Source: Candidatus Koribacter versatilis Ellin345 (GTDB taxonomy: Bacteria > Acidobacteriota > Terriglobia > Terriglobales > Acidobacteriaceae). Taken from it: 64,000 bases of DNA. The translations under genes and the position numbers were made by a program. Below the pieces are notes generated by a model, which was given only the letters and a program-made list of their open reading frames with translations, made no database searches and had not been told where the DNA came from. The stretch is taken from NCBI RefSeq assembly GCF_000014005.1, contig NC_008009.1:186001-250000 (forward strand), given 5' to 3'. This document shows positions 1 through 64,000 of this stretch, in pieces. Position 1 is the stretch's first letter, and each line of letters opens with the position of its first letter.

Positions 1-985
1 CGTTTTCGGCGATCACCGTCGTATGCAACGACTGGTAGAAATTCGGCCGCGGCATCGCGATGAAGTCCTTAATACGGCCGGGCACCGGACGCCAGAGGTT
101 GTGGATGATTCCGAGGATGGAGTAGCAATCGACGACGCTCTTGGTAATGATGCGCAGGGCGTACATGTCGTACACCTGCTCGACGTCAATGCGCTGGCGA
201 ATCAACTTCTGATTGATGGAGTAAAGGCGCTTGATCCGGCTGTCTACGCGAGCATCAATGCTGTTCTCTTTAAGCTTCGCGGTAATGACGCCCTTTACCT
301 GCTCAAGGAACTCTTCGCCCTTCTTACGGCGCGACTCTACGGCTTCCTCAACGCGCTTGTAGCCGATCGGATCGACATAGGGGAACGCAAGGTCTTCCAG
401 TTCGCCGCGCACGCGGCCCATCCCGAGACGGTGTGCAATGGGCGCATAAATCTCCAGCGTCTCTCGCGCGATCTTTTCCTGCCGCTCCTGTGAGAGGTGC
501 TGCAAGGTGCGCATATTGTGCAGGCGGTCCGCGAGTTTGATCAGCACCACGCGGATGTCGTCCACCATCGCGAGCACCATCTTTCGGACGTTCTCCGCCT
601 GCGCTTCTTCGCGTGAGGCGAAATCAATGCGGCTGATTTTGGTTACGCCTTCAACGATGTGCGCAACTTGCTCGCCGAACTGCTCCTGGATTTCCTCGAT
701 CGTGACGGATGTATCTTCCACAGAGTCGTGCAGCAGTCCGGCTGCGATTGCCGTGGTGTCCAAGCGCATGTCGGCGAGAATGATTCCGACTTCCAACGGA
801 TGTACGAGGTAGGGTTCGCCGGAGGCACGGGTTTGGCCGGCGTGGTGCTTCTGGGAGAACTCGAAGGCTTTTTTGACGATCTCGATATCGTCTTTAGGAC
901 GGTTCTGGCGGACGATGTTCAGCAGGTCGCGATACCGCGTGGCTGAGAGAACGTTTGTCGCGATTTGCTGGCGCAGGGTCGCCAT
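1..985 (-). CDS. spoT: Bifunctional (p)ppGpp synthetase/hydrolase, Rel/SpoT type (C-terminus cut by window edge)
   Basis: Reading the minus strand from ATG at 985 gives about 328 residues before the window ends. The N-terminal HD hydrolase domain is clear: VHPLEV near residue 61, the metal-binding LLHDSVEDT with H86-D87, and LADRLHNMRTL. The synthetase domain follows, with GRIKDFIA then PRPNFYQSLHTTV. The R-x-K-D version of this loop marks bifunctional Rel/SpoT enzymes rather than RelA (E-x-D-D). The enzyme makes and degrades (p)ppGpp, the stringent-response alarmone, in the cytoplasm. The TGS and ACT regulatory domains expected downstream lie outside the window. The plus-strand open frames over this stretch are shadows. 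The next gene (stop at 1077) points the same way, so this one may be downstream of it. Confidence 0.95.
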   Translation of the reverse strand, partial: MATLRQQIATNVLSATRYRDLLNIVRQNRPKDDIEIVKKAFEFSQKHHAGQTRASGEPYLVHPLEVGIILADMRLDTTAIAAGLLHDSVEDTSVTIEEIQEQFGEQVAHIVEGVTKISRIDFASREEAQAENVRKMVLAMVDDIRVVLIKLADRLHNMRTLQHLSQERQEKIARETLEIYAPIAHRLGMGRVRGELEDLAFPYVDPIGYKRVEEAVESRRKKGEEFLEQVKGVITAKLKENSIDARVDSRIKRLYSINQKLIRQRIDVEQVYDMYALRIITKSVVDCYSILGIIHNLWRPVPGRIKDFIAMPRPNFYQSLHTTVIAEN

Positions 986-1076
986 GGGTCATTATAGCTG
1001 CTCACGCGGCTTCGGGCGCGGACAAAGGGTTTCAAGCCTCTCTGTCTCGCGCCCACGCCCTGTTCCGCTGAGTGAA

Positions 1077-2183
1077 CTATGCGACTTCGCGCTTCGGATT
1101 CTGATCAATGGTGATAAGTTCCGTGTCTGTTTTCGGCGATGGATGTTCCGGCAGCTTTCTGTTTCGCGAGCGTTTGAAGGCGTCGCCGATCGAAGCCGAG
1201 GCAAAGAAAATGGAGCCGGCGGTAAGCGGGCCCAGAAGTTTGTGGTTGCCAATGGCGGAAAGCCCCATCGAAGCTATGCATCCGCAGCGTGAGCAGTCGG
1301 GTGCGCCGCCGAGTTGGCACGGCTCGACGTGCGTTTTGAAGTCCGCCGAGATCGTGCGTGTCGTGCGAGCAAAAACGCATTTCTCTGGGGAGTGCGGCGG
1401 CGCGAGAAACGCTTTCAGCATGCCCTCTGGCATGTCCAGCTTGGGATACGACTCACGTAGGTCAAGCAGCGTCTGAATCACGCGCGTTCGCTCGTCAGCG
1501 GTGATGCACTCTACGGAATCCGCACCAATTTGTGGGGTGAAGATACTGAACCATATCTTCTCCGCATTCGGATTCTCCGACCAGAAGTCGAGAAACCCCC
1601 GCAAGTATTCAGCTCGCCGGACCATCGCCCCTGTGATCGTGCAGTGGACGGCCACATGCTGCCCTTCGATGTTGCGCAGCACTCTTTCATATGTCGCGGG
1701 CTTTCGGCGAAGGTCGTGTTCCGGCTGCAAGCCATCGATTGAAACCGTCATGCGCAAACGCGGGAGGGTCGCCCACTGCGTTGGGATCGGCCGAAATGCG
1801 CTGGTCACTACTTGCACGTGAATGCCACGTTCGGCCAACTGCGGCAGAACGATTTCAAGTTCTCGGTAGCGGACCAGCGGATCGCCGCCGACGATCGAAA
1901 GATGAAGCGGCTTATGTTCGTCCACGAGGGAGAGAACCCGGCGAACTAGGTCATCACCTTTGTAATCGGTCAGACTGCGAAGGTTAGTATCTCCGCCAAG
2001 ATGATTGTCTTCATATGCGTAACAGCCCGGACAACGTAGCGGACACTCACGCGTGATTTCAATGGAAAGGTTCGGCACCCGCCCCGTCAGGACGCGTCCC
2101 CAGGTTTGGAGGATCGGCTGAATCTGCAAATTCCCACGCTCCGGTTTCTGTATTAGACGCGCCGGGAAGCGAGGAGGCAGCAC
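1077..2183 (-). CDS. Radical SAM enzyme with C-terminal cysteine cluster
   Basis: 368 residues from a GTG start. The radical SAM cluster motif CPLRCPGC (CxxxCxxC) lies near residue 50 in ITRECPLRCPGCYAYE. A glycine-rich SAM-binding strand (LSIVGGDPL) and SIDGLQPEHD follow, as in MoaA/PqqE/HpnH-like enzymes. A second cysteine group near residue 300 (EPCQLGGAPDCSRCGC) could bind an auxiliary Fe-S cluster or be a shortened SPASM-like element. The substrate cannot be deduced: no precursor peptide or obvious pathway gene sits beside it. The GTG start has no good Shine-Dalgarno sequence, so the start is uncertain. It is divergent from the FAH-family gene at 2252. Confidence 0.85.
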   Translation of the reverse strand: MLPPRFPARLIQKPERGNLQIQPILQTWGRVLTGRVPNLSIEITRECPLRCPGCYAYEDNHLGGDTNLRSLTDYKGDDLVRRVLSLVDEHKPLHLSIVGGDPLVRYRELEIVLPQLAERGIHVQVVTSAFRPIPTQWATLPRLRMTVSIDGLQPEHDLRRKPATYERVLRNIEGQHVAVHCTITGAMVRRAEYLRGFLDFWSENPNAEKIWFSIFTPQIGADSVECITADERTRVIQTLLDLRESYPKLDMPEGMLKAFLAPPHSPEKCVFARTTRTISADFKTHVEPCQLGGAPDCSRCGCIASMGLSAIGNHKLLGPLTAGSIFFASASIGDAFKRSRNRKLPEHPSPKTDTELITIDQNPKREVA

Positions 2184-2251
2184 GAAAGTGCTAATTACCT
2201 GAAAGTTAATGTTGCGCCACCGGCAGTTACAATCTCCGGCAGGTAAACAAC

Positions 2252-3043
2252 ATGCGCTACTGCCGTTTTGTCCATCGTGGGCAGCCGAAGTACGGCCTCA
2301 TCGAAACCGAGAACACGCGCGACTACATCATCCGCGCCATCGCCACCATGCCGCAGGATTACAACACCTTCGCTGGTGCCGAGCCATTGCATGTGCTCCT
2401 GGAAGAAGCCGAGTTGCTGGCTAGCGTTGTGCCCACCAAGATCGTTTGCGTCGGGAGGAACTACAAAGCGCACGCCGAAGAACTCGGACACGAGATCCCC
2501 AAGTACCCGCTCATTTTCTCAAAACCAACTTCTGCAATCATTGCACCCGGCGCGGACATTAAACGGCCGGCGAAGCTCTCACAGCGCGTGGACTACGAGG
2601 GCGAACTCGGCGTGATCATCGGTCGCGAATGCCGTCACATTCCCGAGGACCACGACGTGCGCTCCTACATCCACGGCTACACCGTAGTGAACGATGTCAC
2701 CGCGCGCGATTTGCAGAACAAAGACGGCCAGTGGACCCGCGCCAAGGGTTTCGACACGTTCTGCCCCGTCGGTCCAATCGTCAACGATGCGCTGGATCCA
2801 TGGACTGGCGTGGAAGTCGAGACTCGCGTGAACGGAGCGGTCCGCCAACATGGCAACACGTCGAGTTTCATCTTTCCACTCGACGTCATCCTCCGCTTCA
2901 TCTCCGAAGTGATGACCCTGTTTCCGGGCGATCTCATTGCCACCGGTACACCCGAAGGCGTCGGACCGATCATAGCTGGAGACGTGGTTGAGGTCAGCGT
3001 GGCAGGTATCGGAACTCTGCGCAATCCTGTCGCCGACGAGTAG
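2252..3043 (+). CDS. Fumarylacetoacetate hydrolase family protein
   Basis: 263 residues, the usual length for the short FAH family (acylpyruvases, 2-hydroxyhepta-2,4-diene-1,7-dioate isomerases and oxaloacetate decarboxylases). Metal ligands are visible as E116 and E118 in DYEGELGVIIG and D148 in VVNDVTARDLQ; KGFDTFCPVGP is the family substrate-loop signature. The N-terminal 60 residues form the small beta domain of this family. AGGT upstream of ATG supports the start. The precise substrate is not determinable from sequence; a cytosolic C-C hydrolase or decarboxylase acting on an acylpyruvate-like compound is likely. It appears to be a single-gene transcript ending at the hairpin at 3063-3093. 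Confidence 0.88.
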   Translation: MRYCRFVHRGQPKYGLIETENTRDYIIRAIATMPQDYNTFAGAEPLHVLLEEAELLASVVPTKIVCVGRNYKAHAEELGHEIPKYPLIFSKPTSAIIAPGADIKRPAKLSQRVDYEGELGVIIGRECRHIPEDHDVRSYIHGYTVVNDVTARDLQNKDGQWTRAKGFDTFCPVGPIVNDALDPWTGVEVETRVNGAVRQHGNTSSFIFPLDVILRFISEVMTLFPGDLIATGTPEGVGPIIAGDVVEVSVAGIGTLRNPVADE

Positions 3044-3062
3044 TGTCTTTGAGGTCAAAGCA

Positions 3063-3093
3063 AAAGAAAACGCCCCGCTTCCGCGAGGCGTTT
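3063..3093. terminator. Bidirectional Rho-independent terminator
   Basis: Stem AACGCCCCGC / GCGAGGCGTT (3069-3078 and 3083-3092) has A residues on the left and T residues on the right. It lies between the convergent FAH-family gene and the YXWGXW-repeat gene, so it can serve both strands. Confidence 0.7.
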
Positions 3094-3109
3094 GGTCTAT
3101 AGCGCGAAG

Positions 3110-4375
3110 TTAGCGCTTTGGTTTGTTGTCGTGAGTCGCCGGTGCGCTGTGCTGCGGAGGAGCACTGTGCTGTGCTGGCGCCGCATTATGTTGCACCTGA
3201 GGAGCCGCGTGCGTTTGCGGCGGTGGATTATGAGTCGCTGGAGCGCTGTAATGAGGCGCCGGCTGGCTCTGGTGTGAAGCCGTATTCGGCTGCGAGGAGT
3301 ACGTCTTCGGCGAATTCACCGACGCGTTGCTACGGTTCGTCGACGTCGCATTCGTGCTTGGCGGCTTCGGAACATTATGCGTGCTCGTGCTCGGCGATGC
3401 TGTCGTGTTCGTGTGCGCCGTGTTCACGTCTCGTGTATTGCTGCTCGCCGCCGGTGGCTTCGGAACATTGTGCGCCGTGGTGTTCGCGGACGCATTCGTG
3501 CCGACCTTGGAGTTCGTGCTCGCACTCGCATTGCCAGGCTTCGGAATGTTTGCGTTGCCCTTCGCATTGGCGTTGACGTTACCATTTGCCGTCGCAGCCG
3601 CATTGCTCTTCGGGGCAGGCATGTTCTTCGGAGTCGCCGTCAAAGCCGTCTTGTTGATTGGGCCACCCACTGCCTTTGCCGGTACCGCAGACTTAAAGTC
3701 CGCTGGGCGTGCGGTCGCAGCGATCGCCGGCTTGCCGCCGTTGTTCTTCGCCAGAAGCTGCGGGTTGCGTCCCGCTTCCTGGAAGTGCTGTTGCTGCGCG
3801 CTCGTGGCATCAACATGTTTCTCGTTCTGCCACTGGCGCTCTTGTGAAGTGGGCTGCCGGGTCACGCCGCCGTGCCCGCCGTTGTAGCTCACGTGGTTGT
3901 TGTTGTTCACGATGACGGTCTTGTTGTAGACGTTCGTCACATTCGTGACATTCACGTTGTTCACGCTGCGGTTGTAGTAGAAATTGTTGCCGTGCCAGTA
4001 GCCACCGCCGTAGCCGACGCCGCCGTAGCCGAAACCGTAGTTAATACCGCCGTAGAAGCCGACGTGCGGGCCCCAGTATCCGCCGTGCCATAGGTAGGCG
4101 CCGCCGCCCCAGCCCCAATAGCCAGGCGTCCACAGGAAACCGGGAGTCGGGGCCATCACCCACGTACCCGGAACCCAGTAATAGCCTTCGTCACCCCAAG
4201 CCCAATAGCCAGGCGTCCACATATAGCCAGCGCCCGGGCATAACGGTTGTGTATAGACGGGAATCGGCGGCGGTCCAACCGAAACGGAAACGAACACGCC
4301 TCCGAAAGAAAGTGCCGGGATGCTCATCAGCATCAACGCGAGCACAAGCAAGCGAACCAAACGATGGGTGGACAT
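3110..4375 (-). CDS. Secreted YXWGXW-repeat protein with low-complexity N/P/T-rich tail
   Basis: 421 residues from ATG at 4375. GAAAGG precedes this ATG and a signal peptide (RLVRLLVLALMLMSIPALSFG) follows directly, so the longer open frame to 4447 is not used. Residues about 50-105 hold WTPGYWAWGDEGYYWVPGTW-like repeats of the YXWGXW/BcpO type, then glycine-tyrosine-rich sequence, a VNVTNVTNVYNKT segment, and about 220 residues of A/N/P/T/S/H-rich low complexity. Proteins of this design are common, poorly characterised surface or periplasmic proteins in Acidobacteriota and Proteobacteria. No enzymatic motif is visible. Confidence 0.8.
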   Translation of the reverse strand: MSTHRLVRLLVLALMLMSIPALSFGGVFVSVSVGPPPIPVYTQPLCPGAGYMWTPGYWAWGDEGYYWVPGTWVMAPTPGFLWTPGYWGWGGGAYLWHGGYWGPHVGFYGGINYGFGYGGVGYGGGYWHGNNFYYNRSVNNVNVTNVTNVYNKTVIVNNNNHVSYNGGHGGVTRQPTSQERQWQNEKHVDATSAQQQHFQEAGRNPQLLAKNNGGKPAIAATARPADFKSAVPAKAVGGPINKTALTATPKNMPAPKSNAAATANGNVNANAKGNANIPKPGNASASTNSKVGTNASANTTAHNVPKPPAASSNTRDVNTAHTNTTASPSTSTHNVPKPPSTNATSTNRSNASVNSPKTYSSQPNTASHQSQPAPHYSAPATHNPPPQTHAAPQVQHNAAPAQHSAPPQHSAPATHDNKPKR

Positions 4376-4703
4376 ATGCAAACCTTTCAAAACTTGAACT
4401 AGTGCCGAAGTGCGCGTCTCAAGTAAATCTGCTGGGAGAGTGAACACGAATCACGAGCAGTTGTTGCGCAGAGCTCAAAAGTCGTTGCCGCCGATTCGGT
4501 GTAAGTCCCAACCGCAGAATAGTTTGGGGCGAAGCTTACGGCAGACCAGTAGGAAAGTCCATAGCCGGAACACGGACCAGCAACAACTTAGATTCAAAAT
4601 GGAAGTCCTGCGCATTCATCATTTGCGGGATTTTTCAGAGAAATCGCAGATTTCCTCAGCCCTCTTCGGCGGATACTATGGCCAAAGGACTACGCCCTTC
4701 GTC
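4376..4703. other. Divergent intergenic region
   Basis: 328 bases between two divergently read genes. It should hold both promoters, but I see no convincing -35/-10 pair. A potential imperfect stem pairs GTAAG near 4502 with CTTAC near 4536, with TCCCAA/TTGGGG inside. No RNA family is recognised and no supported reading frame is present. Confidence 0.4.
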
Positions 4704-5093
4704 ATGCACCACCTTCGTTATTACTCGATCGCGCTGTGCGGGCTCAGCGCCGCCGTCGTCGGATTCGCCTGGCTCTCGCGCTCCAAGCTACAGAAACCCG
4801 ACCATGAGAAAGAGCGTCGCACGCGGCTGAGCCGCACAGGACGTCTGACGATCGGTACCGCCATGGATGTCCAGGACCTCGAAGACGAAAGCCAGCATCT
4901 CACCCAGCTCCTGATCTATCGCTACGATGTTGCGGGTGTGGCCTACGAAGCGTCACAGGACATCACGCACCTGCGCCAATTCATCGACGTCCACTCGTGT
5001 CGCCTTGGCCTTCCTGCGTCCGTCAAATACGACCCGCATAATCCTGGCAATTCCATCGTGATCTCCGAAACCTGGAGTGGCCTGCGGAAGTGA
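4704..5093 (+). CDS. Small membrane-anchored protein, DUF3592-like
   Basis: 129 residues from ATG at 4704. The longer open frame starting at 4410 has a non-protein-like upstream part. One N-terminal membrane segment (YYSIALCGLSAAVVGFAWL) is followed by a basic stretch and a soluble C-terminal half ending SVKYDPHNPGNSIVISETW. That pattern resembles DUF3592-type extracytoplasmic domains, where the phrase on conversion to positive-strand propagation of Y-x-P-x-N-P is typical. The function is unknown. It lies 74 bases upstream of ccdA on the same strand but shows no obvious functional link. Confidence 0.55.
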   Translation: MHHLRYYSIALCGLSAAVVGFAWLSRSKLQKPDHEKERRTRLSRTGRLTIGTAMDVQDLEDESQHLTQLLIYRYDVAGVAYEASQDITHLRQFIDVHSCRLGLPASVKYDPHNPGNSIVISETWSGLRK

Positions 5094-5167
5094 TGTTCTG
5101 CAACTTTCCGGCAATTGGAGCGTCTAGGTTTAGGTTCGCCCGCTCTCGGGCGCTAAAATAGAGCTGA

Positions 5168-5890
5168 ATGTCCAGTTTGCCCCTGCCGATCGCGGTCTTC
5201 CTCGCCGGACTTCTGTCCTTCCTCTCGCCCTGCGTTTTACCGCTGGTTCCGGGTTACGTCTCTCTGATTTCCGGCGCAAGTGTCGAAGACCTACAGTCTG
5301 GTGACCGCAAGCTCAGCCGCACGGTCCTGCTGAACTCGATCATGTTCATCGTCGGCTTCAGTGTGGTGTTTATTGCCCTCGGCGCAGTGGCGACCGGCAT
5401 CGGGCAGTTCATGAATATCTACCGCCGCCAACTCATGCAGGTGGCTGGCGTGGTAATCATCATCTTCGGCCTGCACCTCATCGGCGTGTTCAAGATCAAA
5501 GCTCTTCTCGCGGACAAGCGTCTTCACGACATGAAGGGCAGCGGCACTGCAATCGGCGCATTCCTCATTGGCTTCGCGTTCGCCTTCGGCTGGACACCTT
5601 GCATCGGCCCGATCCTCGCGGGCGTTCTCGCTATCGCCGGATCGCAAGATACGGTTGTGAAGGGCGTGCTTCTTTTAGCGGTTTACTCCAGCGGACTCGC
5701 GGTGCCGTTCCTGCTCACGTCGCTGTTTGTCGGTGGTTTTCTGGCGTTCTATACCAAGTTCCGCCGGCACCTGCATGCCGTAGAAGTTGTGAGTGGCGTT
5801 TTCCTGGTCGTGGTCGGCGCCCTGATTCTTACGCGTCACTTCACCATCTTGTCGAGCTATCTTTCGTTCCTGAATCGGTTTTCGCTCTGA
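5168..5890 (+). CDS. ccdA: CcdA-type thiol:disulfide transmembrane transporter
   Basis: 240 residues with six predicted membrane segments. It carries the two characteristic membrane cysteines: C22 in LSPCVLPLVPGY and C145 in GWTPCIGPILAG. CcdA passes reducing equivalents from cytoplasmic thioredoxin across the inner membrane to periplasmic thioredoxin-like proteins for cytochrome c maturation and disulfide reduction. The next two genes encode the TlpA-like protein and a DsbD-alpha domain, so the three modules that DsbD fuses are here separate neighbours. The 8-base gap to the next gene indicates an operon. Confidence 0.93.
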   Translation: MSSLPLPIAVFLAGLLSFLSPCVLPLVPGYVSLISGASVEDLQSGDRKLSRTVLLNSIMFIVGFSVVFIALGAVATGIGQFMNIYRRQLMQVAGVVIIIFGLHLIGVFKIKALLADKRLHDMKGSGTAIGAFLIGFAFAFGWTPCIGPILAGVLAIAGSQDTVVKGVLLLAVYSSGLAVPFLLTSLFVGGFLAFYTKFRRHLHAVEVVSGVFLVVVGALILTRHFTILSSYLSFLNRFSL

Positions 5891-5898
5891 GGGTGTAA

Positions 5899-6450
5899 TT
5901 GAAGAACAACATCGCAATCCTGGGCTTTGCCGTGCTGGTGATCGCGGCCATGCTTTTTGTCGGCAGCAACATCGCGCGCAAAAAGCAAGCAGAAGCTGCG
6001 CGTAGCGGATCTCTCGTTGTCGGACAGGTTGTCGGCAAGCCCGCACCGGACTTCACCTTGCAAACCCTCGACGGCAAGAAGGTGACGCTCTCCGATCTTC
6101 GCGGCAAAGCCGTGGTGCTCAACTTCTGGGCCACGTGGTGCCCTCCCTGCAAAGTCGAACTGCCGTGGTTCGTAGATTTCCAGAAGCAATACGGCCCACA
6201 GGGATTGCAGATCGTCGGCATTTCGGAAGACGAAGGCGGTAAGGAGAAAGTCGCAGCGTTCGTAAAGGAGATGGGCGTGAACTACACCATCGCCGTGGAC
6301 GACGACACTGTCTCGCGCAAATATGGCGACGTCGAAGACCTACCCACTACCTTCTATATTGATCGGAACGGTAAGATTGTGCAGTTCGCGATGGGGCTCG
6401 CTGATCGCAGCGAGATTGAAGAAAAGATCAAGTCCGCACTGGCTCAATAG
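5899..6450 (+). CDS. TlpA/ResA-like membrane-anchored thiol-disulfide oxidoreductase
   Basis: 183 residues from a TTG start; the frame has no ATG nearby, and GAGGGTG from the end of ccdA acts as ribosome-binding site. An N-terminal membrane anchor (residues 5-23) precedes an AhpC/TSA-Redoxin fold beginning GKPAPDFTL. The active site is WATWCPPCK, with C81 and C84, and the cis-proline loop is DLPTTFYID. It would reduce periplasmic disulfides using electrons from CcdA. It sits between ccdA (8 bases upstream) and the DsbD-alpha gene (11 bases downstream). Confidence 0.92.
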   Translation: MKNNIAILGFAVLVIAAMLFVGSNIARKKQAEAARSGSLVVGQVVGKPAPDFTLQTLDGKKVTLSDLRGKAVVLNFWATWCPPCKVELPWFVDFQKQYGPQGLQIVGISEDEGGKEKVAAFVKEMGVNYTIAVDDDTVSRKYGDVEDLPTTFYIDRNGKIVQFAMGLADRSEIEEKIKSALAQ

Positions 6451-6461
6451 GAGACGCGTCA

Positions 6462-7007
6462 ATGAGAATGCAGCACTGGATTTTCACGACAATCGCTCTG
6501 TCCTTACCGCTTGCCGTCGCAGCCCAGAGTGAGTTCTCGTCTCCGAAACCATCCGTCGAGATCGTGAAAGTCGAAAGCGCTCCATTGATTAAGGGCAAGT
6601 CGGCGAACGTCACTTTGAACTTCCGCGTCGCTTCCGGCTACCACATCAATTCGAACAAGCCTAACTCCGAGCTGCTAATTCCCACGGTCTTGAAGTTGAG
6701 CCCTCCGACGGATCTCTCAATCGGGAATATTCAATATCCGGGCGGCGAACAACTCTCCTTTGCCTTCGCCCCCGACGAGAAACTCAGCGTGTATACCGGA
6801 GATTTCTCGGTTCAGGCCACCGCCCGCTCCATCGGCGCGATCCATGCCGGTAACTATCGCGTGCACGGCGAACTGAAATTCCAAGCCTGCGACAACAGCG
6901 CCTGTTATCCGCCAAAGTCCATTCCAGTGAACTTTGACGTTCAGGTCGAGAACGCGCCCAAACCCGGGCATAAGAATCCAGCGCAGAGTCCCAACGTTCA
7001 CAACTAA
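6462..7007 (+). CDS. Periplasmic DsbD N-terminal (alpha) domain protein
   Basis: 181 residues with an N-terminal signal peptide cleaved near AVAAQS. The rest is a stand-alone DsbD-alpha immunoglobulin-like domain, with the redox cysteine pair C143 and C148 in FQACDNSACYPPKSIPV, the signature of nDsbD. In DsbD this domain receives electrons and passes them to periplasmic partners. It has no membrane or thioredoxin domain, which the two preceding genes supply. GGAGACGCGTCAATG gives a clear start. Confidence 0.88.
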   Translation: MRMQHWIFTTIALSLPLAVAAQSEFSSPKPSVEIVKVESAPLIKGKSANVTLNFRVASGYHINSNKPNSELLIPTVLKLSPPTDLSIGNIQYPGGEQLSFAFAPDEKLSVYTGDFSVQATARSIGAIHAGNYRVHGELKFQACDNSACYPPKSIPVNFDVQVENAPKPGHKNPAQSPNVHN

Positions 7008-7055
7008 AAGCAAGAGGCACGCCGCAGCGTGCCCCTGGCCAGACGAAGTACCAAC

Positions 7056-7436
7056 TCAATCATGCCGCACGCGCATGCTCTCATCCACGCTGAGATTTGC
7101 CGGTGCTCCCTGTGGCGGATTACTCGCGCGCGCGCGTGCCACGAACGAACTTGCGGTCGCGTCCACCGAATAACTGTAAGGTCCACGGGTGGTGCGGGCC
7201 ATCTGCAACTCGCCGCTAGAAATCAGATCATCGAGCGAAGCGTATTTGTTGTTGGTCGCCCAGTGGCGCCGCTCGGCATTCGCAATCTGCAGCAAGTCCT
7301 GTTCCACGCCGGTGGTGTCCACCGTCGCCTGCGGCACACCGTTCGCTGGAGACACAGCCTTGCTGGCGCTGATGTAGTAGTACATGCCGAACGCCGCGAT
7401 GAGGATCACGGCGATGAAGCCTATCGCTCTTCCCAT
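7056..7436 (-). CDS. Small membrane-anchored pilin-like protein
   Basis: 126 residues from ATG at 7436; a GTG at 7460 would add 8 residues, and neither has a strong ribosome-binding site. One N-terminal membrane helix (GRAIGFIAVILIAAFGMYYY) is followed by an outside domain with DLLQIANAERRHWATNNKYASLDDLISSGEL. This Y-A-S-L-D-D-L pattern is seen in type IV pilin-like and pseudopilin C-terminal domains, but the canonical prepilin peptidase G-F-T-L-x-E site is missing. Function is unassigned. It converges on the DsbD-alpha operon. Confidence 0.6.
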   Translation of the reverse strand: MGRAIGFIAVILIAAFGMYYYISASKAVSPANGVPQATVDTTGVEQDLLQIANAERRHWATNNKYASLDDLISSGELQMARTTRGPYSYSVDATASSFVARARASNPPQGAPANLSVDESMRVRHD

Positions 7437-7500
7437 GGGCTGGAGAATAGCGCGGGGCACAACGGCAACGGTAGATAACTTTGGTGCGCCTTACCCTGGC

Positions 7501-8943
7501 CTACTGGATTTCCTTCGCGCGCCGCAGTCGTGACACCGTCTTTTCGCGTCCGAGATTTACCATGACCGCGAATAAGCTCGGTGCCACGGCCTGTCCAGTA
7601 AGCGCGACGCGCGCACCGTTGATCAGCCCACCGGCTTTCACGCCCTTCTCAGCCGCAAGGTCGCGAAGCACCTGCTCGGTGCTTTGCTCCGTAAACTCGC
7701 CAGCGTTGGCGTATCGTTCGCCGAGTTCCACCAGCATCTCGCGCACCGCGGGATCCTTCAGGAACTTCTCAACCGCCTCCGGATCGTTCGCATAATCGTC
7801 GGTGAAGAACGCCTTGAACGATCCTGCAAAGTCCTTCAGGTTTCGCGCCCGTGGCTTCAGCAATTCAATCGTTGCGACGAGGTGTTGCGCGTCGGGGTTC
7901 GCCGGCGTCAGTCCAACCTTCTGCCATTCTTTCTGGATCAACGGCAACAGCTTCTCCGCCGGATACGCCCGAATGTATTCGGTGTTGAACCAATCCAGCT
8001 TCGGCCGATCGAATACCGCGTTCGAGTGAGAGATGCCTTCCAGCGAGAAAAGCTTGATCAGTTCTTCATCGCCGAGCTTTTCCGGCGAACCTTCGGGAGC
8101 CGTCCATCCAAGCAACGCCAGGAAGTTGCGGAACGCCTCCGGAACAATTCCTTCGTCCGAGTACGAGATGACGCTAGTCGCGCCATGGCGCTTGCTCAAT
8201 CGCGTCTTGTCCGGCCCGAGAATCAGCGGCACGTGCGCGAATATCGGTAACGTCGCACCCATCGCCTGGTAGAGCAATACTTGCTTCGGAGTGTTCGAAA
8301 TGTGGTCCGCGCCGCGAAGGATGTGGCTGATCTTCATGTCCACATCGTCCACCACAACGCTCAGGTGATAGGTGGGAACCCCATCCGATCGCAGTAGGAC
8401 AAAATCTTCGAGTTCGGGGTTTGCAAACTCGACCTCGCCAAACACCGCATCCTGAAACTTCGTATTGCCGGTCTCCGGAACCGCGAACCTCACCGCGCAA
8501 GGTGCTCCGCCCTGTTTTCGTGCGGCAGCATCCTCGCGGCCGATCTTCCGGCACGACTCGTCATACTGCGGGGCGCGGCCAGCCGCCGTGGCGGCTTTGC
8601 GCCGCTGCTCTAGTCCTTCCTTGGAACAAAAACAGTAATAGGCGTGGCCGGAAGCAACCAGCTTCTCGGCTGCCGCCTTGTATAGATCCATCCGTTGCGT
8701 TTGATAGTACGGACCCTCATCCCAATTCAAGCCGAGCCAGCGCATTCCGACGAGGATGCCTTCGACCATTTCCGGCGTCGACCGTTCGAGGTCGGTATCC
8801 TCGATTCGGAGCACCAGCGTGCCCCCCACATGACGGGCGTAAAGCCAATTGAATAAAGCAGTTCGGGCTCCACCAACGTGGAGGTAGCCGGTAGGGGACG
8901 GAGCAAAGCGGACGCGAACGGGACTGCTGACTTGGCTGCTCAT
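7501..8943 (-). CDS. gltX: Glutamyl-tRNA synthetase
   Basis: 480 residues from ATG at 8943. An upstream extension to 9036 exists but is not homologous-looking, since APSPTGYLHVGG (the HIGH motif) belongs near residue 15. The KMSKS equivalent is TRLSKRHGA. The zinc-binding region contains YYCFCSKEGLEQRRK, and the C-terminal anticodon-binding domain is complete. The enzyme charges tRNA-Glu in the cytoplasm, and possibly tRNA-Gln if GatCAB is present elsewhere. It is class I and of standard length. The 214 bases upstream separate it from the divergent c-di-GMP gene. Confidence 0.96.
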   Translation of the reverse strand: MSSQVSSPVRVRFAPSPTGYLHVGGARTALFNWLYARHVGGTLVLRIEDTDLERSTPEMVEGILVGMRWLGLNWDEGPYYQTQRMDLYKAAAEKLVASGHAYYCFCSKEGLEQRRKAATAAGRAPQYDESCRKIGREDAAARKQGGAPCAVRFAVPETGNTKFQDAVFGEVEFANPELEDFVLLRSDGVPTYHLSVVVDDVDMKISHILRGADHISNTPKQVLLYQAMGATLPIFAHVPLILGPDKTRLSKRHGATSVISYSDEGIVPEAFRNFLALLGWTAPEGSPEKLGDEELIKLFSLEGISHSNAVFDRPKLDWFNTEYIRAYPAEKLLPLIQKEWQKVGLTPANPDAQHLVATIELLKPRARNLKDFAGSFKAFFTDDYANDPEAVEKFLKDPAVREMLVELGERYANAGEFTEQSTEQVLRDLAAEKGVKAGGLINGARVALTGQAVAPSLFAVMVNLGREKTVSRLRRAKEIQ

Positions 8944-9066
8944 AAGCGTAACCTTACAGAGTACAACGTGAGCCGCTTTGCGGTCTTCCCACCAGACGAA
9001 AACGAGATGGAGAGGTAACCTTTTTGCGAGAGCCAAATAGTTACTATGGGCATCAGACTTCGGTAC

Positions 9067-9096
9067 CTTCCGTAACGGTGACCAGGTGACCGGAAG
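9067..9096. promoter_or_regulatory. Inverted/direct repeat upstream of the GGDEF/HD-GYP gene
   Basis: CTTCCG (9067-9072) and CGGAAG (9091-9096) flank a tandem GGTGACC-A-GGTGACC (9077-9083, 9085-9091). The arrangement, in the only intergenic space between two divergent genes, suggests a protein-binding site or a leader hairpin. No regulator is identified. Confidence 0.3.
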
Positions 9097-9157
9097 TCCT
9101 TATAGTTGTGTCACTTAGGCTTTATCGTCAGGTTGAGGCCAAGCGACTCAGTAACGC

Positions 9158-12100
9158 ATGGAACCCCTATTGGCAGGCACCGTCTTTGTTCCAGGGCTCG
9201 TCGCCCTCGCGTTCCTGCTCGTCTTCGCGTATCTCCAGCGCCAATCCTCCGAACGGTATTTCCATAGCTGGCAGTGGTTCTGGTTCGCCAACACCGCTTA
9301 CTACGCACTCGTTGCGGTGGCCGACACTCACCCCAAGATTCCAGCCTATGCCTCGTTGGCTCACACCGCTGAAATCTGTGGAGCGGTCGCGCTCTTTGTT
9401 TCCGCTCGATCCTTCGCGAAGACCGAACCTCCTGCGTGGACCAAGTACCTCGTTCTTTGCGCCCTCATTTATTGGACAGCCCTCCACGCCATCCCGCCAC
9501 TAAGGGTCATGGTTCGGCCGTACCTGCACGCGTGGATCGCTGTTCTCGTCGTGCTGTTACTCGCCACCATGGAGTACGCGCGCGTTGCCTATCAGCGCGA
9601 CTCCGCCGGCCTTCGCTGGATGACTGCATCCACCGCCCTTTGGATTGTTATGCAGGCCGGCAAGGAAATTCCGCCGTCCTTGCTCGTCGGACGCTATCTC
9701 CATCGCGGATCCGAGTACCTCGAAATCATGCCGTTGCTCCTGCTCGGTACGGCGATGGTGGTTGTGCTCTTTGACGACGAACGTCGCGCCATCCAGGAAA
9801 ACGCGCTGGCATTTTCTTCGCTCGATATCGATCCCACCACGCCGGTCACGCGCGAACAGATTCAACCCAGCATCGAAAGCCTCCTCACCCGGTTCATGAG
9901 TCTCCTGCGTCTCGAGCAGGCGGTGCTCTACGTCTCCGAGCCTTGGCGCGGCAGTGTGCCTTCGGTCGCCCGCGGTTTCTCGCCGGATTTCATCACCCGG
10001 CTCGAGGTCCAGAACGCCGGCGACTATCTCGCCGACATCGCTTTCCGCCGTGGCGGCATCCTGAGCATTCACTCGCTCAAGGAACTGCAAGGGCCCATGC
10101 GTTCCGCTGCCCACCCCGGATTGACCTCGTTGGTCAACACACTGAAGGAAGAAAACATCTCGCGGTTCAGTGCCGTCTGTCTTCAGACGCGCGAGCGCAA
10201 CATGGGTGTCGTCATCTTCCCCCACGGCAAGCGCCATGCCTTCAGTGCCAGCCGCCTGCGTCTTCTTTTATCGGTCAGCATGCAGATGGGCATGACGCTC
10301 GAGAACTACCTGCTGGTTCACGACGCTCATAGGCGAACCAAAGAATTCGAACTGCTCACGCAGATCGGTCAGGTCATCAGTTCGCGCCTCGATCCCGACG
10401 AAGTTCTCGCCGCCGTGCATCGCGAACTCGGACGTCTGTTCGACACCAGCAACTTCTACGTGGCCTTCCTGGAAGGCTTGGAGCTTCGCTACGAGTTCGA
10501 AACCGTCGGCGCTATTCGTCAGCCCCGGCGTTCACGGAGGTCGAAGAACGGTCTCAGCGATTTCGTCATCCGTACCGGCCAGCCAATCCTGATTCGCTCG
10601 GACATGAAGCGCGTCAGCCAGCGTCTCGGCATCGAGCCCAGCTCGCATCCGGCGAAGTGCTTCATCGGCGTGCCCATCCGCATTGGCGCCGTCAGTGTCG
10701 GCGTTGTTGCCGCGCTGAACTTCGATCGCGAATTTGTTTATGAGCAGCGCGACGTCGAAGTCCTCGCCACCGCTGCCGGACAGGTCGCTGTTGCGATTGA
10801 GAACGCGCGCATGTTCGCGCACGAACAACGTCGCGCTCGCTATCTCTCGTTCTTGAACAACGTTTCGCAGACGGCCATCTCCAGCCAGAACGCCGAGGAG
10901 ATGCTCAGCGAAATCGTTGGCCAGATCCAGAAGAACTTTAATTACGACCACATCGGCATCGGAATTCTCGACTACGCCACCAAGGAAATCGAAATCAAAG
11001 CCGAAGCCGGCACCACAGCGCATGCGAAGGGCAAGCGCGTCGCGCTCGGCGTCGGTGTGCTCGGTCGCGTTGCACGCACCGGCGACACTTCCCTGGTTCA
11101 AGATACTGCCGCCACGCATCTCGCAGGCATTCTGCCCGATTCGCGTTCTGCTCTCTGTATCCCCATCACCTACGCCGAGCAGTTGCTCGGCGTGCTCAAC
11201 ATCGAGAGCCGCCGCGAAAACGCCTTCACGGAAGAAGACACGCTGCTCCTGCGGACGCTCGCTGACTTGCTCGCCACCGCGCTGCACAACGCCTTTGTCT
11301 TCCAGAAAATGCAGCAGCAGTCCATTACAGACGCGCTCACCGGCAGCAAGACGCGCCGTTACTTCCTGGAAGCTCTGCAATCAGAATGGAAGCGCGCCTC
11401 GCGTTCCACGCGACCGTTCTCGGTGGTGATGATCGACCTCGACAAGTTCAAGCAGGTCAACGACACCATGGGCCATCTCGAGGGCGATCTCGTGCTCGCT
11501 CGCATTGCGCGCCTGCTCGAACAGAAATGCCGCCAGTCGAATGTGGTTGCCCGCTTCGGCGGCGATGAGTTTGTCATCCTCATGCCAGAAACCGGTGTCG
11601 ACCAGGCCCAGATTCTCGCCGAACGCCTACGCCTCTGGATCGCGACCGATCCGATGCTGAGCGAGCACCAGATCACCGGCAGCTTCGGCGTTGCGACTTA
11701 TCCCATTCACGGCTCTTCGGTCGAAGACATCATGCGCGTGGCTGATGCCGGCATGTATGTCTCCAAGCATGCTGGCGGCAACAAGGTCGCCACCGCCGAC
11801 GAATTCATCGACGGCCAGAACACCTCCGTCCAACGTCAGTTGATCAGCGCTTACGTCGAAGGTTTCCTCCAGCGTGAACACTATGGTCCCGAATACACAT
11901 CCGAACTCGTCAGTGCATTGAAGAAGTTTTCTGAGAACGAAGCTGAGGGCAAGCGCGAAGTCATGATGGACGCCATCCTCGCGCTCAATCGTGCGAGTGA
12001 ATCGCGTGAGCTCTTCGCCTCCGGACACGGTGAGCAGGTCGCGCGCACTGCGGAAATCATCGCCCGCGAATTAGGAATTGGTGGGCAAGATATTCAGGAC

Positions 12101-12535
12101 CTCATCTTCGCCGCGCGCATTCACGACGTCGGCAAGATCGTCGTCCCGGAGAAGATCCTCAACAAACCGGCGATGCTGACCGAAGACGAGCACTATCTCG
12201 TCGCCATGCACGCCAACGTCGGCGCCGAGATTATCGACGCCATCCCCGACGCCCAGCACATTCGCCAGATGGTTCGCCATCACCACGAGGCCTTCGATGG
12301 CTCCGGCTATCCCGACGGTCTCAAGGGCGAACAGATCCCGCTCTACGCGCGCATCATCTCCGTCGCCGAGGCCTACGTCTCGATGATGGTCGACCGCTCC
12401 TACCGCGCCGCCCGCAGCCAGGCCGACGCCGTCCGCGAACTCGAAAGCCGCAGCGGCTCGCAGTTCGATGGCATGCTGGTGAGAATCCTAATTCGCCAGT
12501 TCAAGGCCGAAAGAGCGGCGCAAGGGAACGACTAG
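9158..12535 (+). CDS. Membrane sensor with GAF repeats, GGDEF and HD-GYP domains
   Basis: 1125 residues. The first about 215 form six or seven hydrophobic segments. Next come roughly three GAF-like sensory modules (about 240-380, 395-545, 560-715), a diguanylate cyclase domain with intact GGDEF at 801-805, and a C-terminal HD-GYP phosphodiesterase domain with H989-D990 (HDVGK) and GYP at 1050-1052 in HHHEAFDGSGYPDGLKG. It could both make and break c-di-GMP. The inhibitory I-site upstream of GGDEF reads RQSN, not RxxD, so product feedback is probably lost. The ligand of the GAF domains is unknown. The following zinc-finger gene starts 3 bases after its stop codon. Confidence 0.9.
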   Translation: MEPLLAGTVFVPGLVALAFLLVFAYLQRQSSERYFHSWQWFWFANTAYYALVAVADTHPKIPAYASLAHTAEICGAVALFVSARSFAKTEPPAWTKYLVLCALIYWTALHAIPPLRVMVRPYLHAWIAVLVVLLLATMEYARVAYQRDSAGLRWMTASTALWIVMQAGKEIPPSLLVGRYLHRGSEYLEIMPLLLLGTAMVVVLFDDERRAIQENALAFSSLDIDPTTPVTREQIQPSIESLLTRFMSLLRLEQAVLYVSEPWRGSVPSVARGFSPDFITRLEVQNAGDYLADIAFRRGGILSIHSLKELQGPMRSAAHPGLTSLVNTLKEENISRFSAVCLQTRERNMGVVIFPHGKRHAFSASRLRLLLSVSMQMGMTLENYLLVHDAHRRTKEFELLTQIGQVISSRLDPDEVLAAVHRELGRLFDTSNFYVAFLEGLELRYEFETVGAIRQPRRSRRSKNGLSDFVIRTGQPILIRSDMKRVSQRLGIEPSSHPAKCFIGVPIRIGAVSVGVVAALNFDREFVYEQRDVEVLATAAGQVAVAIENARMFAHEQRRARYLSFLNNVSQTAISSQNAEEMLSEIVGQIQKNFNYDHIGIGILDYATKEIEIKAEAGTTAHAKGKRVALGVGVLGRVARTGDTSLVQDTAATHLAGILPDSRSALCIPITYAEQLLGVLNIESRRENAFTEEDTLLLRTLADLLATALHNAFVFQKMQQQSITDALTGSKTRRYFLEALQSEWKRASRSTRPFSVVMIDLDKFKQVNDTMGHLEGDLVLARIARLLEQKCRQSNVVARFGGDEFVILMPETGVDQAQILAERLRLWIATDPMLSEHQITGSFGVATYPIHGSSVEDIMRVADAGMYVSKHAGGNKVATADEFIDGQNTSVQRQLISAYVEGFLQREHYGPEYTSELVSALKKFSENEAEGKREVMMDAILALNRASESRELFASGHGEQVARTAEIIARELGIGGQDIQDLIFAARIHDVGKIVVPEKILNKPAMLTEDEHYLVAMHANVGAEIIDAIPDAQHIRQMVRHHHEAFDGSGYPDGLKGEQIPLYARIISVAEAYVSMMVDRSYRAARSQADAVRELESRSGSQFDGMLVRILIRQFKAERAAQGND

Positions 12536-12538
12536 CTC

Positions 12539-12898
12539 ATGTTCGAACTCATCGGCCTCGCCATTGCAGTCTCCGCAATCGTCGCCCTCGCGCGCGGTCG
12601 AGGCGCATCTACCGTGCTCTTCGGCGTGATCTCGGTTGTCGGTTGGGTTGTTATTCGCTACGGCGCTTTATTCGTGGTGAGATCTGAGGATGGCGTCCTG
12701 CTCGCGATGATCGGCGCCTGGGCATGGCTTGGCGCCATCGCTCTCTACCTGCGCTTTGTTGTTGGAGCAAAGATGCCGAAGCCTGACGGCAAATGGAACT
12801 GTTCGAGCTGTAACTACCTGAACGAGCGCAGCTCCGTCATTTGCGAAGCCTGCCAAACTCCCTACCAGCCGAAAGCGAGCGCCGCCGACGCCGGTTAG
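12539..12898 (+). CDS. Small membrane protein with C-terminal RanBP2-type zinc finger
   Basis: 119 residues. Two or three hydrophobic segments (residues 1-80) are followed by WNCSSCNYLNERSSVICEAC, a W-x-C-x2-C-x10-C-x2-C zinc finger of the RanBP2/NZF-like type. It begins 3 bases after the stop of the GGDEF/HD-GYP gene with AAGGGA in the preceding coding end, so it is probably co-transcribed. The function is unknown. The finger faces the cytoplasm if the topology has an even number of helices. Its 3' end overlaps the convergent ispF by 4 bases. Confidence 0.7.
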   Translation: MFELIGLAIAVSAIVALARGRGASTVLFGVISVVGWVVIRYGALFVVRSEDGVLLAMIGAWAWLGAIALYLRFVVGAKMPKPDGKWNCSSCNYLNERSSVICEACQTPYQPKASAADAG

Positions 12899-13362
12899 CG
12901 CTTCTCCAGCAGCACCACCACATGCGCCAAGGCAGTCCCGTCGAGATTCAATCCCTCCGGCGTCTTAGCCTTGATGCCCACCGCCGTCGGCTCGATCTTC
13001 AGCAGTTTCGCCACGCTCTCCTGGATTGCTTTCGCATGCGGCCCGATCTTCGGCGCATTCAGCACCAGCGAGCAATCCACATTGCCGACGCGATAGCCCG
13101 CCGTCTCAATATGCCGCATCGCTTCTTCGATGAACACGACGGAGTTCGCGCCCTTCCACTTCGGATCACTCGGCGGAAAGAACGCTCCTATGTCCCCGGC
13201 CGCAACGGCTCCGAGCAGCGCATCCGTGATGGCGTGCAGCAGCACATCGCCATCACTATGCCCGCTCAAGCCGTGAGTATGTGGAATCGTGAGTCCGCCA
13301 ATACGCAGCGGAATACCTTCGCGAAACTCGTGGGAGTCGAAGCCTAAGCCAACGCGGATCAT
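12895..13362 (-). CDS. ispF: 2-C-methyl-D-erythritol 2,4-cyclodiphosphate synthase
   Basis: 155 residues, full length. Zinc ligands D9 and H11 lie in GLGFDSHEF, and the third histidine is in SGHSDGDVLLHAITDALLGA. The C-terminal K-T-P-E-G-L and AHVVVLL segments are typical. It cyclises the CDP-methylerythritol phosphate intermediate in the MEP isoprenoid pathway. ATG overlaps the ispD stop by four bases (ATGA at 13359-13362), so the two pathway steps are translationally coupled. Confidence 0.96.
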   Translation of the reverse strand: MIRVGLGFDSHEFREGIPLRIGGLTIPHTHGLSGHSDGDVLLHAITDALLGAVAAGDIGAFFPPSDPKWKGANSVVFIEEAMRHIETAGYRVGNVDCSLVLNAPKIGPHAKAIQESVAKLLKIEPTAVGIKAKTPEGLNLDGTALAHVVVLLEKR

Positions 13363-14096
13363 CCGGCGAGGTTCGCTTTCCGGCTATCTTCCTGCGACAT
13401 GAAGAACTCCGCGAGTTCGAGATCCGCGGGCGTAGTGATCTTGATGTTGTTCGCAGAGCCCATCACCACCTGCACCGCGCCACCATTGCGCTCGATGAGG
13501 CTCGCTTCGTCAGTTCCACTGAAGCCCTCTCGGATCGCTTCGTCGAACGCTTTCTTCAAAGTGCCGAAGCGGAATCCCTGCGGCGTTTGCGCCAGCACCA
13601 CGCGCTCTCGGAGAATCGTCGAAGTGATGACCGCGCCTTCCGAAGTTCGCTCGACCTGCTTCACCGTGTCAATCGCCGGTGTTCCCGCGATCGCCGCGCC
13701 ATGCTTCTCAACCGCGGCAATCACCGCTGTAATCGTCTCCGGGCTCACGAACGGCCGCACGGCATCGTGCACCAGCACAATGTCGTCTGCACTCGCCTCA
13801 ATCGCGTTCAGAGCATTGGCCACGGAATCCTGGCGGTGCTCGCCGCCTTCTACCAGTTTGATCTCTTTCTTGATCCCCGCCTGTTCGAGGTGTTTGCGGA
13901 ATCCCGCCATCTCGTTCTTACGCAGTGCGACCCAGATCTCCGAGACCTGCTTGCACTCTACAAACTTCCGCAATGTGTGAATAAGGATCGGCGTTCCGTT
14001 CAACTCAAAGAACTGCTTGGACGTGACACCAGCTTTGCCGCGGGCCATGCGCGTTCCAAGGCCGGCTGCGGGAATGATTACGATAACTTTCGACAT
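13359..14096 (-). CDS. ispD: 2-C-methyl-D-erythritol 4-phosphate cytidylyltransferase
   Basis: 245 residues from ATG at 14096; a TTG three codons upstream is possible. The nucleotide-binding motif is IIPAAGLGTRMARGKAGVTSKQF. VLVHDAVRPFVSPE, the IspD signature, and a conserved GTDEASLIE region are also present. It transfers CMP to methylerythritol phosphate in the MEP pathway, immediately before the IspE and IspF steps. ispE is not in this window. Confidence 0.95.
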   Translation of the reverse strand: MSKVIVIIPAAGLGTRMARGKAGVTSKQFFELNGTPILIHTLRKFVECKQVSEIWVALRKNEMAGFRKHLEQAGIKKEIKLVEGGEHRQDSVANALNAIEASADDIVLVHDAVRPFVSPETITAVIAAVEKHGAAIAGTPAIDTVKQVERTSEGAVITSTILRERVVLAQTPQGFRFGTLKKAFDEAIREGFSGTDEASLIERNGGAVQVVMGSANNIKITTPADLELAEFFMSQEDSRKANLAG

Positions 14097-14146
14097 AAGG
14101 GACAAAAAGTATAGTTCCGCGCAAGGTAGGAGTTCAAATTACTGCC

Positions 14147-14192
14147 GATAAAAATCCCGCCCGGTTTGCGCATTTTTGGAACCGAGCGGGAC
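14147..14192 (-). terminator. Rho-independent terminator of the PIN-TRAM gene
   Basis: Read on the minus strand, GTCCCGCTCGGTT and AACCGGGCGGGAT form a long stem, followed directly by TTTTATC. It lies about 20 bases after the stop codon at 14211 and before the ispD promoter region. Confidence 0.75.
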
Positions 14193-14210
14193 CTTTGTAA
14201 CGAGTAACTA

Positions 14211-15365
14211 CTATTCCGTGCCCGTACCGCCCGTACCCGGCGAAGACGCTGCCGGAATCCCAGGCGAACTCGGCGGTGTGCTGGTAGTTCCATTGGCAGC
14301 AGGGAACGACGGCTGCGGATTGCTCTTCCGCAAGTCCTGACGCTCCGGCCTCTGCTCCGCGCGCGGCATCGTGCCTGAGGCCCGCTCATCAAACTTGCCG
14401 AAGATCATCTTGCCCGCAGTCGTCTGCAGCACCGATGTAACCGAAATCTCGATCGTCTTCCCGATCATCTTCCGCGCGTTGTCCACCACAACCATGGTGC
14501 CGTCATCCAAATACGCCACGCCCTGGTTGTACTCCTTGCCTTCTTTCAGGATGAACACTCGCATCAGCTCGCCCGGCAACACGATCGGCTTCAGCGAATT
14601 GGCCAGCTCATTGATGTTCAGCACCTCAACGCCCTGCAGCTGTGCCACCTTATTCAGGTTGAAGTCGTTGGTGACGATCTTCCCCTCATACACCTTGGCG
14701 AGTTCAATCAACTTTAGGTCGACCTCGCGGACTGCCGGGAAATCGTCTTCCACAATTTGTACGTGCAAATTGGTCAACTTCTGCACGCGTTGCAGAATGT
14801 CCAACCCACGACGTCCACGGTTCCTCTTCAGCGAGTCCGCCGAATCCGCCACCAGTTGCAACTCGCGCAACACGAACTGCGGAATCACAATCGTTCCATC
14901 AAGGAAGCCCGTCTCCGCGATGTCGGCAATTCGCCCGTCAATAATGACCGAGGTATCCAGAATCTTGTAGCTGCGCTTCGACTGTTTCTCGCCGCCAAAG
15001 ATTCCGCCCAGCGCCGCAAGATTGAGCAGATCGCCCTTGCCGGCGCCAATCACCAAGCCGACATACGCCATCAGGAGCATCACGAAGAGCTCGAGGAAAT
15101 GCTGCGTCGGCCCCTCTTTAATGGCGTCGCGAATGACGAGACTAAACAGGTAGGCGCCGCAGATGCCAAGAATGCTGCCGATCACCGCGCCGATCAGCCG
15201 CTTCAGGCTGGCATTACGCAGCCGCATCTCGAACACGACCACGGCGATTCCGATGAGAACACCAACGCCAGCGGCCTCGTAGCCCATCAATCCAAAAGGC
15301 TTTAACTCAAAGCATGCCAGCGCACTAAGAACCACGAAAACTAGACGAATGATTGCCAGATCCAA
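14211..15365 (-). CDS. PIN and TRAM domain membrane protein, YacL-like
   Basis: 384 residues from TTG at 15365, chosen because GGGGAGG sits 8 bases upstream; a TTG at 15416 would add 17 residues without a site. Four N-terminal membrane segments (about 1-120) precede a PIN nuclease domain starting [16 protein letters not shown], with acidic residues including [12 protein letters not shown]-terminal TRAM domain ([20 protein letters not shown]) and a proline-serine-rich tail follow. This is the YacL/PilT-N family, predicted RNA-binding or RNA-cleaving. Next to ispD-ispF, the order resembles yacL-ispD-ispF in Gram-positive genomes. Confidence 0.9.
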
Positions 15366-15741
15366 GCGGGACCTCCCCAAACACAGCCCCACTCCGGTCC
15401 GCCTCGGGACCCGCAAACTGGGAGAACGTTTGCCGGGCTACTCCCGCCTACAGCCTGAAAGGCGAACGGGAACAGTAGTAAGCAATAACAGCAGCCCTGC
15501 TGGGGCTGCCGGATATGAAAGAACAATGACACCAAATTCCGCCTCGAAAACGCGGATAAAAAATAGCAATGCGCTCCCGAGAGTGTCGGAAGTATATACC
15601 AGAGTGGCCCTGTTCAACAGAGCACGTCAAGTGCAACCAGACGCAGATAGGATGCACTTGCTCCGAATCAGGATAGACATCATCTTCGGAGTAAATAGCC
15701 CCGCTCGGTTTACCGTTGCGTAACCCGCGTCCACAGGCCAT
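15366..15741. other. Intergenic region upstream of the PIN-TRAM gene
   Basis: 376 bases without a supported gene. It contains a strong hairpin, GCAGCCC-TGCTG-GGGCTGC (15491-15509), which would sit in the leader of the minus-strand PIN-TRAM gene. Promoters for that gene and for the plus-strand RNA candidate at 15742 should be here, but none stands out. Confidence 0.45.
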
Positions 15742-15905
15742 CTTGGAGGAGCGTCCAGCATGGGACGCCAGCGAGAGAATCTTGTTTCAAGTTGGGCCGA
15801 TCCCGAAAGGGAGGATGAGCGGCCAAGGGCTCCCGGTCGTGTTTGGGAGAACCGAATAACCGGCGCAGAATCTCGGGGGAGAATTAGGCGCCGGTTTTTC
15901 TTTTG
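15742..15905 (+). ncRNA. Candidate structured, terminated non-coding RNA
   Basis: No reading frame of note, but successive hairpins are visible. GCGTCC/GGACGC is at 15751-15768 and CTTG-TTT-CAAG at 15781-15791. GGCCG/CGGCC (15795-15824) encloses TCCC-GAAA-GGGA with a GNRA-type loop. CTCCC/GGGAG is at 15830-15849. A perfect 9-bp AACCGGCGC/GCGCCGGTT stem (15858-15896) followed by TTTTTCTTTTG is a strong plus-strand terminator. The gene to its right ends at 15908 on the opposite strand, so this terminator belongs to a plus-strand transcript. I do not recognise the family: it lacks the signatures of RNase P, tmRNA, SRP and 6S RNA and of common riboswitches. The 5' end is a guess. Confidence 0.5.
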
Positions 15906-15907
15906 TT

Positions 15908-18076
15908 CTATTTCCCGCCCGTCGAGTCTCTGCTCGGATTTTCGTGCTTCTGCATCTGTTTCAGCAGTTCCGGACTATGGACGAATTCCACGTTCTTCTC
16001 TCGCGGAGCGCCGAATAGCTCCGGGTACAAGAAGTACCCCTTCTCGTTCGTAGCCTTCTCCTCCTCCACCGCGAGAGGATGCGCCACCGCGTACGCATCA
16101 TGCCGCACGCCGGTCACCATCCACGAAACCTCTACGTTCGGCTTGTCGGTGCGGATCGTGAACTGGTGGTTCGCAATCTTCTTCGCCACGATTGCCTGCG
16201 CGAATTCACCGATCACCGTCAGTTGATACCGAAAGTCTCCATTCAGCGCCTCGAACCATTCCGGCAGGCGCACCACCGCTTGCCCTTGTTCGTCCGTCGT
16301 CACTGTGCCGTCGTACATGTTTTTCATTTCGGAGGACTCCACCGACGCGTGCCGAAGAAATTTGCCGGCTGGGTCAAGCGGATTGTCGATGGTGAACGAG
16401 TGGGCCGGAGCGCTCACCGTGCCGTGGATCTTCACATCTCCGAGGAACTCCCCAGCAAGCCCCTGTCCGCTCATGCCATAATTGCCGGGCAGTGCGAGTA
16501 AGCCCGGGCCTCCCAACAAACCAGGGTCTGCCGCCCCACCGGCAGTTATCAGTCCGTAGTTGCCGATTGTGCTGGGTGTGTACCCGGCCGTGAAAGTTCC
16601 GCCCGGAATCGCGCCGATGCCATTGGCCGAGAGAGTTGCGTTCGATATCTGCCCTCCCCCAAACAGGACAGTCCCGTCCGCATAAGCGACGAACTTCCCT
16701 CCCCCCGCGAATAGATCGCCTGCTGCGTCCAGCGTCATCTGCTCGACATTGCCCTGGCGAAAATGAATCTCGCCGGTGAGAGGACGGTTCAGAAATAAGT
16801 CGGTATTCTGCTGCAGCAGCGCATAGTTGGTGCACGCTGGCGCCGCCACGAAGCTCACCCCCGCCGAGGGGGCGAAGCATCCCACGTCCCCAATGATCGC
16901 CGGTGCTCCTACGCCGGTGAACGTAGCCGTTCCGGCACCGCTGAGCGAGAACACTTCGCTATTGCCCGCTCCCGACCGCCCGCTGATCAACTTGCCCGCC
17001 GTGTTCGTGCTCTGTAGTAAGGCGGTGGTTCCACTCGGACTCGCGGATGACACCTGCAACCCCACCGTGTTTCCAGTGGATCCCGTTTCATTTGCCAGCA
17101 GGGCAATACCGCCCGTGGAAGCCGAAAGCGCCCTTACTCCGATTCCGTTTCCCGTCGCCGCCGTGTTCTGCCCGAACACTCCATAGCCGTCCGGCGACTG
17201 CGTAATGCCCTTCACACCGGTCGCGGTTCCAGTCGCGGTGTTTGCCGTTCCATAAACCGCGATACCCGAGTTCGAGAGCGAAGTTCCGCGCACACCCACG
17301 GCAACTCCCGTCGTCGCATTGTTCGCGCCGAACATGCCATAGCCCGAGGTTGACGTGGTGGCTCCGTAAACGCCAAATCCCGTCGTCGACGTCGCGGTGC
17401 TCAATCCATATACTGCTGTGCCGGAACTCTTGCCGTAGAGCGCGTACCCTGTTGTCGCGTTCGACGACACACCCGCGCCCGTGCCACTCTGGGTCACGCC
17501 GACGATCTGATCTGTCGTCGTGCCGGTGAAGTTCGTCGGGCTGCCCGCGATCGCGTTTCGAATTGGTCCGACAGACTTCTTCTTCTCCGCTTCGCCGGTC
17601 ACGGTCTGCATCGTCTGTTGGAATGCGGTGAGTTTCTCATTGGTAACAAACTCCGAGACCGCATGCCCCGCGAGGGTTTCGGCCTCCGCCGCTTTCAGCG
17701 CATATGGCACACTCACCAGCAAAACGCGCGGCTGTTCCGCTTGTCCTTCCACCCGGACTGCCAACCACTGCGCCTCACCTGACGTGAACAGATCGACCGG
17801 AACGCCGTCCAATTTCGTCGCGCCGAGCAGCACGCTGAATTTCCCGTTCGCGTCTACCTTCACGTTTTGTGTTTCACTCCACAGAACCTCGCTATCTCGA
17901 GGACCTCGGTGCAGCGAGAACGTGATGCCTGTGGTTCCCGCCGCTACTTCCGCGACGCCGGAGAAACGAATCAGTCGTGGCACGACGCCCGTCGTCGTCG
18001 GTTGCTTTGTCTGTTGCGCAAAGATCTGGCTGCCAAGCAGCAGCAAAAGGCTGAGCACGTAGGCGAATCGCCGCAT
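15908..18076 (-). CDS. Exported YG-repeat protein, paralog A
   Basis: 722 residues from ATG at 18076, with GAGGA upstream and a signal peptide cleaved near QIFAQQ. Residues about 25-150 form a conserved domain (VPRLIRFSGV to VPYALKAAEAETLAGH) found at the N-terminus of many acidobacterial surface proteins. The middle carries about fifteen irregular repeats built on GYALYGKSSGTAVYGLSTAT, with G-x-G-V-x-G periodicity, probably a beta-solenoid. A globular C-terminal domain (about 570-700) starts near HASVESSEMKNMYDG and reads VTTDEQGQAVVRLPEWFEA. The function is unknown; a surface or adhesion role is inference. It lies 50 bases downstream of its paralog. Confidence 0.8.
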   Translation of the reverse strand: MRRFAYVLSLLLLLGSQIFAQQTKQPTTTGVVPRLIRFSGVAEVAAGTTGITFSLHRGPRDSEVLWSETQNVKVDANGKFSVLLGATKLDGVPVDLFTSGEAQWLAVRVEGQAEQPRVLLVSVPYALKAAEAETLAGHAVSEFVTNEKLTAFQQTMQTVTGEAEKKKSVGPIRNAIAGSPTNFTGTTTDQIVGVTQSGTGAGVSSNATTGYALYGKSSGTAVYGLSTATSTTGFGVYGATTSTSGYGMFGANNATTGVAVGVRGTSLSNSGIAVYGTANTATGTATGVKGITQSPDGYGVFGQNTAATGNGIGVRALSASTGGIALLANETGSTGNTVGLQVSSASPSGTTALLQSTNTAGKLISGRSGAGNSEVFSLSGAGTATFTGVGAPAIIGDVGCFAPSAGVSFVAAPACTNYALLQQNTDLFLNRPLTGEIHFRQGNVEQMTLDAAGDLFAGGGKFVAYADGTVLFGGGQISNATLSANGIGAIPGGTFTAGYTPSTIGNYGLITAGGAADPGLLGGPGLLALPGNYGMSGQGLAGEFLGDVKIHGTVSAPAHSFTIDNPLDPAGKFLRHASVESSEMKNMYDGTVTTDEQGQAVVRLPEWFEALNGDFRYQLTVIGEFAQAIVAKKIANHQFTIRTDKPNVEVSWMVTGVRHDAYAVAHPLAVEEEKATNEKGYFLYPELFGAPREKNVEFVHSPELLKQMQKHENPSRDSTGGK

Positions 18077-18126
18077 CTGTTCCTCGCGTTTACTTTTGTG
18101 TGGAGATGGAGGGGGCCGAAACATCC

Positions 18127-20316
18127 TTACTGTTTTTGTGCCGCTACCTGGAGGTGGGTGTCCCGACGAGACCGGACGGATGCCTGCGCGTTGTCGACAG
18201 GAGCCCGCGGATGTTTCTCCCGTTCCGCTTTCGCCTCTGCCAAGTTCTCCCGCATGCGCGCATCACCGATGGTTAGTTCCGCCGCCGCACCATTCTCAAC
18301 CGGGTGGAAGTACCGCCCGCGCTGCGACTCCGGCTTCTCACTTTCCACTTCCAACGGATGCGCCTTGGCATACGCGTCATTGCGAACACCCGTGACCTGC
18401 CAGCTCACCTTCACCAGCGGCTTGTCTGTCTTAATAGTGAAACGGCTGTTCTGGATTTCACGCGATACGATCGCCTGCGCAAACTGCCCGATCGCCGTGA
18501 GCTGGTACCGGAACTCGTGGTTATAGGCTTCCATGTACGACGGCAATACCACGTCCGCTTCACCGGAAGCATCTGTCGTGACCACGCCGTCGTAGATGTT
18601 CTTCATCTCCGAGGATTCCACCGATGCGTGCGTCAAGGTCTTGTTCGCCGGATCGGCCGGGTGATCGACAATCTGAAACGCGGGCCCGGCATGCGTGAAT
18701 GTTCCACTTGCGTACACCTTACCGCTGAAGAAACCAGCATATGAACCGCTGGCGTTCACTTTATCCGAGCCATAGACCGCGAATCCCGTCGCACCGAGAT
18801 TGATTCCCGTCACGCCCACTCCGTTGGAATCCGCTCCGATTCCCGTAACTGCGTATCCACCGGTGCCGTCTTTCGTGCTCGTGATAGCGATCACTCCGTT
18901 CGGCCCCGAAAACACTCCGCCCGAAGCCGAAAGCCCCGAGTACCCGCTATTTGCCAGGTCTGACAGAGCTCCGTGACCTGAATACCCTTGCACTCCATAA
19001 AATGCAGGAGTTATAGCTCCGTAGAATTCACCCCCACCCCCACCCCCGGTACCCGCATAGCCCGTCACAGCGGACGAGTACGAAGCGACGCTGGTGTTGG
19101 CAAGAAGGTAGCCAGTATTCATTTCGAACGCTGTCACCGCATAGTCTGCGTTAAAACTGGCTGTGGCGTGAACGTGGCCGTAGGTATCTACCGCGAACAC
19201 CTCCGTGTTTCCCGCACCTGACTGCCCGCTGATCAGTTTCGCTGCGCCCGTTGTATCCTGCACCACCAGTGCCGTGCCCCCCGGACTGCTTATCGTTGAT
19301 AGCAGACCTGTCGTCGATCCGCTCGGGGCCGTCTCGTTGGCAACCAGCGCATAGCCGCTGGCAGAAGCCGACAGCGCGCGTATGCCCATCGCATTTCCGG
19401 TTGTCGCCGTGTTCTGGCCCACCACGCCATAGCCGGATGGCGACTGCGTAATGCCCTTCACGCCGGTCGCCGTTCCCGTCGCAGTATTCGCCGTCCCGTA
19501 CACCGCAATCCCGCCGTTCGACAACGACGTCCCGCGCACCCCTACCGCAGTTCCGGTTGTAGCGTTATTGGCGCCGAACAATCCATATCCAGCCGACGAA
19601 GTCGTCGCGCCGTATACGCCAATACCTGCCGCGGAAGTCGCCGTACTCAACCCATAGATTGCCGTGCCGCTGCTCTTGCCATACAGCGCGTAACCACTCG
19701 CCGTGTTCGACGAAATACCAGCGCCCGTTCCGCCTTGCGTTACGCCGACAATCTGGTCCGTCGTGGTGCCGGTGAAGTTTGTCGGACTCCCAGAAATCGC
19801 GTTGCGCGTCACGCCGGAAGACTTCTTCTCCGTGCCGCCGCTCGCAGGCTGCAAGCCCTGCTGCATCGCCGCCAACTTCTCATTGGTCACGAACTCCGAC
19901 ACCGAATGTCCCGCCAGCGTCTCCGCCTCCGCCGCTTTCAGTGCATACGGAACGCTCACCAGCAGCACGCGCGGTTGTTCCGCTTGTCCCTCCACTCGAA
20001 CGCCAAGCCACTGCGCTTCGCCCGATGCGAAGAGCTCAACCGGCAGCCCGTCTGCCTTCGTCGATCCAAGCAGTACGCTGTACCGCCCTTCTGCATCAAG
20101 CTTCACGTTCTGCGTCTCCGTCCACAGCGTCGCAGCTTCTTTCTGCCCCTTGTGCAGGGTGAACGAAATCCCGACCGTTCGCTCCGGACCTTGCAATTGA
20201 CCGGCGAAGCGGATGAGTCTCGGCACCGCCACCGCGTTGGTTTCTTTCGTTTGTTGCGCAAATGTGAAACTGAAAGAGACAAGAACCGCTACGACCAAGT
20301 ACAGGTATTTCCTCAT
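18127..20316 (-). CDS. Exported YG-repeat protein, paralog B
   Basis: 729 residues from ATG at 20316, preceded by TGAGGAACA and followed by a signal peptide ending SFTFAQQ. Architecture matches the neighbour at 15908: the VPRLIRFAGQ...VPYALKAAEAETLAGHSV domain, the GSPTNFTGTTTDQIVGVTQ linker, YG-rich repeats, and the HASVESSEMKNIYDG C-terminal domain. Identity is high at both ends and lower in the last third of the repeats (about 400-560), where each copy has its own sequence. That pattern suggests tandem duplication followed by repeat divergence. The gene probably heads a two-gene operon. Confidence 0.8.
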   Translation of the reverse strand: MRKYLYLVVAVLVSFSFTFAQQTKETNAVAVPRLIRFAGQLQGPERTVGISFTLHKGQKEAATLWTETQNVKLDAEGRYSVLLGSTKADGLPVELFASGEAQWLGVRVEGQAEQPRVLLVSVPYALKAAEAETLAGHSVSEFVTNEKLAAMQQGLQPASGGTEKKSSGVTRNAISGSPTNFTGTTTDQIVGVTQGGTGAGISSNTASGYALYGKSSGTAIYGLSTATSAAGIGVYGATTSSAGYGLFGANNATTGTAVGVRGTSLSNGGIAVYGTANTATGTATGVKGITQSPSGYGVVGQNTATTGNAMGIRALSASASGYALVANETAPSGSTTGLLSTISSPGGTALVVQDTTGAAKLISGQSGAGNTEVFAVDTYGHVHATASFNADYAVTAFEMNTGYLLANTSVASYSSAVTGYAGTGGGGGGEFYGAITPAFYGVQGYSGHGALSDLANSGYSGLSASGGVFSGPNGVIAITSTKDGTGGYAVTGIGADSNGVGVTGINLGATGFAVYGSDKVNASGSYAGFFSGKVYASGTFTHAGPAFQIVDHPADPANKTLTHASVESSEMKNIYDGVVTTDASGEADVVLPSYMEAYNHEFRYQLTAIGQFAQAIVSREIQNSRFTIKTDKPLVKVSWQVTGVRNDAYAKAHPLEVESEKPESQRGRYFHPVENGAAAELTIGDARMRENLAEAKAEREKHPRAPVDNAQASVRSRRDTHLQVAAQKQ

Positions 20317-20477
20317 GCTTGTTCCTCAAGAGATGGACTTACGGCAAAGTGCAGGCCGACAACGGAGGGAAGTACCGCAGAAATTGGTGAGACACTATAG
20401 TCCGAATTGAACCAGGTCGCAATTCGGCACTTTAGCTGTGGGATGAACTTGCCTGATATCGCGCTAGAATCTCTCCC

Positions 20478-21449
20478 ATGAAAGCCCTCCTCGTTGAGCA
20501 GCTCGGCAAGCTAGAAAGCCTCGCTCTTAGAGATGTTCCCGATCCCCAAGTGAAGCCTGACCGTGTCGTCGTCAATATCGAAGCTGCCGGCGTGAACTTT
20601 GCCGACATCAGCTCCAGCATGGGAAAGTATCCCGGCGTCAAAGTTCCTTACATCGCCGGACGCGAATTCGCTGGCACCGTCGAAGGCACCGGCGAGCGTG
20701 TAATGGGCTACACCCAGATGGGCGCCTTCGCCGAGAAGATCGCCATCCCGCGCGCCTTCATCTGGCCGCAACCTCAAGGCTGGACCTCCGTCGAATCCGC
20801 AGCCTTCCCCGTCAATTTCTTTACCGCTTACCTCGTCTACTGGAAGGCCGGTCTCACCGCGGATGCCTTCGAGCCAGCCGCTCCTTCAAAAAGCCCGCGT
20901 CGTGCGCTGATTCACGCCGTCGCTGGTGGTGTCGGCACGGCCGCCGTACAGATCGGCAAGTTGCTCGGAATAGAAACCATCGGCACATCGTCCTCCGATG
21001 AAAAACTTGAGAAAGCCAAAGCCCTCGGCCTCACCCATGGCATCAACTATTCCCACGACGACTACCAGCAGCGCGTCATGGAACTCACCAACGGCGAGGG
21101 CGTAGATTGTGTCTTCGAAATGCTCGGTGGCGAGCACACCAAGCGCAGCACGCGCTGTACCCGCGAATTCGGCCGCGTCATTCTCTACGGCACCGCTACC
21201 GGCGAGCGTCCTGAGTTCGATACGCTGACCATGTACTCTAAATCCATCAGCGTCCACGGCCTCTGGCTCAGCACCCTGGCGAACAACCGTGAAGTGATCG
21301 CAGCCGCATGGATCGCACTGAAACCGTGGGTAGAAGCCGGTCAACTCAAGCCAGAGGTCGGTCACGTCATGCCGATGGCAAATGCGTCGGAGGCCTACAA
21401 GCTCATGTTGAATCGCAAGAACTACGGGAAAATCATTTTGACCGTTTGA
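20478..21449 (+). CDS. Zinc-free MDR-family NADPH:quinone oxidoreductase-like protein
   Basis: 323 residues of the medium-chain dehydrogenase/reductase fold. An N-terminal GroES-like domain contains AGVNFADISSSMGKYP and PYIAGREFAGTVEG. The Rossmann motif is AVAGGVGTAAVQIGKLLG. Catalytic and structural zinc cysteines of alcohol dehydrogenases are missing, which places it with quinone reductases (QOR). It should use NADPH to reduce quinones or enals in the cytoplasm. The start lacks a clear ribosome-binding site. The thioredoxin-like gene follows after 14 bases. Confidence 0.88.
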   Translation: MKALLVEQLGKLESLALRDVPDPQVKPDRVVVNIEAAGVNFADISSSMGKYPGVKVPYIAGREFAGTVEGTGERVMGYTQMGAFAEKIAIPRAFIWPQPQGWTSVESAAFPVNFFTAYLVYWKAGLTADAFEPAAPSKSPRRALIHAVAGGVGTAAVQIGKLLGIETIGTSSSDEKLEKAKALGLTHGINYSHDDYQQRVMELTNGEGVDCVFEMLGGEHTKRSTRCTREFGRVILYGTATGERPEFDTLTMYSKSISVHGLWLSTLANNREVIAAAWIALKPWVEAGQLKPEVGHVMPMANASEAYKLMLNRKNYGKIILTV

Positions 21450-21463
21450 ACCGGAGTGACCGA

Positions 21464-22006
21464 ATGCGCAAGTCACTATTCGTTGCTGCTATTTTCTGTC
21501 TTTTTGCCTGTGTCGCCTTGGGAGAGAAGCCTCCGAGTGCGGACAAAATGATGTCGGAAGCAAAGGCGCGCGCCAAAGCTGAGAACAAGAGCATCTTTCT
21601 CGTCTTTGGCGCTTCCTGGTGTCCCGATTGCGACGTGCTGGAGACCTTCCTCAAGACCCCGGACGCGAAAGCTCTTTTCGACAGATACTTCGTCGTCGTG
21701 CATTTTGATGTCTTTGAGGAAGCCGGTGAGAAGCCCGGCGTCAACACGCCCGGCGGAGAAAACTGGATTTTGAAATTCGGAGGTGTCTCAGCGGCCGGTG
21801 AAGTTGGACTGCCCTTTGAAGTGGTGCTCAATGCCGACGGAAAGCCAATCGTTGACTCTCATCTTCGAACGAAAGGTAAGACCGTCGGCTTTCCTGAAAC
21901 ACCCGAAGAGATCGCATGGTTTATCAAAATGCTTCGGTCCGGAGCACCGGCTATGACCAGCGACGAATCTTCTCAAATCGAGGATCTTCTCAAACGTCAG
22001 AGCTAG
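21464..22006 (+). CDS. Secreted thioredoxin-like protein
   Basis: 180 residues from ATG at 21464, with CCGGAG upstream. A signal peptide (SLFVAAIFCLFACVALG) precedes a thioredoxin fold with active site GASWCPDCDVLE (CPDC) and the cis-proline region VGLPFEVVLN. It resembles DUF255/thioredoxin_7-like proteins that act in the periplasm. The partner is unknown; it could be fed by the CcdA system at 5168, which is inference. Its 3' end overlaps the convergent JAMM gene by 17 bases. Confidence 0.82.
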   Translation: MRKSLFVAAIFCLFACVALGEKPPSADKMMSEAKARAKAENKSIFLVFGASWCPDCDVLETFLKTPDAKALFDRYFVVVHFDVFEEAGEKPGVNTPGGENWILKFGGVSAAGEVGLPFEVVLNADGKPIVDSHLRTKGKTVGFPETPEEIAWFIKMLRSGAPAMTSDESSQIEDLLKRQS

Positions 22007-22445
22007 CATTCCGCATAGGAGCAACTCGTACGCCGACTTGCCGAAATCGTCGCCCCTCCGGCGACTCCCCTTCAAGCCGATAAAAGTTCAGCGCAGTGAA
22101 CGTCCCCGCGTACACGCTCATCATCCCGTAGGTCAGCCCGAGCCAAAACGCTTCTTCTAAATCTCGACTCGAAGGCTTCGCCGCTTCATCCGGATGCGAG
22201 TGCACGAATCCGACAATCTCCTGCCCGTCCTCCCGCGCCTTTCTTTGCGCAGCAATCAGAGCCTGTGGCGAGATCTCATACGCGTGCGCCGGTTCCTCAT
22301 GAACATTGATCGCCGGAAGCGCGCGTGTCACCCATGTCACTTCTCCTTCTCTCTTGCCGATCAGGATGGCGCAGGCTTCCTCAGGGTACGCACTCTCGCC
22401 GAGCACCTTCAACCGATCCAACTCGCGCTGCTCAATCACCACCAT
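21990..22445 (-). CDS. JAMM/MPN+ (JAB) metallopeptidase
   Basis: 151 residues. The JAMM zinc motif is complete: E23 in YPEEACAILIG, then H82, H84, S92 and D95 in HSHPDEAAKPSSRD. Single-domain bacterial JAB proteins of this size include Mec, which removes cysteine from the C-terminal glycine of the ubiquitin-like carrier CysO. A MoaD-like carrier (28412) and an E1-like MoeB-rhodanese (29221) lie 6-7 kb away, which supports that role, but cysM is not in the window. Cytoplasmic; no signal peptide. Confidence 0.87.
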   Translation of the reverse strand: MVVIEQRELDRLKVLGESAYPEEACAILIGKREGEVTWVTRALPAINVHEEPAHAYEISPQALIAAQRKAREDGQEIVGFVHSHPDEAAKPSSRDLEEAFWLGLTYGMMSVYAGTFTALNFYRLEGESPEGRRFRQVGVRVAPMRNASSDV

Positions 22446-22637
22446 CGTTGTCTGATATTAACCATTTGCGAGTTGCTCAGCCTGTCATGAATGTGCGAAA
22501 TTGATAAGTTCCAGTTTCTGGAAGCAAGGGCAACCGTAGCTGGTGCTCCGCAATCGTAGTGCTGCAGAGTCGGCACCCGGCGGAGGAATTGCGCTTCGCT
22601 ACGCCGCCACGGTCCCGATTCCCGCAAGCAGGCAATC

Positions 22638-23096
22638 ATGGCAAAGAAGCTCAAAATTAAGCCGTACGCGGATGCCGTCTCCTTTTTCCGCGACCATGGC
22701 TTCGACATCCTCGAAGCCCCCGGCACCAGCAACCGCATCTTCTTAAAGAAGTACAACGTCTCCGCCGCGATCGAGCAGGCGCCCGACGGCTCCGCCAAAA
22801 TCTTCGCCTTTCCCGGCTACCTTATTGGCGGCGAAATCTCCAAGCTCGTGGACAAGGGATACCAGAAATTCCTCAAGACTTCGAAGCTCGAAGTCCCCGC
22901 CACCGCCGACCACCTCACAGCGATGCACCAGTTCTCCGAGGAATTGAAAGAGGGAATCGGCGCGACCAGCCTCTACAACGAGTCCATGGGTACCGTCAGC
23001 GAAGCTTACGTCTACGACCGCGTGAAGGATCGCGACAAACCTGACGCCGCCCGCCCGCAGCGCCCCTGGGAAGGCGGCTCCAAAAAACCCGCGTAA
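22638..23096 (+). CDS. Conserved hypothetical protein
   Basis: 152 residues beginning MAKKLKIKPYADAVSFFRDH, with AGGCA before ATG. The protein looks cytoplasmic and soluble, with an alternating strand/helix pattern and a charged, proline-rich tail. No catalytic motif or known domain is recognised. It stands alone between the JAMM gene and the first palindromic repeat. Confidence 0.6.
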   Translation: MAKKLKIKPYADAVSFFRDHGFDILEAPGTSNRIFLKKYNVSAAIEQAPDGSAKIFAFPGYLIGGEISKLVDKGYQKFLKTSKLEVPATADHLTAMHQFSEELKEGIGATSLYNESMGTVSEAYVYDRVKDRDKPDAARPQRPWEGGSKKPA

Positions 23097-23100
23097 GTTC

Positions 23101-23152
23101 TGTCATCCTGAGCGTAGTCGCGCGAAGCGCGACGGAGTCGAAGGATCCCTAT
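23101..23152. repeat. Dispersed palindromic repeat, TGTCATCCTGAGCG family (copy 1)
   Basis: Begins TGTCATCCTGAGCG, has an inner hairpin GTCGCGCGAAGCGCGAC, and ends GAGTCGAAGGATCCCTAT. Related copies occur at 26685, 28764, 41853, 44158 and 59985, all between genes. It lies between convergent genes here. Confidence 0.85.
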
Positions 23153-23175
23153 CCTCGCACAAATCTCAAAGCGCG

Positions 23176-24219
23176 TTACGGCACACTCTCGCTAGTCTCC
23201 GCTGACTTCGCGCTCTCATTCCCGCGCACGTCCACCGCACTCACCGAATAGATATACGTCTTGCCGGCCTGCACCTGGTCATCGCGGAACGAAGGCACCG
23301 TCAGCGCCGCGCTATTCAGCTTGGTGAAGGTCCCGCCTTCTTCGCGTCGATAAACGAAATATCCCGCTAAATCAGGCTCGAGATTCGGCGCCCAAGTCAG
23401 GTCAATGAACACTTTCTGCCCCGGACCCGAAAACACTGCCTGCAGTTCTTTCGGAACTGCGGGCGGGAAAACATCATGCGCCAGAACGCTGGCGGTCTCG
23501 GAATCTTCTCCCTCAACCAAAACGCGGTTATCGCTTGCCGATTCCGTCACCACGTCAATTCGATATTCGAACTTCTTCTCCCACTCGAATGTTTGGTCCA
23601 CGTAGCTTGTATCGCCAATGGGCACTGTCGCAATCGCCGCGAATTGGCCACTCTCGCCGCGACGCGAAATCTGGTACCCGAATCGAACCTCGGGAAGCGC
23701 CGGTGCCGCAATGGGCGCCCACAAAATCGTCACGCCGTTTTCGCCGACCGTGGCATTCACCCGCGATGGCGCCGCCAGCGCTGGTGCTGTCGAAATCTCT
23801 ACCTGGTTCGAGAGTCCAACGCTCTTGCCGTAAGCATTCTGCACCTCGACGCCGTACATCACGGTGCCAAGCGTCACCTGCGTCAGCTTGTCTTCGAAGT
23901 GACTTTGCTCAATCGGACCACTCGCCTTCGGCAGCTCTGTCGGCACGTTGCCGATCTCGTCGCACTTCACCGCCGGTAAATTTCCCGGTGTTCGGCAAAT
24001 GTTTGTCTTACCAACCTTCTTGATGATTCGACCGTCGGTAAACCGGGCCGGCGAAGTCCATCGCATCGCGACGCGGTCGCCCTTCCGCGTAACCGACAGG
24101 TCTGTCACTGCGCGCGGCATTTCCAACGAAGGCGGTTGCGGCGCGCCGGGTTGCCCGCATGATGTCATGATCGCCGCCAGCGCGAGTACGCCGGTAACCG
24201 CTATGAAGTGACGAAGCAT
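23176..24219 (-). CDS. Fibronectin type III domain lipoprotein
   Basis: 347 residues from ATG at 24219. A lipoprotein signal (ALAAIMTSCGQPG) makes the cysteine near residue 21 the likely lipidated residue. Three FN3-like modules follow, each with a W-T/A-P-x-A or L-x-W-A-P start (VAMRWTSPARF, GVTILWAPIAAP, FIDLTWAPNLEPDLAGYFVYR). The last ends TYIYSVSAVDVRGNES, a typical FN3 G strand. Probably membrane-anchored and facing the periplasm. No catalytic domain; role unknown. Confidence 0.83.
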   Translation of the reverse strand: MLRHFIAVTGVLALAAIMTSCGQPGAPQPPSLEMPRAVTDLSVTRKGDRVAMRWTSPARFTDGRIIKKVGKTNICRTPGNLPAVKCDEIGNVPTELPKASGPIEQSHFEDKLTQVTLGTVMYGVEVQNAYGKSVGLSNQVEISTAPALAAPSRVNATVGENGVTILWAPIAAPALPEVRFGYQISRRGESGQFAAIATVPIGDTSYVDQTFEWEKKFEYRIDVVTESASDNRVLVEGEDSETASVLAHDVFPPAVPKELQAVFSGPGQKVFIDLTWAPNLEPDLAGYFVYRREEGGTFTKLNSAALTVPSFRDDQVQAGKTYIYSVSAVDVRGNESAKSAETSESVP

Positions 24220-24377
24220 AGAGAAGTAACAGAGTACCATCCGGCCCAACCCGCTATTCGTGATCGCTAGCTCACAATTCCACTTCAGTGCGCGGCAACA
24301 TCTCGTCGCAATGCTTCATCTCTGCATGCTTGTACGACACCGCATCGTACTTTGGCACCCTGGAGGGCCCATCTCCG

Positions 24378-26216
24378 ATGTTGTCTCCTCTTAGAACCCT
24401 TGAGCTGCTTCTCATAGCAGCTCTTTTTTCGTGTGCATCATTCGCTGCTACACCCACCTCGGGTAGCGTGACTCCCACCACAGGTTCCAAGACTGCATGG
24501 ACAAGCTCTGCCTTTGGCGCAACCAACGGCGAGAGCACTTGCGTTGAAGGAACCACCTGCGACTCGTTCACCCTCACGATCACGGGTGCCGCGTCGAGCT
24601 ACAACAACAAGTACGTCAACATCTCGATTGCTTGGTCGCTCTCCACCAACGACTACGACCTCTACATCCATAAAGGCTCGCTCACTGGACCGGTCGTCGC
24701 AAGCTCAACTGGAGGCGTTCCACAAACTGGCGAAGGCGTGAGCCTCAGCCCGACCTCTCTTGGCGTCGGCGTTTACGTCGTGCACGTCGTCGCTTCCACC
24801 ACGGTTCCCGGAGACTCGCCCAAGGGCACAGCGGTCGTCGCAACTGCGCCGATCACGCCACCGCCGCCGAACGTCACGCCGCCTACGTATCGCAACTATC
24901 AATCCCCGACCGGTATCGGCGACAATTCCGGTGAGCCTTCCATCGGCGACAACTGGAACACAGGTCGCGTCATGACCTCGGCGGTCCTCGACACGCTACG
25001 CGTCAGCTTCAACACCGCCGTCTCGCCCGCGACGGCGACGTGGGTCGTGAAGAACAGTCCGCTCACCAGCATTACGTCGTTGGATCCGATTCTCTTCACC
25101 GATCGCAAAACCGGACGCACCTTCGTCTCGCAACTCGCGGGCACTACCAGCCTCTCCGAGTTCACCGACGACGATGGCACCACCTACACCCCGAGCCAGG
25201 GCGCAGGCATCGCCTCCGGCGTTGATCACCAGACCATCGGCGGGGGCCCGTTCCGCGTCTGCAATGCGCAGCAGAAATCGCAGAACCCAACTTACTGCGC
25301 AACGCTCACCGCGCGCGGCCCGCTTACCAGTTACGCGAACGCCGTGTATTACGCCTCGCAAGATATCGGCTTGGCGCAAATGGCTCTCAGCCAGGACGGT
25401 GGCCTCACCTACGAGGCGGCGCATCCCATGTACACGCTCGCGCAGTGCGGCGGATTGCATGGTCACATCAGGGTCGCCGGAGACGGCACCGTCTACGTTC
25501 CCAACAAGAACTGCGGCGGCACCCAAGGCCTCGTCTCTTCGAAAGACAACGGCCTCACCTTTACCGTCTATAAAGTCACTGGCAGCACCCCAGGTTCGAG
25601 CGATCCCTCTGTCGGCATCGGATCGAAGGGCCGGGTTTACTTCGGCTACACGGATGCCAACAATCACCCGTGGATCGCAACCTCCGATGACGGGGGCCAA
25701 TCGTGGCACAACAACCAGGACCTCGCCACGCGCCTCGGCATTAAAAACGCCGTCTTCCCCGAAGTCGTAGCCGGCGACAACGACCGCGCCACCTTCTTCT
25801 TCCTCGGCACCAAGTCCGCGGGCCCCGGCACTGGCGACGACACCACCACCATCTTTGATGGTGTATGGCACGCCTACTTCGCCAGCACCTACAACGGCGG
25901 TCAGAATTGGGTTGTCGTTGACGCAACGCCGAGCGATCCCGTGCAATTGGGCGTCGTCTGTACCAACGGCACTACCTGCCCAAGCGGCACCCGCAATCTG
26001 CTCGACTTCAACGATGTCACCATCGACTGGCACGGACGCGTGCTCGCCGCCTACACCGACGGCTGCATCACCGCTAAGTGCATCGCCGACGGCAACAACT
26101 CCACCGCGCAACACACCAAGGCCCAGAACGACGGCACCACGAAAGCCAGCATCATTCGCGAAGCCACCGGCCTGAGCCTTTTCCAGAAATACGATTCAAC
26201 TCCTCTGAAACCCTGA
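24378..26216 (+). CDS. Secreted protein with PPC-like and BNR/Asp-box (sialidase-fold) domains
   Basis: 612 residues from ATG at 24378 (GGAGG upstream), with a signal peptide ending SCASFAA. Residues about 35-140 resemble a bacterial pre-peptidase C-terminal (PPC) beta-sandwich, with NDYDLYIHKGSLTGP. A proline linker (PITPPPPNVTPPTY) leads to a beta-propeller with Asp-box motifs SQDGGLTYE, SKDNGLTF, SDDGGQSW and YNGGQNW. Sialidase-type propellers often bind or cleave glycans, but the catalytic Arg triad cannot be confirmed. It is followed directly by a terminator at 26222. Confidence 0.8.
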   Translation: MLSPLRTLELLLIAALFSCASFAATPTSGSVTPTTGSKTAWTSSAFGATNGESTCVEGTTCDSFTLTITGAASSYNNKYVNISIAWSLSTNDYDLYIHKGSLTGPVVASSTGGVPQTGEGVSLSPTSLGVGVYVVHVVASTTVPGDSPKGTAVVATAPITPPPPNVTPPTYRNYQSPTGIGDNSGEPSIGDNWNTGRVMTSAVLDTLRVSFNTAVSPATATWVVKNSPLTSITSLDPILFTDRKTGRTFVSQLAGTTSLSEFTDDDGTTYTPSQGAGIASGVDHQTIGGGPFRVCNAQQKSQNPTYCATLTARGPLTSYANAVYYASQDIGLAQMALSQDGGLTYEAAHPMYTLAQCGGLHGHIRVAGDGTVYVPNKNCGGTQGLVSSKDNGLTFTVYKVTGSTPGSSDPSVGIGSKGRVYFGYTDANNHPWIATSDDGGQSWHNNQDLATRLGIKNAVFPEVVAGDNDRATFFFLGTKSAGPGTGDDTTTIFDGVWHAYFASTYNGGQNWVVVDATPSDPVQLGVVCTNGTTCPSGTRNLLDFNDVTIDWHGRVLAAYTDGCITAKCIADGNNSTAQHTKAQNDGTTKASIIREATGLSLFQKYDSTPLKP

Positions 26217-26221
26217 GCCAG

Positions 26222-26256
26222 GCAGGCGCAGCTCTCAAGGCTGCGCCTGCATTTTT
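26222..26256 (+). terminator. Strong Rho-independent terminator
   Basis: A perfect 11-bp stem, GCAGGCGCAGC (26222-26232) and GCTGCGCCTGC (26240-26250), with a 7-base loop and ATTTTT after it. It begins 5 bases after the stop of the BNR-type gene and ends 2 bases before the next start codon. Confidence 0.92.
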
Positions 26257-26258
26257 CT

Positions 26259-26681
26259 ATGTTTCAACGCCTGACTGCTCTCCTCGTCCTCGCCACCGCC
26301 TGCGCCCTCGCGCAGCAGCCTTCGCTGGTGAAGGTGTCGCTGGGTCAAACCCGCAGCACCGTTCATGCTCAACTGAAAGATCAAGCCACCTTCGATCGCG
26401 AAGAAGAAGGCCAGGAAATCTGGAAGTCCAACTCCGGTCCAATCCAGCACGTCATCATTGGCTACGACGCCGAAGGCGAAGTTCGCTACATCACCGCTGT
26501 CGGTAGCGATATTTCCTGCGATGCCCTAGGCACGTCGCCGCAACAAACCGGCCACGCTCCCGACCTCACCTTCCAGCGTCCCGAAAAGTCTTATTTGGTA
26601 ATCGCCCATGGCCCCGCGCGCGATCACCTTACTTCCTGCTCCCTAAAAAACCCCAACGCCCAACTCTCGGACCCCGACTAG
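26259..26681 (+). CDS. Small secreted hypothetical protein
   Basis: 140 residues beginning MFQRLTALLVLATACALAQQ, a signal peptide. The mature part contains SLVKVSLGQTRSTVHAQL, EEEGQEIWKSN and IIGYDAEGEVRYITAV, suggesting a small beta domain of the SmpA/OmlA-like shape, but no family is certain. The ATG lies directly behind the terminator at 26222-26256, with no Shine-Dalgarno sequence. Translation depends either on read-through or on initiation within the T-tract. Confidence 0.6.
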   Translation: MFQRLTALLVLATACALAQQPSLVKVSLGQTRSTVHAQLKDQATFDREEEGQEIWKSNSGPIQHVIIGYDAEGEVRYITAVGSDISCDALGTSPQQTGHAPDLTFQRPEKSYLVIAHGPARDHLTSCSLKNPNAQLSDPD

Positions 26682-26684
26682 CGC

Positions 26685-26736
26685 TGTCATCCTGAGCGGA
26701 GCAGCGCGAAGCGCCGCGCAGTCGAAGGAGCCTACC
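26685..26736. repeat. Dispersed palindromic repeat, TGTCATCCTGAGCG family (copy 2)
   Basis: TGTCATCCTGAGCGGAGCAG, an inner GCGCGAAGCGCCGCGC hairpin, then AGTCGAAGGAGCCTA. It starts three bases after the preceding stop codon. Confidence 0.85.
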
Positions 26737-26811
26737 CTCACAAGATTTTCATCCCTCGCTGTCGATTTCCCTCACCCTCATCCGACATACTCACGAACAA
26801 GGAGAAACGCC

Positions 26812-27228
26812 ATGCGATTCATGATGCTGATGATCCCCGGCGGCTACGAGAAAGCCGCCCCCGACACCACTCCTCCGGCAGACGCCGTCGAGAAGATGAT
26901 GAAGTACAACCGCGATCTCCAGGAAGCCGGTGTGCTCATCGCCCTCGACGGGCTACATCCTCTCTCCAGCGGTGCGCGCGTCAGCTTCGCCAAGGGCAAG
27001 CCCATCGTCACCGACGGTCCGCACGTCGAGACCAAGGAAGTCCTCGGCGGCTACTGGATGATCAACGTGAAATCGAAGGAAGAAGCCATCGAATGGGCAA
27101 AGAAGTGCCCAGCCTCCGCCAACGAAACCATAGAAATTCGTCGCGTCTTCGAAATGGACGACTTCCCGCAGGACGTGAAGGACGCCGCCGGAAACTACGA
27201 AGACCTGCAAGAAAAATTGAAGCATTAA
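26812..27228 (+). CDS. YCII/DGPF-domain protein
   Basis: 138 residues with a perfect AAGGAG 8 bases before [16 protein letters not shown] at the start and [20 protein letters not shown] in the middle are the signature of the YCII-related DGPF family. These are small dimeric alpha-beta-barrel proteins, often co-transcribed with ECF sigma factors as accessory proteins. No sigma factor is seen here. The biochemical function of this family is largely unassigned. Confidence 0.85.
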
Positions 27229-27299
27229 TACGATTTGCGACGGTTTGTTCCGAGCAAACCGGTTGGTATAGATTTTCAACTCTCGCACAGGAGTTTCAT

Positions 27300-28415
27300 A
27301 TGAGCAGTGTTCGCCTCCTCGTTGGCACCAAGAAAGGTGCCTTCGTCCTTACCTCTGACGGCAAGCGCGAAAAGTGGGACGTCGCCGGCCCCCATTTCTC
27401 CGGGTGGGAGATGTACCACCTCAAAGGATCTCCTGCCGACCCGAATCGCATCTACGCATCGCAGACCAGCGGCTGGTTCGGCCAGCAGGTCCAGCGCTCC
27501 GACGATGGCGGCAAAACCTGGAACCCCGTCGGCAACAAGTTCATTTATGACGGCGTCCCCGGCACCCACCAGTGGTACGACGGCACGCCCCACCCGTGGG
27601 ATTTCAAGCGCGTGTGGCACTTCGAACCGTCCCTCACCGATCCCGACACCGTCTATGCGGGCGTCGAAGATGCCGCCATCTTCAAGACCAACGATGCCGG
27701 CCAGACGTGGACCGAACTTCCCGGCCTTCGCAACCACTCCACCGGCAACAAGTGGACGCCCGGCGCCGGCGGCATGGGCCTGCACACCATCATCCTCGAT
27801 CCCACCAACGACAAGCGCATCTGGATCGCCATCTCCGCTGCCGGAGCTTTTCGCACCGATGACGGCGGTGCCACCTGGAAGCCGATCAACAAGGGCCTCA
27901 CTTCGAAATACATCCCCGACCCGGACGCCGAGATCGGGCACTGCATCCACCACATGGCCATGCATCCGAAGAAGCCCGGCACGCTCTTCATGCAGAAGCA
28001 CTGGGACGTCCTCCGCAGCGACAATTCCGGCGACCTCTGGACCCGCGTCAGCGGCAACCTGCCCACCGATTTCGGCTTCGTCATCGACGTCAACGCGAAC
28101 GAACCTGAGACCATCTATGTCGTGCCCATCAAGAGCGACGAACACCATTACCCCATGGATGGCGCCCTCAAGGTCTATCGCAGCAAGTCTGGCGGCAACG
28201 AATGGGAGCCGCTCACTAAGGGTCTCCCGCAGCAGAACTGCTACGTAAACGTGCTGCGCGACGCCATGTCCGTAGACCAACTCGATAAGTGCGGCATTTA
28301 TTTCGGCACCACCGGCGGCCAGGTCTACGCGTCCAATAATGCAGGAGACAGTTGGCAGGCGATCGTTCACGATCTCCCGGCCGTCTATTCCGTAGAGGCG
28401 CAAACGCTACCATGA
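27300..28415 (+). CDS. BNR/Asp-box beta-propeller protein (cytosolic sialidase/photosystem-stability-like fold)
   Basis: 371 residues from ATG at 27300 (CAGGAG upstream). The upstream open frame to 27093 only overlaps the YCII gene. There is no signal peptide: it starts [19 protein letters not shown]. Five Asp-box motifs are visible: [32 protein letters not shown] and SNNAGDSW. Enzymatic activity is doubtful; a cytoplasmic propeller scaffold is more likely. Its last codons overlap the MoaD-like gene (ATGA at 28412-28415), which implies tight coupling with a ubiquitin-fold carrier. Confidence 0.85.
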
Positions 28416-28711
28416 TTCGCGTTACCTTACCCGGACATCTGCGCAACCTCGCCAAGATCACCGATAGCGAGGTTGCGCTCGATCTCCAGGGCCCGGTCAC
28501 ACAACACGCAATCCTGTCAGCGCTCGAAGCCCGCTATCCTGTGCTCGGCGGCGCGATCCGCGACCACGGCACGCTAAAACGCCGCCCGTTCATTCGTTAC
28601 TTCGCCTGCGGCGAAGACCTCTCCCACGATCCCGCAGACGCGCCACTGCCCGATGAAATCGCAAGCGGCAAAGAGCCGTTCATGGTCATCGGCGCAATTG
28701 CGGGAGGATGA
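28412..28711 (+). CDS. MoaD/ThiS-family ubiquitin-like sulfur carrier
   Basis: 99 residues from ATG at 28412, overlapping the preceding stop. It has the beta-grasp pattern ([45 protein letters not shown]) and ends [12 protein letters not shown], the C-terminal Gly-Gly needed for adenylation and thiocarboxylation. The family serves molybdopterin, thiamin, cysteine (CysO) or protein-conjugation pathways. An E1-like MoeB-rhodanese lies 510 bases downstream, with only one small gene between. No MoaE, ThiG or CysM neighbour settles which pathway it serves. Confidence 0.86.
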
Positions 28712-28763
28712 CAATGCACCGCGGCCAGCCCACGGCAACGCTAGAATGACCACTGCTCTCTCT

Positions 28764-28798
28764 TGTCATCCAGAGGAGCGAAGCGACAAAGGATCTGC
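28764..28798. repeat. Degenerate member of the TGTCATCC repeat family (copy 3)
   Basis: TGTCATCC, then GAGGAGCGAAGCGAC and AAAGGATCTGC. It is shorter than the others and lacks the full inner hairpin, but keeps both ends. Confidence 0.6.
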
Positions 28799-28826
28799 TG
28801 TTGCGCGCTTGTAGGACAAACTCGGC

Positions 28827-29210
28827 ATGCTAAAACTTTCTGAAATGCACGATGGCTATTTCGATGGCGCTTGGAACTCCGGCTACGGAGAAACCCATCT
28901 TTTCCTCCGCAGCAATTCCGGTTTTCGTGGAACGGTAGTTCTCCGTGGAGTTGCCGCCGCGAATGTGGAGAGTTTTCGTCAAGGTAATGTGATTTTTGAC
29001 ATTGAGACTATCCCCACGGAACAACTGACGTCGTCCAACATCTCAGATTCTTACGGGCTCGCGTCCGACGAGGAGAGCCGGTGCGAGAAACTACTGGCGC
29101 TTGCCAAGTCCGAAGGACTTTCGATTCTCAACGTGAATCCGTCCTACGGAGCGCAATGTACGTTTCTCTATCGGTCTGCCGAAATACTCGACGGTCACGT
29201 AACGAATTAA
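28827..29210 (+). CDS. Small hypothetical protein between carrier and E1-like genes
   Basis: 127 residues beginning MLKLSEMHDGYFDGAWNSGY. Strands such as ETHLFLRSNSGFRGTVVLRG and GNVIFDIETI suggest a compact all-beta N-terminal half, with a helical C-terminal part (RCEKLLALAKSEG). No domain or catalytic motif is recognised. It ends 10 bases before the MoeB-rhodanese gene and could be co-transcribed with it. Confidence 0.55.
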   Translation: MLKLSEMHDGYFDGAWNSGYGETHLFLRSNSGFRGTVVLRGVAAANVESFRQGNVIFDIETIPTEQLTSSNISDSYGLASDEESRCEKLLALAKSEGLSILNVNPSYGAQCTFLYRSAEILDGHVTN

Positions 29211-29220
29211 GGCCTGATTC

Positions 29221-30348
29221 ATGACCCTCTCCCAACCCGAACTCCTCCGCTACAGCCGCCACCTCTCGCTCCCCGAGTTTGGCCTGGAAGCCCAAGAGCG
29301 CCTGAAGCAAACCAAGGTCCTCTGCATCGGCACCGGAGGCCTGGGCTCCCCTCTCGCCATGTATCTCGCCGCCGCGGGCGTAGGCACGCTAGGCCTCGTA
29401 GATTTCGACATCGTCGATTACACCAACCTCCAGCGGCAGATCATCCACACCACGCCCGACGTCGGCCGCCCCAAGGTCGAATCCGCCGCCGAAAAAATCG
29501 ACGTCCTCAATCCGTTCGTCAACGTCGTGCCCATCAACGCGAAGCTCACCAGCGCCAACGCCCTCGAGCTCTTCTCGCAATACGACATCATCGCCGACGG
29601 CACCGACAACTTCGCCACTCGCTATCTCGTCAACGACGCCTGCGTTCTCACCGGACGCCCCAACGTCTACGCCTCCGTCTTCCGCTTCGAAGGCCAGGCC
29701 AGCGTCTTCGCCACCAAGTCCGGCCCGTGCTACCGCTGCCTCTATCCCGAGCCGCCCCCACCCGGCACGGTCCCGAGTTGCGCCGAAGGTGGTGTCCTCG
29801 GTGTGCTCCCGGGCCTGCTCGGCATCATCCAGGCCACGGAGGTCATCAAGGTCGCGTGCGGCATCGGCCAGCCGCTCATCGGACGCATGCTGCTCGTCGA
29901 CGCCTCGACGATGAAGTTCCAGGAACTGCGCCTCAAGCGCGACTACCAGTGCCCCGCGTGCGGCACCCGTACGCTCAAAGAGTTGATCGACTATGATCAG
30001 TTCTGCGGAATCCGTGGACAGGAGAGCTCTGTGGCTGGAGACATCACCGTAGAAGAACTAAAACGCCGCCTCGACGCCGGCGAAAAACCTTTCATCCTCG
30101 ACGTGCGCGAGCCGCACGAATACCAGATCGCCAATCTTGGCGGCCACCTCATCCCGCTCAACGACCTCCCGAAGCGCATCGGCGAACTCGATCCCACCCA
30201 GGAAATCATTACCCACTGCAAAATGGGCGGCCGCAGCCAGCAAGCCGTCGACTTCCTCCGCCAGCAAGGCTTCAAGAACGCGAAGAACCTAACCGGCGGT
30301 ATCAACGCCTGGTCCGAAAAGGTCGATCCGAAAATTCCGAAGTATTAA
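29221..30348 (+). CDS. moeZ: MoeB/ThiF-type E1-like adenylyltransferase fused to rhodanese (MoeZ-like)
   Basis: 375 residues. The adenylation domain has the nucleotide loop GTGGLGSP (37-44), the D-x-D-I-V-D-x-x-N-L-Q-R-Q motif (DIVDYTNLQRQI) and two zinc-binding CxxC pairs (CYRCL and CPACG). The C-terminal rhodanese domain (about 275-375) carries the catalytic cysteine C333 in HCKMGGRS. MoeZ/Uba4-like enzymes adenylate the C-terminal glycine of MoaD, ThiS or CysO carriers, then donate sulfur. The MoaD-like protein at 28412 is the obvious substrate. Confidence 0.93.
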   Translation: MTLSQPELLRYSRHLSLPEFGLEAQERLKQTKVLCIGTGGLGSPLAMYLAAAGVGTLGLVDFDIVDYTNLQRQIIHTTPDVGRPKVESAAEKIDVLNPFVNVVPINAKLTSANALELFSQYDIIADGTDNFATRYLVNDACVLTGRPNVYASVFRFEGQASVFATKSGPCYRCLYPEPPPPGTVPSCAEGGVLGVLPGLLGIIQATEVIKVACGIGQPLIGRMLLVDASTMKFQELRLKRDYQCPACGTRTLKELIDYDQFCGIRGQESSVAGDITVEELKRRLDAGEKPFILDVREPHEYQIANLGGHLIPLNDLPKRIGELDPTQEIITHCKMGGRSQQAVDFLRQQGFKNAKNLTGGINAWSEKVDPKIPKY

Positions 30349-30377
30349 AAGGGACTTGGAGAATCGGGTCGTATCAG

Positions 30378-30430
30378 GGCATGACTTCAGTCATGCCGCA
30401 CCGACGCAGGAACCGAAGGGCTTCAGCCCC
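30378..30430. repeat. Paired palindromes between convergent genes
   Basis: GGCATGACT-TC-AGTCATGCC (30378-30397) is a perfect 9-bp palindrome. GGGCTTCAGCCC (30418-30429) shares its CTTCAG core. They sit between the moeZ-like gene and the MHYT-GGDEF gene and could end transcription in either direction. A related TCCGGCTTCAGCCGGA lies at 43009. Confidence 0.6.
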
Positions 30431-30439
30431 TGCCTACCT

Positions 30440-31801
30440 TCAAGCCCCCAGCAGCACTCGATTCCGTCCTTCGCGTTTCGCTCGATACAGCGCCTCATCC
30501 GCCGCGCGGATAATCTCATTGGTCGTCACGAGAATATCCTCGCTTGATCGAGGATGACTAGGGCGACGCGTGCATACACCTACGCTCAGAGTAACGAAGG
30601 GGCCCGCAGTGGAGTTGGCGTTTGCGATCTCCAGGCCGAGAACTGCACGGCGAATATTTTCTCCGATGGTTGTGGCGCTCTCCTCGCTGGTATTGGGGAG
30701 GATGAGGGCAAACTCTTCTCCTCCGTATCGCGCCACTACATCCGAGGTGCGCCGAACCGCACTCGCCAAGCTCTTTCCCACCTTCTGAAGGCAGTCGTCT
30801 CCCACGAGATGGCCGTAGTGGTCGTTGAGTGCTTTGAAGCAGTCAACATCAATAATCAAAAGGCTAATTGGATAGTTGGCACGTGCGGCGCGTTTGCACT
30901 CGGCTGTCAGGGTCGTATCGAAAAATCTGCGGTTGTACAAACCCGTTAATCCGTCGCGGGTCGACAACTCTTCCAGCTTGGCCACCGCCTCCTTCAGTTC
31001 TTTCTCTCTCTGAAGAAGCGCCACCTGCATCTCAGCCAGTCGCTCATTCGAGACGCGCAGGTCACGGCTCATCTGCCGATCGAAGTATGCGGAAATGAGC
31101 GCGCCAAATAAAACCATGCCAGCCATTACGACGATGCCCAACTGGTCGATATGGGTCACCGGAACCGTATGGACGGTGGAGAATTCTGTGTTGCCCCGTT
31201 CGAATGTCACGGCAAACATAGCGGTGTAGTGCATCGAGGCGATGCCAATGCCCATCAGGACCGCTCCGCCCATGCGGCGCAGTTCATGGGCGCCCGGCTC
31301 CCTTCGAAGCAGGAAGGTGATGCGCAACGCCATCCAGGAAAAAGCCACTGCGATTACAAGCGAGAGCAAAACCAGTGACGGGTTATAGCGATGCATGGCA
31401 TAAGAACGCATTGCTGCCATACCCGTATAGTGCATCGCGCCGATGCCGCCGCCCATGGCAACGCTGCCCAAGACGATCGCCCGCCCCGAAAGACTCTCAC
31501 GGCTCACCACCCACAACACCGCTGCGGAGGCCGCAACCGCGAGCAACAAGGAAATGATTACCGTAGGAACGTGATAAACGACTGGCACCGGCAGTTGTAC
31601 CGCGAGCATGCCGAGATAGTGCATCGACCAGATGCCGAGTCCCATGGCGAAGGCGCCGGCAATCAGCCATCCAAGGGAGCGTTGACGGTCTGACGCCGCG
31701 ACACGCTCAGCAAAACTGAACGCTGCGTAGGAGGCAACAACGGAAGTCGCGATCGAAGCAGCAACCAGCCAATGGACATACGTCACAGCAATTGTGTCCA
31801 T
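30440..31801 (-). CDS. MHYT-domain membrane diguanylate cyclase
   Basis: 453 residues, with AGGAGGT before ATG at 31801. Seven membrane segments carry the MHYT sensor signature three times (MHYL at 60, MHYT at 123 and 190), a motif thought to bind metal and sense oxygen, CO or NO. A short coiled coil (about 250-275) leads to a GGDEF domain with GGEEF at 360-364. The product-inhibition I-site RTSD (351-354) is present, so this cyclase should be feedback-controlled by c-di-GMP. It converges on the moeZ-like gene. Confidence 0.93.
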   Translation of the reverse strand: MDTIAVTYVHWLVAASIATSVVASYAAFSFAERVAASDRQRSLGWLIAGAFAMGLGIWSMHYLGMLAVQLPVPVVYHVPTVIISLLLAVAASAAVLWVVSRESLSGRAIVLGSVAMGGGIGAMHYTGMAAMRSYAMHRYNPSLVLLSLVIAVAFSWMALRITFLLRREPGAHELRRMGGAVLMGIGIASMHYTAMFAVTFERGNTEFSTVHTVPVTHIDQLGIVVMAGMVLFGALISAYFDRQMSRDLRVSNERLAEMQVALLQREKELKEAVAKLEELSTRDGLTGLYNRRFFDTTLTAECKRAARANYPISLLIIDVDCFKALNDHYGHLVGDDCLQKVGKSLASAVRRTSDVVARYGGEEFALILPNTSEESATTIGENIRRAVLGLEIANANSTAGPFVTLSVGVCTRRPSHPRSSEDILVTTNEIIRAADEALYRAKREGRNRVLLGA

Positions 31802-32084
31802 AAGACGGACCTCCTACCGCACCGATCTGCTATGCAGCTGCGCTCCGTACCTCGCGACAAGAACCCCTGGGAGTCTCGCACCCTTGAACCGCATACCCTA
31901 CAACAAGAACCATCCCTCGGAACTTACAAATTTTCAGTTCTCGGCATCCGACGACAGCTAAGCTCCGAGGAAGCAGGATGCTCTAGAGCAAACACAAGAG
32001 CCTCGCGAGCGGAGTTCGAATGCCCGATTTGGTAGTAAAATTGAAGTGATCCAAAATTTGTCCTGCACTGGAATTTCTTAGATT

Positions 32085-32645
32085 TTGTCTCTTCTAAAAC
32101 ACTTCATTTCTCAAAGCCGAAAATCACTTTTCGCGCTTCCGCTCCTGATCATTTTGCTGTGCGCCGGCACTGCGAATGGCGCGCCGGTGAACGGCATGAA
32201 GGAATACCGCTTGCGGCTCTTCCATACCCACACCGGCGAGCGGATCGATATCGTGTACCGCCGCGGCGATCAATACCTTCCTGAAGCTCTCGATCAACTC
32301 GATCATTACCTGCGCGACCACCGCACCGGGACGGTGCACCATTACGATCCGCGGGTCTTCGATCTGCTCCACGATTTAACCGCCGACCTGGGCGAGCCGG
32401 ACACCGAGGTCAACGTTATCTGTGGCTACCGCACCCCGTGGAGCAACGAGTATCTGAGAACGCACGGACACGGCGTCGCCAGTCACAGCCTGCACATGCA
32501 GGCCTTGGCCATTGATATCCGCATTCCCGGCGTCAAGACCTCCGATCTACGTGATGCCGCTCTCGCCATGCATCGTGGTGGAGTCGGTTATTACTCCAGT
32601 TCTGATTTTGTCCATGTCGACGTAGGCCGCGAACGCCGCTGGTAA
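32085..32645 (+). CDS. Exported DUF882/M15-like peptidoglycan peptidase
   Basis: 186 residues from a TTG start; no ATG is available before the signal peptide (SLFALPLLIILLCAGTANG). Motifs VNVICGYRTPWSNEYL, SHSLHMQALAIDIRI and DFVHVDVGRERRW match the DUF882 (YcbK/MepK) group, related to M15 D,D-carboxypeptidases. The histidines and aspartate in HMQALAID and the final HVD are the expected zinc ligands. MepK cleaves 3-3 crosslinks made by L,D-transpeptidases, and a YcbB-type L,D-transpeptidase lies convergently next door. Confidence 0.85.
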   Translation: MSLLKHFISQSRKSLFALPLLIILLCAGTANGAPVNGMKEYRLRLFHTHTGERIDIVYRRGDQYLPEALDQLDHYLRDHRTGTVHHYDPRVFDLLHDLTADLGEPDTEVNVICGYRTPWSNEYLRTHGHGVASHSLHMQALAIDIRIPGVKTSDLRDAALAMHRGGVGYYSSSDFVHVDVGRERRW

Positions 32646-32674
32646 GCCCGGTCCTCCGGGTGATGCACGATCGC

Positions 32675-34396
32675 TTACAAGGGGTACGGATATCCCCTTG
32701 CCAAGGCCTTCTCAAGGTCCGCATCGTACCCATAGAGATCGTCGAAAAAGTGGACGGATCCATCTTCCTCGGCGACCGCAGTGCCATAGAGAATGAGCAC
32801 TGGCACTGGCTTCGACAGGTTGACCTGGACGTTGTCCGGTCCCTTTTGCATCGCGGCGCGGACTCTTTCCACCGTCCATTCCGGTTTGTCCTGTAACGCC
32901 CAGGCGCTCAACTCGGCCGGCTTTTCTACGCGAATGCAACCGTGACTGAAGTCCCGCCGCGCTTGCGAAAACAGCTGCTGCGAGGGCGTGCTGTGCAGGT
33001 AGACGTTGTATTGGTTGGGGAAGATCAGCTTCACCAGACCCAGTGCATTGGTGGGCCCCGGCTTCTGCCGCACCGCGAGCTTCCCCGCACGCAACTGCTG
33101 CAGCACCTCATCGCTGATGGTGCCTGAGGTCACGACCTGCCCAGCCTGCGTGGTCACTTCGTAGTTCTTCTTCGATATATAGTCGCGATCGCGCTGAATG
33201 GCGGGCACAATCTCGGAACGTTGAATGCTCGGCGGTACATTCCAGTACGGACGGAAAACAACGTACTTCATTTCGTCGTCGAAAACCGGCGTCTCGTGGC
33301 GGAGCGCTTTGCCCACCACCACATTCATACTCAACACAACCTTGTGGTTCGCGTCATAGGCTCGCAGGCGGAACTCCGGAATATTCACCACCACCGGAGG
33401 TTGCGGGAACTCCTGCGGCAGCCACCGCCAGCGCTCCAGGGTCAGGCGCAACTGTTCCACGCGGGTGCTTAGCGGCGTATTGAGTTCCTTCACGGTTTGG
33501 GCTCCCAGGCGACCATCAGCTGTGAGACCATGGCGGGACTGGTAACGCTTCACCGCATCCACCAATGGCGCCTGGTAAACGTCACCGGCCGGGACAACCG
33601 CATCGGCCGGCAGGTCACCGAGCAGGTGCAGCAAACTCGTAAGGCGCGGTATCCCCGCATAGGGCTTTCCTGGATCAAGGGCCTTCGTCGGAACGGGCAA
33701 CTGCTCACCGTTGTCCTGGCGCGCCAGCTCTATGTAGCGTTGCAGCCAGGCCTGCGTCGCTTTGTAGCCGGCGAATTGAGGTTGCACCGCCGCAAGCTCC
33801 GCTTCAACGTTCTGGCCGTTCACCAGGCGTTGGGTCAGGAATTGCGGGAGATCGTATTTCGCGCTTCTTCCGGTGAGTGCGAATTTGACGTGCGTCGGAT
33901 TGACCCTCCCGATATGCAGGTCGGAGATGTAGCGCATCACGCAGACGGTGAGTGCCGTGTCGAACCGTGCTGCCGCAGCCGGCTGGCTCAGCTGTTTTGT
34001 CCGATCAGCCCATCGGGAAGCGTCGTAGTCTTCCGCGTTCAAGCCTTTGCCGTCCGCCTGTTTCAAAATCTCGATGATCGCCAGCGCCTGGGGTGTGGTC
34101 TGGCCGCCACGAGTCCAAGCTAGGTTGTACCCAGAGGACTCGTAAAAGGTCTGCACATAAGCGCGGTAATCCGAAAAATCCGGCCACCGAAGGTCGGAAA
34201 GCTGCCCCGCGGCAACAATCTCACGCAGCGAGCTATCGGCAACAGTCGGTCCGCTGGTTGCGGCCTGAAACGTCTCGCCGCCTGGAAGGAGGGCCTTGCC
34301 CGTCGCGCATGCACTCGTCGCGAGGATCCCAACCACACACAAGCCGAACGTACACCCGCGCACAAAAGCACATCGGGCAAAGCCAAGGTTCATCAT
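32675..34396 (-). CDS. YcbB-type L,D-transpeptidase
   Basis: 573 residues from ATG at 34396 (a second ATG follows directly); the open frame extends to 34585 but that part is not protein-like. A signal sequence with cysteine (GILATSACATG) suggests a possible lipoprotein. After the N-terminal scaffold domain come a peptidoglycan-binding segment (VKRYQSRHGLTADGRLGAQT) and a YkuD catalytic domain with SHGCIRVEKPAEL. The cysteine of SHGCIRV forms 3-3 peptidoglycan crosslinks in the periplasm. The nearby DUF882 hydrolase could open such links. Confidence 0.92.
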   Translation of the reverse strand: MMNLGFARCAFVRGCTFGLCVVGILATSACATGKALLPGGETFQAATSGPTVADSSLREIVAAGQLSDLRWPDFSDYRAYVQTFYESSGYNLAWTRGGQTTPQALAIIEILKQADGKGLNAEDYDASRWADRTKQLSQPAAAARFDTALTVCVMRYISDLHIGRVNPTHVKFALTGRSAKYDLPQFLTQRLVNGQNVEAELAAVQPQFAGYKATQAWLQRYIELARQDNGEQLPVPTKALDPGKPYAGIPRLTSLLHLLGDLPADAVVPAGDVYQAPLVDAVKRYQSRHGLTADGRLGAQTVKELNTPLSTRVEQLRLTLERWRWLPQEFPQPPVVVNIPEFRLRAYDANHKVVLSMNVVVGKALRHETPVFDDEMKYVVFRPYWNVPPSIQRSEIVPAIQRDRDYISKKNYEVTTQAGQVVTSGTISDEVLQQLRAGKLAVRQKPGPTNALGLVKLIFPNQYNVYLHSTPSQQLFSQARRDFSHGCIRVEKPAELSAWALQDKPEWTVERVRAAMQKGPDNVQVNLSKPVPVLILYGTAVAEEDGSVHFFDDLYGYDADLEKALARGYPYPL

Positions 34397-34568
34397 CGCG
34401 GTATCGTCCGTTCTTTTTGCGGCAAGCTTGCGTTGTGAATCCGTGGCCAGTAGGCAGTCAACGTAGACGATGTTGGCCTTGCTCGTGCGCGCTCTTGCGT
34501 GCTGCGCCGTTCCCAAAACGTGAGAGATTATAGACCGCGAGTCGCGCGACACGCTGATCAGCGACTCC

Positions 34569-35549
34569 TCATTTCGGGTGCCCAAACCAGGCGTACTGCC
34601 ACCCTACTGATAGGTTCTTATAGTTCCCGCCGAAGCGAACATAAGCCCCGCTGTTGAAGCTGACCTTGATCGACTGGGACTTCGTCAGCGGAAACGATCC
34701 CGTACCGCCAATGCGCGACGCGGTCTGCCGGGTACCGTTGACCGGCACATTGTTGTTCGACGCCTGCCCTCCGAACCAGAAGTTACCGTCGAGCGACGCC
34801 CAGAGAAGAGGGTTGCGCGTGAAATTGCGGCTGAGATGTCCCTCGAAAGACCCGATCGGGCTCAACGATTGGACGGCCGGAGGAGGGGTAACTGAGAAAA
34901 ACTGCGAGTTGTCGGTAAAGAACCACGCACCGGCATAAGCGTCGAGCACCCACTTTTCGCTAAAGCGCCGCGAATAGCCGAACTCCGGCTTGAAGGCCCA
35001 ACGATTGGTGCCCCAGTTGATCAGCAAATCCGGGTTGTACTGGCCGGTGGGAGCCACAACCTTCAGGCTCACACCCAGCAAAGTTTTCTGCTTCCACTTC
35101 ATGAACTCCGGCAGTTCCATCGCAGGTCCGCCCTTGAGGTTCACGGATACCCGGTACACCGAGTCCAGCAGGCCGGATCGGTAGCCGTTGCGCTGTCGGC
35201 CAAGCACAAGGCCCTCAAAGTTCCCGACACCGTAGGGCAGCGCGGCGAGGAAGTTGGCGGAGCGGCCAAAGAAGTTGAAGGAGTGATAGTAGGCGACCGA
35301 CGGCACACTGAACTCGCCGGACCCATCGGTAATCGGAACAACATTGTTGAAATCAAGCGCACCGTTGAAATAGGAGTAGCTCATCGTGATTGCGTTGCCA
35401 TGGAGCGGAGTGATCAGGTAGGCCCGAGGCGTCAGGTCTTGGGCATGAGCCCCGCGCGTCACAAGCAGCGCAAATACGAGTACCAGCACACGGCTGACCC
35501 CAGCTACCGTGCAAGGCAACGTTGGCCAGTGAAATTGTGCACGGGACAT
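34569..35549 (-). CDS. Outer-membrane beta-barrel, phenol-MetA-degradation (transporter) family
   Basis: 326 residues with a signal peptide ending TRGAHAQDL. Alternating aromatic strands are seen throughout: ITMSYSYFNGALDFN, FSVPSVAYYHSFNFFGRSAN, GVSLKVVAPTGQYNPDLLINWG and LSVGWQYAWFGHPK. The P-T-G-x-Y-x-P-x-x-L-I-N-x-G motif is the hallmark of the Phenol_MetA_deg family, proposed to be outer-membrane channels for hydrophobic compounds. The substrate is unknown. It lies upstream of the L,D-transpeptidase on the same strand, 172 bases away. Confidence 0.85.
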   Translation of the reverse strand: MSRAQFHWPTLPCTVAGVSRVLVLVFALLVTRGAHAQDLTPRAYLITPLHGNAITMSYSYFNGALDFNNVVPITDGSGEFSVPSVAYYHSFNFFGRSANFLAALPYGVGNFEGLVLGRQRNGYRSGLLDSVYRVSVNLKGGPAMELPEFMKWKQKTLLGVSLKVVAPTGQYNPDLLINWGTNRWAFKPEFGYSRRFSEKWVLDAYAGAWFFTDNSQFFSVTPPPAVQSLSPIGSFEGHLSRNFTRNPLLWASLDGNFWFGGQASNNNVPVNGTRQTASRIGGTGSFPLTKSQSIKVSFNSGAYVRFGGNYKNLSVGWQYAWFGHPK

Positions 35550-36002
35550 AAGGGGACGGCCTTCTCGATGGCAATGCTAAGAACGCCGCGCGAAGATTTC
35601 AGCTAGGAGAATTGCCAGTGAGGGGCGGCAGCTCGAACTGATTCTCGGCAAGGGTTGTTCACTCGGTGACCCACGTCACCTCCACCCGTGTCCGCCGTCA
35701 CATATTTCGTGACACGACCCAGCTACCATGCCTAACTGGGGCATTCGCAAACGCAATGCAAGCTCTTTGAAAACTAAGGCCCGACTTCCGTCCAGATCTC
35801 TCACGACAACTAGCAACCCCTTTGTTTAGAATATTTTGCCTCTAACTCTTTTCGATTGAAGATTTTGCGGAGTATGTATCAGCTAAGCCTAGTGTTTTTA
35901 ATATTTTGCAATTTTAGAAGGGGGAGGGGGTACCCACTGGCTTTCCCCAATTCCCTTCGTGTTTTCCTTCGTGCCCTTCGTGTTAAAAGGTTTTTCCGGA
36001 AA
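35550..36002. other. AT-richer intergenic region
   Basis: About 450 bases without a supported gene, from the start of the outer-membrane barrel gene to the terminator of the next gene. The left part probably holds the barrel promoter. From 35810 the DNA is AT-rich, with AATATTTTGC twice (35828 and 35898 regions), then a G-rich run and the CTTCGTG repeat at 35953-35990. Confidence 0.5.
35953..35990. repeat. Tandem CTTCGTG repeat (copy 1)
   Basis: Three CCTTCGTG units with spacers ending in TGTTAAAAGG. A near-identical block lies at 62213-62247. Both are between genes. Confidence 0.75.
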
Positions 36003-36027
36003 GAAAAAAGCCCGCTGGGGAGCGGGC
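36003..36027 (-). terminator. Rho-independent terminator of the BlaI/BlaR1 operon
   Basis: Minus strand GCCCGCT-CCCC-AGCGGGC followed by TTTTTTC, 22 bases after the stop codon at 36050. Confidence 0.92.
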
Positions 36028-36049
36028 ACCAGTACTGCGCCAATCGAAT

Positions 36050-36988
36050 TTAGTTAATGCCGTGGATCTTCATCTCCACCAGCTTCTCCAGCGAAAGATC
36101 TTTCAATCCGCGTTGCTGCATGCCAGCGATATAGTCCGGAGTAACGCCGTGAATTCTGAGTTCCACCAGCCTTTCCGGCGATGGATGCTTGTAGCCCAGC
36201 TTCTCGATCTGCGAGATGAAATCCGGCGTCACGTTGAAGATGCGGAACTCGACCAGCTTCTCGAGCGGTAGGTTCGAGTAGCCGGCGTTCGCCATCTGGT
36301 CCATGAACTCAGGCGTGGCGCCATGGATGCGCAACTCCACGAGCTTGGCTTCGTCAGCCTGGTAGCCCCGGGCTTTGATCACCTTCGCGAACTCGGGCGT
36401 CACTCCATGAATGCGGAACTCAACGAGGCGTGAGCTCTCGTTGGCCGGAAGGCCGGCATCGCGCATCTCGTGCACGAACTTCGAGTCCACGCCGAAGATG
36501 CGGAACTCGATGAGCTTGTCAGTGTCCAGCGCGCGCAGGCTGAGGCCCTGCATCTCCTTCGCGAAGGCGGTGCTAACGTCCATCACTGCCATCTCGTATT
36601 GTTTGTCTTCGTCAATGCCGCGGAACCCGAGCTGCGACATCTGCTGCGCGTAGTTCGCATTCGCAGTGAAATGGAAGATGCCGGCGCCCTCCCCATCTTT
36701 CAGGAACCCATCGCATTCAAAGGTTCCCGCGTCACGCGCGATGGTGAACTTCACGTCATGCCGGGCAGCGGTGTTCAGGTCGAGTCCCTGGAACGTGGCA
36801 ATCGGCCAGTCCGACGAGTTTTGCGAGTGGTGTCCCTTGCTGGACTGCATCAGCGAGAACTCCACCTTGCCGGCCACATCCGATTTACGCATCGTCCAGT
36901 CGCCGCTGTCGCGCGTCCCCGCGAGGAGCGATATCGTGCTTACAAGGAATATCGTTACAACAATCAGAAGTTTGGAAATTCTATTCAT
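36050..36988 (-). CDS. Exported protein made of BlaR1-type repeats
   Basis: 312 residues, GAGGAG before ATG, and a signal peptide ending TISLLAG. After a globular region (about 30-120), at least six repeats of about 28 residues have the consensus K-L-V-E-x-R-I-H-G-V-T-P-E-F-x-x-x-M-x-x-x-G-Y. The same module, with K-I-Q-G-V-T-P-E-Y, forms the C-terminus of the BlaR1 protein encoded just upstream. It is probably periplasmic. The repeats likely bind a common ligand or each other; this is inference. Last gene of the blaI-blaR1 operon, 27 bases after blaR1. Confidence 0.8.
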   Translation of the reverse strand: MNRISKLLIVVTIFLVSTISLLAGTRDSGDWTMRKSDVAGKVEFSLMQSSKGHHSQNSSDWPIATFQGLDLNTAARHDVKFTIARDAGTFECDGFLKDGEGAGIFHFTANANYAQQMSQLGFRGIDEDKQYEMAVMDVSTAFAKEMQGLSLRALDTDKLIEFRIFGVDSKFVHEMRDAGLPANESSRLVEFRIHGVTPEFAKVIKARGYQADEAKLVELRIHGATPEFMDQMANAGYSNLPLEKLVEFRIFNVTPDFISQIEKLGYKHPSPERLVELRIHGVTPDYIAGMQQRGLKDLSLEKLVEMKIHGIN

Positions 36989-37015
36989 TTGAATTTCTCC
37001 TCGGAGGATTGCGTC

Positions 37016-38998
37016 TTACAGCACGCCTGCGTTTTTTAGTTGGATCAGTTTGTCGAGATCGAGGTCTTTGAAGCCGTGGCTCTTGGCCTTCTCGATGAAC
37101 TCCGGCGTGACTCCCTGGATCTTCGCACCGATGACTTCATCGGCATCGAGGTCCTTAAAGCCCGCGTTCTTCATGGCGTTCACATACTCCGGTGTTACGC
37201 CCTGGATCTTCATCCCGACGAGTGCATCGGAATCGAAGCGCAAGCCAGTCGCCTGCATCCCGCGCACGTATTCCGGCGACACACCCTGGATCTTCATCGC
37301 CAGCAAATCATCCGGATCCGCCTTCACGCCGAGCTTGCTCATTTCGCCCGCATATTGTGTGGTAACGCCCTGGATCTTGAAGCCGATGATGGTGTCGTTA
37401 TCGATGCCCGGATACGCAGCGCGCATCTGCTTCACGTAGTCGGGTGTCACACCCTGGATCTTCAGCCCAATCAGGTCGTCGGCGTCCATCTTCATGCCCG
37501 CGGCCTTCATCTCGCGCACGTATTCCGGCGTGATTCCCTGGATCTTCATCGCCACCAGTTGATCCACGTCGAGATTGTCGTAGCCCGCGGCCTTCATCGA
37601 GTCGATATAGGACTGTGCTGGAACATTGGACCGAGTCTCACCGTTCGCCTGCCACAACATCGGCATTGCGCCGATCGCTGGCACATGCACACTGATCGCG
37701 GGCACGGCCACGTGGACCGCCGGAACCGCAACATTCATTGCTGGTACGGCGAAGTGCGCCATCTGCGGTAGTTGCACGTTGACCGGCGGAACGTTCACGG
37801 TGATTGCTGGTACGTGTACATCCATCGGAGAGATCATCGTTCCATCCGCAAGCCGCGGCAACGACGACACCGGATTCACGTTCACCACCACCGGTTCCGC
37901 ATCGACATTCAACTCGATCGGCTCCTGCGGCGTACTCACTACCAGAGCTTCCTGCGTCTGGGTCGTATTGGCTGCCTGCGCCTTTGCCCCGGTTGCGATC
38001 GAACTCGCCGCCAGCACCAGCCCCGCGACGACCAATACTCCCAGCACCGAGCTCCCGGTGCGAATCCCTTCCCGTTCTTCCGACATTCCCAACAGTCTCC
38101 TGACCCGCGCCTTGAGCGGGCTTCCATCCGCACCCATAGCGAACTGCGGCGTCAGCCGCACGCTTTCCAGGTGCGTCAATGCATGTACGTATTCCAACCG
38201 GTTGCCGCAGACCGAGATCGCCGTATCGTCGCAGCAGTTCTCGCGTTCCGTGCGGATGCGCTTGTTCACCCACCACACCGCCGGGTGATAGAAGAGCACC
38301 GTCTCCGCGAACACCTGGAACAGGTTTACGAAGTAGTCGAGCCGCCGAACGTGCGCGAGCTCATGCGCAACGATGGCCTCAATCTGCGAATCCGTGAGTC
38401 CGGTGAGCGCCGAAACCGGCAACAACACAATCGGACGAATCCCACCAACCACCGCCGGTACCTGCAACGCTGCCGAGCGGCAGAACTTCACAGCGCGCGA
38501 AATCCCCATCCGTTCCTGCACCGCGGTACAAAGCTCAAGCAGGTCGTCCTGCACCGGAGTCTTGGCAACGCTACGAAGCCGCTGCACCAGCAGGAAGCCG
38601 CCCGCGCTACGTAGGCTGAACACTACGACGCCTACCAGCCACAAGCGCACTAGCCACAACATCAACTCCGGCTGCGTATCGTTGGAAACCGGAGACGAGT
38701 GATGATGTCCGTTAACCGGTCCAAGGGTGGAAACCACCGGAGTCTGCGCAGAGGTGTCAGCCGCGAGATCGAACGCCATCGCCTCATCGGCGCGCTGTTG
38801 CAGGAAGTAGTACGTCCCGAAGGGAAGCGCGACCATCACGATAAGTGCCATCACTGCCGCAGCGTAGCGCATCGACGCCTGGTGGCAGAACGCCAGTGTC
38901 ATGGACAGCAGCGCCGCTACGATTGCGCCCTGCCACAGGAAATGCAGCAGCGCCCAGCCTGTCATGCGGATGATCTCTGGGGAAAGATGCAATGTCAT
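37016..38998 (-). CDS. blaR1: BlaR1-type M56 sensor peptidase with C-terminal repeat domain
   Basis: 660 residues from ATG at 38998, which overlaps the blaI stop by 4 bases. Four membrane segments surround the M56 zinc peptidase: HELAHVRRLDYF carries HExxH and TERENCCDDTAI the third ligand. In BlaR1/MecR1 this domain cleaves BlaI after signal binding outside. The usual penicillin-binding sensor is absent. Instead there is a V-x-V-P-A-rich linker (about 390-450) and seven repeats of 27-29 residues (x-K-I-Q-G-V-T-P-E-Y-V). So the signal may not be a beta-lactam. Such antirepressors are frequent in Acidobacteriota. Confidence 0.9.
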   Translation of the reverse strand: MTLHLSPEIIRMTGWALLHFLWQGAIVAALLSMTLAFCHQASMRYAAAVMALIVMVALPFGTYYFLQQRADEAMAFDLAADTSAQTPVVSTLGPVNGHHHSSPVSNDTQPELMLWLVRLWLVGVVVFSLRSAGGFLLVQRLRSVAKTPVQDDLLELCTAVQERMGISRAVKFCRSAALQVPAVVGGIRPIVLLPVSALTGLTDSQIEAIVAHELAHVRRLDYFVNLFQVFAETVLFYHPAVWWVNKRIRTERENCCDDTAISVCGNRLEYVHALTHLESVRLTPQFAMGADGSPLKARVRRLLGMSEEREGIRTGSSVLGVLVVAGLVLAASSIATGAKAQAANTTQTQEALVVSTPQEPIELNVDAEPVVVNVNPVSSLPRLADGTMISPMDVHVPAITVNVPPVNVQLPQMAHFAVPAMNVAVPAVHVAVPAISVHVPAIGAMPMLWQANGETRSNVPAQSYIDSMKAAGYDNLDVDQLVAMKIQGITPEYVREMKAAGMKMDADDLIGLKIQGVTPDYVKQMRAAYPGIDNDTIIGFKIQGVTTQYAGEMSKLGVKADPDDLLAMKIQGVSPEYVRGMQATGLRFDSDALVGMKIQGVTPEYVNAMKNAGFKDLDADEVIGAKIQGVTPEFIEKAKSHGFKDLDLDKLIQLKNAGVL

Positions 38999-39384
38999 GG
39001 CAACTTCCTTTCGTACTCGTCGAGGAGCCTGCGGATCTCTTCGATCTCTTCGTGGGATGCTTTGCGGCCAGAAAGCGCGTGCAGTACCAACTCGCTGGCC
39101 GATCCACCGAAGACCTTCTGCAGCATGTCGCCCGCAAGTTGGCGCTTGGTGCGCTCGGCAGGCAGTACGGCTTCGTAGATGTGCGCGCGGTCGTGTTCGT
39201 TGCGCGTTACGGTGCCTTTGACGGTCATAATCTGCAGCAGTTTCAGCACGGTGGTGTAGCCGACCGGCTTGCTCGCGCCAAGGGTCTCGTGAACATCTTT
39301 TACGGTGGAGGGGCCGCGTTCCCACAACACGTGGAGGATTTCCAACTCCGACTGCGTGGGTGCCTTCAGGGTCTCGCGCTTCAT
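38995..39384 (-). CDS. blaI: BlaI/MecI/CopY-family repressor
   Basis: 129 residues with the winged-helix pattern PTQSELEILHVLWERGPSTV, then ASKPVGYTTVLKLLQIM as recognition region, and an N-R-x-A-H-x-Y wing. The C-terminal dimer helix (DMLQKVFGGSASELVLHAL) follows. It should bind dyads just upstream of its own start (39398-39435) and repress the blaI-blaR1-repeat operon until BlaR1 cleaves it. Confidence 0.93.
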   Translation of the reverse strand: MKRETLKAPTQSELEILHVLWERGPSTVKDVHETLGASKPVGYTTVLKLLQIMTVKGTVTRNEHDRAHIYEAVLPAERTKRQLAGDMLQKVFGGSASELVLHALSGRKASHEEIEEIRRLLDEYERKLP

Positions 39385-39397
39385 AGTACAAAACCGT

Positions 39398-39435
39398 ACT
39401 ACGAATGACTTCGTAGTGTCAACGAAAGTCTTCGT
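39398..39435. promoter_or_regulatory. Two tandem operator dyads for BlaI
   Basis: A perfect dyad, ACTACGAA-TGAC-TTCGTAGT (39398-39417), starts 14 bases upstream of the blaI ATG. A second, ACGAA-AGTC-TTCGT (39422-39435), has its centre 21 bp away, two helical turns. A weaker AGTAC-N6-GTACT (39385-39400) abuts the start codon. The placement is right for autoregulation. Confidence 0.65.
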
Positions 39436-39487
39436 ACTCCGCTCGAAGTTGGGACGAACGGTTTATGGAAGGGACGAGCCGAACCGC

Positions 39488-40195
39488 CTACAAGGCCCCG
39501 TAAACCGGCACTGCCGCGCCATGGATGACTTTGCCGTCATCGCTCAAAAGGAAGAGGATGACCTTTGCGATGTCTTCCGGCTTCGGCCACTTGGAATAGT
39601 CGGCGCCCGGCATGGCGTGCCGATTCGCTGCGGTATCAATGATGCTCGGCAGGATCGAGTTCACCCGCACGCCGGTTCCGCGAAGATCTTCGGCAAGCGA
39701 ATCCATCATCGCCAATGCCGCGGCCTTCGAACTGGCGTAAGCGGAAGCGCCGCCCGCATGGTCAACCGCTGCTTTCGCCGCGATGTTCACGATCGCTCCG
39801 GATTTCTGTTTGAGCATTGCGGGGATCACGGCGCGTGCCAGAGAGTAACCGGCGCGTAGGTTCAGCGTGAACATCTTTTCGAAAGTCTTGGTCTCGAGTT
39901 CCCAAAGCTTGATGCCGCCCGCATAGCCGCCGATAGTGTTGATCAGGAAATCGAGCCGGCCGTATTTGCCGATGATGTCCGCCACGAGGTTTTGCGTTGC
40001 CGTTTCGTCAGTGACATCAATGTGGTGCCCTTCGATCTGGCGATCAGCCGCCGCCGTGCGCAATGCGTTGAACTCTTCGGGAATGATGTAGGTGACGACC
40101 ACCCGCGCGCCTTCCGCCATTAACGCGAGGGAAACCGCTTTTCCGAGGCCACCGGTGCCGCCCGCGACCAGCGCAGTTTTGCCGTCGAAACGCAT
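39488..40195 (-). CDS. Short-chain dehydrogenase/reductase
   Basis: 235 residues. The N-terminal nucleotide motif is VAGGTGGLGKA, the N-x-x-G-G-Y region is NTIGGYAGG, and the catalytic Y-x-x-x-K is YASSK with a serine-poor INVAAKAA-type strand before it (NIAAKAAVDHAG). The conserved catalytic serine is replaced, so classical activity may be altered. NAD(P)-dependent cytosolic oxidoreductase of unknown substrate. It is the last gene before tRNA-Arg on the same strand. Confidence 0.86.
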   Translation of the reverse strand: MRFDGKTALVAGGTGGLGKAVSLALMAEGARVVVTYIIPEEFNALRTAAADRQIEGHHIDVTDETATQNLVADIIGKYGRLDFLINTIGGYAGGIKLWELETKTFEKMFTLNLRAGYSLARAVIPAMLKQKSGAIVNIAAKAAVDHAGGASAYASSKAAALAMMDSLAEDLRGTGVRVNSILPSIIDTAANRHAMPGADYSKWPKPEDIAKVILFLLSDDGKVIHGAAVPVYGAL

Positions 40196-40251
40196 GCGTA
40201 TCGTCCTTCGATTCTGGGATTGGGTCGGCGGTGAAGCTGATGAGATACTGG

Positions 40252-40325
40252 CGCGCCCTGAGGGGCTCGAACCCCCGACCTACTGATTCGAAGTCAGTCG
40301 CTCTATCCAACTGAGCTAAGGGCGC
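40252..40325 (-). tRNA. tRNA-Arg (anticodon TCG)
   Basis: 74 nt cloverleaf on the minus strand. The acceptor GCGCCCT pairs with AGGGCGC, the D-arm is AGCTCAGTTGGATAGAGC, the anticodon stem is ACTGA/TCAGT with loop CTTCGAA (anticodon TCG), and the T-arm is GGGGGTTCGAGCCCC. Reads CGA-type arginine codons. CCA is not encoded. Confidence 0.97.
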
Positions 40326-40405
40326 GCGGTGATGATCATATACCACTGCGGCTGCTCCACTCTACGCGAAGCGTAGGGTAGGGCATTTCTTTTCCAAGCG
40401 CGGAA

Positions 40406-41824
<1,419 letters not shown>

Positions 41825-41852
41825 TGCCTTATAACTCCTAAACTCTTTGCTC

Positions 41853-41900
41853 TGTCATCCTGAGCGGAGCGGCGAAGCCGCGAAGTCGAAGGACCCCTAT
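41853..41900. repeat. Dispersed palindromic repeat (copy 4), inside the hsl operon
   Basis: TGTCATCCTGAGCGGAGC, then GGCGAAGCC hairpin, GCGAAGTCGAAGGACCCCTAT. It sits between DUF3052 and hslU and could affect mRNA stability or differential expression. Confidence 0.85.
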
Positions 41901-41913
41901 CGACTCCATAAAA

Positions 41914-42336
41914 CTATTTCTTCGCTGCCTTCGCACGGTTCTCTTTCCGGATTACCAGCTTCAGCCCCGACCACGTCTCATCAATCGCGCAAACTTTTAT
42001 GTCCACCAATCCCAGCTTCAGCGCGAAATTGCGGATCGGGTCCTCGGTCAAATCCGTTTGAACACCGGAAGCCTTCTTCGGCCACGCGATCCAGATCATG
42101 CCGTCCTGCTTGATACGACTCGCCAGTCCCGGCAGATGTTTCTGAAATTGCTTGGCGTCGGTCTCGAAGGCGACGACTACATCCACATTCTTCGCCGTAG
42201 ACCCGACAAACGCCGCGCCTTCGGGCAGCGCACCTAGCGCCTTATCGAAGCTCGGCGGCTCGCTGACGGTGGCAATCCGGTGTCCCGGCTTGATGCCGAG
42301 TTTTTGCACCAGCGGAGTTCCGGAATAACCAGCCAT
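41914..42336 (-). CDS. DUF3052-family protein
   Basis: 140 residues, GGGAGGAACGCG before ATG. It starts MAGYSGTPLVQKLGIKPGHR and contains VDVVVAFETDAKQFQKHLP and GMIWIAWPKKASG, the DUF3052 pattern: a compact alpha/beta fold with a W-x-A-W-P-K motif. The function is unknown. It lies 18 bases after hslV and before hslU, so it is made together with the HslUV protease. A regulatory or substrate role is possible but not shown. Confidence 0.83.
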   Translation of the reverse strand: MAGYSGTPLVQKLGIKPGHRIATVSEPPSFDKALGALPEGAAFVGSTAKNVDVVVAFETDAKQFQKHLPGLASRIKQDGMIWIAWPKKASGVQTDLTEDPIRNFALKLGLVDIKVCAIDETWSGLKLVIRKENRAKAAKK

Positions 42337-42354
42337 CGCGTTCCTCCCGCTTTG

Positions 42355-42897
42355 CTAGAGTTCTTCGATCGTGACCCTGTCGTTGGTATAAATGCAGATC
42401 TTGCCGGCGATCTTCATCGCCTCTTCCGCAATCTGCCGCGCGTCGAGCGTGCTGTGTTCCAGCAACGCAGTCGCTGCCGCTGTCGCGTACGAGCCACCAC
42501 TTCCGATCGCGGCAATGCCGGTATCGGGCTCAATCACATCGCCCTGGCCGCTGATCAGGAACGTCTGGTCCTTGTCGGCCACGAGTAATAAGGCTTCGAG
42601 TTGGCGCAGCATCTTGTCGGTACGCCAGTCTTTGCCGAGTTCCACGGCGGCTCGGCTCAGGTTCCCGTGATACTGCTCGAGCTTCGACTCGAAGCGCCCG
42701 AAAAGCGAGAACGCGTCGGCCGTAGATCCGGCAAACCCGGCAATGATCTTGTCCTGGTAAAGACGACGGAGCTTACGGGCATTGTGTTTAATCACCCCTT
42801 CACCCAGGGTGACCTGCCCATCGGCAGCCATGACAACTTTGCCGTCACGGCGCACGCACAAAACTGTAGTGGATCGCACTAAACGCTTGGAAGACAT
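42355..42897 (-). CDS. hslV: HslV, proteolytic subunit of the HslUV protease
   Basis: 180 residues. The catalytic N-terminal threonine is expected at T10 in [12 protein letters not shown], after removal of nine residues; [26 protein letters not shown] and [10 protein letters not shown] are family signatures. HslV forms a double hexamer threonine protease in the cytoplasm, gated by HslU. First gene of its operon. Confidence 0.96.
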
Positions 42898-43008
42898 GAG
42901 GCTAATCTTTGATTATATCAGCGGGAAAAGGATGCAGCCGCAGGCTAGGGATTGCCCGAAACGTGGGTGTTGACCGAATGTGTGTGTCCCAAAGAAGTGC
43001 CCAACCTT

Positions 43009-43024
43009 TCCGGCTTCAGCCGGA
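43009..43024. repeat. CTTCAG-centred palindrome
   Basis: TCCGGCT-TC-AGCCGGA, the same core as the palindromes at 30378-30430. It lies in the 179-base gap upstream of hslV. Confidence 0.5.
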
Positions 43025-43076
43025 GGGCGGGAGGAACTGCTGCTAAGACCTTGGGAAGGATGCAAAGCCAGCGCTC

Positions 43077-43529
43077 CTAAGGGTGCAACTGTATGTTTAC
43101 ATCCGTCATGTCATGCTCAACTTGAACGGCCACATCTTCAAAATGCGGCTTGCGCCACGCATGAAAAGGCCTCCCAAAACCTGCGGGTTCCTTTGGGCCA
43201 AACAGGCCCATATCCAGCTTTCCGTTGTCGTTTTTGTCTTCGTAAGCGCTTACGGCCCACCGACCCGCAGCAACTCGAAACGTGAAAGCTGGAATTGCAC
43301 CCGGAGCAATGCGGAGTTCCTGAACAGGATTGCGTAGAAATCCATCGGCGTCCCACAAGGCGACATACACGGCATGCTTGCCGGAAGCGCCCTGAATGTG
43401 CCCAGAGACCAGGACTTCCCGTTGTGCGAAAGAACCCGTTGAAAGCATCACCAACACCGCACCCAAAACAGCGTTGCGGACAAATCCAGGAAGCCACACC
43501 TCGTGGAAGTCATCACCTCTGAATCGCAT
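43077..43529 (-). CDS. Secreted DUF2141 protein
   Basis: 150 residues with a signal peptide (AVLGAVLVMLSTGSFAQRE). The mature part has VSGHIQGASGKHAVYVALW and the signature AVSAYEDKNDNGKLDMGLFGPKEP, with the calcium-binding-like D-x-N-D-N-G-K-L-D typical of DUF2141. Periplasmic or outer-surface immunoglobulin-like domain of unknown role. It lies 26 bases after jag on the same strand and may be part of that transcript. Confidence 0.85.
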   Translation of the reverse strand: MRFRGDDFHEVWLPGFVRNAVLGAVLVMLSTGSFAQREVLVSGHIQGASGKHAVYVALWDADGFLRNPVQELRIAPGAIPAFTFRVAAGRWAVSAYEDKNDNGKLDMGLFGPKEPAGFGRPFHAWRKPHFEDVAVQVEHDMTDVNIQLHP

Positions 43530-43555
43530 AGACCTCCAGGGCAGAGGTGATGGAT

Positions 43556-44107
43556 CTACCGTCTTCCCCGTCTTCCAAAGCTAGGTCGCCGTTCCACCGG
43601 CGCTGCTCCCTTGTAGTCCTTGGGATACAGCACCACGTGCCGACCCGCCGCTTCACCCGCGCTTTCGGTGCGTAGATCGGTTTCGCTGCGCAGCGCGATG
43701 TGCACAATGCGGCGCTCGCGCGACGACATCGGCGCGAACGAATACGGCATGCCGCTGTCGCGAACTTTGGCGGCAGCATGTTGTGCGGCCATCTTTAGTT
43801 CGTCGAGGCGCGTGGCGCGGTAGCCCATCGAGTCGAACTGTAGCTGGTCGTGTTCGTCAGGAGCGAGCCGCAGCATCTCGATGCACACAAACTCAAGCGA
43901 GCGCAGCAGTTCGGCGTTGCGCTCCAGCAGCAGGCTGCTGTCGGGTCCCGAGAGCTCGACGAGAATTTCCGGAGCCGTGAATTCCTTGTGCGGCTGCGGC
44001 GGATCCACGGTGATGCGGTACTTCAGGTGAAGGTTCCCCTCGCGGATCACCGTGTTAAGAAGTTCGCTGACTTTCTTGGCTGCGGCAACTTTGTCGTCAA
44101 TGGGCAT
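43556..44107 (-). CDS. jag: Jag-like KH/R3H RNA-binding protein
   Basis: 183 residues from ATG at 44107; TTG at 44122 would add five. The N-terminal KH-II-like region contains DSSLLLERNAELLRSLEFV, and the C-terminal R3H domain shows PMSSRERRIVHIALRSETDL (R-x4-H). A basic tail ends it. The place directly downstream of yidC in the rpmH-rnpA-yidD-yidC-jag order is conserved in bacteria. It probably binds RNA and links membrane insertion with envelope growth. A palindromic repeat separates it from yidC. Confidence 0.9.
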   Translation of the reverse strand: MPIDDKVAAAKKVSELLNTVIREGNLHLKYRITVDPPQPHKEFTAPEILVELSGPDSSLLLERNAELLRSLEFVCIEMLRLAPDEHDQLQFDSMGYRATRLDELKMAAQHAAAKVRDSGMPYSFAPMSSRERRIVHIALRSETDLRTESAGEAAGRHVVLYPKDYKGAAPVERRPSFGRRGRR

Positions 44108-44157
44108 AAGTGAACGCGTCAACTAGAAATGCAAACTAACTAGTGTACCTAAAACTC

Positions 44158-44197
44158 TGTCATCCTGAGCGGAGCAGCGCGAAGCGTTGCGGAGTGC
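44158..44197. repeat. Dispersed palindromic repeat (copy 5)
   Basis: TGTCATCCTGAGCGGAGCAG with GCGCGAAGCGTTGC and GGAGT. The right end is shortened where the yidC stop codon begins. Confidence 0.8.
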
Positions 44198-45949
44198 CTA
44201 CTCTTTGCCTTTCAGGCGCCGCTTGTTGGCTTGTTTCGCCCTTACCGCGGCAATCTCTCTCCCCAACTCTGTCTTGTTCATAATGAACTGCTGAGCAAAG
44301 CCGATGATGTTGCCCACAATCCAGTACAGCCCCAGTCCCGAGGCATAACGCAAGCTGATCCAGCCCAGGAACGCCGGCATCATGATGGTCATCATCTTCT
44401 GCTGCGCGGGGTCTATTCCGGCCTGCGGCGTCATGCGCTGCATCAGGATCGTGCTCGCCACGATCAGTACCGGGATGATGTACAGATGGTCTGGTCCCGA
44501 AAGATCATGCAACCAGAACCAGTTCGCCTGGCGCAGCTCAATCGCTACCGCCAGCATGCCGTAGAACGCGATCAGGAACGGCATCTGGATGACCAGCGGC
44601 AGGCAGCCACCCACCGGGTTCACGCTGTGTTGCTTGTAAAGCGCAGCCATTTCGGTGTTCATATCGGCGCGCTTCGGGTCGTTCATCTTGTACTTCTTGT
44701 ACTTTTCCTGGATCGCCTTCATCTGCGGCTGGATCTTCTGCATCTTCAGCGCAGACTTCATACTGCTCAGTCGCAACGGCAGCAGCACCAGGTTGATGAT
44801 TACCGTCAGGATGATGATCGACCAGCCCCAATTCGGCACCCAGTGATCATGCGTCCAGCGCAGCCACAGGAACAACGGCTTCGCAATGAAGCCGAGATAC
44901 TTTCCAAAATCGACAACCTTCGATAAGTCGGGCCCGTTCGGTTGTCCCGGCGCGGCGTTCGACTTCACCGACTCAAGGATGTGTAGGGCCTTTGGTCCCA
45001 CGAACAGCCGGGTCACCGTTGGCCCGCTCAGGTCGCCGACCGCAGAGCCGATCACATCCACCGGCTGCGTCTTGTTCGGATCGGGTTTGTCCAGATCCGC
45101 CGGAATCTTCAGCGTGTTATGCAGCGTGACCATGCTCGCCGCCGGCGGATTGTCCGGTAGGAAGAGCGCCGCGAAGTACTGGTCCTGCGCGCCCGCCCAG
45201 TTGAATGGCCCGCGCAGCGTTGCGCCGCCGACGATCTTTTTGCCCGTCTGGCGCTCAACTTCGCCGCTGTTCTCATACGCGATGGCTTGCAGTGCGTACG
45301 AGGTCGGCTGCACGTCGTCGCCAAAGCCGCTCGGCCATGCCGGAAGCGCTGTGACGTTCGATCCGCCGCGCGTAACGCTGGTTTCGACGCCAACCACGTA
45401 GCCGTTCGTGAAACGCAGCGTCTTCTTCGCCGAGAGATCGCCGTCGGAGAACTCAAACGTCAGCTCGCCTGGGACCTCGATTCTGCCGGTCGCGCTTGCC
45501 ACATACATTGCGTCGTTGAGCTTCGTTGTGAGGCCTTGGTCATAGGTGAAGAACGAGAGCGGATACCCGAATTGCTTCGCCGCTTCCCGGTTCACCAGTT
45601 CCAGCGGATTGCCGTGGTCATCCTTGTAGTTCTTCAGCACCCACGACTTCACCTGCGCGCCGCGATTGGTGAAGACGATTCGTGAAACTGCGTTCTCGAC
45701 GACGGTCTCGGTCTCGGCCTGCGCCTGTTTCGCGACGGCAGGTGTCGCGACCGCCGGAGCGCTAGCAGCCGGTTGTGAAGTCTGCGCCGCAACGGGCGCA
45801 CTCTTTTGGTTCTTGTCGTCTTGCTTCTTGGGTATGTTCTTGAAAAACACAGTCTGCCCAATCACGATCATGATGAATGTGAGCGCGAAAATGAGCAGCA
45901 GCTTGCGTTCGCTGCCGGGTTCTTGCTGAGGGTTCTTAATTTCCGCCAA
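44198..45949 (-). CDS. yidC: YidC membrane protein insertase
   Basis: 583 residues from a TTG start. An N-terminal membrane anchor (LLLIFALTFIMIVIGQTVFF) is followed by an A/P-rich linker and the large periplasmic P1 domain of Gram-negative YidC. The five conserved C-terminal helices begin near WGWSIIILTVIINLVLLPL. Cytoplasmic hairpin KMNDPKRADMNTEMAALY and GGCLPLVIQMPFLIAFYGML are signatures. It inserts and folds inner-membrane proteins alone or with Sec. It starts 14 bases after yidD. Confidence 0.96.
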   Translation of the reverse strand: MAEIKNPQQEPGSERKLLLIFALTFIMIVIGQTVFFKNIPKKQDDKNQKSAPVAAQTSQPAASAPAVATPAVAKQAQAETETVVENAVSRIVFTNRGAQVKSWVLKNYKDDHGNPLELVNREAAKQFGYPLSFFTYDQGLTTKLNDAMYVASATGRIEVPGELTFEFSDGDLSAKKTLRFTNGYVVGVETSVTRGGSNVTALPAWPSGFGDDVQPTSYALQAIAYENSGEVERQTGKKIVGGATLRGPFNWAGAQDQYFAALFLPDNPPAASMVTLHNTLKIPADLDKPDPNKTQPVDVIGSAVGDLSGPTVTRLFVGPKALHILESVKSNAAPGQPNGPDLSKVVDFGKYLGFIAKPLFLWLRWTHDHWVPNWGWSIIILTVIINLVLLPLRLSSMKSALKMQKIQPQMKAIQEKYKKYKMNDPKRADMNTEMAALYKQHSVNPVGGCLPLVIQMPFLIAFYGMLAVAIELRQANWFWLHDLSGPDHLYIIPVLIVASTILMQRMTPQAGIDPAQQKMMTIMMPAFLGWISLRYASGLGLYWIVGNIIGFAQQFIMNKTELGREIAAVRAKQANKRRLKGKE

Positions 45950-45963
45950 AGGTTTCTACCGTT

Positions 45964-46230
45964 TCATCGGACAGCGTCATGTGCCGTCGTGGAGATCTTG
46001 TCGTCGCAGCAGCTATGGGAACGTGGAACAGGGTCGTACCCTCCGCGCACAAATGGATGGCAGCGGAGCAGACGACCCAGCGCGAGCACGCTTCCGCGCA
46101 CCGCACCATGAATCGAAATTGCCTCCATCGCGTATTCGGAGCACGTCGGCACGTACCGGCAGGAGACGGGCAGCAGCGGCGAGATCCACCGCTTGTAGCC
46201 CTTCAGCATCTGCACCAGTACCGCCTTCAT
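45964..46230 (-). CDS. yidD: YidD membrane insertion efficiency factor
   Basis: 88 residues. The family core [32 protein letters not shown] and [17 protein letters not shown] is intact. It helps YidC-dependent insertion at the inner membrane. The ATG overlaps the rnpA stop by 4 bases. Confidence 0.95.
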
Positions 46231-46691
46231 CGCTGTTCCTTTCGCGCGCGAGGCTTATGTCTAGATACGTTTTCTACGGGACGTGGGTTCGCCTGTCCAG
46301 AGTTTGCGGCCTTCTCAATCACCGTGAGTGCCTTCTGCATTTCCGCAGTCAACACCGCGAAATCCGTGGCTAAAACCGTCTTTTTTGGGTTCACCACCAC
46401 GTCTACCGCGAAGGTGGGACGGAACCCGGCCCAACATGCCCGCGTCGCCTCGCGAAGCCGTCGTTTCATGCGGTTACGGTCGACGGCGCCACCGAGAGCG
46501 CGGCTCACTGTGTAGCCAATCCGCGGCGATTTTTCCGTGATGTTTGCACGGTAAAACGCGGTGAAATTCGCGGAAAAATGGCGTCGCCCCTGCTCATACA
46601 CCAGGCGGAAATCGGCGTGGCGGAGCAGGCGCGAGGCCTTCGGAATTTTCGCGGAAACACCGCCGCTCACGGCATTTTCTCGGAGCGTCAT
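46227..46691 (-). CDS. rnpA: Ribonuclease P protein component
   Basis: 154 residues from ATG at 46691; GTG at 46709 is an alternative. It contains [20 protein letters not shown] and the RNR signature [20 protein letters not shown]. With RNase P RNA (not in this window) it cleaves the 5' leader of tRNA precursors. The C-terminal 30 residues are a basic extension beyond the usual length. It is 54 bases after rpmH. Confidence 0.94.
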
Positions 46692-46745
46692 TGCGGCGCT
46701 GGGACTCACTTGTATGTATTCAGTCGTACCGGCGAACGCCGCTAA

Positions 46746-46901
46746 CTAGTCGCGGTATCCAGCACTTACGGAGACGCGCTTGCGCCCTTTGGCGCGGCGG
46801 CGCGAGAGTACGGCCGCTCCGCTCTTCGTCTTCATGCGGGTACGGAAGCCGTGCGTCTTGGAACGACGGCGGCGGTTGGGTTGAAAAGTACGCTTCGGCA
46901 T
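46746..46901 (-). CDS. rpmH: 50S ribosomal protein L34
   Basis: 51 residues read from ATG at 46901: [19 protein letters not shown], then RTRMKTKSG and a [18 protein letters not shown] end. Sequence and place before rnpA are diagnostic. The gene is too short and basic for automated ORF calls. The promoter should be in the 165-base gap to 47067. Confidence 0.97.
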
Positions 46902-47066
46902 GGAACCTCAAACTCCCTTATTTCGATAACTTTGCACAGGGCAAACAACGAGTATATAGGAATTTGGCCGGAACCGGCAAACCCATTCCGCCAACATTTC
47001 TCCCACGGTAAAAAGGGAAACCTGAGTACAATCTCGTCTCCACTAGCATAACCCGGAGGTCGGGAA

Positions 47067-47465
47067 ATGCAGCTTACCGTCTCGCGCCAAACCTATACGC
47101 CGCGCTCCACCTGCGGCACCCTCTCTATCGACGGCGAATTTCAGTGTTTCACCCTCGAGCCCCACGCAGACCAGTCGCAAGGCAAACCCTTCTCCATTCC
47201 GGAAGGCACCTACCAGGTCACGCTCGAATTCTCGCCCAAGTTCAAGTGCGACACGCCGCACGTGCAGCACGTTCCCGGGTTTGAAGCGATCGAGATCCAT
47301 TACGGCAACTTTCCCAAGGACACTGAAGGTTGCTGCCTCGTCGGCACGACGCATGCACCCGACTTCGTTGGAAATTCCCGCGCCGCGTTCGCCGAATTGA
47401 TGGCGAAGCTGAAGGCCGCGGGAACCCCGCTCTCCGTCACCTACGAAAAGGCAGCCGTCCCATAA
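47067..47465 (+). CDS. DUF5675-family protein
   Basis: 132 residues, CGGAGG upstream of ATG. Motifs: STCGTLSIDGEFQCFTLEP near the start and TEGCCLVGTTHAPDFVGNSR at the end, with I-P-E-G-T-Y-Q-V in between. This matches the DUF5675 fold, which is seen in phage and bacterial proteins and shares a beta fold and a Cys-His arrangement with L,D-transpeptidase-like enzymes. No signal peptide. The function is unproven. Confidence 0.78.
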   Translation: MQLTVSRQTYTPRSTCGTLSIDGEFQCFTLEPHADQSQGKPFSIPEGTYQVTLEFSPKFKCDTPHVQHVPGFEAIEIHYGNFPKDTEGCCLVGTTHAPDFVGNSRAAFAELMAKLKAAGTPLSVTYEKAAVP

Positions 47466-47583
47466 AGCGGCATTCATCCCAAGCCCTAAGCAGTTCGTGG
47501 CCCCTCAGACTACATTCGATCGTCTGACGAGATTCTTGCGACTTTTGTGCCTCATCCTGAACAGCAGCCGAGGAGGACAGGCA

Positions 47584-48033
47584 ATGGGTTATGCAGTCGT
47601 GGTCGACATCGAGAAAGGCCATTCGTTGGCAGCAGCCGTGGAGGCGATCGCTCGCAAGCATGAGCAGGCGTGGAACTCGCACGACCGCCGCGCCTACGAA
47701 GAAATGTTCACCGAAGAAGCCGATTTCGTGAACGTCATAGCGCAGCACGCCCGCGGCCGTGACCACATCGGCCGGGATTTCGAGCAGATCCACCGCACCT
47801 TCATGCGCAATAGCGTGTTGAAGACCGAGCGTCCGGAAGTGCGTCCGCTCACCGACGACAGCGCCATCGCCCACATCCGCTGGGAAATGACCGGCATGGA
47901 AAAGTTGCCGGGCTGGAACATCCCCGACGTCCGCCGCGGTGTGCTGCTTTATGTGCTGGTAAAACGTGATGGCGAGTGGAAGGTGACGGCCTTCCAGAAC
48001 ACCGAAGAAATTGCGGTGAAAGTGCCGGAGTAG
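47584..48033 (+). CDS. SnoaL/DUF4440-like NTF2-fold protein
   Basis: 149 residues from ATG at 47584, chosen for its GAGGAGG site. The NTF2-like pattern is AIARKHEQAWNSHDRRAYEE, DFVNVIAQHARGRDHIGR, and C-terminal VLVKRDGEWKVTAFQNTE. Such SgcJ/EcaC-type proteins form a cone-shaped ligand pocket; the substrate is unknown. Its stop codon directly abuts the convergent SulP gene. Confidence 0.85.
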   Translation: MGYAVVVDIEKGHSLAAAVEAIARKHEQAWNSHDRRAYEEMFTEEADFVNVIAQHARGRDHIGRDFEQIHRTFMRNSVLKTERPEVRPLTDDSAIAHIRWEMTGMEKLPGWNIPDVRRGVLLYVLVKRDGEWKVTAFQNTEEIAVKVPE

Positions 48034-49695
48034 TTAGGCGTGTACTACGCTGGTCTGGAGCGCCTTCGCGCGCTCCAGCGCGTCGGAAATGCTGTTGAGC
48101 ATATTCTCCTCGCCCACGTGCGCACCCAACCCCGACTGTTCGATCAGTTCCTTGGGTTGTCGACGAGCGCCACACAGCAGCACCTTGCGCCCCGTCCTGC
48201 GTATCGCTTCGATCGCGGTCTCTAAAGCCTGAATACCGGTGGCGTCAATCGCGGTCATGTTGCGCAAGCGCACGATGACGACCGGCGGAAGCTCGTCAAT
48301 ACGCGAGGTGATCTCTTCCATCTTCTCCGTAGTGCCGAACAAGAACGGGCCGTGAATGCGGAAGATCGCGACGTAGCCCGGAATGTCCTTGTTCTGGAGG
48401 ATGTGTGCATGCCCGGCTTTCACGTACTCTTCGGTCACCATGCTCACGGTTGTGGTGAGCGACACCCGGCGAATGAAGACGAGCACTGCCATGATCATTC
48501 CGGCTTCGACGGCGGTGGTCAGGTCCGCGAAGACGGTCAACAAGAAGGACGCAAGCCACGTACCTATCTCCAGCTTCGAGAGCTTGAGGATCTGCGGGAT
48601 CTCGCGCCACTCGCCCATGTTGTAGGCCACCACGAACAGGATCGCCGAGAGCACCGCGAGCGGAATGAACTTCGCTGCCGGCGCCGCAAAGACCACAATC
48701 GCCAGCAACGTCGCCGAGTGAATCATTCCAGCGACGGGCGAGGTCGCGCCGGAGCGGATGTTCGTCGCAGTACGCGCAATCGCGCCCGTGGCAGGCAGTC
48801 CGCCAAAGAGCGGCGAAAAGATATTGGCAATGCCCTGGCCGACCAGTTCAACATTCGGGTTGTGCTTATCGCCGCTGAGCCGATCGGAAACCACGGCTGA
48901 CATCAACGACTCGATCGCGCCCAGCATTGCCACGGTCAGAGCGGGCGAGATCAGCGGTCGTAGCAGGTTGGCGTGAAACTGAGGGATCTCCAGCTTCGGC
49001 AAGCCCGATGGGATTCCTCCAAAGCGCGTTCCGATGGTCTGCACGTCGAGATGCAAAAGCAGCACCGCGGCAGTGCCCGCGACCAGCGCCACGATATAGC
49101 CCGGCACGCGCTTCACATAGCGCATGAAGGCAATGATGATCGCCAGCGCCAGCAAGCCAATACACGTTTCCTCAACAGAAAGCGTTCGGAAGTTTTTGCC
49201 GAGAACTTCCATGCGATCGAGAAAATCGCCCGGCACTTTTTCAATCTTCAGTCCGAAGAAGTCTTTAATCTGCGTGCTCGCGATGATCACCGCGATCCCG
49301 TTGGTGAATCCAACCACCACCGGCCGCGGAATGAACTTCACCGCCGACCCCAGTCCGGTGATGCCGAGCAGCACAAGAATCACTCCGGCTTCGAGCGTGC
49401 ACATGAACAACCCATCGATCCCATGCTTGGCGACAATGTTGTAGACCACGACGACGAACGCGCCGGTCGGGCCACCGATCTGTGTCAGCGAACCACCGCA
49501 CGCCGAGACGAGGAACCCGGCGACGATCGCGCAATACAGTCCGCTCTGCGGCGGCACGCCAGAAGCAATGGCAAACGCCATCGCCAGCGGAAGCGCAACC
49601 AGCCCCACAGTAATGCCGGCAAGCAGGTCGGCAACAAAGCGCTGGCGGGAGTAATCACGCAGCGCAAGAACGGACTTCGGTAGCCACTCGTGCAT
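48034..49695 (-). CDS. SulP-family anion permease with STAS domain
   Basis: 553 residues. Around twelve membrane segments begin GITVGLVALPLAMAFAIASG, and a family motif GGLPATGAIARTATNIRSGA is clear. The cytoplasmic STAS domain (about 440-550) contains VIVRLRNMTAIDATGIQALE. SulP proteins carry sulfate, bicarbonate or dicarboxylates across the inner membrane; which one cannot be told. The gene is monocistronic. Confidence 0.93.
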   Translation of the reverse strand: MHEWLPKSVLALRDYSRQRFVADLLAGITVGLVALPLAMAFAIASGVPPQSGLYCAIVAGFLVSACGGSLTQIGGPTGAFVVVVYNIVAKHGIDGLFMCTLEAGVILVLLGITGLGSAVKFIPRPVVVGFTNGIAVIIASTQIKDFFGLKIEKVPGDFLDRMEVLGKNFRTLSVEETCIGLLALAIIIAFMRYVKRVPGYIVALVAGTAAVLLLHLDVQTIGTRFGGIPSGLPKLEIPQFHANLLRPLISPALTVAMLGAIESLMSAVVSDRLSGDKHNPNVELVGQGIANIFSPLFGGLPATGAIARTATNIRSGATSPVAGMIHSATLLAIVVFAAPAAKFIPLAVLSAILFVVAYNMGEWREIPQILKLSKLEIGTWLASFLLTVFADLTTAVEAGMIMAVLVFIRRVSLTTTVSMVTEEYVKAGHAHILQNKDIPGYVAIFRIHGPFLFGTTEKMEEITSRIDELPPVVIVRLRNMTAIDATGIQALETAIEAIRRTGRKVLLCGARRQPKELIEQSGLGAHVGEENMLNSISDALERAKALQTSVVHA

Positions 49696-49781
49696 TGGGA
49701 AAATACGGGCCTTTTTATCAAGCTAGCAAGCAGAGTAGCTGAAGGGAATCACGGGAAGGTGGTACTCACATTGGGACAAAG

Positions 49782-49807
49782 CAAAACGGCGGGATCTCTC
49801 CCGCCGT
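49782..49807 (-). terminator. Terminator of acnA
   Basis: Minus strand ACGGCGGGA-GAGA-TCCCGCCGT followed by TTTGC. A perfect 9-bp stem 19 bases after the aconitase stop. Confidence 0.88.
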
Positions 49808-49826
49808 CAGTCAATCAGTTTCGCAA

Positions 49827-52550
<2,724 letters not shown>

Positions 52551-52862
52551 AGGAATTCCTCACAAAAATGCGCGCCAGGCGCGGTCAATCAGTTGTCAGG
52601 ATCTTGATGGCTTGGTTCACGCCTCGTGAGGAGTGAACACCCATCCCCAAACCCGAGGGAATCTCGAGTTTTCCGGGAGGGCGTGCAGGCATTGACCGGT
52701 ACAGGCTCGTCAGCCGGAACTCTTTAGTTTAACTCTGGAAGGGGGTGGAGGGGAATGGTGGAGAGGAGGGGGCGCGAAGCGAAGAGGGGAAGCGGCTTTT
52801 CTGCTATTTACAACTCGGTGGATGTCTGTGCTCGTGGGGTGGAGTAGAAGCGTCTATGGCCC
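52551..52862. other. Intergenic region between acnA and the dGTPase operon
   Basis: 312 bases: acnA leader and promoter on the left, then a purine-rich stretch from 52740 to 52795 with runs of G and A. No terminator with a clean T-run is seen for the dGTPase gene. No gene is supported. Confidence 0.5.
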
Positions 52863-54200
52863 TCACCGAGCGATGAAGTCCAGTGCTGAACCGAGACTAG
52901 CGCCTGTCAGTCTTCGATGCATCTCGATTGCGTGCCGTTCTGTCATGCCAGAGAGCAAATCGACCACTGCGCGCACAAGAGACCTTTCCTTCTCTGTCCC
53001 GGATTGTGACGACATATGAATTGCCTCAATATTTTCGCGATCGCTCGTCGGGAATATATGCGGCGCGTTCAGGGACTTCGCTTCCTCGTGGAAGATATTG
53101 AACAAGTCTTCAACTATCCGTTTTTGCCCGTATTGCTGTGTCGCGAGTGCGGGATTTTCAATCACGTAATGCCAAGTCAGCTGTTTCAGCATCTTCACTT
53201 CTTTTCTGAAACCCGGTGGAACCGACAGGAAAGCCTTTTTCCCATCCACTCCGACAGTCGAGTTGCTCACGTACCTGTTAATCAGCCCGGCAGTGAATGA
53301 GCGTAAGGCGGATCTTTGCTTCTGTGTGGCTCGGTACTCGACGTCCAGCGGAATGGTAATTGCCAGCTTATCGAAAGCTTCTTGCAACTCAGCAAATGCT
53401 TGATCGGGGAGCAATTCGTCGCGTTGCAGACGCTTTCTTGCACCATCATAAAAGCGCTGTCGCTCACCAGCGTCGGTTACCAGCAGGTGCAACGGAACAA
53501 GCCTCGCTCGGTAGAAGTCTTCGAGATCATGAACTGAGTACGTAATATCGTCGGACCAATCCATGATGCTAGCCTCAAGCGCCTGCTCGTCATCATTTGC
53601 ATTTTGCAGTTGGCGCGCGAATTTGAAATCGACAAGTTCGGCCTCATATGCTCCCCACTTACGATTCTTCTTCCCAGAGTTACCTCTCGCCCACGGGTAT
53701 TTCAGAACTGCGTTGAGCGTCGCGCGCGTTAAATTTAATCCTTCCATGTTCGAGGAGCGGAACGCGAGCTTGGTAATGATTCGAAAGCTTTGCGCATTGC
53801 CTTCAAAACCGTCCGGGAGATTCTGTTGTGTCGATAGTTTGTCCAACAGCACTTCTGAAACGTGACCGAACGGTGGATGGCCGAGGTCGTGAGCCAAGCA
53901 TGCAGCCTCGACAACGTCAGCATCGAGTCTCACTGAGAGAGAATTATCCGCAGCGAGAAACTTCTCGGCTAAACGACGCCCCACCTGCGCGACTTCTAGC
54001 GAATGTGTAAGACGGTTATGAAAGATGTGGCCTTCCTCGGACCCGACTACCTGGGTGATTCCGGCCAATCTTCGAAACGCTGACGTGAAGAGAATTCTGT
54101 CGCGATCGCGCTGCGCCGGGAGTCGATTGTCAGGAGGACGATCACTTGGGTGCCTGCGGTCAAACCTGCCAACGGCCTCGGGGTTGGTTCCGTTCGGCAT
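52863..54200 (-). CDS. HD-domain dGTPase-like deoxynucleotide triphosphohydrolase
   Basis: 445 residues from ATG at 54200, 2 bases after the previous stop. It starts with R-x-x-D-R-D-R-I-L-F-T-S-A-F-R-R-L-x-x-I-T-Q-V, the family N-terminal motif. HD metal ligands are H66 (NRLTHSLEV), H104-D105 (CLAHDLGHPPFGH) and D217/D218 in MDWSDDITYSVHDLEDF. The enzyme removes triphosphate from dNTPs. Housekeeping copies exist, but dGTPases also act in anti-phage defence by emptying the dNTP pool. Here it is the last gene of an XRE-ImmA operon, which favours an inducible role. Its codon use is more relaxed than its neighbours'. Confidence 0.93.
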   Translation of the reverse strand: MPNGTNPEAVGRFDRRHPSDRPPDNRLPAQRDRDRILFTSAFRRLAGITQVVGSEEGHIFHNRLTHSLEVAQVGRRLAEKFLAADNSLSVRLDADVVEAACLAHDLGHPPFGHVSEVLLDKLSTQQNLPDGFEGNAQSFRIITKLAFRSSNMEGLNLTRATLNAVLKYPWARGNSGKKNRKWGAYEAELVDFKFARQLQNANDDEQALEASIMDWSDDITYSVHDLEDFYRARLVPLHLLVTDAGERQRFYDGARKRLQRDELLPDQAFAELQEAFDKLAITIPLDVEYRATQKQRSALRSFTAGLINRYVSNSTVGVDGKKAFLSVPPGFRKEVKMLKQLTWHYVIENPALATQQYGQKRIVEDLFNIFHEEAKSLNAPHIFPTSDRENIEAIHMSSQSGTEKERSLVRAVVDLLSGMTERHAIEMHRRLTGASLGSALDFIAR

Positions 54201-54202
54201 CT

Positions 54203-54436
54203 TCAACGATTTCGTGTCGGACTGACCATTAGTGATTGAGTCTCAGAAAGCAATAACTCGCCCTGGGAAATCAAATGCCAAATTGCCTCCCGGACAGAAA
54301 TCGACGCGATCCGTAGCTGATCAGCGGTCTTAGAGATCACCTCGCTCGGTTCTAAGTCGGGGTGCATTCGGATGACTTCGAGGACTCTTTCCTCAACGGA
54401 GCGATCCAACGGGTAATTCGGTATGTGTGTAGCCAT
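54203..54436 (-). CDS. Small winged-helix-like protein of the dGTPase operon
   Basis: 77 residues from ATG at 54436 (AAAGGA upstream); an upstream TTG frame is possible. It begins MATHIPNYPLDRSVEERVLE, and the predicted helices LEVIRMHPDLEPSEVISKTA, RIASISVREAIWHLISQGEL and a beta pair LLLSETQSLMVS fit a compact winged helix-turn-helix. No known family is recognised. It lies 2 bases before the dGTPase start and 63 bases after immA, so it should be co-translated. It could be a regulator or an inhibitor of the dGTPase. Confidence 0.65.
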   Translation of the reverse strand: MATHIPNYPLDRSVEERVLEVIRMHPDLEPSEVISKTADQLRIASISVREAIWHLISQGELLLSETQSLMVSPTRNR

Positions 54437-54499
54437 AGAAAACGAATCCTTTGCTGCTTTTGTACTCACTGTCTGTTGGAAATCGCTCAATTAGTGCGA

Positions 54500-55024
54500 T
54501 CATTCAGGCGACAGCAAACCCAAATTCACTAGACGGTATTGCATCGCCAAGGGGCTTACTCGATATTTCCTTGCAAGCATCTTTAGGTCGTTGTCCGATA
54601 AATGAGCTTCGCCACGATAGGACGGCTTCAGGTCTCGATATAGAAATTCTGTTGGCATCAAAAGATTCGCAGCAAATGCGTTCGCTTCGATTTCTTTTTT
54701 GTCTGTCGCATCCGAGGACCTGCCATCTCGGCGAATCACAGTAAACCGCGAGTCAATGTATTCGCCTTCGTGATTTAAAGCGAAGTGCGCGAGTTCGTGC
54801 GCAACAGTAAACCGACGACGTGTTTGTGGATGCGCAGAGTTCACAGCGATACCCGTCATGCCGTTGCTGCGAATTAGGGCTCCAGACACTTCTCCGGCAT
54901 ACGCAGTTTCGATAATGGGGAGCCCCTCCGCTTCCGCAATACGTTCCACCGGAACGGGGCCGTCGTTTATGTTGTACTTCCGCAGGAGCTGCTCAACGCG
55001 CTGTTCTATTTCGGGTGGCCTCAT
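54500..55024 (-). CDS. ImmA/IrrE-family metallopeptidase
   Basis: 174 residues. The zinc motif is HELAH (76-80) in FTVAHELAHFALNH, with E113 of EIEANAFAANLLMPTEF as third ligand. N-terminal IEQRVEQLLRKYNI and the C-terminal RKYRVSPLAMQYRLVNLGLL helix-turn-helix-like segment are typical. ImmA proteases cleave a partner XRE repressor to start a mobile-element or stress response. The start overlaps the XRE gene stop by 4 bases (ATGA), so the partner is encoded just upstream. Confidence 0.92.
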   Translation of the reverse strand: MRPPEIEQRVEQLLRKYNINDGPVPVERIAEAEGLPIIETAYAGEVSGALIRSNGMTGIAVNSAHPQTRRRFTVAHELAHFALNHEGEYIDSRFTVIRRDGRSSDATDKKEIEANAFAANLLMPTEFLYRDLKPSYRGEAHLSDNDLKMLARKYRVSPLAMQYRLVNLGLLSPE

Positions 55025-55317
55025 TCTGCACCTTTCACGATTTCAGCGAGCTGGATCTTCGCCAATCTGACGAACCGGTCTTCGTTAGTAGGTTGATGTG
55101 CTTCCTCGACGTCATGCTCTGTCGGTATCAGTTCCATCGGGTGAATATCCAGAGCCTTTGCGAGTACAAATGCCTGCGCAATTTGCACATTCTGCCCGCC
55201 GCGTTCGATATTTGCGATCGTCACGCGTGATACGCCGATTCTTCTTCCGAGCTCAGTTTGGGAGATTCGGCGGGCCCGGCGAGCGCTCCCAAGACGGTGC
55301 CCAAACAACGTGTTCAC
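55021..55317 (-). CDS. XRE-family repressor, partner of ImmA
   Basis: 98 residues from GTG at 55317. The helix-turn-helix reads SARRARRISQTELGRRIGV, then SRVTIANIERGGQNVQIAQA, a textbook Cro/CI motif. The C-terminal part (DIHPMELIPTEHDVEEAH) is short. The open frame continues to TTG at 55392 and ATG at 55380, but a TTGACA promoter and three operator-like sites lie inside that extension, so the GTG start is preferred. It should repress its own operon (xre-immA-wHTH-dGTPase). Confidence 0.85.
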   Translation of the reverse strand: MNTLFGHRLGSARRARRISQTELGRRIGVSRVTIANIERGGQNVQIAQAFVLAKALDIHPMELIPTEHDVEEAHQPTNEDRFVRLAKIQLAEIVKGAE

Positions 55318-55331
55318 TATAGCCGGATCGA

Positions 55332-55392
55332 TTTGCACAGGATTTGCACAGCACCTAGTGCAATTCTCTGTGCAAAACATCCAGTTTGTCAA
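55332..55392 (-). promoter_or_regulatory. Promoter and operator sites of the XRE-ImmA-dGTPase operon
   Basis: On the minus strand a -35 TTGACA (55387-55392) and a -10 GAGAAT (55363-55368) are 18 bases apart. TTTGCACAG occurs at 55368-55376 (as CTGTGCAAA on plus) inside the spacer, and as two copies in opposite orientation at 55343-55351 and 55332-55340, covering the expected transcription start. The first copy and the others are inverted relative to each other, as expected for a dimeric repressor. Confidence 0.6.
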
Positions 55393-55509
55393 GTCTTACT
55401 TTTGATTGTGACAAGTCTAGCTTTGCAAATTAGTAATGCGTAATTAGTGATTGCGATCTTCGTTCCGATGTGGCACTCTCTTGTTGTGAGTACTAAGGCC
55501 CAAACAGGA

Positions 55510-55566
55510 ATCAGCCGCGGATGGAAGCCGCGGCTGATGTGGGCGACGGACGAGTCCGTCGTCGCC
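55510..55566. repeat. Two adjacent hairpins upstream of the DUF3892/E2-like genes
   Basis: ATCAGCCGCGG-ATGGAAG-CCGCGGCTGAT (55510-55538) is a perfect 11-bp inverted repeat. GACGGAC-GA-GTCCGTC (55545-55560), flanked by GGC and GCC, follows. They lie in the leader, 100-150 bases before the DUF3892-like start. This could be a REP-like element or an attenuator. The rest of 55318-55666 holds the operators at 55332-55392 and nothing else I recognise. Confidence 0.6.
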
Positions 55567-55666
55567 TCGCTTTGCGAAGCTGTACCCGCGACGATTATCT
55601 ACGTGAGAACGTCGGGTCGCAAGTGCCTCGTTGATACGGACTCAATTCAATCAGGAGGTGCCAGTA

Positions 55667-55999
55667 ATGGCACGATTCCGTATCACCTGCACAATCCACA
55701 GCGAGGATCACGAGCGCATCGCCGAAGTCGGTTGTGACGATGGCTCACGCTTTACCGAAAGCGAAGCGATCGCTCGCATCGAAAACCAAGGGGACGAATT
55801 CGTTGTTGATCGTCCTCAAGGCCACACCGCGAAGGTCATCGTCGAAAAGACGAAAGAGGGTCGCAAGTTCCTCAAGACCGAGGCAGACGGCGAGAAACCC
55901 AACAATCTTCTTTCCTTGCCCACTTGCAAAAAGCACGTTGAGACGCCCCCACCGCCGCGCGTCGTGGTACCCGCACGCTCGCACGGGGTTCGATGGTGA
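55667..55999 (+). CDS. DUF3892-like small protein
   Basis: 110 residues from ATG at 55667, with a perfect AGGAGG. MARFRITCTIHSEDHERIAE, then GCDDGSRFTESEAIARIEN and GDEFVVDRPQGHTAKVIVE fit the DUF3892 pattern (strand, I-x-x-V-G-x-x-x-G, helix E-A-I-x-x-I, strand). A basic and proline-rich tail follows, without terminal Gly-Gly. The function is unknown. It overlaps the E2-like gene by 7 bases, so both are made together; it may be a partner or substrate of the latter. Confidence 0.7.
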   Translation: MARFRITCTIHSEDHERIAEVGCDDGSRFTESEAIARIENQGDEFVVDRPQGHTAKVIVEKTKEGRKFLKTEADGEKPNNLLSLPTCKKHVETPPPPRVVVPARSHGVRW

Positions 56000-56841
56000 G
56001 CACCGCCACTTGGATTTCAACCGCTCCGGATCTGCAGTATTTCTATCCGGATTTCACTCCCGCGGAAGTGCCTTCGGGCACTTCTGCGCGGCGAGCTTGG
56101 ATTGGGCGGATCCAGCCGTTCACAGATGACGCGTCCGCCAGACTTGCATGGCGCCGGATGCAGCGAGACCTCGCAATCTCTATCGATCGCGGCACCATCC
56201 TACCGCCGCAATCCGCCCGCAAACTCGACCCGCACCCGCTTGAATCTCTGGCGGTCAATACCGAGATGTCGTTTGAAGTACTCCTTCTCGAATTCGATAA
56301 TCCGCAACATCCATGGGTGTATTGCGTAGCGCCGGAAGTCTCGCGCGATGTCTTCCCCGCGTTACTGCACATCCGGGAGGATCGTTCGATTTGGTTTCGT
56401 GGCCGCTACATTCCTGGGCTGTGTGTGTACTCTGCGTCGATATTCAAGTTCGAATCCTGGCCGTCGAAATCGGTCCAGGTGCTCGATCAAACGGCGACGT
56501 ACTTGGGAAAGCTTGTGATCTGGCTTCGGACTAGAAGGCTCTTCCACTTGAATTCAGGCGTTGTACTCTACACGCCCGCGCCAGGTGAACAGGTGCGCGA
56601 CACCGAGCCGCGCATCAATCGCAATTTTCCCGGAATCGCGAAGCAACTTCTGCCCATAACGAGAGCGTGGCGAGGCGTTTGGCCAGGAGGCGTAGCTCCG
56701 TTCGGTCCCGCCGGGCACTTTCAGACGATTGCACCGCAAGAGGAGTGTTGGTGTGGCAGCGGTGAAACGTACGGAAACTGCCACCGAAGGCAAGAGGCGA
56801 GCGTTCTCGGGAATACAGGAGACGGGACATCCCCCAACTAG
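55993..56841 (+). CDS. Putative prokaryotic E2 (UBC-fold) protein with C-terminal SEC-C zinc motif
   Basis: 282 residues from ATG at 55993 (GTG at 55996 also fits). Residues about 92-184 follow the bacterial UBC/E2 pattern: FEVLLLEFDNPQHPWVYCVA (strands, then P-x-V), ALLHIRED (the HPN-like region), and PGLCVY with candidate catalytic C144. Then SW at 155-156 and LDQTATYLGKLVIWLR form the helical end, as in E2-like proteins of type II CBASS. The C-terminus carries ECWCGSGETYGNCHRR (C252, C254, C263, H264), a SEC-C zinc motif. No E1 or CD-NTase gene is adjacent. The UBC assignment rests on motif order only and needs a structure or profile search. Confidence 0.6.
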   Translation: MVSTATWISTAPDLQYFYPDFTPAEVPSGTSARRAWIGRIQPFTDDASARLAWRRMQRDLAISIDRGTILPPQSARKLDPHPLESLAVNTEMSFEVLLLEFDNPQHPWVYCVAPEVSRDVFPALLHIREDRSIWFRGRYIPGLCVYSASIFKFESWPSKSVQVLDQTATYLGKLVIWLRTRRLFHLNSGVVLYTPAPGEQVRDTEPRINRNFPGIAKQLLPITRAWRGVWPGGVAPFGPAGHFQTIAPQEECWCGSGETYGNCHRRQEASVLGNTGDGTSPN

Positions 56842-57203
56842 CTAATTACATCGCCCTGTGACCCATCTCACGCACGAGCGTGCCGCCCGTCACAGACTCT
56901 TGCGTCCCCTCCCATTATCCTGTGCATGTGGGGATCACCCGAACTTCTCATCTCCCGCCGCCCAGTCTGGACCGCCAGCGCAAACGTGTGTCCAGACGGG
57001 GGTGTTAACGAATAAGTAAACTTCTTTGCAGAGTGAATAGTTAAGGAAGTCTTGCAACAAAGGCGAAAAACGACAGCTAAGTCCCACAAAATCAAATTTT
57101 TGCCTATAACTCCCACGCGCTCAAATTTTTGCGCGGATTGCATACCCTAACCTGCTGAAAACACGATATAGGGGGGAGGGGGGTGGGGGGGGTACTTAAC
57201 AAT
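56842..57203. other. Intergenic region with G-rich tract
   Basis: About 360 bases without a supported gene. The left half is AT-rich from 57000 to 57130, with CAAATTTTTG-type repeats (twice near 57094 and 57122). At 57171-57192 there are G6-A-G6-T-G8 on the plus strand, able to form an intramolecular G-quadruplex. Confidence 0.6.
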
Positions 57204-57225
57204 AAACCCCGCTGCTGCAGGGTTT
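57204..57225 (-). terminator. Weak hairpin overlapping the mntH stop codon
   Basis: AAACCC / GGGTTT (57204-57209, 57220-57225) with CGCTGCTGCA between. The T-tract on the minus strand is short, so termination is uncertain. Confidence 0.35.
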
Positions 57226-58552
57226 ACCCTCGCACCGCTTCCACCAGCAACCAAATATTCAGCCCCGCGATGACGATCGCGACGGTCCAAGCGACCAACT
57301 TCAAGAGCGCCCCATTCGCGAACTCGCCCATCTTCTCTTTCGAACTGGTGAACGCCACCAGCGGGAAGACGGCGAAGCTCAGCTGCATGGAGAGCACGAC
57401 CTGGCTGAAGATGAGCAGCTTCGCGGTGCCGCTGGCGCCGTAGAAGAAGCTGATGATCACCGCCGGAATGATCGCGATCAGCCGCGTGACCAGCCGGCGC
57501 AGCCACGGTTTCAGGCGGATGGAGAGGAAGCCTTCCATCACGATCTGTCCGGCGAGCGTGCCGGTGAGGGTGGAGTTCTGGCCCGACGCCAGCAGCGCGA
57601 TGGCGAAGATCACGCTCGCGCCGGTGACGCCGAGCAGCGGCGAGAGCAGGCGATAGGCGTCGCTGATCTCGGCAACCTCGCGGTGTCCGCTGCGGTAGAA
57701 CACCGACGCAGCCATGATCAAAATCGCGGCATTTACCAGGAACGCGAACGAGAGCGCAATCGCCGAATCGATGTTGCAGTACTTGATCGCCTCGCGTTTG
57801 CCTTCAGGCGTGCGCTCGTACTGGCGCGTTTGCACGATCGCCGAGTGCAGGTAGAGATTATGTGGCATCACCGTAGCGCCAAGAATGCCGACCGCGATAT
57901 AGAGCATCGCGTGGTTAGTGACGAGTTCCTGGTGCGGCAGAAAACCGGCGAGCATCGGCCAAAGCTCAGGCCGCGAGTACAGAATCTCCAGGCCGAAGCA
58001 GATGCTGATGGTCGCAATCAGGGTGACGACGATCGCCTCAATGTAGCGAAAGCCGCGCTGCTGCAACAGCAGCATGAGCAGCACGTCGCCAGCGGTGATG
58101 CACACGCCGATGGTGAGCGGGATATGAAACAACAGCTGCAGCGCGATCGCCGAGCCAATCACTTCGGCAAGATCGCATGCGGCAATGCCGATTTCCGCCA
58201 GCACCCAAAGCCCAATGCTCACCGGCTTGGAATACGCATCGCGGCAAGCCTGCGCGAGGTCGCGCTCGACCACGATCCCAAGCTTCAGAGAGAGCGATTG
58301 CAGGAGGATTGCCATCAAGCTCGAGATCAGCACGACTGAGAGCAGCGCGTAATTGAATTGCGATCCGGCGGCGAGATCGGTGGCCCAGTTGCCCGGGTCC
58401 ATGTATCCAACGGCAACCAGGAAGCCCGGTCCGGCGAACGCGACGAGTTTGCGCAGGAAGCTCGGCCCGCTCGGGATCGGCAGGCTGCTGTGCACCTCGG
58501 GCAAGCTGGGCATTCCCTCGGTGACGCGCCACGGGCTGGAGCGGGTGTTCAT
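57224..58552 (-). CDS. mntH: Nramp-family divalent metal transporter (MntH-like)
   Basis: 442 residues with eleven membrane segments. The metal-site motifs are VGYMDPGNWATDLAAGSQF in the first helix and GATVMPHNLYLHSAIVQTR in the sixth, with conserved DPGN and MPHN. It imports Mn2+ or Fe2+ with protons. A 30-residue N-terminal extension rich in P and S precedes the first helix. The start is ATG; no manganese riboswitch is recognised upstream. Confidence 0.94.
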   Translation of the reverse strand: MNTRSSPWRVTEGMPSLPEVHSSLPIPSGPSFLRKLVAFAGPGFLVAVGYMDPGNWATDLAAGSQFNYALLSVVLISSLMAILLQSLSLKLGIVVERDLAQACRDAYSKPVSIGLWVLAEIGIAACDLAEVIGSAIALQLLFHIPLTIGVCITAGDVLLMLLLQQRGFRYIEAIVVTLIATISICFGLEILYSRPELWPMLAGFLPHQELVTNHAMLYIAVGILGATVMPHNLYLHSAIVQTRQYERTPEGKREAIKYCNIDSAIALSFAFLVNAAILIMAASVFYRSGHREVAEISDAYRLLSPLLGVTGASVIFAIALLASGQNSTLTGTLAGQIVMEGFLSIRLKPWLRRLVTRLIAIIPAVIISFFYGASGTAKLLIFSQVVLSMQLSFAVFPLVAFTSSKEKMGEFANGALLKLVAWTVAIVIAGLNIWLLVEAVRG

Positions 58553-58701
58553 GAAAGCAGATTGGATGCTACGGAACAGCTGAGTACCACTTTAAAAGAG
58601 CCATCCCGGTACGCGCCAGCATAGAAGTCACATGGCGATGTTTGACTTCGCTGTGCCGAAACCCTAACCTTTCCTCTTTACGCTCTGGAGAACGAACGTT
58701 C

Positions 58702-59979
58702 ATGAAGGTCCTGGTGATTGGCGGCGGTGGCCGTGAACATGCGCTGGTGTGGAAGCTGAGACAGTCGCCGCGCGTTTCGAAGCTCTACTGCGTGCCCGGC
58801 AACGGCGGTATCGGCGACGAAGCCGAGTGCCTCCCGGGCGACGTGAAATCCGTGGACGCTATGCTCGAGATCGCCAACCGTATCCGTCCGGACCTCACCG
58901 TCGTCGGCCCCGAAATCCCATTAACGAATGGCCTCGTCGACGAGTTCCAGAAGCGCGAGTACCCCGTCTTCGGGCCCACGAAAGCCGCTGCCGAACTCGA
59001 AGGCAGCAAGAGCTTCGCCAAGCTCTTCATGCAGCGGCACCGCATTCCCACCGGCCACTACGCGGTCGTCACCGACAAAGTTGAATTGCAGAAAGCACTC
59101 GCGCATCTGCATGCGCCTGTGGTGGTAAAAGCCGACGGACTCGCCGCGGGCAAGGGCGTAGTCATCGCGAAGACCAAAGACGAAGCCTTCCTCGTTGCCA
59201 TGGAGATGCTCAGCGGCAAGATGCTCGGTGACGCCGGCCGTCGCGTGGTCCTCGAAGAATTTCTGCAAGGCGAAGAGCTTTCGTTCCTCGTCATGAGCGA
59301 CGGCGAGCGTGGCGTGCCGCTCGTGGCCGCCCAAGATCACAAGCGCGTGGGCGACAACGACACCGGCCCCAACACCGGCGGTATGGGCGCCTACAGTACC
59401 GATAAAATCGTGGACCCGCAAATGCGCGAGTGGCTGCTAAAGAACGTCGCGCGCCCGGTCATTCACGGCATGGCGGAAGAAGGCTCGCCGTTCAAAGGCA
59501 TCCTCTATTGCGGTCTGATGATGACCGCCAAGGGCCCGATGGTCCTCGAGTTCAACGCGCGCTTCGGCGATCCCGAGACCCAGGCGATTCTGATGCGCCT
59601 CGACAGCGATCTGGTAGACGCGTTCGAAGCCAGCGTGAAAGGCCGCATCAGCGAAGGCGACTTCAAGTGGTCGTCAGATGCGGCAGTCACGGTCGTCATG
59701 GCCTCGCAGGGATATCCGGGCTCGTACGAGGCGGGCAAGAAGATTCACGGTCTCGCAGAAGCCGCAACGGTTCCAGGCGTAAAGGTATTCCACGCGGGGA
59801 CCACCAAGCGCGACGGCGAGTACTACACCGCCGGCGGTCGCGTGCTCAACGTCACCGCGAAAGGCGTGACGCTCGGCGACGCCGTCAACAGCGCTTACGA
59901 CGCGATCATGAAGATTCGCTTCGACGGCATGATCTATCGCAAGGACATCGCAGCCCGGGGATTGAAAGCAGCGAAGTAG
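58702..59979 (+). CDS. purD: Phosphoribosylamine-glycine ligase
   Basis: 425 residues from ATG at 58702 (CTGGAG upstream). The N-terminal MKVLVIGGGGREHALVWKL, an ATP-grasp domain with VKADGLAAGKGVVIAKT and VLEEFLQGEELSFLVMSDGE, and the purD signature GMMTAKGPMVLEFNARFGDPE-like stretch are all present. It makes glycinamide ribonucleotide in purine synthesis, cytoplasmic. No other pur genes are in the window. A palindromic repeat follows 5 bases after the stop. Confidence 0.96.
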   Translation: MKVLVIGGGGREHALVWKLRQSPRVSKLYCVPGNGGIGDEAECLPGDVKSVDAMLEIANRIRPDLTVVGPEIPLTNGLVDEFQKREYPVFGPTKAAAELEGSKSFAKLFMQRHRIPTGHYAVVTDKVELQKALAHLHAPVVVKADGLAAGKGVVIAKTKDEAFLVAMEMLSGKMLGDAGRRVVLEEFLQGEELSFLVMSDGERGVPLVAAQDHKRVGDNDTGPNTGGMGAYSTDKIVDPQMREWLLKNVARPVIHGMAEEGSPFKGILYCGLMMTAKGPMVLEFNARFGDPETQAILMRLDSDLVDAFEASVKGRISEGDFKWSSDAAVTVVMASQGYPGSYEAGKKIHGLAEAATVPGVKVFHAGTTKRDGEYYTAGGRVLNVTAKGVTLGDAVNSAYDAIMKIRFDGMIYRKDIAARGLKAAK

Positions 59980-59984
59980 CGCCC

Positions 59985-60037
59985 TGTCATCCTGAGCGGA
60001 GTTTCGCGAAGCGAAACGGAGTCGAAGGACCCCTATC
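59985..60037. repeat. Dispersed palindromic repeat (copy 6)
   Basis: TGTCATCCTGAGCGGAG, a perfect TTTCGCGAAGCGAAA-type hairpin, and GGAGTCGAAGGACCCCTAT. It is the best-conserved copy together with copies 1 and 4. Confidence 0.88.
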
Positions 60038-60093
60038 GTCGGCGGCAAACTCTCCTCCGCGTAAAATAGGCAGTTGCACGAGAGGTCACGCAA

Positions 60094-61134
60094 TTGTCCA
60101 AGCCTATCCGTGTCGCCGTGATTGGAGCGGGAGCGTTCGGCAAGAACCATGCCCGTGTTTATTCCGAACTGCATCGTGAGACCCAGGCCGGCACCCTGCC
60201 GCAGGGCACGCCCGGCGTAGAACTCGTCGGCATTGTCGACAGCGACACCGCTCGCGCCGCGCAGATCGCCGCCACTCACGAAACTCGCGCTTATGCTTCG
60301 ATCCGCGAACTGCTGGCGCACGGCGGAGCCGATGCCGTCTCCATTGCGGTGCCCACGAAATTCCATCGCAATGTGGCGCGTGAAGCTCTCGAAGCCGGCT
60401 TCGACGTGCTGATTGAAAAGCCGCTCGCCGCCACGCTCGAAGAAGCAGACGAGATCATTGACCTCGCGGCCGAGCATCGCCGCATCGCGCAGGTCGGACA
60501 CCTCGAACGCTTCAATCCTGCTGTCCGCGCGACGATCCCGCTCATCACCAAGCCCATGTTTTTCGAGATTCACCGCCTGAGCCTCTTCGGTCCGCGCGCT
60601 CTCGACGTGGATGTCGTCCTCGACCTCATGATCCACGACATCGACATCATCCTGTCGTTCGTTGCAGGCGAAGTGGTTGAAGTGCGCGCCGTCGGTCTGC
60701 CGGTGCTCTCGCAGAAGGTGGATATCGCCAGCGTGCGCCTGCAATTCGCAAACGGATGCATCGCCAATCTCACTGCGAGCCGAGTTTCGACGGAACGCGT
60801 GCGCAAACTGCGCTTCTTCCAGCCCAACCAATACGTGTCGATCGATTACGCGCGCCAGGATGTGCTGGTGTTTACGGTGAACAAGATGGCGCAGCACACG
60901 CCCAACGATGGTGGCCTGCCGCAAATGCCGGATGTAATGCCGTCGAAACCGCCGGTGGTGCCGGAAGAGCCGCTGCGCTCGGAAATCCTCAGCTTCCTGC
61001 AAGCAGTGCAAACTCGGGAAACGCCAGTGGTGTCGTTGGAAGATGGCCGCCGAGCTTTGGCGGTTGCGTTGGAAATTCAGAAGGCGATTGAAGAACACGC
61101 CGAGCGGGCGCATCTGGATGCGCTGACGAAGTAG
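60094..61134 (+). CDS. Gfo/Idh/MocA-family NAD(P)-dependent oxidoreductase
   Basis: 346 residues from TTG at 60094 with GAGAGGT upstream. The Rossmann motif is VIGAGAFGKNHARVYSEL, the catalytic E-K-P motif is DVLIEKPLAATLEEAD, and GHLERFNPAVRA and DLMIHDIDIILSF (with an H in the D-x-x-x-H-D-I-D motif) are typical. These enzymes oxidise sugar or sugar-nucleotide hydroxyls. It lies close to lpxA and fabZ; a GnnA-like role (3-keto-UDP-GlcNAc formation for lipid A) is possible but only inferred. Confidence 0.88.
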   Translation: MSKPIRVAVIGAGAFGKNHARVYSELHRETQAGTLPQGTPGVELVGIVDSDTARAAQIAATHETRAYASIRELLAHGGADAVSIAVPTKFHRNVAREALEAGFDVLIEKPLAATLEEADEIIDLAAEHRRIAQVGHLERFNPAVRATIPLITKPMFFEIHRLSLFGPRALDVDVVLDLMIHDIDIILSFVAGEVVEVRAVGLPVLSQKVDIASVRLQFANGCIANLTASRVSTERVRKLRFFQPNQYVSIDYARQDVLVFTVNKMAQHTPNDGGLPQMPDVMPSKPPVVPEEPLRSEILSFLQAVQTRETPVVSLEDGRRALAVALEIQKAIEEHAERAHLDALTK

Positions 61135-61166
61135 GCTCCGCGCCGTCTGTTACTTACGGAGGCAGC

Positions 61167-61634
61167 ATGAATCGGATCCTGGCAGCAATGCTTGTGGTCT
61201 TCGCCGTTTGTGCGCCGGTACTTTCACAATCAAGTCCATCCGTAGTGATCGCAGACATCGCAGCGAAGATCAAGAGCAAGGACGTGGTCCAGATTGAAGT
61301 TCTGTACATGGATCCAAACATCCTGACGCTGGTGAGGGTCACGCCTGAAGACTTGAAGAAGCGGTTCGAATACAAGGTTCTTCTTACCAGCGCCAGCGGA
61401 CGCAGCCTTCCCGAGTCGTTGATGAAATCGCTAGAGAATACGCGGGTGACAGAGTCGAAAGGGGGCGCCGATGTTCGGTGGGGAGTGATCTTCGAGCGGA
61501 GAGATGGCTCTCCCGTCGGAGAAATCTACTTCGACAAATGGGGCAAGCGAGGTGCCGTGAACGGCAGCACCGTTTCCTTTGAGAATGTTGAATTGTTCAA
61601 GTGGCTATCGGAACGCGGGCATTGGATGCGGTGA
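61167..61634 (+). CDS. Small secreted hypothetical protein
   Basis: 155 residues with GGAGG before ATG and a signal peptide ending APVLSQSS. The mature part is helix-strand mixed (VVIADIAAKIKSKDVVQIEV, RWGVIFERRDGSPVGEIYFD). No family is recognised. It runs into the next gene, whose ribosome-binding site overlaps its stop, so the two form an operon. Confidence 0.68.
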   Translation: MNRILAAMLVVFAVCAPVLSQSSPSVVIADIAAKIKSKDVVQIEVLYMDPNILTLVRVTPEDLKKRFEYKVLLTSASGRSLPESLMKSLENTRVTESKGGADVRWGVIFERRDGSPVGEIYFDKWGKRGAVNGSTVSFENVELFKWLSERGHWMR

Positions 61635-61638
61635 GGAA

Positions 61639-62199
61639 ATGACGAAACTCGTGATTATCTGCAGGTGGCTGTCCCTCTTCCAGGTTGCGGCGCTGTTGTG
61701 CGCACTGAGCTTCGCTCAGCAGCCCTCTGTTCGCAAGAACACTCCGTCAGGTCAATCTACGCCGGAAGGTGTTGCCGCAGACTACGCGCGAGCCTTCATC
61801 GCTGACGACGTATCGCTCATGCAACAAGTTCTCATCCGTCCCTACATGGGCGGAGCCACCCACGATGAGTACCTCCGCTGGAAAGAAGGTCTTCTCGAAC
61901 ACCTGCGCCAGGAGAAAGCGTCGTCCGCGCCTGATCCGCAGAATCCCGTCAAAATCGTGCGCGTGTTTACATCGCGCCATTTAAGTAAAAACGGCCCTGC
62001 ATCCACCGGCTACGCATTGTCTGGATTTCAGGACGTGATGTTTGTCGATGTCGAAGTACTATTGCACAGCGGCGAGAAACACACCGAACGAACGCTCGTG
62101 ATCAAAGATCAAGACGGAAAATGGTATGTGCATCCGCGGCCGGATCTCGCACCATTGCTCTCTGCAGGATTGGAAGAAGAGAGCCCTTCGCAGAAATAA
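61639..62199 (+). CDS. Secreted protein with NTF2-like region
   Basis: 186 residues from ATG at 61639 (GAGG overlaps the previous stop). A signal sequence ends CALSFAQQ. The region PEGVAADYARAFIADDVSL and ERTLVIKDQDGKWYVHPRPD look like an NTF2/SnoaL or Lumazine-binding-like fold with a W at the end of the sheet. The function is unknown. It is the second gene of a two-gene secreted-protein operon. Confidence 0.65.
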   Translation: MTKLVIICRWLSLFQVAALLCALSFAQQPSVRKNTPSGQSTPEGVAADYARAFIADDVSLMQQVLIRPYMGGATHDEYLRWKEGLLEHLRQEKASSAPDPQNPVKIVRVFTSRHLSKNGPASTGYALSGFQDVMFVDVEVLLHSGEKHTERTLVIKDQDGKWYVHPRPDLAPLLSAGLEEESPSQK

Positions 62200-62212
62200 G
62201 CCCCTCCAAAAA

Positions 62213-62247
62213 TCCCTTCGTGAACTTCGTGCCCTTCGTGTTTAAAG
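62213..62247. repeat. Tandem CTTCGTG repeat (copy 2)
   Basis: CCCTTCGTG-AA-CTTCGTG-CCCTTCGTG followed by TTTAAAG; matches the block at 35953-35990. It lies between convergent genes. Confidence 0.75.
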
Positions 62248-62258
62248 ATTTTGAGGTT

Positions 62259-63053
62259 TTACTTCAGCACGCCGCGTTCCGACTTCTCCACGAACGCAAT
62301 CAGCATCGCCACATCTTCGCCGAGATCGCCTTCTGACTTCAGCTTCTCCAGCGCCTGCGAGGTATTGAGTTTCGACTTCAGCAGAACGCGGAAGAACCGC
62401 TGGATCCTTTTGATCCGCTCGTCGGAGAAGCCGCGTCGCTGCAACCCCACGGCATTTACGCCATACGCATGCACCTCGCGGGAGGCGCTGGTTTTCGAGA
62501 AGGGAAGGACGTCCTGCGTGATCGTCGTTCCGCCGCCGACATACGAGTGTTTGCCGATGGTCACGAACTGGTGGATGGGGCACAACGCGCTGATCGACGC
62601 CCACTCTTCTACCGTGACGTGGCCGCCGAGCGTGGCGGCGTTGGCGAGGATCACGTGGTCGCCGATATGGCAATCGTGCGCGACGTGCGCGTAGGCCATG
62701 ATCAGCGTGTGATTGCCGACCGTGGTCAGCCCGCCGCCCTTCACGGTGCCGCGATGAATGGTGACGTACTCGCGGATCTGGTTGTGGTCGCCAATTTCCA
62801 GCCGCGTGGGCTGGCCGCTGTATGTCAAATCCTGCGGCCCGATGCCGATGGCCGCGAAGGGATAAATTTTGTTATGGCTGCCAAGTTTGGTCGGCCCTTG
62901 CAGCACCACGTGCGCGACGAGTTCGCACTCTTCGCCCATCTCCACGTTCGGCCCGACGACGCAATACGGCCCTATTTTGCACGACGCCGGAATCTTTGCC
63001 GACGGATCGATCACCGCGGTGGGATGGATGTTCGCCATGGCTGCCGTACTCAA
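62259..63053 (-). CDS. lpxA: UDP-N-acetylglucosamine acyltransferase
   Basis: 264 residues from TTG at 63053 (GGAG 5 bases upstream, TTGA overlap with the fabZ stop); ATG at 63038 is the alternative. Left-handed hexapeptide repeats begin [13 protein letters not shown]; the catalytic histidine is in [15 protein letters not shown]; a helical C-terminal domain follows. It performs the first step of lipid A synthesis, acyl transfer from ACP to UDP-GlcNAc (or the diamino analogue). It shows the organism is diderm with LPS-type lipid A. Confidence 0.95.
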
Positions 63054-63550
63054 CTGTTCTCCGGCTTGGCAGGTCGCGGCACGATCTGGCAGCTAACGGT
63101 CGCTTCGCACGCGAGCTTGTCGCCCACGAATGCCTTGCCCATGAGTTTTGCCGCGGTATTGCGCCACACGATGACGTCCACTTCGAGCCGTACCTGGTCG
63201 CCCGGAACGACGGGCTTGCGGAACTTGGCTTTCTCAATGCCCGCAAAGACCATCAGCTTTTCGTTCTGGTCGGGAATCTCCGTCAGCAGGAGCGCGCCGC
63301 CAGCCTGTGCGATTGCTTCGACGATGAGCACGCCGGGCATAATCGGATATCCCGGGAAGTGCCCCTGGAAGAACTGCTCGTTGATGGTGACGTTCTTGAT
63401 CGCCACGATGCGCTCTTTGCGCTTGAACTCGATAATGCGGTCGAGAAGAAGCAGTGGGTAGCGGTGGGGAAGGATCTTCTGGATGTCGGTGACGTCGAGG
63501 ACTTGCTTGGCCTCGGCCATCTCGCCGGTAATTAACCTGCCGTCAGTCAT
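63050..63550 (-). CDS. fabZ: 3-hydroxyacyl-[ACP] dehydratase
   Basis: 166 residues from ATG at 63550 (AGGAAA upstream). The hot-dog fold signature [13 protein letters not shown], the catalytic histidine in [21 protein letters not shown] and the acidic residue in VEAIAQ are present. It dehydrates 3-hydroxyacyl-ACP in fatty acid elongation and competes with LpxA/LpxD for the same substrate. It is coupled to lpxA by stop/start overlap. Confidence 0.96.
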
Positions 63551-63624
63551 TGCGTTTCCTGAGCAAAACGACAATTATATACAGGCGAATTCGTTCGACT
63601 TCCGATAGATTCAGCGTTTACCGA

Positions 63625-64000
63625 ATGCCCCAAAGACCTTCGTCTGACCCTAGAACCTCGCATCGTGACCTGTTTGCCCACTTGAAAGACCAGCAATCGG
63701 CCATGCAATCCATGCTCCGCCGCATCGTGGAACACGAGTCCCCGAGCGACGATAAACCTTCCTGCGACGCCATGGCCGAAATGCTAGCGCAGGATTTCGG
63801 CGCCATCGGCGGCCGCACGAAACTCCATCGCGACAAGATCACCGGCAATCACCTGCAAGTGGATTTCGGCGGACCGCGCGGCGCGAAGCCGGTGCTGATC
63901 GTCGGACATTACGACACGGTCTATCCGCTCGGCACTCTGAAGCAGATGCCGTACCGCGAGAGCAAAGGTCGCATCAGCGGTCCAGGTGTGCTCGACATGA
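63625..64000 (+). CDS. M20-family metallopeptidase (C-terminus cut by window edge)
   Basis: About 125 residues visible from ATG at 63625. LRRIVEHESPSDDK near the start, then VLIVGHYDTVYPLGTL (first zinc histidine and the catalytic aspartate of H-x-D-T-V) and SGPGVLDM, which begins the G-x-x-D-M-K-G motif, are typical of CPG2-like glutamate carboxypeptidases of family M20. No signal peptide. The remainder lies outside. Confidence 0.88.
   Translation, partial: MPQRPSSDPRTSHRDLFAHLKDQQSAMQSMLRRIVEHESPSDDKPSCDAMAEMLAQDFGAIGGRTKLHRDKITGNHLQVDFGGPRGAKPVLIVGHYDTVYPLGTLKQMPYRESKGRISGPGVLDM

What the first reader, a model, noticed from the sequence alone, without database searches (positions are those of the whole stretch)
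55993..56841. Possible free-standing bacterial E2 (UBC) protein fused to a SEC-C motif
Order of motifs (L-E-F-x-N-P-x-H-P-x-V, HIRED, G-L-C-V-Y, S-W, terminal helix ending IWLR) copies the core of E2-like proteins in type II CBASS and related conjugation operons, with C144 as candidate catalytic residue. A SEC-C zinc motif (C252, C254, C263, H264) at the end could recruit a target or ribosomal/translocation partner. No E1, JAB or cyclase gene is adjacent.
Basis: partly seen in the sequence, partly recalled or inferred. Interest (0 to 1): 0.75.

Follow-up and report, generated by a model that had tools for sequence, protein, structure and literature searches.

The report
E1-less ubiquitin-like tagging gene pair
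A soil bacterium carries a pair of overlapping genes, one for a ubiquitin-type conjugating enzyme and one for a small protein with a matching C-terminal tail, that looks like a minimal protein-tagging system related to a bacterial antiviral pathway but with a different tag.

Summary
The ORF is real: a UBC-like E2 with a C-terminal SEC-C. C144, the candidate catalytic cysteine, is present in 15 of 15 aligned sequences, three of them CBASS E2s. Without SEC-C the family still aligns with CBASS-type E2s (hhalign E 2.3e-9).

"Free-standing" is wrong. The gene overlaps a DUF3892 gene (55667-55999) by 7 nt. In 10 of 10 evaluable loci, window included, the ORF directly upstream ends in His-[Gly/Ser/Ala/Cys] plus 1-9 residues: DUF3892 in 8, a 40-49-residue Pro/His-rich ORF in 2. 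These DUF3892 extend 21-30 residues past the domain; 30 of 30 readable other DUF3892 stop within 6.

Cyclases beside a lone E2 in CBASS have similar tails, aromatic/His-Gly plus 1-4 residues, in 8 of 8 read, including Serratia CdnG. All 10 loci have a CapP-like peptidase gene nearby.

Best reading (inferred, 0.6): an E1-independent E2 that trims the tail and conjugates the DUF3892 protein, i.e. E2-only CBASS conjugation with the cyclase replaced. Activity, target and phenotype are untested.

The parts
55993..56841 (+). E2-like (UBC) protein with C-terminal SEC-C, 282 aa
56026..56538 (+). UBC-like core (aa 12-182); holds an insert (about aa 45-90) relative to the short CBASS E2s of Brasilonema and Runella, an insert also seen in the G419 and G181 E2-SEC-C proteins
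   Evidence: hhalign to CBASS-type E2 core; AF2 secondary structure; VIA-align
56422..56424 (+). codon of candidate catalytic Cys144
   Evidence: C in 15 of 15 aligned sequences; aligned with the CBASS-type E2 Cys
56746..56784 (+). SEC-C motif, aa 252-264 (C252, C254, C263, H264)
   Evidence: Pfam SEC-C E 4.7e-6
55667..55999 (+). DUF3892 protein, 110 aa: proposed conjugated modifier; its stop overlaps the E2 start by 7 nt
   Evidence: Pfam DUF3892 E 1.4e-19
55928..55996 (+). C-terminal extension of the DUF3892 protein (aa 88-110), ending ...RVVVPARSHGVRW; proposed donor tail for the E2
   Evidence: present in 8 of 8 E2-linked DUF3892, absent from 30 of 30 readable other DUF3892
55982..55987 (+). 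His106-Gly107 codons: proposed cleavage/conjugation point, leaving V-R-W as released peptide (inferred)
   Evidence: H followed by G/S/A/C in 10 of 10 loci; codons vary in the 7 loci printed
55021..55392 (-). XRE-type HTH regulator (CapH-like), divergent; start codon uncertain
   Evidence: HTH_3 E 9.7e-12; PADLOC capH E 1.1e-7 among other HTH models of similar score
54500..55024 (-). ImmA/IrrE (M78) metallopeptidase (CapP-like), partner of the HTH
   Evidence: PF06114 E 1.2e-21; best PADLOC hit capP E 1.7e-31; capP also best hit for the M78 gene at the 9 other loci
55393..55666 (.). divergent intergenic region, presumably holding both promoters and the HTH operator (not analysed)
   Evidence: gene order; inference

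Best explanation
The gene pair 55667-56841 is an E1-independent ubiquitin-like conjugation module. SHOWN (sequence level): (1) the second protein is an E2 homologous to the E2s of E2-only (type II-short) CBASS, with the Cys conserved and a SEC-C added; (2) the overlapping first gene encodes a small protein, usually DUF3892, that in this setting carries a C-terminal extension with a conserved V-x-P-x-x-S-H-G-like end plus a few residues, like the C-termini of the cyclases beside lone CBASS E2s; (3) all 10 loci read have a nearby M78 metallopeptidase gene most like CapP, with an XRE-type HTH gene in 8. INFERRED: the E2 uses Cys144 to attack the peptide bond after His-Gly (or His-Ser/Ala/Cys), releasing the last residues and holding the modifier as a thioester, so that no ATP and no E1 are needed; it then transfers the DUF3892 protein to a lysine on itself, on another copy or on a target; SEC-C helps choose the target; the HTH/M78 pair switches the operon on under stress such as phage attack. 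DUF3892, proposed elsewhere to sense RNA or ribosomes, would be the sensor or effector that is activated or positioned by conjugation, in the place the cyclase holds in CBASS.
For: E2 homology without SEC-C: hhalign Prob 96.2, E 2.3e-9, C144 on the Cys of the other profile (3 of the 5 sequences of that profile are classic short CBASS E2s, 2 are E2-SEC-C bridges). Links: the window-family profile finds the G419 E2 over its core (E 1.7e-9); that E2 matches a PADLOC CBASS E2 model at 1.8e-14, best stretch aa 86-173, and by tblastn finds 3 plasmid records, 2 with a cyclase directly before the E2 and 1 with an E2 before a SAVED gene; the Brasilonema E2 is homologous to the solved Serratia E2 8hsb_B (7.5e-19). 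Structure: rows shown are nearly all UBC/UEV proteins, with 8yjy_B Serratia CdnG-E2 Z 7.7, rmsd 3.7, 120 aligned, and Cap2 7tqd_B Z 7.6, rmsd 4.0, 120 aligned. Cys144 15 of 15. Modifier ORF directly upstream in 10 of 10 evaluable loci, tail H-[G 5, S 3, A 1, C 1] + 1-9 residues; 30 of 30 readable control DUF3892 lack the extension; codons and distance to the E2 start vary. Cyclase tails beside lone CBASS E2s: KFHG|TEQS, LFYG|D, PTFG|SDE, TWFG|D, TWYG|N, TFYG|S, SFFG|EE, and Serratia CdnG VPKNTFYG|E. capP best PADLOC hit for the M78 gene in 10 of 10. E2-only CBASS has been proposed to conjugate cyclase to cyclase (PMC11153139, passages).
Against: No biochemical data exist for this family in what I saw. 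Gly is not invariant: Ser, Ala or Cys replaces it in 5 of 10, and in an E1-using Cap2 system changing the C-terminal Gly to Ser abolished conjugation (PMC10097602, passages). The same paper reports no conservation of cGAS C-terminal residues in CBASS operons of other architectures than full-length Cap2 plus Cap3, which is in tension with my 8 of 8, unless the variable extension hid it. The AF2 model of the E2 is poor (mean pLDDT 51.8); Foldseek gave no hit at E <= 0.001 and ranked unrelated proteins above the UEV rows; Z stays below 8. PADLOC E2 models reach only the SEC-C of the window protein, give nothing for G321 (E <= 1) or G675, G612 and G708 (E <= 0.01), and hit the core only in G419 and weakly in G403 (2.8e-5), besides short weak matches. 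The Trp after the Cys in CBASS-type E2s is missing. All 10 loci come from one bacterial family (in 396 genomes of the phylum only 3, all of that family, had rows with E <= 1e-50), so tails are partly alike by descent. DUF3892 also occurs alone or with an E1. H[GASC] in the last 11 residues occurs in 71 of 716 (9.9%) mechanical ORFs anyway.
Confidence: 0.6

Rival explanations
1. The DUF3892 tail is a docking peptide: it binds the E2 non-covalently (as PTAP-like peptides bind UEV domains), and DUF3892 is an adaptor or target. The E2 is then charged in trans by some E1, or acts without catalysis.
For: Best structural rows include UEV domains with Pro-rich peptides; most tails are Pro-rich; the residue after His varies; DUF3892 also sits in operons with a ThiF-type E1 and an E2.
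Against: C144 is identical in 15 of 15, unlike UEVs, which lack the Cys (recalled). Tails resemble those of cyclases beside lone CBASS E2s, with a short extension past the same point. No E1 gene among the six proteins scanned; an E1 elsewhere in the genome was not searched for.
Confidence: 0.2
2. The E2 only trims the tail: a cysteine-dependent maturation step that activates DUF3892, with no conjugate formed.
For: All 10 tails end a few residues beyond the conserved point; C-terminal processing is part of the Serratia CBASS E2 cycle (recalled from the abstract of Yan et al. 2024; only its title was seen, in a reference list).
Against: UBC proteins are known as transferases (established knowledge); a conserved tail before the cut suggests that the acyl part is used. 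Nothing here distinguishes the two directly.
Confidence: 0.12
3. The tail motif is conserved at DNA level as ribosome-binding or coupling signal for the overlapping E2 gene, or by shared descent, and means nothing for the protein.
For: In the window CACGGGG lies just before the E2 ATG.
Against: Codons of the conserved residues vary among the seven loci printed, and the distance from the motif to the E2 start marker differs among the six loci where it was printed; two loci have an unrelated tiny ORF with a like end.
Confidence: 0.03
4. It is a decayed CBASS: cyclase lost, E2 and regulators left behind.
For: E2 and capP-like regulators match CBASS; degenerate copies exist (G103:C34, Edaphobacter fragment).
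Against: Complete ORFs with conserved gene order in 8 DUF3892 loci across several genera, a co-conserved tail, and a different partner gene.
Confidence: 0.05

Closest known systems
Type II-short (E2-only) CBASS, e.g. Serratia marcescens CdnG-E2 (PDB 8hsb/8yjy/9kkb)
   Same: Single E2 without an E1 or JAB gene seen beside it; partner gene directly upstream; tail with aromatic/His-Gly and a short extension; E2 core homologous; CapP/CapH-like regulators also occur with CBASS (PMC11153139, passage)
   Different: No cyclase and no SAVED or other CBASS effector next to it; the partner is DUF3892 or a 40-49-residue ORF; the E2 is longer, with an insert and SEC-C
CBASS E2-SEC-C proteins
   Same: UBC core followed by SEC-C
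   Different: L010's sits beside a CD-NTase and an HNH-SAVED effector; the window protein is diverged from it (24% identity) and PADLOC models reach only its SEC-C
Type II CBASS Cap2/Cap3
   Same: Non-ubiquitin protein conjugated through its C-terminus (PMC10097602, passages)
   Different: Cap2 has an E1 domain and Cap3 is an isopeptidase; neither was found here
DUF3892 with E1 operons (L061, L062, L068)
   Same: DUF3892 next to an E2 gene and, by eye, to HTH/M78-like genes
   Different: Those carry a ThiF protein (with a JAB-like part, by eye), and their DUF3892 has no tail (1-3 aa after the end Cys)
Min-Wnt-DUF3892 proteins (PMC12419801, passage)
   Same: DUF3892 as the likely sensing domain in a conflict system
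   Different: Fused effector there; separate gene with a C-terminal tail here

Membership tests
UBC/E2 superfamily | Sequence homology to known E2s over the UBC core | tested here: met
   hhalign A7 vs A8, SEC-C removed: Prob 96.2, E 2.3e-9
UBC/E2 superfamily | UBC fold | tested here: inconclusive
   Low-confidence model (pLDDT 51.8); the rows shown by VIA-align are nearly all UBC/UEV, Z up to 7.7, below the tool's caution level of 8; Foldseek no E <= 0.001
UBC/E2 superfamily | Catalytic Cys conserved | tested here: met
   C144 in 15 of 15
UBC/E2 superfamily | Thioester formation and transfer | not testable with these tools
   needs biochemistry
Type II-short CBASS | CD-NTase and cyclic-nucleotide effector in the operon | tested here: not met
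   Neighbours scanned are DUF3892, HTH, M78, a 95-aa protein with no Pfam or PADLOC match, and a dGTPase
Type II-short CBASS | Lone E2 with a donor protein upstream that carries a Gly-plus-extension tail | tested here: inconclusive
   Tails in 10 of 10 loci end H-small + 1-9 aa, but Gly itself in only 5; compare cyclase tails 8 of 8. In the window itself the residue is Gly. That the tail is a donor is not shown
Bil / other E1-E2-JAB operons | E1 (ThiF) and JAB genes | tested here: not met
   None in the six proteins scanned; outer genes judged by eye from the ORF list only
SEC-C | CxC...C[HC] zinc motif | tested here: met
   PF02810 E 4.7e-6, above cut-off; Cys in 13 of 13 members
DUF3892 (upstream partner) | PF13031 match | tested here: met
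   E 1.4e-19, cut-off passed
CapH/CapP-type regulation | HTH plus M78 metallopeptidase beside the operon | tested here: met
   capP best PADLOC hit E 1.7e-31; capH 1.1e-7 but other HTH models score similarly; M78 at 9 other loci capP 5.8e-24 to 5.3e-52
CapH/CapP-type regulation | Stress- or DNA-damage-triggered derepression | not testable with these tools
   needs experiment
Ubiquitin-like beta-grasp fold for DUF3892 | beta-grasp fold | tested here: inconclusive
   AF2 order b-b-(b)-a-b-b-b, pLDDT 70.5; Foldseek no E <= 0.001; best VIA Z 4.2

The most novel reading that the evidence does not exclude
E1-independent E2 conjugation is a portable chemistry and not a CBASS feature: one E2-SEC-C lineage works with interchangeable modifiers (cyclase, DUF3892 domain, or a probably disordered peptide of 40-49 residues) that share only a C-terminal His/aromatic-Gly-like tail followed by a discarded peptide. 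The modifier need not be a ubiquitin fold, and the smallest ones would be unusually small for a conjugated protein.
Probability: 0.42. Interest if true: 0.9.

Novelty: new variant of a known kind. Interest (0 to 1): 0.77.

Why it matters
[quoted passage not shown] This pair is a concrete candidate, found through its tail and not through a ubiquitin fold. It would separate E2-only conjugation from cyclic-nucleotide signalling, give a first biochemical handle on DUF3892, and can be tested with two small proteins in one co-expression experiment.

Tried and rejected
Direct profile hits: Pfam, NCBIfam, PHROGs and PADLOC give the window protein only SEC-C, noise or nothing; PDB by sequence only SecA zinc fragments at E 0.38 or worse. 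tblastn of the window protein in plasmids found nothing; of L010's E2 nothing; of the Granulicella homologue one weak match, E 0.2. Two viral-contig scans with E2 alignments found no relative; a phage search with the G419 E2 none. The first genome-contig scan found nothing; the second found two Granulicella S190 loci and an Edaphobacter fragment; both scans rest on short peptide patterns and can miss diverged relatives.

Most matches of the profile searches cover SEC-C alone, often in ORFs of about 1000 aa (presumably SecA), and were set aside: 206 of 398 genomes matched at E <= 0.001, and 12 rows in 11 genomes at E <= 1e-50. Dropped from the tail count: G103:C34 (its 5' part lies in another frame with a stop, and no DUF3892 was recognised beside it) and G611 (contig edge). 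G105 has an orphan E2-SEC-C without a readable partner. From the E2 loci, G246 (contig start) and G089 (ThiF-like gene beside it, by eye) were not used for cyclase tails.

Dropped from the DUF3892 control as unreadable by the end pattern: 2 of 19 viral and 4 of 12 phylum loci; one of the four, L048, visibly ends NLLSLPECP. The 12 are the 14 loci without the window's and Granulicella's own. The 5 plasmid genes lie on 4 plasmids that I picked from 75 matching records. The surroundings of the viral controls were read only for L160, so their not being linked to such an E2 rests.

Ubiquitin fold for DUF3892: not shown. PDB search with the DUF3892 profile: no match. dGTPase as a part of the system: rejected, as I recognised none by eye beside the other loci. 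RBS explanation of the tail: rejected.

Literature: library searches listed no paper that I recognised as treating DUF3892 with an E2; only listings and passages were seen, and the library lacks most subscription papers and preprints.

Full report
1. What is there. ORF 55993-56841 (+), 282 aa, is open and conserved. The genome is one contig of 5,650,368 bases; from memory this size fits Candidatus Koribacter versatilis Ellin345, which no call confirms. Pfam finds only SEC-C (E 4.7e-6). Divergently transcribed are an XRE HTH gene (55021-55392) and an ImmA/IrrE M78 peptidase gene (54500-55024), the latter closest among PADLOC models to CapP of CBASS (E 1.7e-31).

2. Relatives. Profile searches within the window's family found E2-SEC-C homologues in 11 of 398 genomes (12 rows with E <= 1e-50; earlier). 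Ten loci can be read upstream of the E2: window, G103:C1, G537, G321, G675, G554, G612, G708, G403, G419. Two cannot: G103:C34 is broken and G611 lies at a contig edge. In a sample of 396 genomes of the phylum only three, all of this family, had rows with E <= 1e-50, so the known spread is narrow.

3. It is an E2. C144 and H126 are identical in 15 of 15 aligned sequences, among them three E2s that sit beside a cyclase (Brasilonema, Runella, G181) and two fragments. The G419 member is the bridge: the window-family profile finds its core (E 1.7e-9), a PADLOC CBASS E2 model matches it at 1.8e-14 with the best stretch at aa 86-173, and tblastn with it in 72,556 plasmids returns three records, two with a nucleotidyltransferase gene directly before the E2 and one with an E2 before a SAVED gene. 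With SEC-C removed, a profile of five window-type E2s aligns with a profile of five CBASS-type E2s (three short CBASS E2s, G181 and G419) at Prob 96.2, E 2.3e-9, placing C144 on the shared Cys. The AlphaFold2 model is weak (pLDDT 51.8, three sequences) and Foldseek alone gives no significant hit, with unrelated proteins above the UEV rows; the second-look aligner puts UEV domains, the Serratia CdnG-E2 complex (8yjy_B, Z 7.7, rmsd 3.7, 120 aligned) and Cap2 (7tqd_B, Z 7.6) on top. Fold evidence alone is therefore supportive, not decisive. PADLOC models miss the core of the window protein and of G321, G675, G612 and G708.

4. The partner and its tail. In 8 of 10 loci the gene immediately upstream is DUF3892 with an extension of 21-30 residues after the domain's end Cys; the five aligned share V-x-x-A-x-S-H. 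Ends: RVVVPARSHGVRW (window), RPVAPARSHGVHGNWELL (G103), RPVQPARSHSVGADWRSL (G537), VRVVPAASHSVQA (G321), TRTVPAHSHSV (G675), TVVAAASHGPSVWW (G554), YRPAPVQRGHCVGVKLLK (G612), YRPVSVHRGHAVSKVWKGNR (G708). In the other two the upstream ORF is tiny and shows no DUF3892: 40 aa ending GRDVHPPRPHGTPPMRCN (G403) and 49 aa ending GRDVRPRGSHGDC (G419). So in 10 of 10 a His is followed by Gly (5), Ser (3), Ala (1) or Cys (1) and then 1-9 residues. The background for such a dipeptide in the last 11 residues is 71 of 716 mechanical ORFs of at least 120 aa in the sequences held; because the loci are related, this is no formal test.

5. Controls. Other DUF3892 proteins stop 0-6 residues after the end Cys in 30 of 30 readable cases: 17 of 19 viral contigs, 8 of 12 loci of the phylum, 5 of 5 plasmid genes; six were unreadable by the pattern used, and the surroundings of the viral ones were mostly not read. 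Codons of the conserved residues vary among the seven loci printed, and the distance from the motif to the E2 start marker varies among the six for which it was printed, so the conservation lies in the protein. E2 start codons are assumed, not proven.

6. The same tail logic in E2-only CBASS. Cyclases directly before a lone E2, as far as the stretches show, end in aromatic/His-Gly plus 1-4 residues: Brasilonema FHG|TEQS, Runella FYG|D, G181 TFG|SDE, G299 WFG|D, G227 WYG|N, G029 FYG|S, G259 FFG|EE, and the solved Serratia CdnG FYG|E, aligned to its last residue: 8 of 8 read. In G181 the register is close: V-P-R-P-T-F-G|SDE against V-P-A-R-S-H-G|VRW in the window, and its E2 also carries SEC-C. 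Against this, PMC10097602 reports no conservation of cGAS C-terminal residues outside operons with full-length Cap2 and Cap3 (passage); a variable extension past the Gly could blur such a comparison. That the Serratia E2 processes the cyclase C-terminus and makes cyclase chains is recalled from the abstract of Yan et al. 2024 (not held; title seen in a reference list); cyclase-cyclase conjugation as a proposal for the E2-only type is stated in PMC11153139 (passages).

7. Setting. An M78 peptidase gene with capP as best PADLOC match lies in the divergent block at 10 of 10 loci; at G708 two other genes stand between. An XRE-type HTH gene is beside it in 8 of 10 (Pfam for the window and G103; by eye for six). 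PMC11153139 names CapP-CapH as a way to regulate CBASS expression (passage). DUF3892 also occurs with E1-type operons: L062 has Prok-E2_E (1e-6), a ThiF protein (5.9e-33) with a JAB-like N-terminal part seen by eye, and DUF3892; L061 is alike by eye; L068 has DUF3892, a weak Prok-E2_E (0.0038, below cut-off) and ThiF (1.4e-33). DUF3892 has been proposed to sense RNA or ribosomes in antiviral proteins (PMC12419801, passage). A defence role is therefore likely but unproven.

8. Mechanism proposed. Translation-coupled production of modifier and E2; attack of Cys144 on the bond after His-Gly; release of a short peptide; thioester; transfer to an amine. No ATP or E1 would be needed because a peptide bond is exchanged. 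Everything after the sequence evidence is inference.

9. Weak points. Gly is not strict; Ser at the C-terminal place abolished conjugation in an E1-using Cap2 system (PMC10097602, passages), although the chemistry proposed here differs. All ten loci are from one bacterial family. The target, the role of SEC-C and any phenotype are unknown. A docking-peptide role of the tail cannot be excluded.

10. Verdict. The E2-SEC-C itself is a diverged member of a known kind; the new element is its pairing with a tail-bearing DUF3892 or tiny peptide in place of a cyclase.

Noticed in passing
window 52863-54206 (-): dGTPase-like HD phosphohydrolase (PADLOC dGTPase E 4.5e-99) placed operon-like after the HTH/M78 genes, with a 95-aa protein without Pfam or PADLOC match (54203-54490) between; none recognised by eye at the other loci read.
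   Followed up: partly
L061 9818-11976, L062 6338-8718, L068 5561-8049: DUF3892 genes inside or next to E2 plus ThiF (JAB-like part by eye) operons, with HTH/M78-like genes nearby by eye: DUF3892 seems a recurrent companion of bacterial ubiquitin-like systems.
   Followed up: partly
L010 5887-9811: CBASS operon with HNH-SAVED, CD-NTase, E2-SEC-C and an additional 340-aa gene directly after the E2 that was not identified.
   Followed up: no
L096 1190-1309 and L097 7805-7954: Tiny Pro/His-rich ORFs (40 and 49 aa) in front of E2-SEC-C genes, sharing GRDV and a His-Gly near the end; candidates for minimal modifiers.
   Followed up: partly
L111 4194-5273 (Sulfitobacter plasmid): Two tandem DUF3892 genes with divergent HTH and M78 genes and no listed E2: the DUF3892-HTH-M78 set exists without conjugation genes.
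   Followed up: no
L100 1-5745 (Chroococcidiopsis plasmid): Multiubiquitin/E2/Mov34 operon with HTH/M78, then an IS4 element, then a CBASS-type E2 and a SAVED gene without a listed cyclase.
   Followed up: no
L009 8067-8747 (-) and L045 2320-2553: Broken copies of the E2-SEC-C gene in Granulicella S190 and Edaphobacter aggregans, which suggests turnover of the system.
   Followed up: partly
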